DNA of 64,000 nt from Bradyrhizobium sp. 170 (GTDB lineage: Bacteria > Pseudomonadota > Alphaproteobacteria > Rhizobiales > Xanthobacteraceae), in the NCBI RefSeq assembly GCF_023101085.1, contig NZ_CP064703.1, positions 6,138,001 to 6,202,000 of the forward strand. The letters run 5' to 3'. The notes beneath the pieces are model-generated. The model was not told where the DNA came from. It worked only from the letters and a program-made list of their open reading frames with translations, and searched no databases. Positions within the stretch are counted from its first letter, which is position 1. Each line of letters starts with the position of its first letter. The translations under genes and the position numbers were made by a program. Positions 1 through 64,000 of the stretch are shown here, piece by piece.

Positions 1-104
1 ACGGTGGCATAGCGGCGCTTGGAGCCCCCCAGCACCTTGATGCACATGACACGGCGTGCGCCTGAATTATCGGCCACGTCGAGGTTGGTCTGCATCTGAA
101 TCAT
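1..104 (-). CDS. rplN: 50S ribosomal protein L14, 5' part only
   Basis: The first 34 codons of L14 read [19 protein letters not shown] and on to GGSKRRYA, the typical N-terminus of this protein, which sits at the subunit interface near the sarcin-ricin loop. The start is the ATG read from 104 to 102. The rest of the gene lies beyond the left edge. It follows rpsQ in the same direction, as in the spc operon order, with an 85-base gap. Confidence 0.93.
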
Positions 105-189
105 TGATGCACCTCGTCCTCTTTCTGATGCGCTCGAATTAGCGCCTAAAATTTTTCCTGATTACCCGTCCGGCCTAGCCGAACGAATC

Positions 190-438
190 TCAGGCGGTTT
201 TCTTCTGCTCGCCCCGGACCACAGTCCAGCGCTTCAACTTGGAGATCGGCTTGCTCTCCTCGATCCAAACCATGTCGCCCGGCTTGAACTCGCTGTTCTC
301 GTCGTGCGCGTGATAGTTCTTGGAGCGGCGGATCGTCTTCTTGTAGATCGGATGGGTGAAGCGGCGATCGACGCGCACCACCACCGTCTTGGTTTGCTTG
401 TCGCTCACGACCACGCCCTGAAGGGTTCGTTTCGGCAT
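190..438 (-). CDS. rpsQ: 30S ribosomal protein S17
   Basis: An 82-residue protein that starts [19 protein letters not shown] and carries the OB-fold pattern of S17 with the family motif [17 protein letters not shown]17 is a primary 16S rRNA binder in the body of the small subunit. It lies ten bases after rpmC in the S10-spc run. Length and ends are normal for the family. No unusual feature is seen. Confidence 0.97.
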
Positions 439-448
439 ATCCGGCCTC

Positions 449-655
449 TTACTTCTTCTTCGCGCGCGTTTGCGCGGCGATGGTCTTGATGCGGGCGATA
501 TCGCGGCGGGCTTCGCGCAGCCGCGAGGTGTTCTCCAGCTGCCCGGTGGCGCGCTGGAAACGCAGGTTGAAACGTTCCTTCTTCAGATTGAGGACGGCGT
601 CCTCCCTCTGGTCGTCGCTCATCGCGCGGATGTCTTCAACTTTCATCGGGGCCAT
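449..655 (-). CDS. rpmC: 50S ribosomal protein L29
   Basis: A 68-residue, largely helical protein that begins [17 protein letters not shown] and ends in a lysine run. The motif [19 protein letters not shown] is diagnostic of L29, which lines the peptide exit tunnel with L23. An in-frame extension further upstream overlaps rplP and is not the start; the ATG at 655, five bases after the rplP stop, fits the family length. Confidence 0.96.
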
Positions 656-660
656 GACGG

Positions 661-1074
661 TTACTCCGCAATGCGCGCGACGAAGCGCGTCTTGATCGGC
701 AGCTTGGCGGCGGCAAGCGAGAGCGCCTCCTTGGCGGTCTGCACGGTGACGCCGTCGATCTCGAAAATCACGCGGCCGGGCTTGACCCGCGCCACCCACA
801 ATTCCGGCGTACCCTTGCCGGAGCCCATGCGGACTTCGGCCGGCTTCTTCGACACTGGCAGGTCGGGAAATACGCGGATCCAGACGCGGCCGGCGCGCTT
901 CATGTGACGGGTCAGCGCGCGGCGCGCGGCTTCGATCTGGCGGGCGGTGATGCGCTCGGGCGCCATCGCCTTCAGGCCGAACTGACCGAACGACAACGTC
1001 GCACCCGAAGTCGCAACGCCGTGGATACGGCCCTTATGCGCCTTCCGGAACTTCGTTTTCTTTGGTTGCATCAT
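661..1074 (-). CDS. rplP: 50S ribosomal protein L16
   Basis: A 137-residue protein with the typical L16 opening ([16 protein letters not shown]) and the [22 protein letters not shown] segment, which includes the loop reaching towards the A-site tRNA. It lies between rpsC and rpmC in canonical order, 32 bases after rpsC. Two ATG codons begin the frame; the first is taken. Confidence 0.97.
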
Positions 1075-1106
1075 GGCTTTAAGCCCTCAAACCTTCTTCT
1101 GATGTC

Positions 1107-1805
1107 TCACGCAGCGTCGCGGCGCGGCCGTGTGTTGTCGCCTTCGGCCATCTTCTTGTCCTGGGCCATCGGATCATGCTCGAGGATCTCGCCCTTGAAG
1201 ATCCAGACCTTGACGCCGCAGGTGCCGAATGTGGTGAACGCGGTCGCCACGCCGTAATCGATGTCGGCGCGCAGCGTGTGCAGCGGCACGCGACCTTCGC
1301 GATACCATTCCATGCGCGCGATTTCGGCGCCGCCGAGACGGCCCGAGCAGTTGATGCGGATGCCTTCGGCGCCGAGACGCATCGCCGACTGCACCGCGCG
1401 CTTCATGGCGCGACGGAACGCGACGCGGCGCTCGAGCTGCTGGGCGATCGATTCGGCGACCAGGGTGGCGTCGAGTTCGGGCTTGCGGATTTCGACGATG
1501 TTGATGACGACGTCGGAAGCCGTGATGTCGGCAACCCGCTTGCGTAGCTTGTCGATATCGGCGCCCTTCTTGCCGATCACGACGCCGGGACGCGCCGAAT
1601 GGATCGTCACGCGGCACTTCTTGTGCGGACGCTCGATCACGATGCGGGCGACGGCGGCCTGCTTGAGTTCCTTGTGCAGGATCTCGCGGATCTTGACGTC
1701 TTCATGCAACAGCTTGCCGTACTCGTTCTTGCCGGCGAACCAACGGGAATCCCAGGTCCGGTTGATGCCGAGACGCAGTCCGATTGGATTGATCTTTTGA
1801 CCCAT
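1107..1805 (-). CDS. rpsC: 30S ribosomal protein S3
   Basis: A 232-residue S3. The N-terminal KH domain carries the [13 protein letters not shown] loop near residues 70-82, followed by the S3 C-terminal domain ([21 protein letters not shown]). S3 lies at the mRNA entry site and is part of the helicase ring. The last 20 residues are charged and variable, as is common in rhizobia. It is 17 bases downstream of rplV. Confidence 0.97.
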
Positions 1806-1822
1806 CGTTTTCTCCCGCGCCC

Positions 1823-2209
1823 TTAAGCGCCAGCCTCGGCCTCGACCTGACGAACCACGATGGTCAGGTGCGAGAACGGTTTATAGATACGCCCCGAACG
1901 GCCACGGCCGCGCGGTGAAAAACGCTTCATCACGATGCCGTTGCCGACATGCGCCTCGGCGACGACGAGATCGTCGACCTCGAGGTCGTGGTTGTTCTCG
2001 GCGTTCGCGATCGCCGATTCCAGGCACTTCTTGACGTCGACCGCGATCCGCTTGCGCGAGAACTGCAAGTCGGCGAGCGCAGCCGAAGCCTTCCGGCCGC
2101 GGATCAACTGCGCGACAAGATTGAGCTTCTGCGGGCTGACGCGCAGCATCCGGGCAACTGCCTTGGCCTCGTTGTCCGCGAGGACACGTTCGCGCTTTGG
2201 TTTGCTCAT
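1823..2209 (-). CDS. rplV: 50S ribosomal protein L22
   Basis: A 128-residue L22 with an N-terminal extension ([19 protein letters not shown]) before the family core [19 protein letters not shown]. The tunnel hairpin region [19 protein letters not shown] is intact, so no macrolide-resistance type deletion is seen. It sits between rpsS and rpsC, 10 bases after rpsS. Confidence 0.97.
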
Positions 2210-2219
2210 CGTCTATTCC

Positions 2220-2498
2220 TCAAGCCTTCTTGGCTTTCTTGTCGCCAGAATGGCCATGGAAGGTACGGGTCGGCGAGAACTCGCCGAACTTGTGACCCAC
2301 CATTTCCTCGTTGATCGATACCGGCACATGCTTCTGGCCGTTGTAGACGCCGAAAACCAGGCCGACGAACTGCGGCAGGATGGTCGAGCGGCGGCTCCAG
2401 ATCTTGATGACGTCGTGACGGCCGGACGCGCGCGCAGCATCTGCCTTCTTGAGCAGAGAGGCTTCGACGAACGGGCCTTTCCAGACTGAACGTACCAT
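2220..2498 (-). CDS. rpsS: 30S ribosomal protein S19
   Basis: A 92-residue S19 starting [19 protein letters not shown], with the conserved [16 protein letters not shown] and [16 protein letters not shown] segments that bind 16S rRNA in the head of the small subunit. It follows rplB by 12 bases. Frame and length are normal. Confidence 0.97.
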
Positions 2499-2510
2499 GT
2501 CCGGCGTTCC

Positions 2511-3344
2511 TTACTTCTTCCGCTTGTGGCGGCTTAGGAGGATGAATCGATTGGTCGACTTGTTCGAACGGGTCTTCTTGCCCTTGGTCGGCTTGCCCCA
2601 CGGCGTGACCGGGTGGCGGCCGCCCGAGGTGCGGCCTTCGCCGCCGCCGTGCGGATGGTCGATCGGGTTCATGACGACGCCGCGGTTATGCGGACGCCAG
2701 CCCAGCCAGCGGGTACGGCCGGCCTTGCCGATCGAGATATTCATGTGATCGGGGTTCGACACCGCACCGATGGTGCCGCGGCAACGGCCGTGCACCAGGC
2801 GCTGCTCGCCCGAGTTGAGGCGCAGAATGACGTAGTCCTGGTCGCGGCCGACGATCTGGGCGTAGGTGCCGGCCGAACGCGCGATCTGGCCGCCCTTCCC
2901 GATCTTCATCTCGATATTGTGGATGATGGTGCCGACCGGCATGTTGCCGAGCGGCATGACATTGCCGGGCTTGACGTCGACATAGTTGCCCGCAACCACG
3001 CTGTCGCCAACAGCCAGGCGCTGCGGCGCCAGGATGTAGGCCTGCTCGCCGTCCTGATACTTGATCAGCGCGATGAACGCGGTGCGGTTCGGATCGTATT
3101 CCAGCCGCTCGACGACCGCGGGAACATCGACCTTGTTCCGCTTGAAGTCCACCATGCGGTAGGCCTTCTTGTGGCCACCGCCGCGGAAACGCACCGTGAT
3201 ACGGCCGGTGTTGTTGCGGCCGCCATTGCTGATCTTGCCCTCGGTCAACGCCTTGACGGGCTTGCCCTTATAGAGGGCCGAACGGTCGACCATCACCAGC
3301 TGGCGCTGGCCCGGCGTCGTCGGATTGTATGTTTTCAATGCCAT
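2511..3344 (-). CDS. rplB: 50S ribosomal protein L2
   Basis: A 277-residue L2, one of the most conserved ribosomal proteins and needed for peptidyl-transferase assembly. The central RNA-binding domain and the C-terminal [20 protein letters not shown] loop, with the conserved histidine close to the peptidyl-transferase centre, are intact. It lies 12 bases after rplW. Confidence 0.98.
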
Positions 3345-3356
3345 CGCTGTATCGCC

Positions 3357-3656
3357 TTATAGTCCGGTAGTGACGTCGATGCGGTGGCCCTCTTCGAGGG
3401 TCACGACCGCCCGCTTCACGTCCGACTGCGAACCGAAATTGCCGCGGAACACCTTGGTCTTGCCCTTGCGGACCAGCGTGTTCACGCGCTTCACCTTGAC
3501 GTCGAACAGCTTTTCGACGGCTTCCTTGATTTGCGGCTTGGTCGCCTTGCTGGCGACCCTGAACACGACCTTGTTGTGCTCGGACGCTACCGTCGCCTTT
3601 TCGGTGACGACAGGAGCTACGATCACGTCGTAATGGCGCGGATCGATGTTCTTCAT
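3357..3656 (-). CDS. rplW: 50S ribosomal protein L23
   Basis: A 99-residue L23 ([20 protein letters not shown]), the exit-tunnel protein that docks trigger factor and SRP. The start ATG overlaps the rplD stop in an ATGA arrangement (rplD ends at 3653), which implies translational coupling. A longer reading that extends upstream is the out-of-frame body of rplD and is discarded. Confidence 0.96.
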
Positions 3657-4273
3657 TTGAAGCGCGCCTCCAGCGCATCGACTGCCGCCTTCGTCAGCAC
3701 CAGCTTCTGACGACGCAGAATGTCGTAGACGTTGATGCCCTGGATCGGCAGCACGTCGATATTCGGAATGTTGCGCGCAGCGGTCGCGAAACCGGCATGC
3801 ACCTCGGCGCCGTCGATGATCAGCGCATTGGTCAGGCCCAACCCTGAGAAATGACCGACCAGCGCCTTGGTCTTGGCGTCCTTGATCTGCGCATTGTCGA
3901 TCACGATCAGGCCGCCGTCCTTGGCCTTCGCCGACAGGGCATGCTTGAGCGCCAGCGCGCGCACCTTCTTCGGCAGGTCGGTCGCGTGCGAGCGAACCAC
4001 CGGACCGAACGCACGGCCACCGCCGCGGAACTGCGGCACGCGGGCCGAGCCGTGACGGGCGCCGCCGGTGCCCTTCTGCTTGTACATCTTCTTGCCGGTG
4101 CGCCAGACGTCGGCGCGGCCCTGCGTCTTGTGCGTTCCGGCCTGGCGCTTGTTGAGCTGCCATTGCACGCAACGCTGGATGATGTCGGCGCGCGGCTCGA
4201 GACCGAAGATCGCGTCCGAGAGCTGGACCGAACCGGCTTCCTTGCCTTCAAGGGTCGTGACTTTCAGTTCCAT
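3653..4273 (-). CDS. rplD: 50S ribosomal protein L4
   Basis: A 206-residue L4 beginning [19 protein letters not shown], with the tunnel-loop region [20 protein letters not shown] near residues 60-85. In some bacteria L4 also autoregulates the S10 operon; nothing in this sequence shows that here. The start at 4273 is chosen because the family begins with MxLKV; the in-frame upstream part overlaps rplC. rplW is coupled by four bases. Confidence 0.96.
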
Positions 4274-4274
4274 C

Positions 4275-4994
4275 TCACGCGCCCTCCTGCTCGGCCGGAG
4301 CCTGAGCCTGCTCACCGCCGGCGACCTTGAACTTGCCGGGCTTCGGAGCATCCTTCGGCAGCGGCTTCTTGACAGCGTCGCGTACCGAGATCCAGCCGCC
4401 CTTGGAGCCGGGAACGGCGCCTTCGACGAGGATCAGGCCGCGCTCGACGTCGGTCTGCACCACACGCAGATTGAGCGTGGTGATGCGATCGACACCCATG
4501 TGACCGGGCATCTTCTTGTTCTTGAAGGTCTTGCCGGGATCCTGACGTCCGCCGGTCGAACCGATCGAACGATGCGAAACCGACACACCGTGGGTGGCGC
4601 GCAGACCGCCGAAATTCCAGCGCTTCATGCCGCCGGCAAAACCCTTACCGACCGAGGTGCCGGTGACGTCGACGAACTGGCCGACCACGAAATGGTCCGC
4701 CTGAATCTCGGCGCCAACCGGGATCAGCGCGTCTTCCGACACGCGGAACTCGGTGACCTTCCGCTTGGGCTCGACCTTGGACACCGCAAACTGGCCGCGC
4801 TCTGCCTTCGGCAGATAGACGGTCTTGCGGGTACCCGAACCGAGCTGCAGCGCGACATAACCGTTCTTCTCGGTCGTGCGGTGGCCCAGCACCTGGCAAT
4901 TGCCCAGCTTCAGCACGGTCACAGGGATATGTTCGCCGGTCTCCGTAAAGACCCGCGTCATCCCGACCTTTTGTGCGATCACTCCGGAGCGCAT
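4275..4994 (-). CDS. rplC: 50S ribosomal protein L3
   Basis: A 239-residue L3 starting [20 protein letters not shown], with the conserved [14 protein letters not shown] loop that reaches towards the peptidyl-transferase centre. The C-terminus carries an Ala/Gln/Glu-rich tail, a variable extension found in alphaproteobacteria. One base separates its stop from the rplD start. It is 52 bases after rpsJ. Confidence 0.97.
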
Positions 4995-5046
4995 CGGCGT
5001 GCTTCCTGTTCTTTCTGTCCGCTAACTTCGGACGATCCTGAAAATC

Positions 5047-5355
5047 TTAGAGCTTGATCTCGACGTCGACACCGGCGGCCAGATCGAGCTTCATGAGGGC
5101 ATCGACGGTCTGCGGGGTCGGATCGACGATGTCGAGAAGGCGCTTGTGGGTGCGCATCTCGAATTGCTCGCGGCTCTTCTTGTCGACGTGCGGTGAACGG
5201 TTGACGGTGAACTTCTCGATGCGGGTGGGCAGCGGGATAGGTCCGCGAACCTGGGCACCGGTACGTTTCGCCGTGTTCACGATCTCGCGGGTCGACGTAT
5301 CGAGGATACGATGGTCGAACGCCTTGAGACGGATGCGAATATTTTGGCCGTTCAT
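5047..5355 (-). CDS. rpsJ: 30S ribosomal protein S10 (NusE)
   Basis: A 102-residue S10 starting [19 protein letters not shown], which also serves as NusE in antitermination with NusB. The NusG/NusB-binding residues lie in conserved segments ([20 protein letters not shown]). It is the first gene of the S10 operon, but tuf lies only 89 bases upstream in the same direction, so str-to-S10 read-through is possible. That gap holds a perfect hairpin. Confidence 0.97.
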
Positions 5356-5398
5356 TGCCGTTGTCTCTTTCTTCGTCGCTTGATGCGAGTAGTGAGCG

Positions 5399-5430
5399 GC
5401 GAATAGCGAATGAAACCATTCGCTATTCGC
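5399..5430 (-). promoter_or_regulatory. Perfect 14-bp stem-loop between tuf and rpsJ
   Basis: GCGAATAGCGAATG and its exact complement are separated by a four-base loop (5413-5416), in the 89-base tuf-rpsJ gap. On the minus strand no U-run follows, so it is not a plain terminator of tuf. On the plus strand TTTTCGTTTT follows. It may be an mRNA processing or stability element, a weak attenuator, or a dispersed repeat copy. Confidence 0.55.
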
Positions 5431-5444
5431 TTTTCGTTTTCTCT

Positions 5445-6635
<1,191 letters not shown>

Positions 6636-6675
6636 TTGACTCTCCGTTCAGTCGTTAGCTTTGAACCAACGACAA

Positions 6676-8748
<2,073 letters not shown>

Positions 8749-8778
8749 GGGTTGTTCCTTAAAATCCGTGTTTCGCCG

Positions 8779-9264
<486 letters not shown>

Positions 9265-9636
9265 TTACTTCGGACGCTTCGCGCCGTACTTCGAACGACG
9301 CTGCTTACGGTTCTTGACGCCCTGGGTATCGAGGACGCCGCGGAGGATGTGGTAGCGAACGCCGGGCAAGTCCTTGACGCGGCCGCCGCGGATCATGACC
9401 ACCGAGTGCTCCTGAAGGTTATGGCCTTCACCCGGGATGTAACCGATCACTTCGAAGCCGTTGGTCAGGCGCACCTTGGCGACCTTACGAAGCGCCGAGT
9501 TCGGCTTCTTCGGGGTCGTGGTGTAGACGCGCGTGCAAACACCGCGCTTCTGCGGCGACTGCTGCAGCGCCGGCACCTTCTTGCGTGACTTCTGCACCGC
9601 ACGCGGATTTGCGATCAGCTGGTTGATCGTCGGCAT
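9265..9636 (-). CDS. rpsL: 30S ribosomal protein S12
   Basis: A 123-residue S12 starting [20 protein letters not shown] start four codons earlier is possible but not the family start. The decoding-centre loops [13 protein letters not shown] and [11 protein letters not shown] carry the wild-type lysines, so no streptomycin-resistance change is apparent. It is the first gene of the str operon and follows a roughly 700-base region without genes. Confidence 0.96.
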
Positions 9637-10337
9637 GTCAGCCTTCACCCTTTAGTTCGCGCGAAACCTTGAATGGCTTTCGCAAATTCTTCTCGGAACT
9701 AGCCGTTCCGTTCGGCCCGCCTTGCGCGAAAAAACTTCCACGCAAAACGAAATCACGCCAACCACTCATCGCTGAGCGGAAAGCGCTTCGACGCCACAGA
9801 GGACCGCAAGTGAAGACCGATCAGCGTTCGCTGTCCGGCCTGCTACCGAGGTCATGCATCCGAGTTCACTCTCAAGAGAACGTGCTCAAGAGAACTAAAA
9901 TCGTCCTGGCAGTGCCTAGCAATATGATCGACAGCGTTTGAGCGGCATTCGTCGAGGTTGGTGCCCGTCCAGGTCCTTCAGGAAACTTCCGTAAGGATTT
10001 GAAAGGGTGTTCCGTTCCGACGCTGGCGTTGCTCACCGCCTGTCGTTAAGTGGCCGTCTTCTATAAGCGGTGGATAGCTAAGTCAAGCGAAACGAGAACA
10101 CTGGAAATGCCTATGGCGTCTGCGGATTCAGGACTTCGCACCGATCCGCTGAGCGCGGAAATGAATTCGCGAGGCGCGGAATCAGCAACATCCTGCCTTG
10201 CCCGACGCCGCCCGAGTCGGTAATTATACCCGGATAAATATATCCAGAAACAACATTTTCCGGTTCCAGTTTTTCCCGGCTAAGCATTTGTTTGCCTTTC
10301 GGGGCGCAAAACTGGCGCTTCGACGCCGGGATTGCCC
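9637..10337. other. Gene-free spacer with the rpsL leader
   Basis: No convincing gene lies in these 701 bases between the divergent rpsL and the FAD oxidoreductase. The short open frames lack family features. The part next to rpsL is probably a long 5' leader of the str operon; the candidate promoter is near 10,060-10,086. The stretch 10,215-10,280 is AT-rich for this genome and could hold the promoter of the rightward gene. Confidence 0.5.
10060..10086 (-). promoter_or_regulatory. Candidate promoter of the str operon
   Basis: On the minus strand TTGACT (10,086-10,081) is followed after 15 bases by TATAGA (10,065-10,060). The -35 is a strong rhizobial housekeeping match; the spacing is short unless the -10 is read one or two bases later with a poorer match. 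It would give a leader of about 415 bases before rpsL. Confidence 0.45.
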
Positions 10338-11558
10338 ATGAAATACACCGACATCGCGATCATCGGCGGCGGCCTTGCCGGCTCGACCGCGGCCGCCATG
10401 CTCGGACGCGCGGGTATCCCGATGATCCTGATCGATCCGCATCAGGTCTATCCGTTCGACTTCCGCGTCGAAAAAATCAGCGGCGACGAGCAGCTCGATC
10501 GTTTTTACCAGACCGGAATCGCCGATTCGGTGCTTCGCTCGGCCACCCACGACGGCGAAAACTGGATCGCGCGATTCGGCTACCTCCTCGACAAGAAGCC
10601 GAGTCGCCAATACGGCATCATGTACGACGCGCTGATCGGCGCGGTCCGCGCCGAAATCGCAGCCCCTGCCGAACTCATCTACGCCAAGGTGACCGATGTC
10701 TCGACCAGCGCGGAGCGGCAGAAGCTCACGCTGTCCGACGGCGAAACAATCTCGGCGCGCCTGGTGGTGCTGGCCAATGGACTGAGTATCGGGCTGCGCC
10801 GCAATCTCGGCATCGAGCGCCAGGTCCTCAGCGTCAGCCATTCCATCTCGATCGGATTTGACATGGTGCCGGTCGGCCGTCCGGCCTTCGAATTTCCCGC
10901 CCTGACCTATTTCTCGGAACGGGCAAAGGAGCGCGTCGCCTATGTGACGCTGTTCCCTGTCGGAAACCGGATGCGGGCCAACCTTTTCGTCTACCGTGAG
11001 GTCGACGATCCCTGGCTGCGCGAGATGCGGAAGCGGCCGGTCGAGACCATGAACGCCGCGCTGCCCAGGCTGCGTCGGATCACGGGCGAATATGGCGTTG
11101 CCGGCGACGTCAAGATCCGGCCCGCCGATCTCTATGTCTCAACCGGCTATCGCCAAGGCGGCGTCGTTCTGGTCGGCGACGCCTTTGCGGCCACCTGCCC
11201 GGTTACCGGCACCGGCACCGACAAGGTGTTCACCGACGTAGCCCAGCTCTGCAACGTCCATATCCCCGCCTGGCTTGCGACCGAGGGCATGGACGCGGAC
11301 AAGATCGCTTCCTTTTACGACGATCCGGTCAAGCAGGCTTGCGACGCCTGGTCGATGGCCAAAGCCGTCAGCTTCCGCAAGGTCACGATCGAGAACGGGC
11401 TATACTGGCGTGCGCAGCGCTGGGCGCGCTTCCTGGCGTGGTTCGGCGAAGGCTGCTTGCGGCGGATGCGAAACGGGAGCAGCGCGGGGTCAAACCGCCG
11501 GGCTCACTCCTCGTCGTCATCCTCGTCATCGTCGTCTTCATTGTCGTCGTCGGCCTGA
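10338..11558 (+). CDS. FAD-dependent oxidoreductase (halogenase / geranylgeranyl-reductase-like fold)
   Basis: A 406-residue flavoprotein. The Rossmann FAD motif IIGGGLAGSTAA is at residues 8-18, and the second FAD contact VGDAFAATCPVTGTGTD lies near residue 280, the layout of the PHBH-type group that includes tryptophan halogenases and geranylgeranyl reductases. The substrate is unknown. The ATG at 10,338 is preferred to a TTG two codons earlier. The last 18 residues are nearly all serine because the gene overlaps the 3' end of the convergent ABC transporter by 55 bases, where that gene encodes an Asp/Glu tail. It is adjacent to the exporter and the FAD/methyltransferase fusion. Confidence 0.8.
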   Translation: MKYTDIAIIGGGLAGSTAAAMLGRAGIPMILIDPHQVYPFDFRVEKISGDEQLDRFYQTGIADSVLRSATHDGENWIARFGYLLDKKPSRQYGIMYDALIGAVRAEIAAPAELIYAKVTDVSTSAERQKLTLSDGETISARLVVLANGLSIGLRRNLGIERQVLSVSHSISIGFDMVPVGRPAFEFPALTYFSERAKERVAYVTLFPVGNRMRANLFVYREVDDPWLREMRKRPVETMNAALPRLRRITGEYGVAGDVKIRPADLYVSTGYRQGGVVLVGDAFAATCPVTGTGTDKVFTDVAQLCNVHIPAWLATEGMDADKIASFYDDPVKQACDAWSMAKAVSFRKVTIENGLYWRAQRWARFLAWFGEGCLRRMRNGSSAGSNRRAHSSSSSSSSSSSLSSSA

Positions 11559-13528
11559 CCGGCAGCGTTGTGCTGCGTGTGGCCCTGGTCGTCCCAGAGC
11601 TTGCGATAGACGCCGTTGGCCGCGAGCAACTGCGCATGCGAGCCCCGCTCGATCGCCTTGCCGCCTGAAATCACGATGATCTCGTCCATCTCGACCACCG
11701 ACGTCAGACGGTGGGTCGACCAGATCATGGTGCGCCCCTCCGCCACGTTCAGAAGCGTGCGGTTGATCGCGGCTTCCGTGGTCTGGTCGAGCGCCGACGT
11801 CGCCTCATCGAGCAGCAGCAGCGAGGGATTGCGGATGATCGCGCGCGCGATCGCGATGCGCTGGCGCTGGCCACCCGACAGCGTGTCGCCGCGCTCGCCG
11901 ACCGGCGTGTCGTATTTCTGCGGCAGGCTCATGATGTAGCTGTGGATCTCGGCCTTGCGCGCGGCCTGCACGACCTCCTCGTCGCTGGCGCCTTCCTTGC
12001 CGAGCCGGATGTTTTCACGGAGCGACATGTTGAACAGCATGTTCTCCTGGAACACGACCGCCATGCCGCTGCGCAGGGATTCGCGGGTCACGCGGCGGAT
12101 GTCGACGCCGTCGATGGCCACCCGCCCCTCGTCCGGCGTGTAAAGACGCAGGATCAGGTTGAGCAGCGTGCTCTTGCCCGAGCCGCTGGGACCGACGATC
12201 GCGATGCGCTTGCCGACCCCGAGCTTGAGGCTGAAATTGTCGAGCACCGGCGTCTCGCTGCCTTCGTAGGCGAAGGTGACGCGGTCGAAGGTGATGTCGT
12301 TGGTGATGCGCGGCAAATCGGGCGCGCCCGGGCGATCGGCGCCGCGCGTCGGCTCATCCAGCAGCTCCTGCATATGCCGCACCGCCGCCGCCGACTGGAT
12401 CGATACCGGAATGAAGTGCATCAGATGGGCGATGTTGTAGGACACCTCCCAGAATGCGCTCTCGAAGGTGACGAAGGTGCCGATGGTGATCTGGCCCTTG
12501 GTGGCGAGATAGGCGCCGATCGCCAGCACCACGAGGTGCAGCAGCAATACTGAAATGGTGACGGTGCGCTCCACCATCGTGGAGAGGAAGACGGCGGACG
12601 CGGTCTTGATGCGCACTTCCTGATTGCGCATGGTGAACCAGCCGAGCGTGCGGCGCTGCAGGCTGAACGCCTTGATCACCGCCTGCGCGGCCACGTTTTC
12701 CTGGACCGTGCCGAGCAGCGCCGATTCGTTGAGCTTCTGCTCGTAATTCGCCTGCACCGCCTTCGGCGTCAGGATCCGCGGCCCGATCAGCGTGATCGGG
12801 AACACCAGCAAGGCGACCGCCGCAAGCTGCCAGTTCAAGAACAGCATCAGGATGATGCCGGCAATCAGTTCCAGGAACGGCAGCGCCGCGCTGTTGGCGA
12901 AGGTCTTGACCGAACTTTCGAAGGCCGCAAGGTCGATCGAGAAGCGCGAGAGAATCTCGCCGCGCTTGGTGCGGGCGAAATACGACGCCGGCAGGTTCTG
13001 GACGTGTTCGAACAGCCGGCTCCGCACATCGGCAATGATGCCCGCCGCCAGCCGCGCATCCCAGCGCTCATACCAGACCGCGATAATCGAAGTGATGATG
13101 CCGGCGACCGCCAGCACGCCGAGGATCTTGTAGAGCGCCTGAAAGTCCTCCTCGCCGAGCGCGTCGTCGATCAGGAACTTCAGGCTGAGCGGCATGATGA
13201 CGTTGAACAGCGTCTCAACGAGAACGCCGAAGGTCACGAAGGCGAGCAGCTTCCTGTAATTGCCCAGATACGGCCTGACGAAGCCGTAGATGGTCGCCAT
13301 CGCGCCGGCGGCTTCCTTGGCGGTGAAGACGACGAGGTCCTCGTCATCATCATCGTCGTCGAGCTCCAGTTTGTCCTCTTTGTCGTCCTTGGCATCGTCG
13401 GGGGGCGCACCGGCCCCCTTACCGCCGGAAAGCGGCGCGACAGCCTCCAGCACAAGCTTCTTGGCAAGCTCAGGATCATCCGCCGGCGCGGGATTCTGAT
13501 CATCCGAGGAAGGAGGCTTGGGCGCCAT
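11504..13528 (-). CDS. ABC exporter, fused membrane and ATPase domains, acidic termini
   Basis: A 674-residue half-transporter. Residues 1-70 are soluble and acidic, with a run of Asp/Glu near residue 55. A six-helix ABC exporter membrane domain spans roughly 85-370. The ATPase domain has Walker A GPSGSGKST near 446, the LSGGQRQR signature near 549 and Walker B LLLLDEATSALD near 570. It probably works as a homodimer exporting a lipid, polysaccharide or peptide; the substrate cannot be read. The C-terminal 15 residues are almost wholly Asp/Glu. Start MAPKPPSSDDQN. It runs in the same direction as the FAD/methyltransferase gene, 165 bases downstream of it. Confidence 0.9.
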   Translation of the reverse strand: MAPKPPSSDDQNPAPADDPELAKKLVLEAVAPLSGGKGAGAPPDDAKDDKEDKLELDDDDDDEDLVVFTAKEAAGAMATIYGFVRPYLGNYRKLLAFVTFGVLVETLFNVIMPLSLKFLIDDALGEEDFQALYKILGVLAVAGIITSIIAVWYERWDARLAAGIIADVRSRLFEHVQNLPASYFARTKRGEILSRFSIDLAAFESSVKTFANSAALPFLELIAGIILMLFLNWQLAAVALLVFPITLIGPRILTPKAVQANYEQKLNESALLGTVQENVAAQAVIKAFSLQRRTLGWFTMRNQEVRIKTASAVFLSTMVERTVTISVLLLHLVVLAIGAYLATKGQITIGTFVTFESAFWEVSYNIAHLMHFIPVSIQSAAAVRHMQELLDEPTRGADRPGAPDLPRITNDITFDRVTFAYEGSETPVLDNFSLKLGVGKRIAIVGPSGSGKSTLLNLILRLYTPDEGRVAIDGVDIRRVTRESLRSGMAVVFQENMLFNMSLRENIRLGKEGASDEEVVQAARKAEIHSYIMSLPQKYDTPVGERGDTLSGGQRQRIAIARAIIRNPSLLLLDEATSALDQTTEAAINRTLLNVAEGRTMIWSTHRLTSVVEMDEIIVISGGKAIERGSHAQLLAANGVYRKLWDDQGHTQHNAAGQADDDNEDDDDEDDDEE

Positions 13529-13693
13529 GAAACCAACCGATGCTGCACGGCCGGCATGACCGCAAATCGAACGCGGCAGCGGCGAGCACTACCGCCACGG
13601 ATTCTATGCGATCGGGATCAATTCGGCAAACATTTGGCGCGGCCGGCGCTGAATCATCAGAGCCGGTCGTGCCTTAATACAACCGGTCGGACC

Positions 13694-15748
13694 TCAATCG
13701 TCCGATTCGACCTTGTCGAAGAACGAATAGCGCAGGCTGTCGGCGTCGGCGTACCACTGCCCCGGCCCCTTGTTGGCAGCCAGCGTCGCCGCCCACACCG
13801 CATCGGTGCAGTCGCGGCGGTGCATCGAGAGGTCGAATCCGTTGCCGAAGAACAATTCAGACCATTCCCACCAGGTGCCGAGCTTCTTCACGCCGCGCAA
13901 CAGGTCGTAACGGTCGATCAGTGCGGGAGCCATGTCCGACGTCACCGACCCGAACACCAGTCCGGTCTTCACGACGCGGTTAAGTTCGCGTACCGCCCGC
14001 GGGACCTGCTTTTCGGCGACATGACACAGGCTCGTCTCGAACACGAAATCGAATTCGTCGTCCTTGAACGGCATGTCGGCGATGGAGCCGAGCTTGTTGT
14101 ACTTTTTCAGCGCCTTCGGCGTTTTGGCGTGGATCGCCTTGTTGTTTTCGATACCCCAGGCATCGATGCCGCGCTCGCGGAGCGCACCGACCAGTTCGCC
14201 GCTGGCGGAGCCGGCAACGAGCAGCTTGTAGCCCCTGGCCCTGTTCCAGACGATCTTGATCAGATCTGTCAAATAGGCCGGATCGGTAAACCGGCTCCAG
14301 ACCTCACTGTAGGGCCCGGCGCCGCGGTAATTCTCGAAATAGCTGCGGTCGATCTTGTCGGACGATACCCCGTCCTCCTGCGCGCGGGCGCGGCGCAACC
14401 GCATCATCTCGGTCAGAATGATGTCGGTGGCGGCGTCGGAGGAGTCGAGCAGACCGTTCAGCGTCGAATCGAACAGATAATCGCCAACCACGACGATCCC
14501 CGGATGCTGCTTCGGCTCCGGCCGGTGGTTGGTCATGACGTCGCGCACCGGCAGGCCGCCCGGAAGCGCATTCACCGATGACAGCCAGCGGTGGATCTTG
14601 CCTTCCAGGAAATGATCGCGGGCGTTGCCGAACGAAGGCGGCAGCGACTTGAGCGCGGCGTCGATCAGTTCCTGATCGCTGAGATTGGCAAACGCCAGCG
14701 CATCGGAACCGGCGATCAGCCAGTTGAGCACGCCGTGCTTGCCGACGTCGTGGCGGGCGCCCTCGTTGTAAACGCAGCAGCCGCCGAACGCCTCCGACAT
14801 GAACCAGGCGCCGGAGATCTTCTCGCCCCAGAACGGCTCGTCGAACAGGATCGAAACCCGAAGGTAATGCGCCGGGCGGTCGAAATAGGCGACGTGCTTG
14901 ACCATCGACTTGCGCAGTTCTTCTCCATCCCAGCGCATGGTGCCGAGCCAGGAATGCGGCAGGCACATCAGCACCAGATCGAAATCCCGTGTCTCCGGCC
15001 CCTTCCCGTTCATCATATTGAGCTGATAGCGGCCGCTATCGGTCTTGCCGACCTTGAGCACGCGATGGTTGAGCTGGATGTCGGCATCGACTTCCGAGCG
15101 CAGGCACTCGATCAGCTGCTCGTTGCCGTTCTGGATCGAGTACAGGCCGATATAGCCGTCGACATCCATCACGAAGTTCTTCAACGCATTCAGGCCGTTT
15201 GTGCTGTGGCTTTCGGTCGCGATATCAGAGCGCGCCATCACCTTGAAGAAGCGCCTGGCGATGGGATCGTCGACTTCCTCGTCGAGCACTTCCTCGCAGG
15301 TCATGTAGGCCCAGGGGTGCTCGTTGTCGTGGGCGCCGACGCCTTCGTAATATTCGATCGGCGACACCATATCGGAACAACGCTTGCGGAACGCCTCGAT
15401 CGCAGCCGCGGTCTTCTCACCATACCTGCGGCGCATGCCCGGGACATCGTGGAGCAACTCGCCGTCGAGGTGCACCTGCTCGGCGTCCATCGGTATCGTC
15501 TGCAGGCCGAAATGCTGGATCAGTTCCCGCAGCGGATCCGGGCCGGTCATCGAATAATCGTAGATTTCGGCGACGCCTGCCTCGTACATCGCCGGCGCGG
15601 AATCGAATTTGCGCGAAACGATCTTGCCCCCGACGCGGTCGGACGCCTCGTAGATCGTGACGCGGCAGAGATCGCCGAGCTTTTTCTTCAAATACCAAGC
15701 GCTCATCAGCCCGCCCGGGCCGCCGCCTACGATTGCAAGATCCAACAT
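13694..15748 (-). CDS. FAD amine-oxidase-like domain fused to SAM-dependent methyltransferase
   Basis: A 684-residue two-domain protein. Residues 1-450 form a flavin amine-oxidase/protoporphyrinogen-oxidase-like domain: dinucleotide motif AIVGGGPGGLMSAWYL at 6-20, then YEASDRVGGKI, and a C-terminal FAD contact VVVGDYLFDSTLNG near 423. After a linker, residues 490-640 resemble a class I methyltransferase: LLVAGSASGELVGAL near 510 (an atypical glycine loop), the acidic GIENN, and DDEFDFVFETSLCHV. The reaction is unknown; oxidation and methylation of one substrate is an inference. It starts within a spacer after a hairpin terminator and probably heads a unit with the ABC exporter. Confidence 0.85.
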   Translation of the reverse strand: MLDLAIVGGGPGGLMSAWYLKKKLGDLCRVTIYEASDRVGGKIVSRKFDSAPAMYEAGVAEIYDYSMTGPDPLRELIQHFGLQTIPMDAEQVHLDGELLHDVPGMRRRYGEKTAAAIEAFRKRCSDMVSPIEYYEGVGAHDNEHPWAYMTCEEVLDEEVDDPIARRFFKVMARSDIATESHSTNGLNALKNFVMDVDGYIGLYSIQNGNEQLIECLRSEVDADIQLNHRVLKVGKTDSGRYQLNMMNGKGPETRDFDLVLMCLPHSWLGTMRWDGEELRKSMVKHVAYFDRPAHYLRVSILFDEPFWGEKISGAWFMSEAFGGCCVYNEGARHDVGKHGVLNWLIAGSDALAFANLSDQELIDAALKSLPPSFGNARDHFLEGKIHRWLSSVNALPGGLPVRDVMTNHRPEPKQHPGIVVVGDYLFDSTLNGLLDSSDAATDIILTEMMRLRRARAQEDGVSSDKIDRSYFENYRGAGPYSEVWSRFTDPAYLTDLIKIVWNRARGYKLLVAGSASGELVGALRERGIDAWGIENNKAIHAKTPKALKKYNKLGSIADMPFKDDEFDFVFETSLCHVAEKQVPRAVRELNRVVKTGLVFGSVTSDMAPALIDRYDLLRGVKKLGTWWEWSELFFGNGFDLSMHRRDCTDAVWAATLAANKGPGQWYADADSLRYSFFDKVESDD

Positions 15749-15888
15749 GTCTTTTCCGTCGCCCTCCGGCCCCCCTGCCTTCGGGAAGCAGCCGGTCTAA
15801 TCCACACTAGCAAAAGCGCTTTTCACCCTGAAGGGAAGATGAACAAAGCAGGTCCTCGCAACGCAGCAATGAAAGAAAGCAGCAAAAT

Positions 15889-15906
15889 GGCCGGCTTGTG
15901 CCGGCC
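15889..15906 (-). terminator. Bidirectional-looking hairpin terminator after the LuxR-type gene
   Basis: GGCCGG and CCGGCC are separated by six bases and flanked by AAAA on the left and TTTT on the right. This gives a short GC stem with a U-run on either strand. It lies 87 bases downstream of the LuxR-type gene and before the FAD/methyltransferase gene. Confidence 0.65.
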
Positions 15907-15992
15907 TTTTGTCTTCGCACCGTATTCTTGCGGAGGCCTTATTCCGCCGGCGGAAAGGCCGACGATTCTGCCCCTGAAGCCGGGACGGCCAC

Positions 15993-17090
15993 CTAACCGC
16001 GGCGGAACGCCTTGCCGGCGAGCAGGCTGACCAGCTCCTGCTGGCGCGAAAGGCCGGTCTTGGACAGCACGGCCTTGAGCTGGCTGCGCACCGTCTCCCG
16101 ATTGACGCCTGTCGCGTCGGCAAGTGTATCAATGGTTTCGGCCTGGCCGATGCCCCGCGCCACGCGCGCTTCCGCCGGCGTCAGGTCGAACAGGCCTTGC
16201 AGGACCTCCGCGGTCGGCACCGCGGCGCGATCGACCGGCGTCACCACCAGCAGCGCGGTGGCCTGCGTGAAGATATCGCGCGCGGAACCGCGTACGGGGA
16301 TGACATGCAGCACCATCGGCACGTGACCGAGCGTCGCCGCGACCGGTATGGATTTCACGGTCCGGCTGCCGGCAAGAGGCAGCGTGCCGAGCGCTTCGGC
16401 GAGCAGTGCATCCGCCGCAACGTCCGTCATCGTCACGCGCTGGGCGCGATCCTGGAACAGCGAAGGCATCAGCGCATCGAACAGGCCGTTCGCCGCGAAC
16501 ACCCGGCCGGGCCCGCGCAGCACCGCGCCCGGCAGGCCCAGCGCCTGCAATGCGTCAACCTGAGCAAGTGCGCGCTCGAAGCCAAGGCGGTTTGCTGCAA
16601 GGGAGGCCCGGGCCAGATGCGGCCGCAGTCCATCCAGGAGATTGACGACCTCTTGCGGTACCGGGCCATGATCCTGATGCCGCGGCATCACGATCGCGAT
16701 TGAATCGCCGCTCGGCATCGGAATGATCGTGCCGGCCCGGTAGCCAATGCCGTGCTTGCGGTAAAAGTTGCAATAGACGTCGTTGGTCGCGATCTCCTCC
16801 TCCGAGAGGAGGTCATGGTCGGTAACGAAGCCCGCACGATTCAGGGCGAGGGCGCGCGGCAGATTCGGATCGCGCTCGCTCCATCCCTCTTTCAAGAAAA
16901 CGGGCATCAGCTGGTCATATTCGGCGGAATTGACCGCGCTTGTGTATCCGTCGCGCACGCCGAACAGAAAGCCACCGTTGCCGCCGACCGCCGCACTGAG
17001 TTCGCCGAGCAGAGCTGGCCAAAGCGACGGGACCAGTCCAGCCTCATAAATGCGGTCGATCAGACGTTCTGAATCAATTGATGCGTTCAT
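15993..17090 (-). CDS. LuxR-family transcriptional regulator with unknown sensor domain
   Basis: A 365-residue protein. The C-terminal 65 residues form a LuxR-type helix-turn-helix: LTPAEARVARGIGQAETIDTLA followed by TGVNRETVRSQLKAVLSKTG. The N-terminal 290 residues (with RIYEAGLVPSLWPALLGELS at the start) show no receiver-domain phosphorylation pocket and may be a PAS/GAF-like ligand-sensing region. Its position beside the FAD/methyltransferase-ABC unit suggests, but does not prove, that it controls that unit. Confidence 0.82.
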   Translation of the reverse strand: MNASIDSERLIDRIYEAGLVPSLWPALLGELSAAVGGNGGFLFGVRDGYTSAVNSAEYDQLMPVFLKEGWSERDPNLPRALALNRAGFVTDHDLLSEEEIATNDVYCNFYRKHGIGYRAGTIIPMPSGDSIAIVMPRHQDHGPVPQEVVNLLDGLRPHLARASLAANRLGFERALAQVDALQALGLPGAVLRGPGRVFAANGLFDALMPSLFQDRAQRVTMTDVAADALLAEALGTLPLAGSRTVKSIPVAATLGHVPMVLHVIPVRGSARDIFTQATALLVVTPVDRAAVPTAEVLQGLFDLTPAEARVARGIGQAETIDTLADATGVNRETVRSQLKAVLSKTGLSRQQELVSLLAGKAFRRG

Positions 17091-17188
17091 GGGGACTCGG
17101 AGGGACTGCCGACATAGACATCACGTCGTGACTTGGTAGCATGTATCACCCTTATGGGTGAAGCACGGGTCACGCCGTTGAAAAAGCA

Positions 17189-17212
17189 AAAGCCGGCTTC
17201 GCAGCCGGCTTT
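17189..17212 (-). terminator. Rho-independent terminator of rpoC
   Basis: The nine-base arms AAAGCCGGC and GCCGGCTTT flank a TTCGCA loop, 27 bases after the rpoC stop. On the minus strand the stem runs into TTTTGCTTTTTC. This closes the rplJL-rpoBC transcript before the accessory block. Confidence 0.85.
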
Positions 17213-17239
17213 CTTGTCGATCGGAACCTGACGGAACCC

Positions 17240-21439
<4,200 letters not shown>

Positions 21440-21588
21440 CGTCTTCTCCTCGCGTGCCGATCGTCACCGGCAGCAAATTCGAAATTCTTCGTTGGCACGC
21501 GCCCGCTCAACGTCCGAGCGGAGCGCGAATGTCCGGCCCGTCTGCGAAGTTGCCTTCGCGCTTTGGGTCGGACATGGAATCTTTGCCG

Positions 21589-25707
<4,119 letters not shown>

Positions 25708-26077
25708 CGTGGCCTCTCATTTTCGTCGCCCTTGTGGGCGAACCTTCCGAAGCGCGACTGCCATCGCCCCCGGGTTGAATTTCGAATCGCTCAAAAGGAA
25801 CAAAGCTCAATTTCAGGAATTAAGTCCTGAATTCGCACCTTAGACCTTCAAAACGCAAAACGACGCGCGGGGCGCATGACTGCACCCGCCCGTCTCAACT
25901 TGCCGCTTCACGGACTGAAAAAGCCCGAAATCTGACTGTCTCCCAACGGCTTACGCCAGGAACCCTGCCGTCCCCACCGCCTACCGCGTTTTTCTGCTGC
26001 CGCTCCGATATGGGGCGGAATCGTGGAGATTCGAAGGGCTAACCCCGCGAATCCCCACACTTTTCTGTGTAGTACGC
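25708..26077. other. rplL-rpoB intergenic region, untranslated
   Basis: These 370 bases between rplL and rpoB hold no gene. They contain a long hairpin at 26,023-26,058 close to the rplL stop. In other bacteria the same interval carries an attenuator and an RNase III site that set the ratio of ribosomal protein to polymerase mRNA, which is the likeliest role here. Confidence 0.6.
26023..26058 (-). promoter_or_regulatory. rplL-rpoB intergenic hairpin (processing site or attenuator candidate)
   Basis: GTGGAGATTCG and CGAATCCCCAC form an 11-base stem with one mismatch. A GGG/CCC pairing inside extends it. It begins 20 bases after the rplL stop. No U-run follows on the minus strand, so a double-strand processing site or a partial attenuator is more likely than a full terminator. 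Confidence 0.5.
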
Positions 26078-26449
<372 letters not shown>

Positions 26450-26501
26450 TGATCTATTTCCTTAAAACGTTTGGTTCGAACCAGGTTTGATTTGCGAAGG
26501 G

Positions 26502-27020
26502 TCAGGCCGCTTCGCTCTTTGAGGCATAGGCCTGGACGACGCGCGCGAGCTTGGCCGCGGGCGCAGTCGAGAGCTGAGCGATCTTGGTCGCCGGCGCCAC
26601 CAGGAGGCCGACAAGCTTTCCGCGCAGTTCATCGAGTGACGGCAGCGAGGCAAGCGCCTTCACACCGTTCACATCCAGGACGGTTTTACCCATCGAGCCG
26701 CCGAGAATGACGAACTTTTCGTTCGCCTTGGCGAATTCCATGGCAACCTTCGGCGCCGCTACCGGATCGTTTGAAGTCGCGATCACGGTCGGCCCCTTCA
26801 GCAGGGAACCGATGGCAACGACGTCCGTGCCTTCAAGAGCAATTTTGGCGAGACGGTTCTTCGAGACCTTCACCGACGCGCCCGCCTGCTTCATCTGCAT
26901 GCGCAGCTTCTGCATCTGGGCCACGGTGAGGCCGGAATAGTGGGCGACGACTGCGACGCTCGTGGTCTTGAAGACCTCGTTCAGCGCCTCAACCGCGTCC
27001 TTTTTTGCCGCTCTTTCCAC
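26502..27020 (-). CDS. rplJ: 50S ribosomal protein L10
   Basis: A 172-residue L10 ([19 protein letters not shown] at the N-terminus) with the rRNA-binding N-domain and the C-terminal helix that anchors L7/L12 dimers. The start is a GTG at 27,020 with GGAGAGAG upstream. A folded leader lies just before it. Unlike in most bacteria, it is not next to rplA: about 4.6 kb of accessory genes intervene. Confidence 0.97.
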
Positions 27021-27038
27021 AGCAAGCTCTCTCCGGTT

Positions 27039-27067
27039 GGCGGCCTTCGCTTAGGAGCGAGACCGCC
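27039..27067 (-). promoter_or_regulatory. Two-tier hairpin in the rplJ leader, possible L10 autoregulatory site
   Basis: On the minus strand an outer stem GGCGG/CCGCC and an inner stem TCGCT/AGCGA are separated by an asymmetric internal loop, with a CCTA apical loop. It ends 19 bases before the rplJ start. L10-L12 leaders in other bacteria use a bulged helix to repress translation. This assignment is by position and shape only. Confidence 0.35.
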
Positions 27068-27608
27068 GGGTTACACCCATCGTCTCACCCAAAACCTGAC
27101 CTCTAGACACCAGTCTCAAGGACACGCCGGGCAGGACGACATTGATAAGCCTGCCCTCCCGAACCAGATGGCGCGGGGTGTCGAGGTTCGAACCAAATCA
27201 GCCATGGCGCCGCGCGAGGCAGCGTTAAAGCGAAATCCGGTCTTCACCCGTCTATGCAGGCTGTGAAATTAAGCCGTTGTAGAAACTTGCGTTTCTGCGC
27301 GGGCGCCTGCAGTCTCGGACAGGATCGGGGCCGTCCGGCAAGCCGAAAGACCCCTGCCGCAATCCACCGAAGCGATGAGTTTTCCTTCCTTTCGAGCAAT
27401 CCATGCGGATGTCCTGAAAGGAATGATCTCCTATCGTATCGGGTTTTCGGAATGCGCGCACGGACGTGCCAGCAACGGCCAGCACGCCCGGAAGCCGCTG
27501 TTTACCGAGTCTTGGCCGGCTTGCCAAGGGCAAAATTCAGACCAGATCACCGCCCGGCCGGAGCAAGAATTTTCGTCCCGAATCGCGCGGAAATTCTTTG
27601 ACGGGTCC
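27068..27608. other. Spacer between rplJ leader and ECF41 promoter
   Basis: No convincing gene is seen in these roughly 540 bases. Short open frames on both strands lack ribosome binding sites and family features. It must contain the rplJ promoter, but no clear -35/-10 pair was found by eye. Confidence 0.45.
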
Positions 27609-27635
27609 TGTCACACCGGGGGCACCTGGCTCGTC
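27609..27635 (+). promoter_or_regulatory. ECF41-type sigma factor promoter
   Basis: TGTCACA (27,609-27,615) is followed after exactly 16 bases by CGTC (27,632-27,635). This is the known ECF41 promoter signature, which typically drives the gene for the partner carboxymuconolactone-decarboxylase-like protein. It lies 20 bases before the first codon of a three-gene operon that ends with an ECF41-like sigma factor, so autoregulation is likely. Confidence 0.75.
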
Positions 27636-27654
27636 TTGGCCGCAGGAGGTTCCC

Positions 27655-28032
27655 ATGCGGCGTCAGTTGGCGGCGATTCTTGCGATACCCACGGTTCTGA
27701 ACGGACTGGCCATGCTGGTGGCTGGCCCCCTCTGGTACGAAACCGTACCCGGGGTGCCGGAAACCGGCCCGTTCAACCCACATTTCGTTCAGGACATCGG
27801 GGTCGCGTTCCTCGTGGCCGGCCTGGCGCTGGCCGCGCGGGCATGGCGGCCGCGGTATTGGCCGGCGGCCGTCGCGAGCGCCGGCTTCCTCGCCGCCCAC
27901 GCCGTACTTCACCTGGAGATGCTGGCGGTCGGCCACACCCATCACGCCGCGTTCGACCTCCTCGCGATCGTGCTGCCGTCGGCAGCCGCGCTCTATTCCG
28001 CCTTCCCCAGCCAAGGAGAAAATCATGCGTAG
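27655..28032 (+). CDS. Small four-helix membrane protein of the ECF41 operon
   Basis: A 125-residue hydrophobic protein with about four predicted membrane helices (LAAILAIPTVLNGLAMLVAG, then three more) and a periplasmic WYETVPGVPETGPFNPHFVQD loop. Several His residues cluster at HAVLHLEMLAVGHTHH. The start ATG has a strong GCAGGAGG site eight bases upstream. The family is not named with confidence. It overlaps the next gene by eight bases and is the first gene after the ECF41 promoter. Confidence 0.75.
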   Translation: MRRQLAAILAIPTVLNGLAMLVAGPLWYETVPGVPETGPFNPHFVQDIGVAFLVAGLALAARAWRPRYWPAAVASAGFLAAHAVLHLEMLAVGHTHHAAFDLLAIVLPSAAALYSAFPSQGENHA

Positions 28033-28570
28033 TTGGATCGCGCGCCGCACGCTGCGCGCATTTGCCAGGCGTTACGGTTACGACGTCAGCTATCTCGAGA
28101 TGATGCTGAACTGTTCCCCTTCCGCCTTCTTCAAGTTCGCGCCCCTCATGAAGGCGGCCGCCCATCGCGAGGCGGTCCCGATCGACGCGAGTTTCGCAGC
28201 CAAGATCGTCGGTGCATTGGCCGAGGATTGCGGGCCCTGCACGCAACTGGTCGTCGACATGGCGCTGGAAGCCGGCATGGCGAAGGACCAGATCGAGGCG
28301 GTTCTCCGCCGCGACCCTCGAGCGATGAATGACGCGACCACGCTTGGGTTCAGGTTTGCCGACGCCGTGGTGCGCCGGTCCGCCGAGGACGACGAGTTTC
28401 GCGACGCCGTCCGGGCCCAATGGGGCCAGAAGGGCGTAATAGATCTGACGCTGGCGCTGCAAATGGGCCGCATGTTCCCGATGGTGAAGGCGGGCCTCGG
28501 TTATGCCAAGGAATGCCGCCGCGTCACCGTGAGTGGACACAATGTCGATGTCGTCAAACAGGCCGCATGA
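28025..28570 (+). CDS. Carboxymuconolactone-decarboxylase / AhpD-like protein
   Basis: A 181-residue helical protein. The segment EDCGPCTQLVVDMALEAG near residues 73-90 carries the CxxC of AhpD-like carboxymuconolactone-decarboxylase domains, which usually act in redox or peroxide reactions. AAGGAG lies upstream of the ATG. Its gene overlaps both neighbours, showing translational coupling with the membrane protein and the sigma factor. In ECF41 systems such a protein is the standard partner (the COE group). Confidence 0.8.
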   Translation: MRSWIARRTLRAFARRYGYDVSYLEMMLNCSPSAFFKFAPLMKAAAHREAVPIDASFAAKIVGALAEDCGPCTQLVVDMALEAGMAKDQIEAVLRRDPRAMNDATTLGFRFADAVVRRSAEDDEFRDAVRAQWGQKGVIDLTLALQMGRMFPMVKAGLGYAKECRRVTVSGHNVDVVKQAA

Positions 28571-29435
28571 TGACGACCCGCTGGCGCCCCATCGCGGGCG
28601 TCTGATCGGGCTCGCCTATCGCATGCTTGGCAGCCGCAGCGACGCCGAAGACGTCGTGCAGGATGCCTATCTCCGCTTTGCCGGGGCGCAGGACGTGCAC
28701 AACGCGGAAGCCTTTCTCGTCACCGTGGTGACCCGGCTCTGTCTCGATCGCCTGAAGAGCGCGAAGGTGCAGCGGGAAATTTATGTCGGCCCCTGGCTGC
28801 CCGAGCCCGTGTTCGATGCGGAGGACCTGTCGGCCGACGCCGCCACTGAACTCGCCGACGACCTGTCGTTCGCATTGCTGCTGGCGCTGGACCGGTTATC
28901 GCCGATGGAACGCGCCGCCTTCCTGCTCCACGACGTGTTCGACACGCCATTCCCCGAAATCGCCGCCATGCTCGACCGCACCGAGGCGTCCTGCCGGCAA
29001 CTGGCCTCGAGGGCCCGCCGCGCGGTGCGCGACAATCGCCCGGCCCCGGCGCGCGCACCCGACAATCACGCCCGTCTGCTGCAGGCATTTGGCGAGGCGG
29101 TTACCAGCGGTAACGTTGCGCAGCTCGCCGCGCTGCTGCGGGAGGATGCCGTGGCGCTCACCGATGGCGGTGGCCGCAAGACGGCAGCGCGCAATCCGAT
29201 CATCGGCGCCGACAAGATCGCGCGCTTCTTCATCGGTATTGCCGCCAAGAATGCCGGCCACGACATGCGCATCGAGCCTGCCATGATCAACGGCGCCTTC
29301 GGCGCCCTGCTCTACCTGGACGGCGAACTCGACAACACCATGAGCATGGCGATCGACGGCGAGAAAATCGCCGCGATCTATATCGTCCGAAATCCCGACA
29401 AGCTGCGGCACCTGCCGTCGGCCGCGCCGCACTGA
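28542..29435 (+). CDS. ECF41 (SigJ-like) sigma factor with C-terminal SnoaL-like domain
   Basis: A 297-residue sigma factor. Region 2 (LIGLAYRMLGSRSDAEDVVQ and DAYLRFAG) and region 4 (LSPMERAAFLLHDVFDTPF, then EIAAMLDRTEASCRQLASRA) are clear. Residues from about 170 form a SnoaL/NTF2-like extension (LLQAFGEAVTSGNVAQLAALL). ECF41 factors use this fused domain instead of a separate anti-sigma. The start is ambiguous: GTG at 28,533, or ATG at 28,542 or 28,548. It overlaps the CMD-like gene, and the operon carries the matching promoter upstream. Confidence 0.9.
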   Translation: MSMSSNRPHDDDPLAPHRGRLIGLAYRMLGSRSDAEDVVQDAYLRFAGAQDVHNAEAFLVTVVTRLCLDRLKSAKVQREIYVGPWLPEPVFDAEDLSADAATELADDLSFALLLALDRLSPMERAAFLLHDVFDTPFPEIAAMLDRTEASCRQLASRARRAVRDNRPAPARAPDNHARLLQAFGEAVTSGNVAQLAALLREDAVALTDGGGRKTAARNPIIGADKIARFFIGIAAKNAGHDMRIEPAMINGAFGALLYLDGELDNTMSMAIDGEKIAAIYIVRNPDKLRHLPSAAPH

Positions 29436-29579
29436 TCCAAGTTGAACGATCTTGCTAACGGCCTCCTAACCTCATCGTTCAGATTTGCCACGCTCAGGTC
29501 GTGCATTAACCGCCGCACAACCTCCGGCCGGCAGTTTCAGGCCGGAGCTGCGCCGGAGTGGCGCCAGGGGAGCGCCGTC

Positions 29580-30578
29580 ATGCCCGTTATCCGCAATTCC
29601 GCCCGTGCATTCATTGCGGCACTGATCGTGCTCGTCATATTCCACGCCATCATGTCGGTGCTTGGTCTCGGCGTATTCCTCGCCAACAAGATCGAGCCGC
29701 CCTCGCCGGACCGCGCATTTCAGATTTTCGTGGCGCGCGTCGCGGTCGATGCCGCCCTGCTTGCCGCCGGCCACTGGCTGCTGCGTTCGTTCGGCCTCGC
29801 TACGCGCATGGTCTATGGGCTGATGGGCGGCACGGCCGCAGCGGTCGGCTATGCCTTTGCGTTGTCGCAAGACCTCAACATCGCGCCGCCTCTGGACGGT
29901 ACTCTTCTGACGGCAGCGGTATTGCCGATCCTGGTCGGCATGATCAGCGCCACCCTATATGCCCAGTTTGCCGGCCGCGAGATGCTGGGAGCCCGTCCCG
30001 GCAGTACCGCAAATCCCGATGTTGCCCCCGTGCCCGCCATTCCCGCAAATTTCGATGGGCCGGTTCAAGTCCGTACCTCGATGGCTGCAACCACCATCGC
30101 GGCGCTGGTGCCGGCCGCCATGGTGGCGCTGATCACAATCCCCTTCGTGACGTTCTTTCTGACAGAATGGGATACCGGCGGTTCGCAAAATCCGGCCTGG
30201 GCCAATCAGATTTCGCGAATGGCGCTACCGGCGTATTTATTCATGGCAACCTTGTTGGCGACAGCCATTCCATCGGCCATCATTGTCAGCGTCACACACG
30301 CTGCAGCGCGCGCCTTCCGGCGCACGCGCGGAACTGACTACGCCGTCATTGGTGCCGTTGTTGGCATAGTCGCCTCCGTTGCCTTGGCGATGTTGGTTCC
30401 CACACCCCTGTTAGCGCTGGTCGTCGTTGCCGCGGCCATCATGGGAGCTGCCTATCGCCGCTTCGCAGGCCTGGAGCCGCTGCCCTTGCCCGAAGCGGTG
30501 CTGGCGACCGACCCTGCCGCTCTTGTCGGCGAGCACGATCCCGCGCGACAAACCCGCGCCGTGATCATGAATGGCTAG
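29580..30578 (+). CDS. Polytopic membrane protein of unknown function
   Basis: A 332-residue protein with about eight hydrophobic helices and a short soluble stretch near residues 140-165 (PGSTANPDVAPVPAIPANFD). The ATG at 29,580 follows AGGGGAG; a longer reading begins in poorly coding sequence. No transporter signature is recognised. It runs in the same direction as the ECF41 operon, 144 bases downstream, and ends 12 bases from the convergent dehydrogenase. Confidence 0.7.
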   Translation: MPVIRNSARAFIAALIVLVIFHAIMSVLGLGVFLANKIEPPSPDRAFQIFVARVAVDAALLAAGHWLLRSFGLATRMVYGLMGGTAAAVGYAFALSQDLNIAPPLDGTLLTAAVLPILVGMISATLYAQFAGREMLGARPGSTANPDVAPVPAIPANFDGPVQVRTSMAATTIAALVPAAMVALITIPFVTFFLTEWDTGGSQNPAWANQISRMALPAYLFMATLLATAIPSAIIVSVTHAAARAFRRTRGTDYAVIGAVVGIVASVALAMLVPTPLLALVVVAAAIMGAAYRRFAGLEPLPLPEAVLATDPAALVGEHDPARQTRAVIMNG

Positions 30579-30590
30579 CCAGTAGTGCAA

Positions 30591-31538
30591 CTAAGCTACC
30601 TTGTATGGCAGCGGCTTGCCGGCGAAGAACGCGTCGAGATTGGCCAGCACGCAGTCCTGCATAGCGACATGCGATTCCAGCGTATGGCCGCCGATATGCG
30701 GGGAGAGCACGACGTTGGGCAGCGCCGTCAGCGCGTCAGGCGCATGCGGCTCCTTCGTGTACACGTCGAGGCCTGCGCCGGCGATGGTCTGGTCGGTCAG
30801 CGCTGCGATCAAAGCCTGCTGATCGATGACCGAGCCGCGCGAGATGTTGACGACGTAGCCGTCCTTGCCGAGCTTCTTCAGGATATCGGCATCGACGGCG
30901 TGACTTGTATCCGCCCCCGCCCGCACCGCGATCATCAGGACGCTGCACCATTCGGCCAGCGCATCGAGCGTCGGAAAATATTGATAGGGAACGTCGTGCT
31001 TGCTGCGGCTGAAATAGCCGACCTCGGTCTCGAAGGCGGCGACGCGTGCCGCGATCTTGCGGCCGATCTCGCCCATGCCGTAGACGCCGATTTTGCGGCC
31101 GAGCATGCCCGCCTGCGGGCGCATCATCGGCGACGGTTTTGCAGCGGCCCAGCTCCCGCCCCGCACATAATCGTCGGCGACAAGTAGCCGCCGCGTGGCT
31201 GCCAGCATCAGGGTCACCGCGATGTCGGCGACCGACGCCGCGTTCGCCCCCGGACTGTGGCCGACCGCGATGTTGCGTTTCGCCGCCGCCGCGAGATCGA
31301 CGCCGTCATAGCCGGTGCCGTAGCAGACGATGGCGCTGAGCTTCGGCAGAAGGTCCATTGCGTCGCCGCCGAGCGGCGTGCCGCCGGCCGTGATCATCGC
31401 GCGAATGTCTGCGAGCTGTTCGGCGGGGAACACTTCATTGGGTGGCTTGCCGGCGGCATTCAGGAGTTCAAAACGTTCGCCGAACCGTTCCATCTGGGCC
31501 TTTGGAAAACGCGAATAGATCAGGACCTTCTCGGGCAT
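30591..31538 (-). CDS. D-2-hydroxyacid dehydrogenase
   Basis: A 315-residue NAD(P)-dependent oxidoreductase of the D-isomer-specific 2-hydroxyacid dehydrogenase family. The nucleotide fold shows IGVYGMGEIGRKIA near 148-162. The catalytic residues are visible: Arg in ISRGSVID near 233, Glu in YTKEPH near 261 and His in LSPHIGGH near 279. The exact substrate (glyoxylate, hydroxypyruvate or other) cannot be told. It starts 119 bases after rplA, behind a strong terminator, so it is a separate unit within the ribosomal cluster. Confidence 0.92.
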   Translation of the reverse strand: MPEKVLIYSRFPKAQMERFGERFELLNAAGKPPNEVFPAEQLADIRAMITAGGTPLGGDAMDLLPKLSAIVCYGTGYDGVDLAAAAKRNIAVGHSPGANAASVADIAVTLMLAATRRLLVADDYVRGGSWAAAKPSPMMRPQAGMLGRKIGVYGMGEIGRKIAARVAAFETEVGYFSRSKHDVPYQYFPTLDALAEWCSVLMIAVRAGADTSHAVDADILKKLGKDGYVVNISRGSVIDQQALIAALTDQTIAGAGLDVYTKEPHAPDALTALPNVVLSPHIGGHTLESHVAMQDCVLANLDAFFAGKPLPYKVA

Positions 31539-31599
31539 TGTTGTTCCTTCTTGGCAAGTCCGGCGCTGCGACGATTACGCAAATGCCACATCAAACGCA

Positions 31600-31631
31600 A
31601 AGGGCGGAATCGGTCACCCGATTCCGCCCTT
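31600..31631 (-). terminator. Strong terminator of the secE-nusG-rplK-rplA operon
   Basis: A perfect 14-base stem, AAGGGCGGAATCGG with its complement, closes on a TCAC loop, 26 bases after the rplA stop. On the minus strand TTTGCGTTTG follows. Confidence 0.85.
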
Positions 31632-31656
31632 GTTTATTCACGTAAACCGCAAGGAG

Positions 31657-32349
31657 TTAGCCGAGCAGCGTGCCCGGCTCGACCTTGACGCCCGGGCCCA
31701 TGGTGGAGGAGACCGCCACGCGCTGGATGTAGGTGCCCTTGGCGCCGGCAGGTTTTGCCTTGGCCACTGCGTCCGCGAGCGCCTTGATGTTCTGCACCAG
31801 CTTCTCTTCCGAGAACGAGGCCTTGCCGACGCCGGCCTGCACGATGCCGGCCTTCTCGACGCGGAATTCGACCGAGCCGCCCTTGGCGCCCTTCACGGCG
31901 GTGGCGACGTCCATCGTCACGGTGCCGATCTTCGGGTTCGGCATCATGCCGCGCGGGCCGAGCACCTTACCGAGGCGGCCGACCAGCGGCATCATGTCGG
32001 GGGTTGCGATACAGCGATCGAAGTCGATCGTGCCGCCCTGCACCTTCTCGACCAGGTCTTCGGCGCCGACGACGTCAGCACCCGCCGCCTTGGCTTCTTC
32101 CGCCTTGGCGCCGCGGGCGAACACGCCGACGCGCAGCGTGCGGCCGGTGCCGTTCGGCAGAGTGACGACTCCGCGAACCATCTGGTCGGCGTGACGCGGA
32201 TCGACGCCAAGATTGATCGCGAGCTCGATCGTCTCGTCGAACTTCGACTTGGCGCGTTCCTTGACCATCTTGATGGCATCCGCGAGCGGATAGAGCTTCT
32301 CGCGGTCGACACCCTCGCGGGCCTTCTTCAAACGTTTTCCGATTGCCAT
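31657..32349 (-). CDS. rplA: 50S ribosomal protein L1
   Basis: A 230-residue L1 ([20 protein letters not shown]) with the two-domain pattern and the conserved [20 protein letters not shown] motif that binds 23S rRNA at the mobile L1 stalk. It lies six bases after rplK. In many bacteria L1 represses its own operon; no binding site was recognised here. It is followed by the operon terminator. Confidence 0.98.
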
Positions 32350-32355
32350 GGCCCG

Positions 32356-32784
32356 TTACCCCGCAACTTCCAGACCCATCGAACGGGCGGAGCCCTCGAC
32401 CATCTTCATGGCCGACTCGATGGAATCGCAATTGAGATCCTTCATCTTCTTCTCGGCGATCTCGCGCACCTGCTCGCGTGTCACCTGGCCGGCCTTGTCG
32501 CGGCCCGGAGCTTTCGAACCGGACTGGATCTTGGCGGCCTGCTTGAGGAAGTGGGACATCGGCGGCGTCTTCATCTCGAAGGTGAAGGAACGGTCCGCAT
32601 AGATGGTGATGATCACCGGGATCGGGGTGTTCTTTTCTTCCTTCTGCGTCTGCGCGTTGAACGCCTTGCAGAATTCCATGATGTTGAGACCGCGCTGACC
32701 AAGCGCGGGACCGATCGGGGGCGAAGGATTCGCCGCACCGGCCGGCACCTGCAATTTCAGGTATCCGGTCACTTTCTTTGCCAT
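32356..32784 (-). CDS. rplK: 50S ribosomal protein L11
   Basis: A 142-residue L11. The N-terminal domain has [17 protein letters not shown], the proline-rich thiostrepton-binding segment that senses factor binding and stringent activation. It follows nusG after 160 bases, a gap that contains a chain of three overlapping hairpins. Confidence 0.98.
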
Positions 32785-32888
32785 GTATCACTCCTGTTGT
32801 GCCAGGTTTTGAGCCGGCGGTTTCAGGTTCGTGGTTCGGATCAAGGGCGGTTGGCGACCACCCTCTTCCTCCCACGGCCTCTTGATAC

Positions 32889-32933
32889 GCGAAGACGTGC
32901 TTCGCACTCTCTAAGTGCGGAGACGCGCTCCGC
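32889..32933 (-). promoter_or_regulatory. Chain of three overlapping hairpins between nusG and rplK
   Basis: Three stem-loops, each with a six-base stem and a five-base loop, follow one another and overlap by three bases: GCGAAG/CTTCGC (32,889-32,905), CGCACT/AGTGCG (32,903-32,919) and GCGGAG/CTCCGC (32,917-32,933). The middle one excludes its two neighbours. They lie 12 bases after the nusG stop, in the untranslated RNA leading to rplK. The outer units resemble parts of a Bradyrhizobium dispersed repeat, so origin and function may differ. Confidence 0.55.
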
Positions 32934-32944
32934 GCTTATGCCGA

Positions 32945-33496
32945 TCAGACCTTCTCGACCTGACCGAATTCCAGTTCGACGGGCGTGGCGCGGCCGAAGA
33001 TCGACACTGCGACCTTCACGCGCGAACGCGCCTCGTCAATTTCTTCAACCACGCCGGAGAACGACGCGAACGGACCATCGGCCACGCGGACGTTCTCGCC
33101 GATTTCGAACGACACCGACGCCTTCGGACGTTCGACGCCTTCCTGCACCTGGTGCAGGATCCGCATCGCCTCGGATTCGGAGATCGGCATCGGCTTGTTT
33201 TCGGCGCCGAGGAAGCCGGTGACCTTGGGCGTGTTCTTGATGAGATGGAACGCCTCGTCGGTCAGCTTCATCTTCACCAGCACATAGCCCGGGAAGAACT
33301 TGCGTTCGGCGTCGATCTTGCGGCCGCGGCGCACCTCGGTGACCTTTTCGGTCGGCACCAGCACCTGCTCGAACAGATCCTCAAGCCCGCGCTGCTTCGC
33401 CTGTTCCCGGATCGATTCCGAGACCTTCTTCTCGAAGTTCGAATAGGCGTGAACGATATACCAGCGCTTGTCCATGGTTTGGGTTCCGGTGCTCAT
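32945..33496 (-). CDS. nusG: Transcription termination/antitermination factor NusG
   Basis: A 183-residue NusG. The NGN domain begins RWYIVHAYSNFEKKVSESI, and the KOW domain starts at ENVRVADGPFASFSGVV. It links RNA polymerase to S10/NusE or Rho. The ATG at 33,496 overlaps the secE stop by one base; an ATG seven codons later is an alternative with a GGAAC site. Confidence 0.96.
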   Translation of the reverse strand: MSTGTQTMDKRWYIVHAYSNFEKKVSESIREQAKQRGLEDLFEQVLVPTEKVTEVRRGRKIDAERKFFPGYVLVKMKLTDEAFHLIKNTPKVTGFLGAENKPMPISESEAMRILHQVQEGVERPKASVSFEIGENVRVADGPFASFSGVVEEIDEARSRVKVAVSIFGRATPVELEFGQVEKV

Positions 33497-33687
33497 CAGC
33501 GAACGCCCAGCAGGAAAGTGACAACGTAGCGGATGACCAGATCCGACATGAAAAAGAAGATCGACGCCAGCGCAACCATGACGAACACCATGATCGTGGT
33601 GATCGTCGTCTCGCGGCGCGTCGGCCAGGTGACCTTGGCGGTCTCCGAGCGCACTTCCTGCAGGAATTTGAACGGGCTGAAAGCCAT
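33496..33687 (-). CDS. secE: Preprotein translocase subunit SecE
   Basis: A 63-residue single-span SecE (MAFSPFKFLQEVRSETAKVT). The amphipathic helix with the WPTRRE motif precedes one C-terminal membrane helix. It clamps SecY in the inner membrane. The stop overlaps the nusG start, implying coupling. A good promoter lies 170 bases upstream. Confidence 0.96.
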   Translation of the reverse strand: MAFSPFKFLQEVRSETAKVTWPTRRETTITTIMVFVMVALASIFFFMSDLVIRYVVTFLLGVR

Positions 33688-34072
33688 CGTTGGTTACCGC
33701 GTCCTTCGTGAGACGATTGTAATTTAAAGCGAATCCGAACAGCCCTCTCGCGCCCAGCCCTCTCTCGAAGGATGAGCGCCAAGCGGGCTCGATTGTTCGG
33801 GGGAATTCAAAGCCGCGCCGGATATCCGCGCTAGCGGGCCGGCTGCAGGTGGCGGGTATCTACTGCCGGACGGGCAAAAGGTCAAGGTACGGGGTGCCGC
33901 GGGGGTTCAAACGGCCATTTCCGGGGTCTTGTCCGAGGTGTTGGGAAACAGGGCGAAAAGCCATTGGTTAACTCCCGGTACCGCCTCCACTCAAATGCGC
34001 GGCACACCGCGATCTGGTTCTTAAATGCTCGCTGCTAGCCTGAGCGCTCCATTGATGGGCAAAGGGACGATC
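33688..34072. other. secE upstream region
   Basis: No gene is seen. The region holds the secE promoter (33,857-33,885) and a leader of about 165 bases before secE. Confidence 0.55.
33857..33885 (-). promoter_or_regulatory. Promoter of secE-nusG-rplK-rplA
   Basis: On the minus strand TTGACC (33,885-33,880), a 17-base spacer and TAGATA (33,862-33,857) make a near-consensus housekeeping promoter. It points to secE with a leader of about 165 bases. Confidence 0.7.
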
Positions 34073-34258
34073 ATGGCTCTGCTAGGCCAAGACCAGGAAA
34101 GACCCTCGGGCGATGCGGCGTGGACCGTTCTCGACGCAGCGAACGAACTCGGCGACACCTTTACGGTCGATGCCTGCCGCCGGGTCATCGACGCAGACCT
34201 GCGGGGCGAATCCCCCGCCGGATCGGACATAGCGGTGCTCAGCGCATTCTTCGGCTAG
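34073..34258 (+). CDS. Small hypothetical protein
   Basis: A 61-residue acidic, soluble protein (ALLGQDQERPSGDAAWTVLD), rich in Asp and Ala with one Cys. The ATG is preceded by AAAGGGACG at good spacing. It is encoded opposite to secE and the tRNA and sits between them. No family is recognised. An in-frame upstream ATG lacks such a site. Confidence 0.5.
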   Translation: MALLGQDQERPSGDAAWTVLDAANELGDTFTVDACRRVIDADLRGESPAGSDIAVLSAFFG

Positions 34259-34356
34259 TTCCGGAACCGAGTCGGATGGCTCGCAGATCAATCGCCGACG
34301 CGCTTGAACAAGCTCATCGGCCATCCTCCAAAATCGGCTTAAGTATTTGATTTAGC

Positions 34357-34432
34357 TGGCAGGAGTGGCAGGGCTCGAACCTGCGACCCCCGGTTTTGGA
34401 GACCGGTGCTCTACCAATTGAGCTACACTCCT
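34357..34432 (-). tRNA. tRNA-Trp (anticodon CCA)
   Basis: A 76-base cloverleaf on the minus strand. The acceptor arms AGGAGTG/CACTCCT pair perfectly, the D-arm AGCTCAATTGGTAGAGC and T-arm GGTTCGAGCC are canonical, and the anticodon loop is CTCCAAA, giving CCA. The 3' CCA is encoded. A tRNA-Trp upstream of secE-nusG is a common bacterial arrangement. Confidence 0.97.
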
Positions 34433-34583
34433 GCAGGGAACCGACGCGTGCGCCGGTTCGCGCCGTTTCAAGCATAGGGCATACCCCGATTGCAAGGGCG
34501 AAGCGGCTTGCGCCCTATCCAAGGCTGAGCATCTACGCCAGACTTGGTGACTGCGAACAACAACAAGCGCAACGGGAGAAACC

Positions 34584-35822
34584 ATGAACGCGCAGACCGC
34601 CGCCCGGCCGATATCCGCCCCCCAGACGCCTTCTCTCCCCGACGCCAAGCCCGAAACCATCGGGCTCTCGACCGTCCGCCTGCAGCGGATGTCGGATGCT
34701 TTCAGGCGTGAGATCGACAAGGGGACCCTCCCCGGGGCCACGGTGATGGTGGCGCGGCGCGGCCAGATCGGCTGGTTCGATGCCATCGGTCGGCAGAGCC
34801 CGGCGGCAGCCACGCCGATGGCCCATGACAGCATCTTCCGCATCTTCTCGATGACCAAGCCGATCGTCTCCGTCGGCATCATGATGCTGGTCGAGGACGG
34901 CCACTTCATCCTGGGCGATCCCGTCGCAAAATTCATTCCGGAATTTGCCGACCAGAAGGTCGGCATCGAGAACAACGGCAAGCTCGAGCTGGTACCGGTG
35001 AAGCGGCAGATGACCGTTCAGGATCTGTTGCGGCATACGTCGGGCCTGACCTACGACCACACCGGCAACGGCCTGGTCCAGCAGCTCTACCAGCAGTCGC
35101 GGCTGCGCAGCCGCAAGATCACCAACGCGGAGCACGCTACCATGATCGCCGGCATGCCGCTGGTGTGCCAGCCCGGCGCGGAATGGAATTACAGCCGCTC
35201 GACCGACGTGCTCGGCCGCATCATCGAGGTTGTCTCCGGAAAATCGCTCGGCGCCTTCCTGACCGAACGCATCCTGGCGCCGCTGCAGATGGCCGAGACC
35301 GCATTCCATACGCCGGAAGCGAATGCCGGCCGGCTCGCCGAGCCGTTCGCGAACGATCCGTGGAACGGCGACAAGGTGCAGCTCTTCAACATGCTGGAGA
35401 AGCCCGCGATGGAATCCGGCGGCGGCGGGCTGGTCTCAACCACCATGGACTACGCGCGGTTCTGCCAGATGCTGCTCAACGGCGGCACGCTCAACGGCGG
35501 CACGCTCGACGGCGTCAGGATCATCGGCCGCAAGACGCTGGAGCTGATGGCCTCGGATCATCTCGCACCGGGTGTGAAGGTCGACTCGCCGCTGATGCCG
35601 CCCGGTCACGGTTTTGGCCTCGGCTTCGCCGTCCGGACCCATCGGGGCATCGCGCCGTTCCCGGGCTCGCTCGGTCAGTTCTTCTGGAGCGGGATGGCCG
35701 GCACGTTCTTCTTCATCGATCCTGCGGAAGACCTGTTCACGGTGTTCATGATGCAGGGCCCGGGCCAGCGCGAATATATCCGCAACATGCTGCGGGATTT
35801 GGTGTACGCCGCGGTGGAGTGA
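34584..35822 (+). CDS. Serine hydrolase of the class C beta-lactamase / esterase family
   Basis: A 412-residue protein of the penicillin-binding-protein-like group. The nucleophile motif SMTK is near residue 90, a YSRSTD motif near 203 stands in for YxN, and GHGFGLGF near 340 matches the third conserved block of this family. Such proteins are esterases, peptidases or lactamases; a resistance role cannot be claimed. No clear signal peptide is seen. The ATG follows GGGAG. It converges on the SDR gene across a dispersed repeat. Confidence 0.88.
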   Translation: MNAQTAARPISAPQTPSLPDAKPETIGLSTVRLQRMSDAFRREIDKGTLPGATVMVARRGQIGWFDAIGRQSPAAATPMAHDSIFRIFSMTKPIVSVGIMMLVEDGHFILGDPVAKFIPEFADQKVGIENNGKLELVPVKRQMTVQDLLRHTSGLTYDHTGNGLVQQLYQQSRLRSRKITNAEHATMIAGMPLVCQPGAEWNYSRSTDVLGRIIEVVSGKSLGAFLTERILAPLQMAETAFHTPEANAGRLAEPFANDPWNGDKVQLFNMLEKPAMESGGGGLVSTTMDYARFCQMLLNGGTLNGGTLDGVRIIGRKTLELMASDHLAPGVKVDSPLMPPGHGFGLGFAVRTHRGIAPFPGSLGQFFWSGMAGTFFFIDPAEDLFTVFMMQGPGQREYIRNMLRDLVYAAVE

Positions 35823-35860
35823 GGCGAGGCGTTATTCCAGGTGCAACGCCCAATCACAAC

Positions 35861-35978
35861 CGTCATGCCCCGCGAAGGCGGGGCATCCAGTACGCCGTGT
35901 CATCTATTGGAAGCGAGACGGCTGCGTTTACTGGATCGTCCGCCCCAGTGCGCAATTGCGCACAAGGCGGACGATGAC
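35861..35978. repeat. Dispersed palindromic repeat, family 3 (CGTCATGCCCCGCGAAGG type)
   Basis: About 118 bases between convergent genes begin CGTCATGCCCCGCGAAGGC and end GACGATGAC. They contain the palindromes CCCCGC-GAAG-GCGGGG and GTGCGCAATTGCGCAC. This resembles a common intergenic palindromic element of Bradyrhizobium chromosomes. It may act as a transcription terminator for both neighbours. Confidence 0.65.
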
Positions 35979-36015
35979 ACCGAGTAAAAAATGCGTGCAC
36001 CGTACTAGCTCACCC

Positions 36016-36783
36016 TCAACTGATCGTAGCTCCACCGTCGATCACGATGGTCTGGCCGGTCATGAAGTCACCCGCCTTCGATCCCATCAGCACCGCGGCG
36101 CCCGCGATCTCGTCCGGCACGCCGATGCGCAACAGCGGCGAACGCGCGGTGGACGCCTTCAGCGTCTCCGGATTATCCCATAGCGCCTTGGCGAAATCGG
36201 TCTTGATCAGGCCGGGCGCGATGCAGTTCACGCGGATGTTGTGCTTGCCGTACTCGCAAGCGAGATTGCGCGCAAGCTGCATGTCGGCGGCCTTCGAGAT
36301 CGCGTAGGCGCCAAGCACGGTCGACCCCTTCAGGCCGCCGATCGAGGACACGATCACGATCGAGCCGTCCTTGCGCTCGATCATCTGCGGCACCACCATG
36401 TTGATCAGCCAGTTGTTGGCGACGATGTTATTGTCGAGGATTTTTCGGAACTGGTCGTCGGAAATGCCGCCGAGCGGACCGTAATAGGGATTGGACGCGG
36501 CGTTGCAGACCAGCACGTCGATCTTGCCGAACGCACGGTTGGATTCGTCGACCAGGTTCTGCAAATTTTCCTTGCTGGAAATGTTCGCCGCGATCGCAAC
36601 CGCGGTCCCCTTGCCCAATTTTTCGTTGATCTCCTTGGTGACCTGATCGCAGACGTCCTGCTTGCGCGAGGAGATCACCACCTTGGCGCCGTGTTCGGCC
36701 ATGCGCTCGGCAATGGCGCGGCCGATGCCGCGCGTGGAGCCGGTGATGACGGCGACTTTCCCGGTCATATCGAACAAGCTCAT
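36016..36783 (-). CDS. SDR-family oxidoreductase
   Basis: A 255-residue classical short-chain dehydrogenase. The NAD(P) motif TGSTRGIG is at about 15-22, NAA near 95, the catalytic Ser in IVSSIGG near 144 and YAISK near 158-162. The C-terminus ends TGQTIVIDGGATIS. The substrate is not identifiable. GGGGAGAGAG precedes the ATG. It is 89 bases downstream of the histidine phosphatase gene in the same direction. Confidence 0.93.
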   Translation of the reverse strand: MSLFDMTGKVAVITGSTRGIGRAIAERMAEHGAKVVISSRKQDVCDQVTKEINEKLGKGTAVAIAANISSKENLQNLVDESNRAFGKIDVLVCNAASNPYYGPLGGISDDQFRKILDNNIVANNWLINMVVPQMIERKDGSIVIVSSIGGLKGSTVLGAYAISKAADMQLARNLACEYGKHNIRVNCIAPGLIKTDFAKALWDNPETLKASTARSPLLRIGVPDEIAGAAVLMGSKAGDFMTGQTIVIDGGATIS

Positions 36784-36872
36784 GTCTCTCTCCCCGATGT
36801 TGATCCAGCGCGATGCCGGTTTGGTCTTGAATTCGAACTAAGCAGCCTTTGCGGTTCTCGACAACTTAAGGC

Positions 36873-37586
36873 TCAGGCGAGTTTCGTCGCCGGCGGCTCG
36901 ACCTCCGGTCCCGCCGGCTGATGCATCGCGTTGTGCGAGGCATCCGCGATCCACGGCTGCTGGTTGACCATCGGCAGCCGCCAGCCGGTGTGATTGGCGC
37001 TTGAGAGATGATCGAGCCGCGTCACCGAACAATTGTCGATATCGAAGTCGAGGCCTTTTCCGGGCTGACCGCCCAGCGCAAGGCCGACCGCAGCCCTGAT
37101 CGTGCCGCCATGCGCAACAACGATGATGTCCCTGCCCGCTTGCTCGGCATTAATGCGCTCGATCGCGCCGCACACGCGGTTATAGAGGTCCATGAAACTC
37201 TCGCCGCCGGGCGCGGGTTCGTCGATACCAGTAAGCCAGTGGCTGCCGACCGGCAGGCTCGCGTAAAATGCCGCGCGATTCATGCCCTGCAATTGGCCGA
37301 GATGCTGCTCGGCGAACGCGTTCACGTGCGGCATATCTGACGGCTTGGGAAAGCCCGCGGCCCAGATCGCGTTTGCGGTCTGATGCGTGCGCTTCAGATT
37401 GCTTGCATACCAGACCGCATTGCGCGGCAAGATTTTTCCGACCGCCTCGAACACGACGCGATCGCTGGTGTCGCAGCCCAGATCCTTTTGCCCGTAGATG
37501 CAGCCGTTATCTTCGCGGACCGGTGCATGGCGTACCCACCACCATCGCGTCGCAATCACCCGCGGCCTGTCTGGATTCGACATCAT
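36873..37586 (-). CDS. Histidine phosphatase family protein
   Basis: A 237-residue phosphoglycerate-mutase-like protein. The catalytic motif is VRHAP near residue 19, with Pro replacing the usual Gly-containing RHG; the second His is in VVAHGGTIR. Family members dephosphorylate small metabolites (CobC, sugar phosphates). The ATG at 37,586 follows GAAGGGC; the frame also has a TTG one codon earlier. It is divergent from the second SDR gene, sharing a 135-base control region. Confidence 0.85.
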   Translation of the reverse strand: MMSNPDRPRVIATRWWWVRHAPVREDNGCIYGQKDLGCDTSDRVVFEAVGKILPRNAVWYASNLKRTHQTANAIWAAGFPKPSDMPHVNAFAEQHLGQLQGMNRAAFYASLPVGSHWLTGIDEPAPGGESFMDLYNRVCGAIERINAEQAGRDIIVVAHGGTIRAAVGLALGGQPGKGLDFDIDNCSVTRLDHLSSANHTGWRLPMVNQQPWIADASHNAMHQPAGPEVEPPATKLA

Positions 37587-37721
37587 CAAAGCCCTTCAAT
37601 ACTGTTCGTTGTCGCTGTACGTCAGAGCACGCATCGTCTCAAGTGACTTTGACGTTTGAAATCTTGTTTGAATTCCGCAAGGCGGCAGACGCCTGAGCGC
37701 TTAACTATCAGGGAGAAATTC

Positions 37722-38507
37722 ATGGGCCGCCTCGAAGGCAAATCCGTCGTCATCACAGGTGCTGGAAGCGGCATCGGGCGCGCCGCGTCGGTGCTGTTTT
37801 CCAAGGAGGGGGCGAAGCTCGTCATCGTCGACCTCAGCGAGGGCGTGAAGGAAACCGCAAAACTCGTCAGCGATGCCGGCGGCACCGTCGAAGCCGTGAT
37901 GGCGGATGCCGGTTCCGAAGCCGACGTGAAGGCCTTCATCAACAAGGCGGTCGCGAATTACGGCAGGCTCGACGCGATCTGGGCCAATGCCGGCGTCAGC
38001 GGCGGGCTGGTGCCGCTGGCCGAACAGACCGTCGACCATTGGCAGGAGGTCTTGCGCGTCAACCTGATCGGGCCGTTCCTCGCGATCAAGCATTCGATGC
38101 CGCACATGATCAAGCAGAAGTCCGGCTCGATCGTCTGCACCGCCTCCGTCGCGGGCCTCAAGGCTGGCGCCAGCGGTCACCCTTACGGCGCGAGCAAGGC
38201 CGGCGTCATTAGCCTGGTGCAGACCACCGCCTACTCGCTGTCCGGCACCGGCGTGCGTATCAACGCGGTGTGCCCCGGCCTGATCGAGACCGGCATGACC
38301 AAGCCGGTGTTCGACCGCGCCAAGGAGCGCGGCACCCAGGACAAGATCGGCCAGCTCAATCCCCTGAAGCGCCCCGGCCAGCCGCACGAACTCGCGGCGA
38401 TGGGATTGTTCCTCGCCAGCGACGACGCCTCCTACGTCAACGGCCAGGCGATCCCGGTCGACGGCGGCCTCACCGCGTCGATGCCGTATACGGGCAAGCC
38501 GATTTAG
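37722..38507 (+). CDS. SDR-family oxidoreductase
   Basis: A 261-residue classical short-chain dehydrogenase. TGAGSGIG is at residues 12-19, NAG near 91, the catalytic Ser in CTASVAG near 143, and the YGASK motif near 155-159. The tail is VNGQAIPVDGGLTASMPY. The ATG at 37,722 follows GGGAG; an upstream in-frame extension lacks family similarity. It differs clearly from the SDR at 36,016, so the two are not a recent duplication. Confidence 0.93.
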   Translation: MGRLEGKSVVITGAGSGIGRAASVLFSKEGAKLVIVDLSEGVKETAKLVSDAGGTVEAVMADAGSEADVKAFINKAVANYGRLDAIWANAGVSGGLVPLAEQTVDHWQEVLRVNLIGPFLAIKHSMPHMIKQKSGSIVCTASVAGLKAGASGHPYGASKAGVISLVQTTAYSLSGTGVRINAVCPGLIETGMTKPVFDRAKERGTQDKIGQLNPLKRPGQPHELAAMGLFLASDDASYVNGQAIPVDGGLTASMPYTGKPI

Positions 38508-38512
38508 CTCGT

Positions 38513-38593
38513 CATTGCGAGCGAAGCGAAGCAATCCATCCGGCCGCACCGGACGTATGGATTGCTTCGTCGCTTCGCTCCTCGCAATGACGG
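38513..38593. repeat. Dispersed palindromic repeat, family 1 (GTCATTGCGAGCGAAGC type)
   Basis: About 80 bases with long complementary arms: GTCATTGCGAGCGAAGCG on the left and its near-complement ending CTCGCAATGAC on the right, around GGATTGCTTC. It sits between the convergent SDR and barstar genes, like a REP element. A related copy lies at 43,813-43,922. Confidence 0.75.
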
Positions 38594-38603
38594 ATGCCAT
38601 GAC

Positions 38604-38960
38604 CTACGACCGATCCTGAAACCAACCACCAAGCATGAGGGTGAGCACCGGGGCTTCTCCGACCTCCACGCGCCGGTAGTTCACGAAGGCCGTGCACTCG
38701 ATCAGAGCCCTATACTGTTCAGGGCAACGTTGTTCGAAAGCGGGCGCGTCATCGATCCGCATCGCCACCAGCTCTCCCCGCGCCACGGATACAGTCGTCA
38801 TGCCGCCAGACGGATCGTCGATGTCCGTCATACAGTCAATCCAGGCGTTCATGTTGCGGCCATAGAACTCGGGAAAGCCGAGCGCCGCTTGGAATACGGA
38901 GTGGAAGCTGTCCCAATCCGAGATCTGGTCAGCGGCGATGGTGATAACGGTCGTCTGCAT
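38604..38960 (-). CDS. Barstar-like ribonuclease inhibitor family protein
   Basis: A 118-residue protein. The segment SVFQAALGFPEFYGRNMNAW followed by IDCMTDID matches the barstar core that plugs the active site of barnase-type RNases. The ATG at 38,960 has a GAGGA site; a longer frame reaches into the transporter gene. It begins seven bases after the EamA transporter stop, at the end of the acyl-CoA dehydrogenase operon. No barnase-like RNase is encoded in the window, so its target is unknown. Confidence 0.82.
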   Translation of the reverse strand: MQTTVITIAADQISDWDSFHSVFQAALGFPEFYGRNMNAWIDCMTDIDDPSGGMTTVSVARGELVAMRIDDAPAFEQRCPEQYRALIECTAFVNYRRVEVGEAPVLTLMLGGWFQDRS

Positions 38961-38967
38961 GGAATCC

Positions 38968-39888
38968 TCACAACCCGTCGGGCGGCAGGCCGGATGATTC
39001 CGCCGCCAGCGCGCGGTGGCGGATGCGCTCACGGTAGAAGGCGTAGAGGCCGGACAGCACGATGATCGCGGCCCCCGTCACCATCATCGCGTCGGGCACA
39101 TCGCCGAACACGAGATAGCCGAGCAGCATCGCCCACAGCAGCGCGGAATACCGGAACGGCGCCACCGCCGAGATATCGCCGGAGCGCAGCGCCGAAATGA
39201 TGCATTGATAGCCGATCAGCAGCAGCACGGCGGCCAGCGCCTGCAGGCAGAGCGCGTTCGCTGAGGGCGGCGTCCAGCCGCCGAGTGGAACGAGAATGGC
39301 GCCGCCCGCCGTCGTCACTGTCACGGTGGTCAGCAAGGTGATGAACAATGACGGGATCTTTGCGGGGATATTTCTCGTCGCGAGATCGCGCAGCGCGCAG
39401 AAGGCGACCGACACCAGCGCGAACAGGGAATACTGGCTGAAGCCGGCAAGCCCCGGCCGCACGATGATGAGCACGCCGATGAAGCCGGCCACGATCGCCG
39501 ACCAGCGCCGCCATCCGACCGGCTCGCCGAAGATCACGGCGGCGCCGAGCGTGATCGCGAGCGGCAAGGCCTGGAAGATCGCCGACGTATTGGCGAGCGG
39601 CAAATGCGCGAGCGCCGCCATGAACGAGATCGTTCCGCCGATTTCGCCAAACACGCGCAGCGCCACCGGCTTGACCATCAGGGTGCGCAACGGACGCAGC
39701 GCGCCCTGATGCCACGCGAACGTCGCGACCAGCAGAATCGCGAACAGCCCGCGCACCAGCATCACCTGGCCGAAGTTCATCTCGGACGACACCACCTTGG
39801 TGATGGAGTCGTTCGTGGTGAACGCCGCCATGGACACCGCCATGAGCAGGCTGCCGCGAATGTTCGGAGACAGGGCCAAGTAAACCAA
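38968..39888 (-). CDS. EamA/DMT-family transporter
   Basis: A 306-residue inner-membrane protein with about ten helices in two EamA repeats. The first starts NIRGSLLMAVSMAAFTTND, and a second repeat begins near residue 150. Members export metabolites or amino acids, or exchange drugs and sugars. The start is uncertain: a TTG at 39,888 or later codons. It lies nine bases after the kinase-like gene, in an apparent operon with the acyl-CoA dehydrogenase. Confidence 0.87.
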   Translation of the reverse strand: MVYLALSPNIRGSLLMAVSMAAFTTNDSITKVVSSEMNFGQVMLVRGLFAILLVATFAWHQGALRPLRTLMVKPVALRVFGEIGGTISFMAALAHLPLANTSAIFQALPLAITLGAAVIFGEPVGWRRWSAIVAGFIGVLIIVRPGLAGFSQYSLFALVSVAFCALRDLATRNIPAKIPSLFITLLTTVTVTTAGGAILVPLGGWTPPSANALCLQALAAVLLLIGYQCIISALRSGDISAVAPFRYSALLWAMLLGYLVFGDVPDAMMVTGAAIIVLSGLYAFYRERIRHRALAAESSGLPPDGL

Positions 39889-39897
39889 CGACGCGGC

Positions 39898-40956
39898 TTA
39901 GATCGCGCCGGCCTTCTGCGCGTATTCCCAGGAAGACTTCGACAGCGGTACGGTGCGCGCCGCCGACTCCAGCGCCTTGGCGTTCGCCGCGGTGCCGTCG
40001 CGGATACGTCCGGCAATACCCTGCGTGATGCCCGCAAGGCGGAACATGTTGTAGGCGAAGTACCAGTTGAGATCGGGCACTTCCATGCCGGTGACGGCGC
40101 AATAGATCTGCGCGGCCTCGTCCACGCTCGGAATGTTCAACGCCTTGATATCGGCATTGGCGAGACCCGGCATGGTCCACTGCATCAACAGATAGGTGAA
40201 GTCGGCCATGGGATCGCCAAGCGTCGACAGCTCCCAGTCCAGCACCGCCTGCACCCGCGGTTCCGTCGCATGGAAAATCATGTTGTCGAGGCGATAGTCG
40301 CCGTGGACGATCGAAACCCGCTTCTGTTCAGGTACGGTTCGCGGCAGCCATTCGGCCACCTTCTCGAATTCCGGAATGTGCTGGGTTTCCGAGGCGCGGT
40401 ACTGCTTGGTCCAGCGATCGATCTGGCGCGCGAAATAATTGCCGGGCTTGCCGAAATCGCCGAGGCCAATCGCTTCCGGATTGAAGACGTGGAGGTTGGC
40501 CAGCGTCTCGATCTTGCTGGCGAAAATCTTGCGCCGGTTTTCCGGCGTCTGGCTCGGCAGCGTCGGATCCCAGAACACCCGGCCCTCTTCCATCGACATG
40601 ATATAGAAGGCGGCGCCGATCACGGCATCGTCGGTGCACAGCGCATAGGCTTTCGCGACCGGAAAGCCCTGCTTGCCGAGCGCTGCGATGACGCGAAACT
40701 CGCGATCGACCGCATGTGCCGACGGCAGCAATTTGCCGAACGGTTTTCGGCGCATCACGTAGGATTGGCCTGGTGTCTCGAGCTTGTAGGTCGGGTTGGA
40801 CTGGCCGCCCTTGAACTGCAGGACGGTTAAGGGCCCCTGATAGCCTTCGACATGCTCGCGCATCCAGCCGTCAAGGCTCGCCTCGTTGATACGATGACGC
40901 TCCTCGACTTCCTTGGTGCCCGAGAACTCTTCGTCTTTCCTGACGCCGTCCGCCAC
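39898..40956 (-). CDS. APH-like phosphotransferase, partner of the acyl-CoA dehydrogenase
   Basis: A 352-residue kinase-fold protein. The catalytic loop IVHGDYRLDNMIFH is near residue 215 and the metal-binding ILDWE-type motif VLDWELSTLGDPMAD near 240. This subgroup is closest to the kinase domain of eukaryotic ACAD10/ACAD11 and bacterial LvaA, which phosphorylate 4-hydroxyacyl-CoA, rather than to antibiotic kinases. It lies 58 bases after the acyl-CoA dehydrogenase gene and before the transporter, supporting a shared pathway. The substrate assignment is by analogy. Confidence 0.88.
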   Translation of the reverse strand: MADGVRKDEEFSGTKEVEERHRINEASLDGWMREHVEGYQGPLTVLQFKGGQSNPTYKLETPGQSYVMRRKPFGKLLPSAHAVDREFRVIAALGKQGFPVAKAYALCTDDAVIGAAFYIMSMEEGRVFWDPTLPSQTPENRRKIFASKIETLANLHVFNPEAIGLGDFGKPGNYFARQIDRWTKQYRASETQHIPEFEKVAEWLPRTVPEQKRVSIVHGDYRLDNMIFHATEPRVQAVLDWELSTLGDPMADFTYLLMQWTMPGLANADIKALNIPSVDEAAQIYCAVTGMEVPDLNWYFAYNMFRLAGITQGIAGRIRDGTAANAKALESAARTVPLSKSSWEYAQKAGAI

Positions 40957-41014
40957 GATGACGCTCCCTCAAATTTCTTCTTGAACTTTGGGGAGCGCCA
41001 TCTTGACGTTCCCG

Positions 41015-42247
41015 TTAGTGCGTAGCGTTTGCATACTTCCGAAGTTCAAGTCTGGCAATGGCGCGATTGTGCACCTCGTCCGGACCATCCGCCAGGCGGA
41101 GCGTACGGATATGGGCATAATCCCGCGCCAGGCCGGCCTCATCGGAGACACCGCCGCCGCCGTAAGCCTGGATGGCATTGTCGATGATCCTCAACGCCAT
41201 ATTCGGGGCTGTGACCTTGATCATCGCGATCTCGGCCTGCGCGGTCTTGTTGCCGACCTTGTCCATCATGTCGGCGGCCTTGAGGCACAGCAAGCGATTC
41301 ATCTCGATGTCGGCGCGCGCTTCGCCGATGCGCTGTTCCCACACCGAGTGCTCGATGATCTTCTTGCCGAACGCGGTGCGCGAGGCCAGCCGCTTCACCA
41401 TCTTCTCCAGCGCCTCCTCGGCCTTGCCGATGGTGCGCATGCAATGATGGATGCGGCCCGGACCGAGACGGCCCTGCGCGATCTCGAAGCCGCGGCCTTC
41501 GCCGAGCAGGATGTTTTCCTTCGGCACGCGAACGTTTTCCAGCAGCACCTGGGCGTGACCGTGCGGCGCATCGTCAAAGCCGAACACCGGCAGCATCTTC
41601 TCGACCTTTATGCCGGGGGTATCGAGCGGCACCAGGATCTGCGACTGCGCCTGGTGCTTCGCCGCCTTCGGATCGGTCTTGCCCATCAGGATCGCGATCT
41701 TGCAGCGGGGATCGCCGACGCCCGACGACCACCATTTGCGGCCGTTGATGACGTAGTGGTCGCCATCCTTTTCGATCCGCGTTTCGATGTTGGTGGCGTC
41801 CGATGACGCCACGGCCGGCTCCGTCATCAGGAAGGCGGAGCGGATCTCGCCGTCCATCAGCGGCCGCAGCCATTTCCGCTTCTGCTCTTTGGTGCCGTAG
41901 CGGATGAACACTTCCATGTTGCCGGTATCGGGTGCGGAGCAGTTGAACACCTCCGAGGCCCAGGAGATGTGGCCCATCTCTTCCGACAGCAGCGCATATT
42001 CGAGGTTGGTCAATCCCGCACCGCGGAACTCGTCGTCTTCATGCGCGTTCGGCGGCATGAACATGTTCCAGAGGCCTTCGGCCTTGGCCTTCTTCTTCAG
42101 TTCCTCGAGGATCGGGATCACCTTCCAGCGCGGGCCCTCCGCATCCTGCTTGTCATAGATCGGAACCGCGGGACGAACATGCGTCTTCATGAACGCCTGC
42201 ACGCGATTCAGCCATTCCTTTTGCTTTTCGGACATATCAAAGTTCAT
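41015..42247 (-). CDS. Acyl-CoA dehydrogenase, ACAD10/11-like
   Basis: A 410-residue flavoprotein starting [19 protein letters not shown]. The middle FAD domain shows [14 protein letters not shown], and the C-terminal helical domain ends [22 protein letters not shown], as in ACAD11-like enzymes. These can act after the kinase, eliminating phosphate from 4-phosphoacyl-CoA to give the enoyl-CoA; simple fatty acyl-CoA oxidation is the alternative. The ATG at 42,247 follows GAGGAGC; the longer frame is not used. It is the first gene of the operon and divergent from the TetR regulator. Confidence 0.92.
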
Positions 42248-42368
42248 GGGGCGCTCCTCGGCTCTGGGCTTTTCGAATTCGTTGGGCCGCACTGTCTGCC
42301 CGCCTCCCATTCGCCGCAAGGTATTTTGCGCTTCGCAATGAGACGACGGATTGACATTTCCGGCCCTT

Positions 42369-42395
42369 CAAACGATAGTTTCATACAACTGTTTG
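42369..42395. promoter_or_regulatory. Two tandem PsrA-like operator boxes
   Basis: CAAAC-GATA-GTTTC (42,369-42,382) and CATAC-AACT-GTTTG (42,382-42,395) each differ by one base from the CAAAC-N4-GTTTG consensus of TetR-family fatty-acid regulators such as PsrA. They lie end to end in the 177-base region between the divergent acyl-CoA dehydrogenase and TetR genes. Confidence 0.55.
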
Positions 42396-42424
42396 AATTG
42401 CAACTCCGCAAACGGGGACCAGAT

Positions 42425-43117
42425 ATGTCGAGCGATCGGACCCGGTCTGCCATCCTTGCCGCCGCCGAACGGCTTTACGCCGATCGCGGTTTTGGCGACG
42501 TGACGCTGCGCGACATCGTCGCCGAAGCTAATGTCAATCTCGCCGCGGTGAATTATCATTTCGGCTCCAAGGACGAGCTGATCGCGGAGCTGTTTGTCAC
42601 CCGCAGCCTCGCCACCAACCGCGAGCGGCTCAACGAGTTGAAGGCTGCCGAGGAAAAGGGCGGCGGCCGCGCCCCGATCGACGCCATCCTGCATGCGCTG
42701 GTCGGCCCTACCCTGCGCGGCTGCCTCGGCCCCGACCGCGAAGGCTCGACGGCGGCGCGCTTCATGATCCGCGCGTCGATCGAGTCGGTACCGCCGATCC
42801 GCCGCATCAAGAACCGCGAGGTCGATCATTTGCGGAAATTCATCGCCGCGATGCGCCGCGCGATGCCCGGCCGCGACGACACCGATCTCTATTGGGGCCT
42901 TCACTTCGCGCTGGCGATGTCGCATCACACCATCCGGGAGAAAGAGCGGCTGACGAAATTGTCGGAAGGCCAATGCGACCTCAACGACGTGGATGCCATC
43001 GTCGATCGCGTGGTCTCGGTCTCGGTGATGGCGCTGACGGGCGGCGAAACGCCGGCAAAGAAGGCGCCCGTCCGGCCGGCGGTGCCGCATGGCAGGCTGA
43101 CCCGGCAAGATTTGTGA
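42425..43117 (+). CDS. TetR-family transcriptional regulator
   Basis: A 230-residue repressor. The DNA-binding helix-turn-helix is at residues 10-52 (FGDVTLRDIVAEANVNLAAV, then NYHFGSKDELI). The ligand domain is PsrA/CerR-like in size. The ATG at 42,425 is 177 bases from the divergent acyl-CoA dehydrogenase start, with two PsrA-like boxes close to its own start. It probably senses an acyl-CoA and controls the operon and itself. Confidence 0.92.
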   Translation: MSSDRTRSAILAAAERLYADRGFGDVTLRDIVAEANVNLAAVNYHFGSKDELIAELFVTRSLATNRERLNELKAAEEKGGGRAPIDAILHALVGPTLRGCLGPDREGSTAARFMIRASIESVPPIRRIKNREVDHLRKFIAAMRRAMPGRDDTDLYWGLHFALAMSHHTIREKERLTKLSEGQCDLNDVDAIVDRVVSVSVMALTGGETPAKKAPVRPAVPHGRLTRQDL

Positions 43118-43146
43118 GCCAGACCCGGCAAACGCGCTGAATTCTC

Positions 43147-43259
43147 GTAGCCCGAATGAGCCAACGGGTCGCGCGAATGCGCGCCCGATGACAGGCTCCG
43201 CGAAATCCCGGGCCGGTGCCACGAACATCCCGGATTTCGCTGCGCTCCATCCGGGCTAC
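43147..43259. repeat. Dispersed palindromic repeat, family 2 (GTAGCCCGAATGAG type)
   Basis: About 113 bases with terminal GTAGCCCG and CGGGCTAC. Inside are a segment GCGCGAATGCGCGCC and CCCGGATTTCGCTGCGCTCC. It sits directly after the TetR gene. The part 43,161-43,202 recurs inverted at 43,869-43,910. Confidence 0.7.
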
Positions 43260-43265
43260 GATGCG

Positions 43266-43670
43266 TCATGTGACGAACCGGGCGACCAGCGTTTCGAAAT
43301 GGATCGCGACGTACAGCAGTGTCGCGAGGTTTGCGAACAGCAGAACCGGAATGAGCCAGGCCGCCAGGACGAGAACCGAACCCTGGTGCAGATAGATGAC
43401 CGCCAGGAAAAGCAACAGCCCGAAGTAAAGGTCTGTTCCGATCTGCCGCCCCCAATGCAGCCGCGCCATGGTTCTGATGGTCTTGAAGATATTTTCCCTG
43501 CTGCTGCAGTAGATCGAATAGGCCGTGAACAGCAGGAAGGCGAGCCAGACAACAAGCTTCGCCGCGCCCATTGTCCCGTCAAAACGAAAGAGCGCCGCGT
43601 GCCATCCAAAACCGACGGCGCAGGCTACGAACGCGGCGAACACACCCCACGAGATCAGATTTGCTTTCAT
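43266..43670 (-). CDS. Four-helix membrane protein of unknown function
   Basis: A 134-residue protein starting MKANLISWGVFAAFVACAVG, with about four membrane helices and a basic cytosolic loop (TIRTMARLHWGRQIG). The ATG follows a GGGGGATTCG site; the longer frame is rejected. No family is recognised with confidence; it resembles small uncharacterised proteobacterial membrane proteins. It is enclosed by a pair of 42-base inverted repeats. Confidence 0.7.
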   Translation of the reverse strand: MKANLISWGVFAAFVACAVGFGWHAALFRFDGTMGAAKLVVWLAFLLFTAYSIYCSSRENIFKTIRTMARLHWGRQIGTDLYFGLLLFLAVIYLHQGSVLVLAAWLIPVLLFANLATLLYVAIHFETLVARFVT

Positions 43671-44487
43671 GGCGAATCCCCCTGCTTCGTTTTTGGTCTG
43701 AGCGTCCTTACGAGATGGAGTTCGATACTTGTAGCACGGATGAGCGAACCGAAGTTTGGGGATGCATTTGCTCAAGGACAGCGTCAGCATGGGGCACCCA
43801 GGCCTTCCCCGTCATTGCGAGCGCAGCGAAGCAATCCATAGCGCGGCAAGTGGAGATGTGGATTGCTTCGCGGAGCCTGTCACCGGGCGCGCATTCGCGC
43901 GACCCGTTGGCTCGCAATGACGGTGGATACAGTTTCGCGAGCTCGCGACGCTGATCGCCCGAGGCTTGCATCTTCGTTTGCCCTCTTTGAAATTAGAGGG
44001 CGCAGGGAAGACCGGGTGCACGCCGCACCCGCGGTCTCGCGTGCAATGGCGCACGGCAAAAACGCACACGAGCATACAGGTTCGGCGGAAACACTCCGGC
44101 CTTCCCTGCGCAATGGCTTTACGGCTTACTTCGAGCTCTCCCCGGTGAACGGCTTTCTTGCCACCGTCGCCCCCAAGAAGCTTGCTTCTCGAGAACTTAG
44201 CGCCAGCACCGCGGCGTCAGGACCACACGACTTCGCCGTACGCTCGAGCCGCACACGTCAGTCGCAGCTCTCGCGTCCATCGCATCTCACCGCGCGTTCG
44301 TGACGATGGCCAACGCCCCTCATCCGCCGTGAGACGGGCGGAGTTATGCGACTGATTTGCCCAACACGTTAAGCGGAATATTTTTGCAACGGGGGCTGGA
44401 CAGGTTTTGGGTGATTTGCCCGACAAGTGCAGAGGAAAAAGCGCAAGTCTTTCAATACCCGAATATGAACGTGCTGCCGCCCCCTCA
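43671..44487. other. Gene-free region of degenerate repeats
   Basis: No convincing gene lies in these 817 bases. It contains a family 1 palindrome (43,813-43,922) and then about 430 bases that resemble a repeated non-coding Bradyrhizobium stretch, with many short frames in all directions and no ribosome binding sites. It looks like accumulated repeats or remains of a lost gene. Confidence 0.5.
43813..43922. repeat. Dispersed palindromic repeat, family 1, composite copy
   Basis: It begins CCATTGCGAGCG-like (GTCATTGCGAGCGCAGCG) and ends CTCGCAATGACGG, like the copy at 38,513. Here the right arm is interrupted by a 42-base segment that is the inverted copy of 43,161-43,202 (one mismatch), so two repeat families are nested. 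Confidence 0.65.
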
Positions 44488-46047
44488 CTATGTAAGCCCG
44501 GCCTTGCGCATCCCTGCAAGGAAATGCTCCATCAACTCTGGCGTCTGATAGGGGACGCTCGACTTTATCCAGTCGACCGAGAGCTGGGGTTGTTCGAGCC
44601 GTACGGCGGCGAGAGATTGTCCGGCCTCTTCTTCCCTCCCCATCTGAGCCAGGCTCGCACAGCGAAGCCGCTGTGCACCGTGAAAGCCTGGGCGCAATCG
44701 CAGTAACTCTTCCGAAGTTCGAAAGGCGTCTGCGTATCGGCCGGCGAGATAGTGCGCGACGGTCATGCCGCCCAGGAACATCGCGGTGTCGGGATCCAGC
44801 GGGCTGAGCCGGATCGCCTCGTTGCCATGCGCGATGGCTTCGTCACATCGCCCGGAGAACGCCAGCCCATGGCTGAGGTAGCAATGCGCGGCCGCGAAGC
44901 TCGGATTGAGGCTGACAGCGCGCCGGAACGCCGCGATCGATTCTTCGGTACGACGTTCCATCATCGACCAATAGCCGAGCGCGATCTGTCCCCACGGATC
45001 GCAATCATCCAACGCAATCGCCCGAACGATGTGCGGACGCGCCACAAGCAATCCCTGGTCGCGATTGATCCAGCCATTGTGGGCCGCAAACACCAGGCAG
45101 AACGCAAGCAGGCTTCGGGCCGGGGCGTAATCCGGATAGGCATCAACGGCGCGATTAAGCGCTTCGATGGCGGCTTCACTATCCGTTCGGTTGAGCCGCC
45201 AGACATGCGTCTGCGCGCGCGCCACCAGCTCCCAGGCGCCGAGATCGCCGGGCGAACGCGAAAATGCGCGAACGCCCTCCGCTGCCAACAGGCGCGGCTG
45301 GATCGAAGCGACGACGCTGCTCGTGATGTCATCCTGGATTGCAAAGATGTCGCCGAGTTCGCGGTCGTATTGTTCGGCCCAGTGGTGGCCACCGGTCACC
45401 GCGTCGATCAGCTGGGCGCTGACGCGCAGGCGCTGGCCGGCCCGGCGCACACTACCTTCGAGTACGTAGCGGACGCCAAGCTTGCTTGCGACTTGCCTGA
45501 CATCGACGGCACGGCCCTTGTAGACAAAGGTCGAGTTGCGCGCGATGACGAACAGCCACCGGATGCGCGACAGGCCGGTGATCAAGTCCTCGGATATGCC
45601 GTCAGCGAAGTAGTCCTGATCCGGATCGCCGCTCATGTTGTCAAACGGCAGCACCGCAATGGAGGGACGATCGGGCAAAGGCAGCGCACGGCTTTGACCG
45701 GCTTCCGCGCTCAAGGGCGCATCGCCAGCCTCGATCGCCATCACCGGCAAGGCGAACAGATAGCCGCGCTTGGAGACGGTTTCGATGATCGCCTGGGTGT
45801 CGTCCTGCAGGGCCTGCCGGATCTCCTTGATGCACTGAACCGGCGAGTTCGGCGTGACGTTGAGGTTCTGCCAGACGTTATCGATCAGCTCTGACTTCGG
45901 AACGAGCCGGCCGGGGTGCTGCGCGAGATAGGCCAGCACATCGAAGGACTTTGGCCGCAGCGGCACGATGACGCCGTCGCGGCGCAGACAGGCCGATCGG
46001 CGGTCGACCAGGAACGGGCCAAAACGGTAGCTCTTGAGTTCCGGCAT
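44488..46047 (-). CDS. CadC-like regulator with TolB-like and TPR domains
   Basis: A 519-residue protein. Residues 1-100 form an OmpR/CadC winged helix (SFDVLAYLAQHPGRLVPKSE, later TVSKRGYLFA). Residues 130-255 resemble the TolB-like domain (IAVLPFDNMSGDPDQDYFAD, YVLEGSVRRAGQRLRVSAQL). Residues 270-490 are helical TPR-like repeats. No membrane helix is seen, so unlike true CadC it is probably soluble. It is divergent from the haloperoxidase-like gene with 151 bases between. Confidence 0.88.
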   Translation of the reverse strand: MPELKSYRFGPFLVDRRSACLRRDGVIVPLRPKSFDVLAYLAQHPGRLVPKSELIDNVWQNLNVTPNSPVQCIKEIRQALQDDTQAIIETVSKRGYLFALPVMAIEAGDAPLSAEAGQSRALPLPDRPSIAVLPFDNMSGDPDQDYFADGISEDLITGLSRIRWLFVIARNSTFVYKGRAVDVRQVASKLGVRYVLEGSVRRAGQRLRVSAQLIDAVTGGHHWAEQYDRELGDIFAIQDDITSSVVASIQPRLLAAEGVRAFSRSPGDLGAWELVARAQTHVWRLNRTDSEAAIEALNRAVDAYPDYAPARSLLAFCLVFAAHNGWINRDQGLLVARPHIVRAIALDDCDPWGQIALGYWSMMERRTEESIAAFRRAVSLNPSFAAAHCYLSHGLAFSGRCDEAIAHGNEAIRLSPLDPDTAMFLGGMTVAHYLAGRYADAFRTSEELLRLRPGFHGAQRLRCASLAQMGREEEAGQSLAAVRLEQPQLSVDWIKSSVPYQTPELMEHFLAGMRKAGLT

Positions 46048-46198
46048 GTCTCTGAGGAGCGGCCTTCAGTTGGAGTCCACCGGCAATCTAGACCATTTCA
46101 TCACAATTTCACCGCTTCTTCACGACGGCCGCGCCTGCGGATGTGGGAGCATCCGGAGGTCCCTGACTTTGAGGGGCCCCCCAAAAGGAGAAGTTCCA

Positions 46199-47449
46199 AT
46201 GGCGCCATTATCAAGGTTTTCCCTGGCGATTTGGATCAGCGGCGCCCTCGCGCTATCCGCCACCGTCGCCCGCGGCGACGTCATCATGGACTGGAACGCC
46301 AAGGCTGACGCCATCGCGATCGAAAAGCAGCTCCTGAATGCTGCCAATTCCCGCGGTCAGGCGATGCTCCACATCGCGATGTTCGAGGCTGTCAACGCCA
46401 TCGACCGCCGCTATGCGCCTTACAAGCTCAAGCTCACCGCTGACAAGAACGTGTCGAGGGAAGCCGCGGCGGCTGCCGCAGCCTATGACGTGCTGCTGGC
46501 GCTGCACCCCGACAAGAAGGCCGACCTCGACGCGACGCTGGCGGCCTCGCTTGCCGGGATTGCCGAGAACGAGGCGAAGGCAAAGGGCGTCGAACTGGGC
46601 AAGCAAGCCGCTGCCGGGGTCATCGCCTTGCGTGCCAATGACGGTAGCAACACACCGGAAGATTATCGTCCCGCCACCACGGCCGGCGTCTATATTCCGA
46701 CCACGATACCGATCGAGTCGACGGCTTCGAAGACCAAGCCGTTCGTGATGGCAAGCGCGTCGCAATTTCGCGCCGCTCCGCCTCCCGCGCTGACCTCGGA
46801 AACCTGGACCAGGGATTTGAACGAAATTCGCGAGATCGGCAGCCTTGCAAGCGCCAAGCGCTCGGCCGAGCAGACGACGATCGCCCGCTTCTGGTTCTTC
46901 ACCGGACCGAGGACCTATAATGCGATTGTCCGCCAGATCGCCTCGAACAGGACGATGGACCTCGTCGATTGCGCCCGCCTCTATGCCCTGACGTCGATCG
47001 CCAGCGCCGACGCCTTCATCGCGGTGTTCGATGCGAAATATGCCCATAATCTATGGCGTCCCGTGACCGCCATCCGCAATGCCGACCTCACCTCCAACCC
47101 GGCGACCCCGCGCGAGGCATCATGGCAGCCCTTGGGCGTGACGCCGATGCACCCGGAATATCCATGTGCGCATTGTATCGTCGCCAGCGCCATTGCCACG
47201 GTGCTGCAGCACGTCGTGGGCAACGAGATTGCCGAGATTGCCCTGGTAAGCCCGACGGCGCCCGGCGTTACACGCAAATGGACGCGGCTGCAGGACTATA
47301 GCGACGAGGTTTCCAGCGCGCGCATCTATGCCGGCTTCCACTACCGCTTCTCCACCGAAGCCGGGAAAGAGATGGGAAAGAAGATCGGCGACCTCGCGGT
47401 CACGACGCTGATGCCGGGCGCCGTGGCCGATGCCCAGCAGAAACGCTGA
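46199..47449 (+). CDS. Secreted vanadium-dependent haloperoxidase-like / PAP2 protein
   Basis: A 416-residue protein with a signal peptide (FSLAIWISGALALSATVARG then D). The PAP2/vanadium pocket is visible: K280-x6-R287-P, PCAHC at 322-326 in place of PSGH, and R375-x5-H381. Lys, both Arg and both His are kept; Ser and Gly of the vanadate contacts are replaced by Cys and Ala, so activity as haloperoxidase or phosphatase is unproven. AAAGGAG precedes the ATG at 46,199. A strong hairpin follows. It is divergent from the CadC-like regulator. Confidence 0.83.
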   Translation: MAPLSRFSLAIWISGALALSATVARGDVIMDWNAKADAIAIEKQLLNAANSRGQAMLHIAMFEAVNAIDRRYAPYKLKLTADKNVSREAAAAAAAYDVLLALHPDKKADLDATLAASLAGIAENEAKAKGVELGKQAAAGVIALRANDGSNTPEDYRPATTAGVYIPTTIPIESTASKTKPFVMASASQFRAAPPPALTSETWTRDLNEIREIGSLASAKRSAEQTTIARFWFFTGPRTYNAIVRQIASNRTMDLVDCARLYALTSIASADAFIAVFDAKYAHNLWRPVTAIRNADLTSNPATPREASWQPLGVTPMHPEYPCAHCIVASAIATVLQHVVGNEIAEIALVSPTAPGVTRKWTRLQDYSDEVSSARIYAGFHYRFSTEAGKEMGKKIGDLAVTTLMPGAVADAQQKR

Positions 47450-47465
47450 TTGCCTGAACCAGTTC

Positions 47466-47497
47466 GAAGAGGCCGCCCGCGCGCCGGCGGCCTCTTC
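47466..47497 (+). terminator. Bidirectional terminator between convergent genes
   Basis: GAAGAGGCCGCC and its exact complement form a 12-base stem with an eight-base loop, 16 bases after the haloperoxidase-like stop and 31 bases from the convergent TctC-type stop. The U-run is short on both strands. Confidence 0.65.
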
Positions 47498-47528
47498 TGT
47501 CACCGCCGCGGCGGACGAGCCGTCCTTC

Positions 47529-48494
47529 CTATTCGGGCTTGAAGCCGGAGGCCTTGATGACGGGTCCCCACAATTCGGAATCGGACTTCTGGATCCTTGA
47601 AAACTCTTCTGCCGATGTGCCTGTGGTCTGGACGCCCAGCGGCGTCAGCCGGTTCTTGAATTCGTCGGTGCGCACAGCTTCGACGACAGCCCGGTTCAAT
47701 TGCGCAACGACCGCGGCCGGCGTTTTGGCCGGGGCATAGATGCCATACCAGCCCTCGCCGCGAATGGCGTACCCGCTCTCCATAAACGTCGGCACTTCTG
47801 ATAGCGCCGGCGATCGCGCCAGGCCCGATGTCGCTAGGACGCGGATGCGTCCGGCCTTGTGGGCCTCGACCAGATCCTGAGTCGAGGTGAAGAAAAGCGG
47901 CAAGTGTCCGCCGATCAGGTCGGTAATGGCTTGCGGATTGCCTTTGTAGGCGACGTGACGAAGATCGAGGTTGGCGTGGCGCGCAAAGAGCACCGCAAAG
48001 AAGTGCGGCAGCGATCCGGCGGCCGGCGTACCATAAGCCGCCTGATCGGGATGGTTCTTCAACCAGTCAACCAGCTCCTTGAGGTTTTTGGCCGGCACGT
48101 TCGCGCCTACCGCGACGCCGAGATCGAAGGTCCCGACTTGCGAGATCGGCTGAAAATCCCGGACCGGATCGTAAGCCAAATTGTCATAGACGTGCGGGAA
48201 CAGCGCCATCGGCGCGATCGGCGTGAACAGCAAGACCGTGCCGTCCGCCGGCGCGTCCTTTACCGACTGGATGCCGAGGCGTCCGGCCGCGCCGGGCTTG
48301 TTCTCGACGATGACCGTCCGATTGAGCCGCACGCGCATGGATTCTGCGATCATCCGCAACGCCGTGTCGCCGACCCCGCCAGCCGGAAACGGCAGAACGA
48401 GCCGGATCGGGGATTCGCCGACCTGGGCCGCGGCATGATCGGCCATCAGGCCGAGCGCCAGTGTCAGTGCCAATGCAATTCGGATCGTGCGCAT
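47529..48494 (-). CDS. TctC/Bug-family periplasmic binding protein
   Basis: A 321-residue secreted protein. A signal peptide (RIALALTLALGLMADHAAA) precedes the Bug fold opening IRLVLPFPAGGVGDTALR. Such proteins bind tricarboxylates, other carboxylates or aromatic acids. No TctA/TctB membrane partners are nearby, as is common for orphan Bug proteins. It is divergent from a LysR regulator. Confidence 0.9.
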   Translation of the reverse strand: MRTIRIALALTLALGLMADHAAAQVGESPIRLVLPFPAGGVGDTALRMIAESMRVRLNRTVIVENKPGAAGRLGIQSVKDAPADGTVLLFTPIAPMALFPHVYDNLAYDPVRDFQPISQVGTFDLGVAVGANVPAKNLKELVDWLKNHPDQAAYGTPAAGSLPHFFAVLFARHANLDLRHVAYKGNPQAITDLIGGHLPLFFTSTQDLVEAHKAGRIRVLATSGLARSPALSEVPTFMESGYAIRGEGWYGIYAPAKTPAAVVAQLNRAVVEAVRTDEFKNRLTPLGVQTTGTSAEEFSRIQKSDSELWGPVIKASGFKPE

Positions 48495-48558
48495 GGACGC
48501 CCTCGCGATGGCAGACGGTTATTATGACCTTGACCCGTCGACCCTCGGCCCCGATGAT

Positions 48559-48587
48559 CCATAAAGGAAGTGTCGTTTTCCTTATGG
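48559..48587. promoter_or_regulatory. Inverted repeat in the LysR/TctC control region
   Basis: CCATAAAGGAA and TTCCTTATGG form an imperfect dyad (one bulged base) with an eight-base centre. It lies 30 bases before the LysR start and 65 from the divergent TctC-type start. A LysR-type operator is the likely reading. Confidence 0.4.
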
Positions 48588-48616
48588 TCCGATAAAATAC
48601 ATTGATGGAGGCAGGC

Positions 48617-49570
48617 ATGGACGGCGACCCCGACCGGCGCATCAAGCTTCGCGATCTCAAGGTGTTTCAGGCCGCGGCCGAAACGGGGAGCATGGCCAAG
48701 GCGGCGGCGCGGATGTCGATCACCCAGCCGGCCGTTTCCTACGCGATTTCAGAGCTCGAGCACGCCGTCGGCGTGCCGCTGCTCGACCGCTCGTCGCAGG
48801 GGGTGACGCCGACGGTGTACGGCCGGGCCCTGCTGGCGCGCAGCGCCATCGTGTTCAATGAGTTGCGGCACGGCATCAGCGAGATCGCCTCGCTCGCCGA
48901 CCCCGAGGTCGGCGAGTTGCGGATCGGCACGACGCCGCCGATGTCGGCGGTTGCTTCCGCCGTGTTCAATCGCCTGGTACCGCGCTATCCGCGGATGCGG
49001 TTCGAACTGACCGTCGGCCCGACCGACGTGCTGCTGCGTCAATTGCGCCAACGCGACGTCGAGGTCGTCATCAGCCGGCTCGCCTCGATGGCGGGCAATG
49101 ACGATCTGAGTGTCGAGACGCTGTTTCACGACGAACTCGTGGTGATCTGCAGCAAGCAGAGCAAATGGGCCTCGCGGCGCAACGTGGCGCTGGCAGACCT
49201 CCTCGGCGAACCTTGGGTATTTCCGCCCGCAACCGGCTTCCTCACCGGCGTCATGCGCGGCGAATTCGAAGCGCAAGGCCTGGAATTTCCGCGAGCGACC
49301 GTTACGACATCCTGCACCTATTCGCTGAGCGTCCTGGTCGGCAACGGCAATTTCCTTGGCATCCATCCCCGCGCCATGCTGACGACGCCGAATGAACATC
49401 CGCAGTTGACCTCCGTGGACGTGCGGCTGCCGACCACGCGCGGGGCGATCGGACTGATCGCGCTGAAGGATCGCGCGCTCAGTCCGGTGGCGAAACTGTT
49501 CGCGCAGTCGGTCGCGCCGGTCCTGCAGGACATCCAGCCGAAGCGGATATCGCGTGCTGCGCAGAAGTAG
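48617..49570 (+). CDS. LysR-family transcriptional regulator
   Basis: A 317-residue LysR protein. The helix-turn-helix covers LRDLKVFQAAAETGSMAKAA and RMSITQPAVSYAISELE, followed by the two-lobed effector domain. The ATG at 48,617 is chosen because GGAGG lies five bases upstream; an earlier in-frame ATG at 48,605 has no such site. Its divergent target is probably the TctC-type binding protein. Confidence 0.92.
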   Translation: MDGDPDRRIKLRDLKVFQAAAETGSMAKAAARMSITQPAVSYAISELEHAVGVPLLDRSSQGVTPTVYGRALLARSAIVFNELRHGISEIASLADPEVGELRIGTTPPMSAVASAVFNRLVPRYPRMRFELTVGPTDVLLRQLRQRDVEVVISRLASMAGNDDLSVETLFHDELVVICSKQSKWASRRNVALADLLGEPWVFPPATGFLTGVMRGEFEAQGLEFPRATVTTSCTYSLSVLVGNGNFLGIHPRAMLTTPNEHPQLTSVDVRLPTTRGAIGLIALKDRALSPVAKLFAQSVAPVLQDIQPKRISRAAQK

Positions 49571-49661
49571 TTGGAACACCGAGGCTGGCAATGCCGTTGT
49601 GGTTGGACATCTTTGTCGTCGGCAAGTCGACGCCTCACATTGGATCACAGAGGGAGTTCCG

Positions 49662-49988
49662 ATGCCAACCGAACCGACGATTGCCCGCATCTGGCGCGGC
49701 CGCACGCGGCCTGAGATCGCGGACAGTTACGAGACCTATCTGAAGGCGGAAGGAATCCCGCCGCTGGAGAAAACGGCGCTTGGCGTCCAGCTATTCCGCG
49801 AGGATCGCGAACACGAGAGCTGGTTCACGACCATTTCCTATTGGAGCGATCTCGACTCGATGACGGCCTTCACCAAGGGCGAGCCGACCAAGGTTCACCA
49901 CCTCGACCGCGACCCCGAGTTCCTGATCGAACTCCCGGAGTTCATCCAGATCCACCGCATCGTGATCGACCGTCAGGGCCTGCGCTGA
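49662..49988 (+). CDS. ABM/dimeric alpha-beta-barrel-like protein
   Basis: A 108-residue protein. IARIWRGRTRPEIADSYETY, then WFTTISYWSDLDSMTAFTKG and VHHLDRDPEFL, fit the antibiotic-biosynthesis-monooxygenase (ferredoxin-like) fold. Activity is unknown. The ATG at 49,662 follows AGGGAG. It lies 91 bases after the LysR gene on the same strand and converges on the RidA-like gene across 13 bases. Confidence 0.72.
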   Translation: MPTEPTIARIWRGRTRPEIADSYETYLKAEGIPPLEKTALGVQLFREDREHESWFTTISYWSDLDSMTAFTKGEPTKVHHLDRDPEFLIELPEFIQIHRIVIDRQGLR

Positions 49989-50001
49989 ATTGGAACGCGG
50001 T

Positions 50002-50394
50002 CTATATCACCGCGACGCAATCGATCTCTATGTCGAACGGCCCAAACCATTCGGGAACGCAGACGAAGATGCGCGCCGGAGGTTCTTCCGGGAAATAGCG
50101 TGCGTAGATCGCGTTGACGGCGGCAAAGTGCGCAGCCGAGGTGCAGTAGATGTTGCACTTCATCACGTTGCGCAGCGATGTGCCCGCGGTCTCCAGGCAC
50201 AGTTTCAGTTGCTCGAGCACGAGTTCGGTCTGACGCTCGATCGGGCCGGCGAAGAGTTCGCCGGTATCGGGATCGAACGGCGGCAGGCCCGAAACGAACG
50301 CCATGCCGCCGCCGCGCGTGACCGGCGAGACCGGCGCGTTCCGTTTGGCAAGCCAAGACGACATCGGCTCGACGCGAATGACTTCCCGTTTCAT
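50002..50394 (-). CDS. RidA-family protein
   Basis: A 130-residue member of the RidA/YjgF family. FVSGLPPFDPDTGELFAG, then ETAGTSLRNVMKCNIYCTSA and the conserved Arg in PPARIFVCVPEW, support it. RidA hydrolyses reactive enamines and imines from PLP enzymes; this divergent member may act elsewhere. It is alone on its strand between the ABM-like and LysR genes. Confidence 0.87.
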   Translation of the reverse strand: MKREVIRVEPMSSWLAKRNAPVSPVTRGGGMAFVSGLPPFDPDTGELFAGPIERQTELVLEQLKLCLETAGTSLRNVMKCNIYCTSAAHFAAVNAIYARYFPEEPPARIFVCVPEWFGPFDIEIDCVAVI

Positions 50395-50630
50395 CGTTGC
50401 ACCTCTCGAGCGGACTGATCGAGGGTGCAGGCTAGCGCAAATGCGACGCCAATATACTTCGATTAAGGTGGAAGTGTCGATGTCGAGATCACACGATCTT
50501 CTGCGCGCTCAGCGCTTCCAACCTTGGCGTCGTAGTCCCCGATTGTGATCGCGCTGACCGGTGGCGAGGAACGGATGAAGAAAGCGTCCGGGAGGTTGGT
50601 GACGCGGGAAGCGCGGTGAATTGAAGAACA

Positions 50631-51524
50631 TCAACTCCGTTCAAAGGCCGACCAGATCGCTTCGATCGCCTTGCTTTGACGTGCGACCGGGCGAAACAGG
50701 CGGATTTCGATTGGTATCTCAAGTTCGGGGCTGCCTGCTTCAACCAGCGACCCGGCCGAGATGTCCTCTTCAGCCAACGTTCGAGGCAGCCAAGCCACGC
50801 CATCTCCTGCGCGGGCCATCGAGAGCAGCGTCGCGGCGAGGTGCGAGGTAAAGACCGTCTCAAGCGCAAAGGCGCGATCTTTCGCGCCCCATTGGGCTGC
50901 GACGATCCGGCCCAACCCTGATTGCGCACTATAGGCAAGGTATTTTACCGGCTCGCCGCCATGAAGCCACCACCGCGCAACTCCGTTTCCGGCAGGCGCG
51001 CTGAGCGGAACCAGAGTGTCGACGCCGACCACGATGCTCTTGAACTGGCCGGACTCGATCCGGCTCCTCGCGTCCTTGTGGTGGTGACAAAGCAGAAACT
51101 GCGCGTCTCCCCGCAGCATCATCTGCTCGCACGCCTGCATGCTGTCGGAGATCAAGCTGAGATTACCGAGCGCGAGAACTCTTTCATTGCCGCGAACCCA
51201 TTTCGGGAAAAACGTGAAGGAAAGCGCGTGGGTCGCCGCGATCGACAAGGGCCTGACGCCCCGGCCGGAAACTTCTGACGTGTCGCGGCGCAGTTGGTGC
51301 AGGGCTCGTGTCAGGACCTCCGCCTGGCTGTGAAAATGCTCTCCTGCCGGAGTTAGCGCCACATCGTGCGTCGTACGAGTGAACAAGGCTGCGCCGATCC
51401 AGCTCTCAAGCGCGCGAATCCGTCGGCTGAAGGCTGGTTGGGTGACGTGGCGTAGCTCGGCCGCCCTGGAAAAGTTCAAGGTTTCCGCGAGCGCCAGATA
51501 ATCTTCAAACCAGATCAGTTCCAT
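50631..51524 (-). CDS. LysR-family regulator, probably of D-tartrate dehydratase
   Basis: A 297-residue LysR protein. The helix-turn-helix covers WFEDYLALAETLNFSRAAEL and HVTQPAFSRRIRALE. The ATG at 51,524 fits the family start MELIWFEDYLAL; a TTG four codons earlier is also open. It is divergent from tarD with 144 bases between, where an inverted repeat lies, so it is the likely regulator. Confidence 0.9.
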   Translation of the reverse strand: MELIWFEDYLALAETLNFSRAAELRHVTQPAFSRRIRALESWIGAALFTRTTHDVALTPAGEHFHSQAEVLTRALHQLRRDTSEVSGRGVRPLSIAATHALSFTFFPKWVRGNERVLALGNLSLISDSMQACEQMMLRGDAQFLLCHHHKDARSRIESGQFKSIVVGVDTLVPLSAPAGNGVARWWLHGGEPVKYLAYSAQSGLGRIVAAQWGAKDRAFALETVFTSHLAATLLSMARAGDGVAWLPRTLAEEDISAGSLVEAGSPELEIPIEIRLFRPVARQSKAIEAIWSAFERS

Positions 51525-51545
51525 TGGTAATGCCAAACCAACATA

Positions 51546-51569
51546 ACCAATTTCGGCAATAGCATTGGT
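51546..51569. promoter_or_regulatory. Inverted repeat, candidate LysR operator upstream of tarD
   Basis: ACCAAT and ATTGGT are separated by 12 bases, between the divergent LysR and tarD genes. A second TTGG-N5-CCAA dyad lies at the LysR start (51,524-51,536). Confidence 0.4.
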
Positions 51570-51668
51570 ATCTCGCTAAATCTAGCCCTACTGATCCACA
51601 CAGATGCTCGTTTTCGGCATAGCCCGAATGAACGAGGCGGTCAGAGAGCCACACGGAAGGAAAAGACC

Positions 51669-52832
51669 ATGCGTATTGTCGATGTCGTTGAAATCACCAA
51701 GCCGATCGCCTCTCCGATCCGGAACGCCTACATCGACTTTTCGAAGATGACGGCGAGCCTCGTCGCGGTGGTGACAGATGTCATGCGCGATGGGCGCCGC
51801 GTCGTCGGATACGGCTTCAATTCGAACGGCCGCTATGGTCAAGGCGGCCTGATCCGGGAACGCTTCCGCAATCGTATCATCGAGGCCGATCCGAACAGCC
51901 TTCTCGACGCCGAAGGCACCAACCTCGATCCGCATCGCATCTGGGCCGCGATGATGTCCAATGAAAAGCCCGGAGGGCACGGCGAGCGTTCCGTCGCTGT
52001 CGGCACGCTCGACATGGCTGTCTGGGACGCGGTCGCGAAGATCGCCGGCGAGCCGCTGTTCCGCCTTCTCGCCGAAAAGAAGGGTCGCGAGGCCAATCCC
52101 CGTGTCTTCGTTTATGCGGCGGGCGGCTACTACTACCCGGACAAGGATAATTCCGCACTACAAGCGGAAATGCGCGGCTATCTCAACCGCGGCTACAACG
52201 TGGTGAAGATGAAGATCGGCGGAGCGCCGATCGACGAAGACCGTGGACGGATCGAGGCCGTGCTGGAGGAGATCGGCTCGCAAGCGCGGCTTGCCGTCGA
52301 TGCGAATGGACGTTTCGATCTTGAGACCGGCATCGCCTACGCGAAGATGCTGCGCAACTACCCGCTGTTCTGGTATGAGGAGATCGGCGATCCCCTCGAC
52401 TACGCCCTTCAAGCCGCCATTTCGGAATTCTATCCGGGCCCGATGGCGACAGGCGAGAATCTCTTCTCGCATCAGGATGCGCGCAACCTGCTCCGCTACG
52501 GCGGCATGCGGCCTGATCGCGACTGGCTGCAGTTCGATTGCGCCTTGTCGTATGGGCTTGTCGAATATCTTCGGACGCTCGATGTTCTGGCTCAGCATGG
52601 CTGGTCGCCGTCCCGCTGCATCCCCCATGGCGGGCACCAGATGTCGCTGAACATTGCGGCTGGCCTCGGCTTGGGCGGCAATGAGAGCTACCCGGACCTC
52701 TTTCAGCCTTATGGCGGCTTCCCCGACTCCGTTCGCGTCGAAGACGGTCACATCGTCATGCCGGATCTGCCGGGCATCGGCTTCGAGGGCAAATCCGACC
52801 TGATTAAGGTCATGCGCGAGCTGGCTGAGTAA
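51669..52832 (+). CDS. tarD: D(-)-tartrate dehydratase
   Basis: A 387-residue enolase-superfamily enzyme. It starts MRIVDVVEITKPIASPIRNA, carries the catalytic KMK motif in NVVKMKIGGAP near residue 180, metal ligands in AVDANGRF, and the conserved His region CIPHGGHQMSLNIA near 320. It is close along its whole length to the characterised Bradyrhizobium japonicum enzyme that converts D-tartrate to oxaloacetate. AGGAAAAG precedes the ATG. A LysR gene diverges from it and a CoA-transferase converges. Confidence 0.87.
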   Translation: MRIVDVVEITKPIASPIRNAYIDFSKMTASLVAVVTDVMRDGRRVVGYGFNSNGRYGQGGLIRERFRNRIIEADPNSLLDAEGTNLDPHRIWAAMMSNEKPGGHGERSVAVGTLDMAVWDAVAKIAGEPLFRLLAEKKGREANPRVFVYAAGGYYYPDKDNSALQAEMRGYLNRGYNVVKMKIGGAPIDEDRGRIEAVLEEIGSQARLAVDANGRFDLETGIAYAKMLRNYPLFWYEEIGDPLDYALQAAISEFYPGPMATGENLFSHQDARNLLRYGGMRPDRDWLQFDCALSYGLVEYLRTLDVLAQHGWSPSRCIPHGGHQMSLNIAAGLGLGGNESYPDLFQPYGGFPDSVRVEDGHIVMPDLPGIGFEGKSDLIKVMRELAE

Positions 52833-52859
52833 GGTCGCCAGCCGCGTAGAGCCCGCCCG

Positions 52860-54086
52860 CTATACGATCTTCTGCGCCTTCAGCGCTTCGACCTTCGCCT
52901 CGTCATAACCGATCGTCGCCAGCACGTCCTTGGTATCCGCGCCGAGCAGCGGCGGGGCGCGATAGTCCTTTACCGGGGTGCCGGAGAAGGTGATGGCATT
53001 GCGGATCAGCGACAGGTCGGGCTCCAGGGGATGATCGACCTTGACCTGCATGCCGCGCGACTGCACGTGGGGATCGTTGAACACCTGCGCGAAATCGTTG
53101 ATCGGACCTGAAGGCACGCCGGCCTTCTCCAGCTCGTCCAGCCAGTAGGCCACGGGCTTCTTCAGGAAGAGACCTGCGAAGATCGCCATGATTTCCTTGC
53201 CGTGGACGACACGGTCGTTGTTCTTGACGAAGCGCGGATCGGTCGCGAGCTCGGGCGCGCCGAGCACGGCGCAGGTGCGCTGGAACTGGCCGTCATTGCC
53301 GACCACCAGCATCAGCTCGCCATCGGTGCAGCGGAACACGCCGGCCGGCATGCCGCCATTGCCCCAGGTGCCGCGCCGCGGCGGGGTCTGGCCGTTGACG
53401 AGAAAGATCTGCGCGTAATGCGACAGCGAGGCGATCACGGTGTCGAACAGGCAGACGTCGACATGCTGCCCCTCCCCGCCATTGGCCTTGCGGTGATAGA
53501 GCGCCGCCAGAATGCCGATCGAGGAGTTCATGCCGGTCATGTAGTCGACGATGGAGGGGCCGACCTTCATCGGTCCCGCGCCAGGCTCGCCGTCGAGATG
53601 GCCAGTGACGCTCATCAAGCCGCCCATCGCCTGCAGGATCGCGTCGTACCCGGCGCGCGGCGCGTAGGGCCCGGTCTGGCCGAAGCCGGTTACGGAGCAA
53701 TAGATGATGCCGGGGTTGATGGCCTTGATCGATTCGTAATCCAGCCGGTAGCGCTTGAGGTCGCCGACCTTGTAATTCTCCATCATCACGTCGCAGGACT
53801 TTGCCAGATCACGGACGATGTCCTGCCCTTCCGGCGTCGCGATATTGACGGTGACCGATTTCTTGTTGCGGTTGGCGCAGATGTAGAACGAGTTGTTGTT
53901 GTTCGCCTTGCCGTCCGGGTCTTTCAGGTAAGGCGGGCCGAAGGCGCGGGCGTCGTCGCCGCCGCCGGGGCGTTCGATCTTGATCACCTCGGCGCCGAGA
54001 TCCGCCAGCATCTGCGCCGACAAGGGGCCTGCGAGCACCCGCGTCAGGTCGAGAATTTTGATGCCCGAAAGTGGCAGAGCCGACAT
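52860..54086 (-). CDS. CaiB/BaiF-family CoA-transferase
   Basis: A 408-residue family III CoA-transferase. GIKILDLTRVLAGPLSAQML and DLGAEVIKIERPGGGDDAR open the fold, and YDAILQAMGGLMSVTG includes the catalytic-Asp region. The enzyme moves CoA between carboxylic acids (oxalate, succinate, carnitine-type substrates). The ATG at 54,086 follows GGAGGAAG; the longer frame is not used. It is convergent with tarD; a role with tartrate or another dicarboxylate is only suggested by position. Confidence 0.92.
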   Translation of the reverse strand: MSALPLSGIKILDLTRVLAGPLSAQMLADLGAEVIKIERPGGGDDARAFGPPYLKDPDGKANNNNSFYICANRNKKSVTVNIATPEGQDIVRDLAKSCDVMMENYKVGDLKRYRLDYESIKAINPGIIYCSVTGFGQTGPYAPRAGYDAILQAMGGLMSVTGHLDGEPGAGPMKVGPSIVDYMTGMNSSIGILAALYHRKANGGEGQHVDVCLFDTVIASLSHYAQIFLVNGQTPPRRGTWGNGGMPAGVFRCTDGELMLVVGNDGQFQRTCAVLGAPELATDPRFVKNNDRVVHGKEIMAIFAGLFLKKPVAYWLDELEKAGVPSGPINDFAQVFNDPHVQSRGMQVKVDHPLEPDLSLIRNAITFSGTPVKDYRAPPLLGADTKDVLATIGYDEAKVEALKAQKIV

Positions 54087-54320
54087 GAACTTCCTCCGAA
54101 TTTTTTGGCGTGGTGGCGCGGGAACGTGTCCGGGCGCTGCGAAGCCAAGCCGATACACTATTTTATGTGGCTGAGCCCTGCATTAACGGCATGACGCCAT
54201 CCGTTCGCCGCCCGCTTTGCACGCCAGTGGTCGGACGAAGCGAAGGTTTCAGCGATCTCGCCGGGCAGCAGATGCGGCATTCCGGGCAAAGGGGCTGCCG
54301 GGACATCGCCCCAAAAGCAC

Positions 54321-54343
54321 GACGGCCCGCCGAGCGGGCCGTC
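54321..54343 (-). terminator. Terminator of the first LivK-TAXI fusion gene
   Basis: GACGGCCCGC and its complement form a perfect 10-base stem with a CGA loop, 31 bases after the stop. On the minus strand GTGCTTTTGG follows. Nearly the same hairpin follows the paralogue at 57,015. Confidence 0.85.
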
Positions 54344-54374
54344 TATCGTCAAACCGTGTGATCGGCTGGCCTGA

Positions 54375-56741
54375 TTACCTGTTGGTGCTGGCCTTGGCGC
54401 GGCTGGCGCGCCATTCCAGGAATTCGCGATAAAGGGGATCGCGTTCCTGCGGGGCCAGCGCTGCGGCCGGTGCAGCAACCGGCGCCGGCGCCGCCGGCGC
54501 GGCGCCTGATGCCGCGGCAGCGCCCGGGGGCAGCGGCATGTTGCGGTCGAGCCATTCCTGCGCCGCCTTGAAGCGGGTCCAGCCCGACACCGTCGCGCGT
54601 GGCGCCATTTCCTTCCACTTCGGATGGAACGGCGGACGCTGCAGCTGCGCGACCTTGTCGAACATGGTGTCCACCAAGAGCGCCAGGCGGCGGTAGCGAT
54701 CGCTGTTCGGCGCCCAGTTATACGACGCCAGCACGGCTTCGGCGGCGATCGTCTCCACGTAGCCACCCTCCGCAACGAGGCCCGGGTAGTCCGCCGAGCC
54801 AAGCTTGGAAGGCAGATACTCCTCTTGCAGCGGCTTGGCGTATTCGACCGGCACCAGATGCAGATTGCGGTCCTGGATCTGGTTCAGCCATTGCAACGGC
54901 TTGCCTTCGATCGCCACGATCGCGTCGACCTCACCCTTGCGCAGCATGTCCACCGCCAGCCGCGGCTCCTGATAGATCAGATGCGGCCTGATCCCGAGCC
55001 GGTCGAACACGTTGATCGCCGTCACGAAGGTCGAGCTGTCGGGCAAATCGACCACCACGGTCTTGCCGTCGAGATCCCGCATGCTGGTGATCGACCTCGG
55101 CGCCAGGACGTGCATCTCTTCGTTGAACATCTTGGCGACGTAGACGAACTGGTTGCGGATGTCCTTGGCGAAGTCCTTGCGGTCGAGATAGGACAGCGTG
55201 TCCTTGCGCACGATACCGGCATCGACGCCCCGCAGCAGCAGGATATCCGCCACCGCCTGCACCGATCCACGGCCCATCACAGGTAGGATCCGCAAATTGG
55301 TGCCGTTGTCGAGCACGGAGGCGAGATCGGCGCCGACCTGGGCGTAGGTAGAGCCGAACGAGCCGGTCATCAGGCTCACGGTGTTGGCGTTGAGCTGGTT
55401 CGCCAGATCGCGCTTGGTGGAGGTGCCGTACTTGAAGATGGTCTTGAAGGAATCGCTGACGGCGCCCGCATCGACGCCGCTTCGCACCGGGCCGAAGTGC
55501 TGCCATTGGCCGTTGGTGAAGCGCATCATCCGCATCTGTTCGATTGGCGCATGGTCGGACGGGCTGGTGTCGATCTTGATGCCCTGCACCATCATGGGAA
55601 GCTGGATACCCTTGAGCAGGCGGGCCTGCTTCATGATGTTTTCGCGCGAGAGGTCGTCGCCGCAGTTCTTCAGGACCTCGACCGTCAACCTGCCGACCAG
55701 ATAGCCGAGGACGGCCTGGCCGTTGGTCTTGCTCACGCTCGGGAGATAGCGCTGCATGAAGGCGCTCCATTCGCGGAACACCGCGTCGCCGGCCGCCGCC
55801 GCGTCTTCGCCCTCGAGCCTGTAAGCGGCCGACAACAGGCCTTCCGCATTTTGCGGGCCCGCCGGCTGAATCACGGCCGAGTACGAATTAGAGATCGAGG
55901 CGGCGAACTGTAGCGGCCTCCAACCGAGTTCGGCGGTTCGCTTGATCGCCATGATCGCGAATTTTGGCGTGGTGAACTCGATGAGGACGTCGGCGCCGGA
56001 GGCCTTGAGCTTGGCCATCTGCGCATCGATATTGGTGTCCGTGACCTTGTATGGAGCCTCGGCCACGATCGCCATCTTGCCACCCAGGCCGTCCTTCAGG
56101 CCCTTCAGGTATTCCTTGCCCATCCCATCCTCCTGATAGAGGACGGCGATCTTGCTGCGCGGATGGTTCTCCAGCAGATACTGCGCAAAAATTTGCGCTT
56201 CAGCGGTGTAGGTCGGCAAGAAGCCTATGGTCCAGGGAAACTCGTGCGGCTGGTCCCAGGCCGCCGCACCCGACAAGGCAAAAAGTTGCGGGACCTTTTT
56301 TGAGTTCAAATAGGGCTGGATCGCGGCGTTCGTGTTCGTGCCGATGGTCCCCAAGGCCAGGAGAACGTTGTCTTCCTCGACCAGCTTGCGGGTCATCGCC
56401 ATGGTTTTGGTGGGTTCGTAGGCGTCGTCATAGGATATCATATTGACCTTGCGGCCGTTGATCCCGCCTTCGGCGTTGACCTTGTCCAGATAGGCCGTGA
56501 TGGTCTTGGCGATAACGCCATAGGCGGAGGCCGGACCGGTATAGGGCGCGGTGTTGCCAATCCGGATCTCCCTGTCCCCCGGGGCCGCCAGGCCCTGCCC
56601 GAAAGCCGGCCCCGCCATCGCAGCAAGCACCAGTGCCGCGGCAGCGCTGCGCCGAGGCGCGGTGAAAAGCCGGCGCAGTGCGTCACGGGCCACAGACCCG
56701 GACAATTGCGCCGCCCAACGAGTGTCAATCAAAGCCCGCAT
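54375..56741 (-). CDS. Two-domain periplasmic binding protein: LivK-type fused to TAXI-type (copy A)
   Basis: A 788-residue secreted protein. A signal peptide with a long basic start (RRLFTAPRRSAAAALVLAAM, cleavage near AFG-QG) precedes a type I binding domain at about 55-420, as in LivK (IRIGNTAPYTGPASAYGVIA, VNAEGGINGRKV). A TAXI/TRAP-type II domain follows at about 450-730 (LMTGSFGSTYAQVGADLASV, RGVDAGIVRKDTL). An Ala/Pro linker and a short charged tail end it. No permease is adjacent. It is 331 bases downstream of copy B; their TAXI halves are nearly identical. GGGGGCTGGCAG precedes the ATG. Confidence 0.9.
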   Translation of the reverse strand: MRALIDTRWAAQLSGSVARDALRRLFTAPRRSAAAALVLAAMAGPAFGQGLAAPGDREIRIGNTAPYTGPASAYGVIAKTITAYLDKVNAEGGINGRKVNMISYDDAYEPTKTMAMTRKLVEEDNVLLALGTIGTNTNAAIQPYLNSKKVPQLFALSGAAAWDQPHEFPWTIGFLPTYTAEAQIFAQYLLENHPRSKIAVLYQEDGMGKEYLKGLKDGLGGKMAIVAEAPYKVTDTNIDAQMAKLKASGADVLIEFTTPKFAIMAIKRTAELGWRPLQFAASISNSYSAVIQPAGPQNAEGLLSAAYRLEGEDAAAAGDAVFREWSAFMQRYLPSVSKTNGQAVLGYLVGRLTVEVLKNCGDDLSRENIMKQARLLKGIQLPMMVQGIKIDTSPSDHAPIEQMRMMRFTNGQWQHFGPVRSGVDAGAVSDSFKTIFKYGTSTKRDLANQLNANTVSLMTGSFGSTYAQVGADLASVLDNGTNLRILPVMGRGSVQAVADILLLRGVDAGIVRKDTLSYLDRKDFAKDIRNQFVYVAKMFNEEMHVLAPRSITSMRDLDGKTVVVDLPDSSTFVTAINVFDRLGIRPHLIYQEPRLAVDMLRKGEVDAIVAIEGKPLQWLNQIQDRNLHLVPVEYAKPLQEEYLPSKLGSADYPGLVAEGGYVETIAAEAVLASYNWAPNSDRYRRLALLVDTMFDKVAQLQRPPFHPKWKEMAPRATVSGWTRFKAAQEWLDRNMPLPPGAAAASGAAPAAPAPVAAPAAALAPQERDPLYREFLEWRASRAKASTNR

Positions 56742-56795
56742 CTGCCAGCCCCCTGAGCAATATTCCTGTGCGATTTTTCGAGCAGCGAGAAGATA

Positions 56796-56847
56796 GCGTT
56801 TCAGCCCTACTCGCTAACATTGTGTCTCAATCGGATTGATTTTGTGT
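56796..56847. repeat. Upstream block conserved with copy B
   Basis: About 52 bases upstream of copy A match 59,493-59,545 upstream of copy B with a few changes, sharing TCGGATTGATTTTGTG, AATGTGTCT (ATTGTGTCT here) and CCCTACTCGC. The block lies 55-106 bases before the start and is probably a shared promoter or operator. Confidence 0.55.
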
Positions 56848-57014
56848 CATGGCCAGTCGTTTCGCGGACAACGGTTAGTCGATCGTGCGTTCTGCCGCAA
56901 CAATGCTGGACATTATCGTTACCAAATCTGGACTCGGTTGCGTTCGTGAATACTGATTCGTCTTATGGTTGCAAAAACGATACGCATTGCGCCGTCCCTC
57001 AATCCCAAAAGCAC

Positions 57015-57040
57015 GACGGCCCGCCGAAAAGCGGGCCGTC
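57015..57040 (-). terminator. Terminator of the second LivK-TAXI fusion gene
   Basis: GACGGCCCGC and its complement form a perfect 10-base stem with a CGAAAA loop, 32 bases after the stop. On the minus strand GTGCTTTTGGG follows. It separates the two tandem copies. Confidence 0.85.
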
Positions 57041-57072
57041 TTGTGGTCAAATCGTGTTATCGGCTGGCCTGA

Positions 57073-59433
57073 TTACCTGTTGGTGCTGGCCTTGGCGCGG
57101 CTGGCGCGCCATTCCAGGAACTCGCGATACAGGGGATCCTGCGGGGCAAGTGCGGCGGCCGGTGCAGCAACAACCGGCGCCGGCGCGGTGCCCGATGCCG
57201 ACGACATGGCCGCGCCCGCCGGCAACGGCATGTTGCGGTCGAGCCATTCCTGCGCGGACTTGAAGCGGGTCCAGCCCGACACCGTCGCGCGTGGCGCCAT
57301 TTCCTTCCACTTCGGATGGAACGGCGGACGCTGCAGCTGCGCGACCTTGTCGAACATGGTGTCCACCAAAAGCGACAGGCGGCGGTAGCGATCGCTGTTC
57401 GGCGCCCAGTTATACGAGGCCAGCACGGCCTCGGCCGCAATCGTCTCCACCGAGCCGCCATCCGCCACCAGGTTCGGGTAGTCCGCCGACGAAAGCTTGG
57501 ACGGCAGATATTCCTCCTGCAGCGGCTTGGCATAGTCGACCGGCACCAGATGCAGGTTGCGGTCCTGGATCTGGTTCAGCCATTGCAACGGCTTGCCTTC
57601 GATCGCCACGATCGCGTCGACCTCGCCCTTGCGCAGCATGTCCACCGCCAGCCGCGGCTCCTGATAGATCAGATGCGGCCTGATCCCGAGCCGGTCGAAT
57701 ACATTGATCGCCGTCACGAAGGTAGAGCTGTCAGGCAAATCGACCACCACGGTCTTGCCGTCGAGATCCCGCATGCTGGTGATCGACCTCGGCGCCAGGA
57801 CGTGCATTTCCTCGTTGAACATCTTGGCGACGTAGACAAACTGATTGCGGATGTCCTTGGCGAAGTCCTTGCGGTCGAGATAGGACAGCGTGTCCTTGCG
57901 CACGATTCCGGCGTCGACGCCCCGCAGCAACAGGATATCCGACACCGCCTGCACCGATCCTCGGCCCATTACCGGCAGGATCCGCAGCGCCGTGCCGTTG
58001 TCGAGCACGGAGGCGAGATCGGCGCCGACCTGGGCGTAGGTAGAGCCGAACGAGCCGGTCATCAGGCTCACGGTGTTGGCGTTGAGTTGGTTCGCCAGAT
58101 CGCGCTTGGTGGCGGTGCCGTACTTGAAGAGTGTCTTGAAGGAATCGCTGACGGTGCCGGGATCGATGCCGCTTCGCACCGGCCCAAAGAACTGCCAGTG
58201 GCCGCCCGTGAAGCGCATCATCCGCATCTGCTCGATCGTCGCGTGGTCGCTCGCGCTGGTATTGATCTGGATGCCCGGCACCATCATGGGAATCTGCAGG
58301 CCCTTGATCGAGCGGGCCTGCTTCATGATGTTTTCGCGCGAGAAGTCGTCGCCGCAGTTCTTCAGGACCTCGATAATGAGCCTGGAGTTCAGATAGCCGT
58401 AGACGGCCTGGCCGTTCGACTTGCTGACGCTCGGGACATAGCGCTCCATGAAGGCGCTCCATTCGCGGAACGCCGCGGGGCCGGCGCTGGCCGAATCCTC
58501 GCCCTCCAGCCGGTACATGGCCGACATAATGCCTTCGGCGTTTTCCACGCCCGCCGGCACCATTACGGCCGACACCGATTCAGACACCGAGGCGAGGAAA
58601 TGCACCGGCTTCCAGCCGAGTTCGGCATTTCGCTTGATCGCCATGGTGGCGAATTTCGGCGTGGTGAATTGCATGAAGATGTCGGCGCCCGAGGCCTTGA
58701 GCTTGGCGATCTGGGCGTCGATGGAGGTGTCCGTCACCTTGTACGGCGCCTCGGCCACGATCGGAACCTTGCCGCCGAGGCCGTCCTTCAGGCCCTTGAC
58801 GTAGTCCTTGCCGAAACCGTCGTCCTGATAGAGCACCGCGATCTTGCCGCGCGGATGGTTCTCCAGGATATAATGCGAATAGATGTGAGCTTCGGTCTGG
58901 TAGCTGGGCAGGAAGCCCATGGTCCAGGGAAACTCGCGCGGCTGGTCCCACATCGAGGCGCCCGAGGCGACGAAGAGCTGCGGGATCTTCTTCGCGTTCA
59001 AATAGGGGTGGACCGCCTGGCTGGTGTTGGTGCCGAGGCTCGCCAGGATAAAGAGAACGTTGTCTTCCTCGACGAGCTTGCGGGTCGCCTCCATCGTCTT
59101 GGTCGGATTGTAGGCGTCGTCATAGGAAATGAAATTGATCCTGCGGCCCTTGATGCCGCCCTCGGCGTTGACCTTGTCGAAATAGGCCGCCATGACCTTG
59201 CCGATCACGCCATAGGCGGAAGCCGGACCGGTATAGGGCATGCCGATCCGGATCTCGTTTGCCCCCGGGGCCGCCGCCTGGCCCTGCCCGAAAGCCGGCG
59301 CCGCCATCGCGGCCAGCATCAGCGCCGTTGCGGCGTTGCGCCGAGGCGCGGTGAAAAGCCGGCGCATGGCCTCTCCTGTCCGAAACCGGGACAGTTGCTC
59401 CATTCGCGGACGAGCGATTCCGATAGCTCCCAT
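57073..59433 (-). CDS. Two-domain periplasmic binding protein: LivK-type fused to TAXI-type (copy B)
   Basis: A 786-residue paralogue of copy A with the same order: signal peptide (APRRNAATALMLAAMAAPAFG), LivK-type domain to about 415, TAXI-type domain to about 730, Ala/Pro linker and an identical last 21 residues. Roughly a quarter of residues differ in the LivK half, while the TAXI half has only scattered changes. The LivK domain keeps LVEEDNVLF and VTDTSIDAQIAKLKASGAD. ACAGGGGGGA precedes the ATG. A cyclase gene lies upstream on the same strand. Function is unknown. Confidence 0.9.
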   Translation of the reverse strand: MGAIGIARPRMEQLSRFRTGEAMRRLFTAPRRNAATALMLAAMAAPAFGQGQAAAPGANEIRIGMPYTGPASAYGVIGKVMAAYFDKVNAEGGIKGRRINFISYDDAYNPTKTMEATRKLVEEDNVLFILASLGTNTSQAVHPYLNAKKIPQLFVASGASMWDQPREFPWTMGFLPSYQTEAHIYSHYILENHPRGKIAVLYQDDGFGKDYVKGLKDGLGGKVPIVAEAPYKVTDTSIDAQIAKLKASGADIFMQFTTPKFATMAIKRNAELGWKPVHFLASVSESVSAVMVPAGVENAEGIMSAMYRLEGEDSASAGPAAFREWSAFMERYVPSVSKSNGQAVYGYLNSRLIIEVLKNCGDDFSRENIMKQARSIKGLQIPMMVPGIQINTSASDHATIEQMRMMRFTGGHWQFFGPVRSGIDPGTVSDSFKTLFKYGTATKRDLANQLNANTVSLMTGSFGSTYAQVGADLASVLDNGTALRILPVMGRGSVQAVSDILLLRGVDAGIVRKDTLSYLDRKDFAKDIRNQFVYVAKMFNEEMHVLAPRSITSMRDLDGKTVVVDLPDSSTFVTAINVFDRLGIRPHLIYQEPRLAVDMLRKGEVDAIVAIEGKPLQWLNQIQDRNLHLVPVDYAKPLQEEYLPSKLSSADYPNLVADGGSVETIAAEAVLASYNWAPNSDRYRRLSLLVDTMFDKVAQLQRPPFHPKWKEMAPRATVSGWTRFKSAQEWLDRNMPLPAGAAMSSASGTAPAPVVAAPAAALAPQDPLYREFLEWRASRAKASTNR

Positions 59434-59816
59434 TGTAGTCCCCCCTGTGAGCCCATATTTTTTTGATATTTTTAAGGCGTGATGCGTGCGGGCAGCGTTT
59501 CAACCCTACTCGCCGACAATGTGTCTGAATCGGATTGATTTTGTGGCGAGTCCATGCGTTCCGCAAGGCATGGTTAACCGGCGAGCATTTCGCCACTTGG
59601 AAACGCCCTGAAATTGACATCACCGCGCAATCGAAGCGTGTTCGTGTGTGCACCACCGGTGCCTGCCGCGCATCATATTGCGACACGATATCAGCGATAT
59701 CTCGAATAACTTTTGAATGATGGAGCGGGTGATTCGTCGACTCGGGCACCCTGCCCGATTGATTTTGGACCAGGTGCGGTTCGCTCCTGGTCCGGCGTAT
59801 CGGCGATCCCGGCATC
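59434..59816. other. Spacer between cyclase and copy B
   Basis: No gene is seen in these 383 bases. It includes the upstream block shared with copy A (59,493-59,545). Short frames on both strands lack family features. Confidence 0.5.
59493..59545. repeat. Upstream block conserved with copy A
   Basis: It matches 56,796-56,847 and lies 60-112 bases before the copy B start. Shared cores are CCCTACTCGC, AATGTGTCT and AATCGGATTGATTTTGTG. Confidence 0.55.
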
Positions 59817-61943
59817 TCATCCGCTCCCGGAACCAAGGCGAGTTGCCTCCAAATCCTGGGCTCGATATCTGCTCAACGCTGCCGCTTCATCGCAGATCGA
59901 TCGGTGATAGCGGGCGACGCCGTCCAGGGGATACCTGGCGAGGAACAGGGCCAATTCGGTTTCTGCGACAGCCGGAGGACCATTGCGAAGCGCCACATAC
60001 ACCGTTTCCCATTCACTGCAGAATCTCAGCTCGTCGACGCCGGCCGAGGCGGTCTCATCTCGCAGTTCATAGATATCGAACGCCTCGGCGAATCCCTTGG
60101 GGGTGATCCGGTCGACACTGCGAAGGCAAAATTGCGGGCCCACGCGCTCCCTCAACGCAGAGCTGATGAGGATCGAGGTTCCGTAATGCTTGTTGAGCCC
60201 TTCGAGGCGCGCCGCGAGATTAACCGTCGCGCCGAGCGCGGTGTAATTCATGCGGTCTTCTGACCCGATATTGCCGACGACGGCCTCGCCGGTGTGCAGG
60301 CCCATCCGCGTACGATACGCCGGCCATCCCTCCTGCTCGAACTCGGCATTGAGGCGATCATTGGCGCGTTGAAGCGCGAGCGCGGCAACACAAGCATTGG
60401 CCGCGTGATCCGGATCGTCTGCCGGCGCGTTCCAGATCGCCATGATGGCGTCGCCGATGAATTTATCGACGGTGCCGGCATGGATCATGATCTCGTGCGA
60501 CATCGCGGCAAAGTATCGCGAGGTGTATTTCATGACCTGCGTCGGGTCGGCCTTCTCGGTGATCTCCGTGAAATTCACCACGTCGGAAAACAGCAGTGTG
60601 ACTTCCCGACGCGTGCCACCGAGTTGCAGCGGAGTCCCGGTTTCAATCAACTTCTCTACCAGCCGGCGCGGCACGAAGTGCGAAAATGTCTCGGTGACGG
60701 TGCGCATGGTCGACACCGACCGGCCGAGTTCATCGATCTCGCGGATGAGCGAACGCACCGGCGGAGCCGCGGACGGTTCGAACCTCTGAATTCGATCGGT
60801 CTCCCCGGCGAGAGCGCGCAGCGAACGGGACAGCAGCGAGCCGATCAGAAACACGATCGGCACCATCAACGCGACGAAACCCAGCGTAACGGCAAACAGC
60901 CGCCGACGCTCGGAGAGGATACTGGCGAAGAACTCATCGACCGGCGCCACCACCGCCACACGCAGATTGGCCGGACCTGATTTGGGGATGGTCTGGAACG
61001 CCGCGGCATACAGCCGGCCGCGCGGATCGTAAAAGAACTGCTCGGCGATTCCATTCTCGCGCCACCCGCGGATCGCCTTGAGAACACCCGACATATCGGT
61101 CTCACGCAGGCGTGGAATCGTGCCCGAAACCTCCCTTCCGAGCATTTCAGACATCCGGGGATGGGCCAGAATGCGATCGTCATCATCAAACAGGAAGGCG
61201 ACGCCGGAGGCGGTCAGGTTCTCCTTCTTCAACACCTCCTGGGTCACATCAAGCAGAAGGTCGCCCGCGCTCACGCCGCTCCTGCCCTGTTTCAGCGCGG
61301 ACTGGACGGTGTAGCCCTGCTTTCCGGTTGCGAAGAAAACATAGGGCCCGGTCAGCCAACTGCCATCGCGGCGAGCGCCGTCCTTGTACCAGGGGCGCTC
61401 GCGTGGATCGTAGTCGAGAGGCCCCGGTAGCTCCCTGATCGTTTCGAGCCGGTCGGATAGAAACAGCCTCCTCGATTTGGCCTGGGCCGGGTCAGACCTT
61501 GAAATCACGACCATCCGGAACGCAGCCTGTTCGGGCGCCTCCAGCCTCGCGCGCGTTTCCCGTCCCGCGCCATCGATAGCGTCCATCTCGATGAACGAGC
61601 CGTCGTCGTAGGCTACGTACAGGTTGAAGAGCTGGTTGTTGTTCTTCAGCATGGCAGCGAGCAGCGCGACCAGCCGCGGATTATCGTCGATATCCGCGGA
61701 CTGGATCGGCGGCAGCGCATTCAATATCTCGAGATTGTCCCGCACCAGCTTCAATTGCGAGCCGATCCGGTCCGCCGATAGTTCGGCGACCTTGCCGATG
61801 AACTGGCTGGCGGCCGTCTCCGTCACCGCGGCGATGCGCTGAAAACTGAGATAGACCAGCGTCAGGCCGATAACGAGCACAATCGCGACAAACAGCGCGA
61901 TGATGGAGGTCTTGAACCCTAGCTGTACGCCTCCGCTTTTCAT
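59817..61943 (-). CDS. Membrane-bound class III adenylate/guanylate cyclase with Cache sensor
   Basis: A 708-residue receptor. A first membrane helix at about 10-32 (SIIALFVAIVLVIGLTLVYL) is followed by a periplasmic double-Cache-type region, a second helix near 370-390 (GFVALMVPIVFLIGSLLSRS), a HAMP-like linker and a class III cyclase domain from about 450. The metal Asps (LLFSDVVNFTEIT and DKFIGDAIMAIW), the Lys-Thr base pair (DKFIGD, NYTALG) and Asn/Arg of VNLAARLEG are kept, so it looks active. The ATG at 61,943 is preferred to a TTG ten codons earlier. It precedes the fusion-protein genes on the same strand. Confidence 0.9.
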   Translation of the reverse strand: MKSGGVQLGFKTSIIALFVAIVLVIGLTLVYLSFQRIAAVTETAASQFIGKVAELSADRIGSQLKLVRDNLEILNALPPIQSADIDDNPRLVALLAAMLKNNNQLFNLYVAYDDGSFIEMDAIDGAGRETRARLEAPEQAAFRMVVISRSDPAQAKSRRLFLSDRLETIRELPGPLDYDPRERPWYKDGARRDGSWLTGPYVFFATGKQGYTVQSALKQGRSGVSAGDLLLDVTQEVLKKENLTASGVAFLFDDDDRILAHPRMSEMLGREVSGTIPRLRETDMSGVLKAIRGWRENGIAEQFFYDPRGRLYAAAFQTIPKSGPANLRVAVVAPVDEFFASILSERRRLFAVTLGFVALMVPIVFLIGSLLSRSLRALAGETDRIQRFEPSAAPPVRSLIREIDELGRSVSTMRTVTETFSHFVPRRLVEKLIETGTPLQLGGTRREVTLLFSDVVNFTEITEKADPTQVMKYTSRYFAAMSHEIMIHAGTVDKFIGDAIMAIWNAPADDPDHAANACVAALALQRANDRLNAEFEQEGWPAYRTRMGLHTGEAVVGNIGSEDRMNYTALGATVNLAARLEGLNKHYGTSILISSALRERVGPQFCLRSVDRITPKGFAEAFDIYELRDETASAGVDELRFCSEWETVYVALRNGPPAVAETELALFLARYPLDGVARYHRSICDEAAALSRYRAQDLEATRLGSGSG

Positions 61944-61969
61944 CTTCGGCTCACGATCTATTGCCCCAC

Positions 61970-62173
61970 TCAAAACGGATTGACGTAATAGATGATCGCC
62001 ACTTGTCGCAGCAGCACCTTGCGGATCACATGCGTCGCCTTGACGTGCTCGGTGAAAATCGCGGCTTCGCCGGTGGCGCCGGCCGGCAATGCGCGCGCGA
62101 ACCCGGCGTCATCCAGCTTGATCCGCACGACGAACGGAAGCGACTGAATGATAGCGCGCGTCATTCTGCGCAA
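61970..62173 (-). pseudogene. Remnant of an HlyD-family secretion protein C-terminus
   Basis: The frame reads [19 protein letters not shown] and HVIRKVLLRQVAIIYYVNPF. This matches the last part of HlyD/membrane-fusion proteins, whose ends usually read LPAGA..AIYT..IRK.LLRM.SW.NYV. Everything upstream of this tail is gone and it abuts a sulfatase fragment. It has no proper start. Confidence 0.55.
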
Positions 62174-62303
62174 TTTCTTTCGCGATACGATCGATGTTCG
62201 GCGTCCGGTAACCCATCAATCCGTGCGTGTAGCAACTGAGGTTCGATTGACCGATATCATCGCCCCAGATGACGAGAATGTTTGGCTTGCTGGTCTTTGC
62301 CAT
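62109..62303 (-). pseudogene. Truncated arylsulfatase N-terminus
   Basis: It begins [20 protein letters not shown] and continues [12 protein letters not shown], closely like the first 43 residues of the intact sulfatase at 62,374-63,885. The similarity then stops before the catalytic Cys, and the frame runs into foreign sequence to a stop at 62,109. A deletion joined it to the HlyD-like remnant near 62,173. Metal ligands alone cannot give activity. Confidence 0.75.
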
Positions 62304-62373
62304 ACCGATTACTCCCACTTTTTACTCCCACTTTTGGTTTTCTTGTGCACTTCCTTCGCGGACCTGAGCGCGC

Positions 62374-63885
62374 TCAGCTTCTCGGCATCAGCTTTTCGAC
62401 GATCTGGTCGACGGTGAAGCTTGCCGCCTTCTGACGCGGCGGGAACTCCTTGAAGCTTTCGAGCCACTCGTGGACGATCGCCTGCGCCGCATACTGATAC
62501 GGCACGTGCTCGATGAACCAGTCGTCGTATTTGGAGCTATCCTCTCCGGCCTCGAACGGATCCGAGCGAAGGTCGAACATCTTGGGAATCCGCATCTGCT
62601 TCAACGGCTCGCGCCAGACGTTCAGTCCGGTGGCAAGCTGCTCCGCGAACACGATCTTGTACTGGTCGACACGCAGCGCCATCAGGTCGCCGTCGTCGCT
62701 CCAGTAGAGGAAGCCCCTGCGCGGCGATTCCTTTTCCTTCCCCGAGAGGAACGGCAGAAGGTTGTAGCCGTCGAGGTGGACCTTGAAGGTCGTGTCGCCG
62801 GCTCTGTATCCCTTCTTCACCTTCGCAACGAGGTCCGGCTCACCCGCCGCCGCCGCGAATGTCGGGATGAAATCCTGCAGCGAGCAGATGTCGTTGATGA
62901 CCCGGCCTGGCTCGATGACGCCGGGCCAGCGCATGACGCAAGGCACGCGCCAGCCGCCTTCCCAGTTGGTGTCCTTCTCGCCGCGGAACGGCGTCGCGCC
63001 GCCATCCGGCCAGAGGCATTCCTCAGCGCCGTTGTCGGTGGTGAAGACCACGATAGTGTTGTCGGCGACGCCGAGATCGTCGAGCTTCCTGAGAAGCTCG
63101 CCAACCAGGCCGTCAAGCTCCACCATGCCGTCGGGGTAGAGGCCGTGGCCGGTTTTGCCGACGGAAGACGGTTTCAGGTGCGTGAACACATGCATCCGCG
63201 TCGGGTTGAAATAGCAGAACCAGGGCCCTCCCTCCCTGGTCTTGCGCTCCATGAAGTCGAGCGCGGCGGCCAGGAACTCCTCATCTACCGTTTCCATCCG
63301 TTTGCGGGTCAGTGGGCCGGTGTTCTCGATGATCTGCTTTCCGATCTTGCCGAACACCGGATCGGCTGTAGCGTCTTCCCTGGCGATAGCCTTGCACTTC
63401 AGCACGCCGCGCGGTCCGAACTTCTTCTTGAAATTCGGGTCCTTCGGGTAATCCGTGTACTCCGGCTCCTCCTCGGCGTTGAGGTGGTAGAGGTTGCCGA
63501 AGAACTCGTCGAAGCCATGTACGGTGGGAAGGTGTTCGTTACGGTCGCCGAGGTGGTTCTTGCCGAACTGGCCGGTGGTGTAGCCGAGATTTTTGAGGAA
63601 CTGCGCGATGGATGGGTCCTCAGCCTTGAGGCCGAGCGTGGCGCCAGGCATGCCGACCTTGGTCAGGCCGGTCCGGATCGGCGTCTGCCCGGTGATGAAG
63701 GCGGCGCGCCCCGCGGTGCAGCTCTGCTGTCCGTAGAAGTCGGTAAACATCGCGCCCTCTTTCGCGATGCGATCGAGGTTGGGCGTCCGATAGCCCATGA
63801 TGCCGTGATTGTAGCAACTGAGATTGAACCAGCCGATATCGTCGGCCATGATGAAAAGTATGTTTGGCTTTCCCGGCTTCGCCAT
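62374..63885 (-). CDS. Arylsulfatase (type I, Cys-type)
   Basis: A 503-residue sulfatase. NILFIMADDIGWFNLSCYNH holds the metal-binding Asp pair, and the formylglycine site is C56-T-A-G-R within GQQSCTAGRAAF. VVFTTDNGAEE carries the second metal site. No signal peptide is seen, so a cytosolic location is likely. Activity would need a formylglycine-generating enzyme elsewhere. GGGAGGTGAG precedes the ATG. A truncated paralogue follows it. Confidence 0.92.
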   Translation of the reverse strand: MAKPGKPNILFIMADDIGWFNLSCYNHGIMGYRTPNLDRIAKEGAMFTDFYGQQSCTAGRAAFITGQTPIRTGLTKVGMPGATLGLKAEDPSIAQFLKNLGYTTGQFGKNHLGDRNEHLPTVHGFDEFFGNLYHLNAEEEPEYTDYPKDPNFKKKFGPRGVLKCKAIAREDATADPVFGKIGKQIIENTGPLTRKRMETVDEEFLAAALDFMERKTREGGPWFCYFNPTRMHVFTHLKPSSVGKTGHGLYPDGMVELDGLVGELLRKLDDLGVADNTIVVFTTDNGAEECLWPDGGATPFRGEKDTNWEGGWRVPCVMRWPGVIEPGRVINDICSLQDFIPTFAAAAGEPDLVAKVKKGYRAGDTTFKVHLDGYNLLPFLSGKEKESPRRGFLYWSDDGDLMALRVDQYKIVFAEQLATGLNVWREPLKQMRIPKMFDLRSDPFEAGEDSSKYDDWFIEHVPYQYAAQAIVHEWLESFKEFPPRQKAASFTVDQIVEKLMPRS

Positions 63886-63937
63886 TTCTCACCTCCCTTC
63901 ATCCAATAGTTGTTCTTCTGCCTTTGTCGTTGTCTCC

Positions 63938-64000
63938 TCACCCGAACGGGCCAACCTGAAACACCATGCTGACGATGGCAGCGATGCCGATGAACAGCAG
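63938..64000 (-). CDS. C-terminus of a membrane protein (partial)
   Basis: The last 20 codons of a minus-strand frame read LLFIGIAAIVSMVFQVGPFG and stop at TGA, 52 bases before the sulfatase start. This looks like a final membrane helix. The rest is beyond the right edge, so the family cannot be named. Confidence 0.4.
   Translation of the reverse strand: MLFIGIAAIVSMVFQVGPFG

Follow-up and report, generated by a model that had tools for sequence, protein, structure and literature searches.

Fusions of LivK-like and TAXI-like binding proteins in Bradyrhizobium: variable N-terminal halves, homogenised TAXI halves and a possible tie to Sel1-like-repeat proteins

Background

Binding proteins are usually annotated as transporter parts. 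In the bacterial order to which Bradyrhizobium belongs, ExoR is a soluble, periplasmic Sel1-like-repeat (SLR) regulator of ExoS-ChvI, and we know of no binding protein that acts as its partner. In the ectodomain of ionotropic glutamate receptors, a type I binding domain precedes a type II domain. In LivJ, a binding protein of the Peripla_BP_6 family, we take Ser79, Thr102 and Glu226 to form the amino-acid pocket, with Glu226 as the ligand of the amino group, and Tyr150 is presumably a further pocket residue. The TAXI-type binding proteins of TRAP transporters are represented by TtGluBP (1US4/1US5) and VcGluP (8S4J), and Gln93 of VcGluP is reported to be critical for glutamate (PMC11574862). 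A TAXI protein with another partner is BP0403 (PMC12344293), which is elongated, carries an N-terminal part composed of a PilO-like region, a helical dimerisation region and a lipoprotein anchor, and works with the GltS symporter.

Here we analysed a window of 64,000 nucleotides from Bradyrhizobium sp. 170, which contains two tandem genes whose products join a LivK-like type I domain to a TAXI-like type II domain. The C-terminal halves of these fusions and their relatives match the TAXI-type TRAP binding proteins by profile; the fusions differ from them in that no TRAP membrane gene is found nearby, in their LxxxFxxW extension and in the SLR gene that neighbours their relatives. As in BP0403, the TAXI domain ends a longer chain, TRAP permease genes are absent and there is a tie to another membrane protein, but the N-terminal part of the fusions is a complete LivK-like binding protein (Peripla_BP_6) instead of a PilO-like region, and the gene linked in the fusion relatives encodes an SLR protein and not a GltS symporter. 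The N half belongs to the fold family of LivJ and LivK, from which it is set apart by its junction to a TAXI domain, by a serine in the position that aligns with Glu226 and by the lack of a LivHM-type permease gene in the window. ExoR offers a precedent for a periplasmic SLR protein in signalling, whereas in most of the SLR proteins described here a membrane helix is predicted and the repeat domain is short. The fusions may also be compared with the ionotropic glutamate receptor, with which they share the domain order, but they have neither channel nor membrane segment, and the resemblance would be at most an architectural parallel.

Two tandem fusion genes

The features of the two genes are as follows.

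54375..56741, minus strand: fusion gene copy 2, 788 residues, open reading frame with both Pfam domains
55509..56570, minus strand: copy 2, N-terminal Peripla_BP_6 domain, residues 58-411, Pfam
54594..55370, minus strand: copy 2, TAXI-like domain, residues 458-716, Pfam match
57073..59433, minus strand: fusion gene copy 1, 786 residues, open reading frame with both Pfam domains
58204..59253, minus strand: copy 1, N-terminal Peripla_BP_6 (LivK-like, type I) domain, residues 61-410, Pfam
57241..58164, minus strand: copy 1, TAXI-like domain with leading segment, residues about 424-731, from the NMT1_3 match (458-715), the alignment and the profile
57282..58132 (approximate), minus strand: copy 1, stretch homogenised with copy 2, from nucleotide identity windows and trees
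57109..57132, minus strand: copy 1, C-terminal peptide LxxxFxxW, residues 768-775, conserved in the alignment

The initial annotation had described two large open reading frames, each with a LivK-like and a TAXI-like half, and had given the second assignment as open to refutation by domain searches. Both assignments were borne out. Peripla_BP_6 (PF13458) scored 177.7 and 174 bits in the two reading frames (gathering cut-off 31.7) and NMT1_3 (PF16868) scored 38.8 and 39.2 bits (gathering cut-off 27), while the NCBIfam model TRAP_TAXI (TIGR02122) matched both with E values of 2.3e-13 and 7.8e-14, yet under its curated cut-off. The window C half as a lone query found no significant match in the PDB (best E 0.16); a profile of 20 rows, built from this half and its solo relatives, had the TAXI structures 1us4, 8u79 and 8s4j as top PDB matches (E 1e-14 to 3e-13) and was aligned by hhalign to four NMT1_3 proteins of the same genome with a probability of 98.9 (E 2.1e-17). 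On these sequence profiles we assign a TAXI-type fold to the second half. A chance join of two domains was ruled out, since all 120 homologues listed, the best of 1020, have both Pfam domains. The N termini, judged by eye, resemble signal peptides and suggest that both proteins are secreted, and the true start of copy 1 may be Met23. The LxxxFxxW peptide of copy 1 is preceded by a Pro/Ala-rich linker and is common to solo TAXI relatives.

The claim that no membrane component of either kind is adjacent also holds for the window. DctM, the TRAP membrane subunit, has 21 matches in the genome and none within 300 kb of the fusion pair, and BPD_transp_2, the LivHM-type permease, has 62 matches in the genome and none inside the window. 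A Liv-type or TRAP permease next door was therefore ruled out.

Distribution of the fusion

The homologue search yielded 1020 homologues among 8000 scored candidates. The fusion (match at E 1e-150 or better) is present in 23 of 391 family genomes, a set that includes the genome of the window, and in one of 47 genera. All 21 fusion loci of a scan of named genomes, which used a single protein as query and reaches close relatives only, belong to Bradyrhizobium. Genomes across the genus carry one, two or three copies (three in two genomes), and one with a single copy (G343) has a TAXI-like fragment upstream of it. A Peripla_BP_6-TAXI fusion was not described in the literature that we covered, in which subscription papers are thinly represented, in agreement with the earlier impression that no family with this architecture was known. 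Existing annotations, where named, read 'ABC transporter substrate-binding protein' or 'TRAP transporter TAXI family solute receptor'.

The two halves of the fusion have different histories

To compare the proteins half by half, 33 fusion genes from 24 loci were used. Tandem copies differ in their N halves and are nearly alike in their TAXI halves. The two copies of the window are 74.2% identical in amino acids and 81.7% in nucleotides in their N halves, against 96.4% and 94.5% in their TAXI halves. The homogenised stretch shows 87-97% nucleotide identity in windows of 150, compared with 73-89% in the rest of the gene upstream, and in the scanned pairs the copies become more alike close to the domain border. 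The TAXI halves of genome G235 are 98.7% identical in DNA, and those of copies 1 and 3 of G346 are 98.2% identical. Copy-1 N halves form a supported clade (100/99), and the N halves keep two old types; for the C halves the copy-1 clade is rejected (p-AU 1.6e-6), and copies from the same genome can pair in their tree, for example both copies of G235 and copies 1 and 3 of G346 (100/99 each). The columns diagnostic of type number 26 of 390 in the N half and 0 of 308 in the C half.

In 9/9 paralogue pairs computed, from 11 within-genome pairs, the C halves have diverged less at silent sites than the N halves, as in G235 (0.051 against 0.423); six orthologue pairs show no such reduction in the C half. 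This points to gene conversion or a similar exchange, beyond selection alone, and it looks as if the TAXI halves are homogenised inside genomes in this way. Both halves are under purifying selection in the six orthologue pairs, with dN/dS of 0.15-0.37 for the N half and 0.04-0.11 for the C half. That the TAXI half evolves in concert is a new point, absent from the initial annotation. The fusion offers a natural case in which one protein half diversifies and inter-copy exchange keeps the other constant, and the constant half points to where a shared partner should bind.

Relatives and pocket residues of each half

The closest solo paralogues of the N half are 51-53% identical to it, and three of them lie beside Liv-type permease genes. 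In a MAFFT alignment of low identity, LivJ Ser79 is replaced by Thr, Thr102 by Ser or Ala and Glu226 by Ser, and the serine at the Glu226 position makes an amino-acid ligand seem less likely for this half. Residue 207, one of the 26 type-diagnostic positions, aligns with LivJ Tyr150. Three tandem LivK-like genes, which belong to the closest solo relatives of this half, stand between two Liv-type permease sets at L094:7798-11818.

Relatives of the TAXI half (E 1e-30 or better) were detected in 67 of 297 order genomes, representing 38 of 122 genera, and in 8 of 240 class-level genomes, that of the window included. One solo relative, 51% identical, is located at 103 kb of the same chromosome. In a quick tree the seven sampled fusion TAXIs form one clade (100), which sits in a ten-row clade (100) whose three other members are SLR-linked solo TAXIs, also of Bradyrhizobium. 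The LxxxFxxW peptide, behind a variable linker, is invariant in an alignment of 49 rows (A1), and of the 20 rows of a wider set (A2), 18 have it unchanged, one has an altered form and one lacks it. Of the VcGluP residues tested in PMC11574862, Tyr45, Ser75 and Glu125 have aligned counterparts that do not vary in A1, and these positions are kept, whereas Gln93 aligns with Arg512, likewise invariant in A1; the counterparts of Tyr200 and Met201 are Ala and Ile. Since this pocket is only partly kept, the TAXI half probably binds something other than simply glutamate.

Three proteins of the TAXI clade, in two genomes, are fused to a Cu/Zn superoxide dismutase domain (Sod_Cu, above the Pfam cut-off), which indicates that periplasmic domains joined this TAXI type more than once:

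L186:5802-7478, TAXI-Sod_Cu fusion
L187:1474-3075, TAXI-Sod_Cu fusion
L190:6024-7628, TAXI-Sod_Cu fusion

A TAXI-type protein with a long C-terminal extension was found at L192:198-2456, and its neighbour (L192:3861-5864) has two copies of the Sel1-like-repeat domain. The idea that this extension is another binding protein was dropped, with SBP_bac_3 at only E 0.022 and an empty PDB search.

SLR genes are linked to the TAXI clade

The solo TAXI gene at 103 kb is flanked by a gene whose product combines a single hydrophobic segment with a domain of Sel1-like repeats at its C-terminal end; proteins of this kind are referred to here as SLR proteins. A profile of 16 SLR proteins matches Sel1-repeat structures (8sxq, E 6.1e-24), and the single members tested fall under the Pfam Sel1 cut-off. 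One membrane-helix-like segment was predicted in 15 of 19 called SLR proteins and none in four, their start sites being unsure; in the member from L160 the hydrophobic segment may be a signal peptide. Read by eye, the repeats would face the periplasm. A recognisable output domain was not found in the SLR members annotated.

An SLR gene is near 28 of the 43 TAXI-type genes examined, on the same strand in 28/28 cases and within about 200 bp in 26, and one of the 28 neighbours, at 7.0 Mb of the window genome, is an SLR fragment only. Where both flanks extend over at least 2.5 kb (31 TAXI genes), 25 have an SLR neighbour; six of the 15 TAXI genes without one fall in this group. Of the loci examined, 20 were among the best order-level matches and 20 were picked for long frames or for same-genus/order kinship. 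Genes in the fetched loci were called with a simple gene caller, and the 19 seed proteins of the SLR profile include 11 from loci also counted in L145-L164. An independent class-level draw of six further genomes, which had no part in building the profile, gave an SLR neighbour in four and none in two, and the control loci contained no SLR gene in 185 kb.

Two side observations concern such pairs. The window genome (G000) has a further TAXI-clade gene at 7.008 Mb (L113:13501-14646), which has an internal stop and looks degraded, with a Sel1-repeat fragment (L113:11877-12137) about 1.4 kb from it. At L097:3983-6987 a second NMT1_3 protein and a PhoD-type phosphatase gene lie near a solo TAXI-Sel1 pair.

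The fusions themselves fall into two situations. The fusion is immediately preceded by an SLR gene in 5/5 loci of lineage B, for which the genome names point to photosynthetic Bradyrhizobium, and at L091 (6/6, L086-L091), and no adjacent SLR gene was found in the 18 loci of the window's group plus L085. In 17 of these 18 genomes an orphan SLR gene is present elsewhere, in the window genome at 2.61 Mb. All 17 genomes with a window-type fusion, out of 391, carry the orphan SLR gene at full length (83-100% identical), and none at that similarity was detected in the other 374 family genomes. The TAXI gene beside the orphan SLR gene is intact in one of the 17 (G346), a remnant in three and undetected within the 1.5-kb flank in 13. 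The orphan SLR gene is under purifying selection, with dN/dS of 0.17-0.32 in 12 pairs, among them one with G346; four of the 16 pairs, those with L210, L213, L214 and L220, were left out.

On a simple reading, the orphan SLR protein lost its TAXI partner and the fusion filled that place. This is contradicted by G298 (L085), whose fusion has neither an adjacent SLR gene nor the orphan type. We also rejected the 17/17 co-occurrence as strong proof, because it largely reflects shared ancestry and comes down to two changes on the rpoB tree, and to one pair on supported branches, with no significance. That tree comprises 21 genomes, including 12 of the 17 carriers, and 31 of 391 genomes, five of them carriers, received no score in the rpoB search; five genomes with neither gene are nested among the carriers with moderate support.

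Other neighbours of the fusions

Two further genes flank the pair in the window.

52860..54158, minus strand: family III CoA-transferase gene, downstream of the fusions, domain call
59817-61973, minus strand: adenylate/guanylate cyclase with a Cache-like region (Cache slightly below the Pfam cut-off), immediately upstream of the fusions

The cyclase was rejected as a conserved signalling partner, since its cluster occurs only at the window and is missing from the other fusion loci fetched. A CoA-transferase gene is downstream of the fusion on the same strand, although not always next to it, in 18/18 loci of the window's group plus L085 (L069-L085 in addition to the window). In lineage B the fusion is preceded in the five loci by AhpC-like, carboxymuconolactone-decarboxylase-like and SLR genes, and in 5/5 loci a cluster on the other strand, a few kb away, encodes an NMT1-type binding protein, an ABC ATPase and a BPD_transp_1 permease, families that were called from one member each. 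L069 has a BPD_transp_1 permease and an ATPase gene 4-5 kb upstream of the fusion, and L091 an MFS gene nearby. No importer common to all fusion groups was seen among the annotated neighbours, nor was gltS found among them. In the neighbourhoods of homologues, suggested earlier as the place to look for permeases or sensors, SLR genes stand beside the lineage B and L091 fusions, and ABC importers lie near those of lineage B and L069.

Interpretation

The fusion, the single clade of its TAXI halves, the variable head on a homogenised adaptor, the TAXI-SLR linkage and the kept orphan SLR gene are the observations to be explained. A variable head, a constant adaptor and a linked membrane protein that shows no known features of a transporter suggest sensing or scaffolding. 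Our main reading, to which we give a probability of about 0.4, is that variable sensing heads sit on a shared TAXI adaptor that docks to the SLR membrane protein; the docking, the ligands, the membrane topology and the output are what we infer. Each fusion protein would act as a soluble receptor in the periplasm and contain two binding modules: a LivK-like one at the N terminus as the variable sensing head and a TAXI one at the C terminus as the common adaptor, possibly with a ligand of its own. The heads of copies 1 and 2 probably bind different small organic, perhaps aromatic, acids. The TAXI module would dock by a shared surface, perhaps via the LxxxFxxW peptide, onto the SLR domain of a protein anchored in the inner membrane by one helix, which may relay or scaffold a response and is not a known transporter part. 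In the lineage of the window, where no SLR gene stands beside the fusion any more, the orphan SLR protein (2.61 Mb in this genome) would serve as partner in trans.

The earlier guess of a double-sensing or ligand-handover protein rather than a transporter subunit is upheld in part. A sensor gains indirect support from the linkage of the TAXI clade to SLR genes (28/43, and 6/6 other fusion loci), and the lack of an SLR neighbour in the window's group and the NMT1-type importer near 5/5 lineage B loci speak against it; no observation pointed to a handover of ligand between the halves. More broadly, and still more tentatively, these genes may belong to a two-part periplasmic signalling system of alphaproteobacteria, in which TAXI proteins that left transport serve as ligand-gated adaptors for an inner-membrane Sel1-repeat protein and to which Bradyrhizobium adds interchangeable LivK-like heads. 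If so, several ligands would feed one output and gene conversion would keep the adaptor half uniform. If the TAXI-SLR link is functional, many of the existing transporter annotations in Hyphomicrobiales mislead.

The alternative that survives best, which we find somewhat less likely than the main reading, is a dual-specificity binding protein that serves transport in trans, with the LivK-like half feeding a Liv-type permease and the TAXI half acting as a tether or feeding a distant TRAP or other permease. The 62 BPD_transp_2 and 21 DctM matches of the genome would provide candidates, and the CoA-transferase that follows the fusion in 18/18 loci fits the uptake of a catabolised acid. It is above all kept alive by three of the closest N-type paralogues, which stand in tandem beside Liv-type permease and ATPase genes, and by the ABC importers near the lineage B fusions (on the other strand) and L069. 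These importers, however, differ between fusion groups, that of lineage B has its own NMT1 binding protein, and the window is without a nearby Liv-type or TRAP permease; the TAXI clade is linked to SLR genes, and the homogenised half is the TAXI one, not the half expected to dock to a Liv permease.

It is unlikely that the TAXI and SLR proteins form an envelope scaffold or stress complex (polarity, exopolysaccharide or redox) in which the folds are mostly structural and the fusion adds surface. The AhpC-like and carboxymuconolactone-decarboxylase-like genes that, with the SLR gene, precede the lineage B fusions would suit such a role, as would the Sod_Cu domains on other clade members, but the TAXI pocket is partly kept (Tyr, Ser and Glu positions align with VcGluP, Gln93 aligns with Arg) and a type-diagnostic position of the N half aligns with what is presumably a pocket residue of LivJ. 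An ordinary fused binding protein with no special function, whose neighbour patterns reflect clade history, would agree with the restriction to one genus, the many single-copy genomes and an SLR co-occurrence compatible with shared ancestry, and is improbable in view of the purifying selection on both halves and the retention of one, two or three copies across the genus.

Besides the fusions, the window contains a third binding-protein class, beside a divergent LysR gene:

47529-48494, minus strand: TctC-type (tripartite tricarboxylate) binding protein gene
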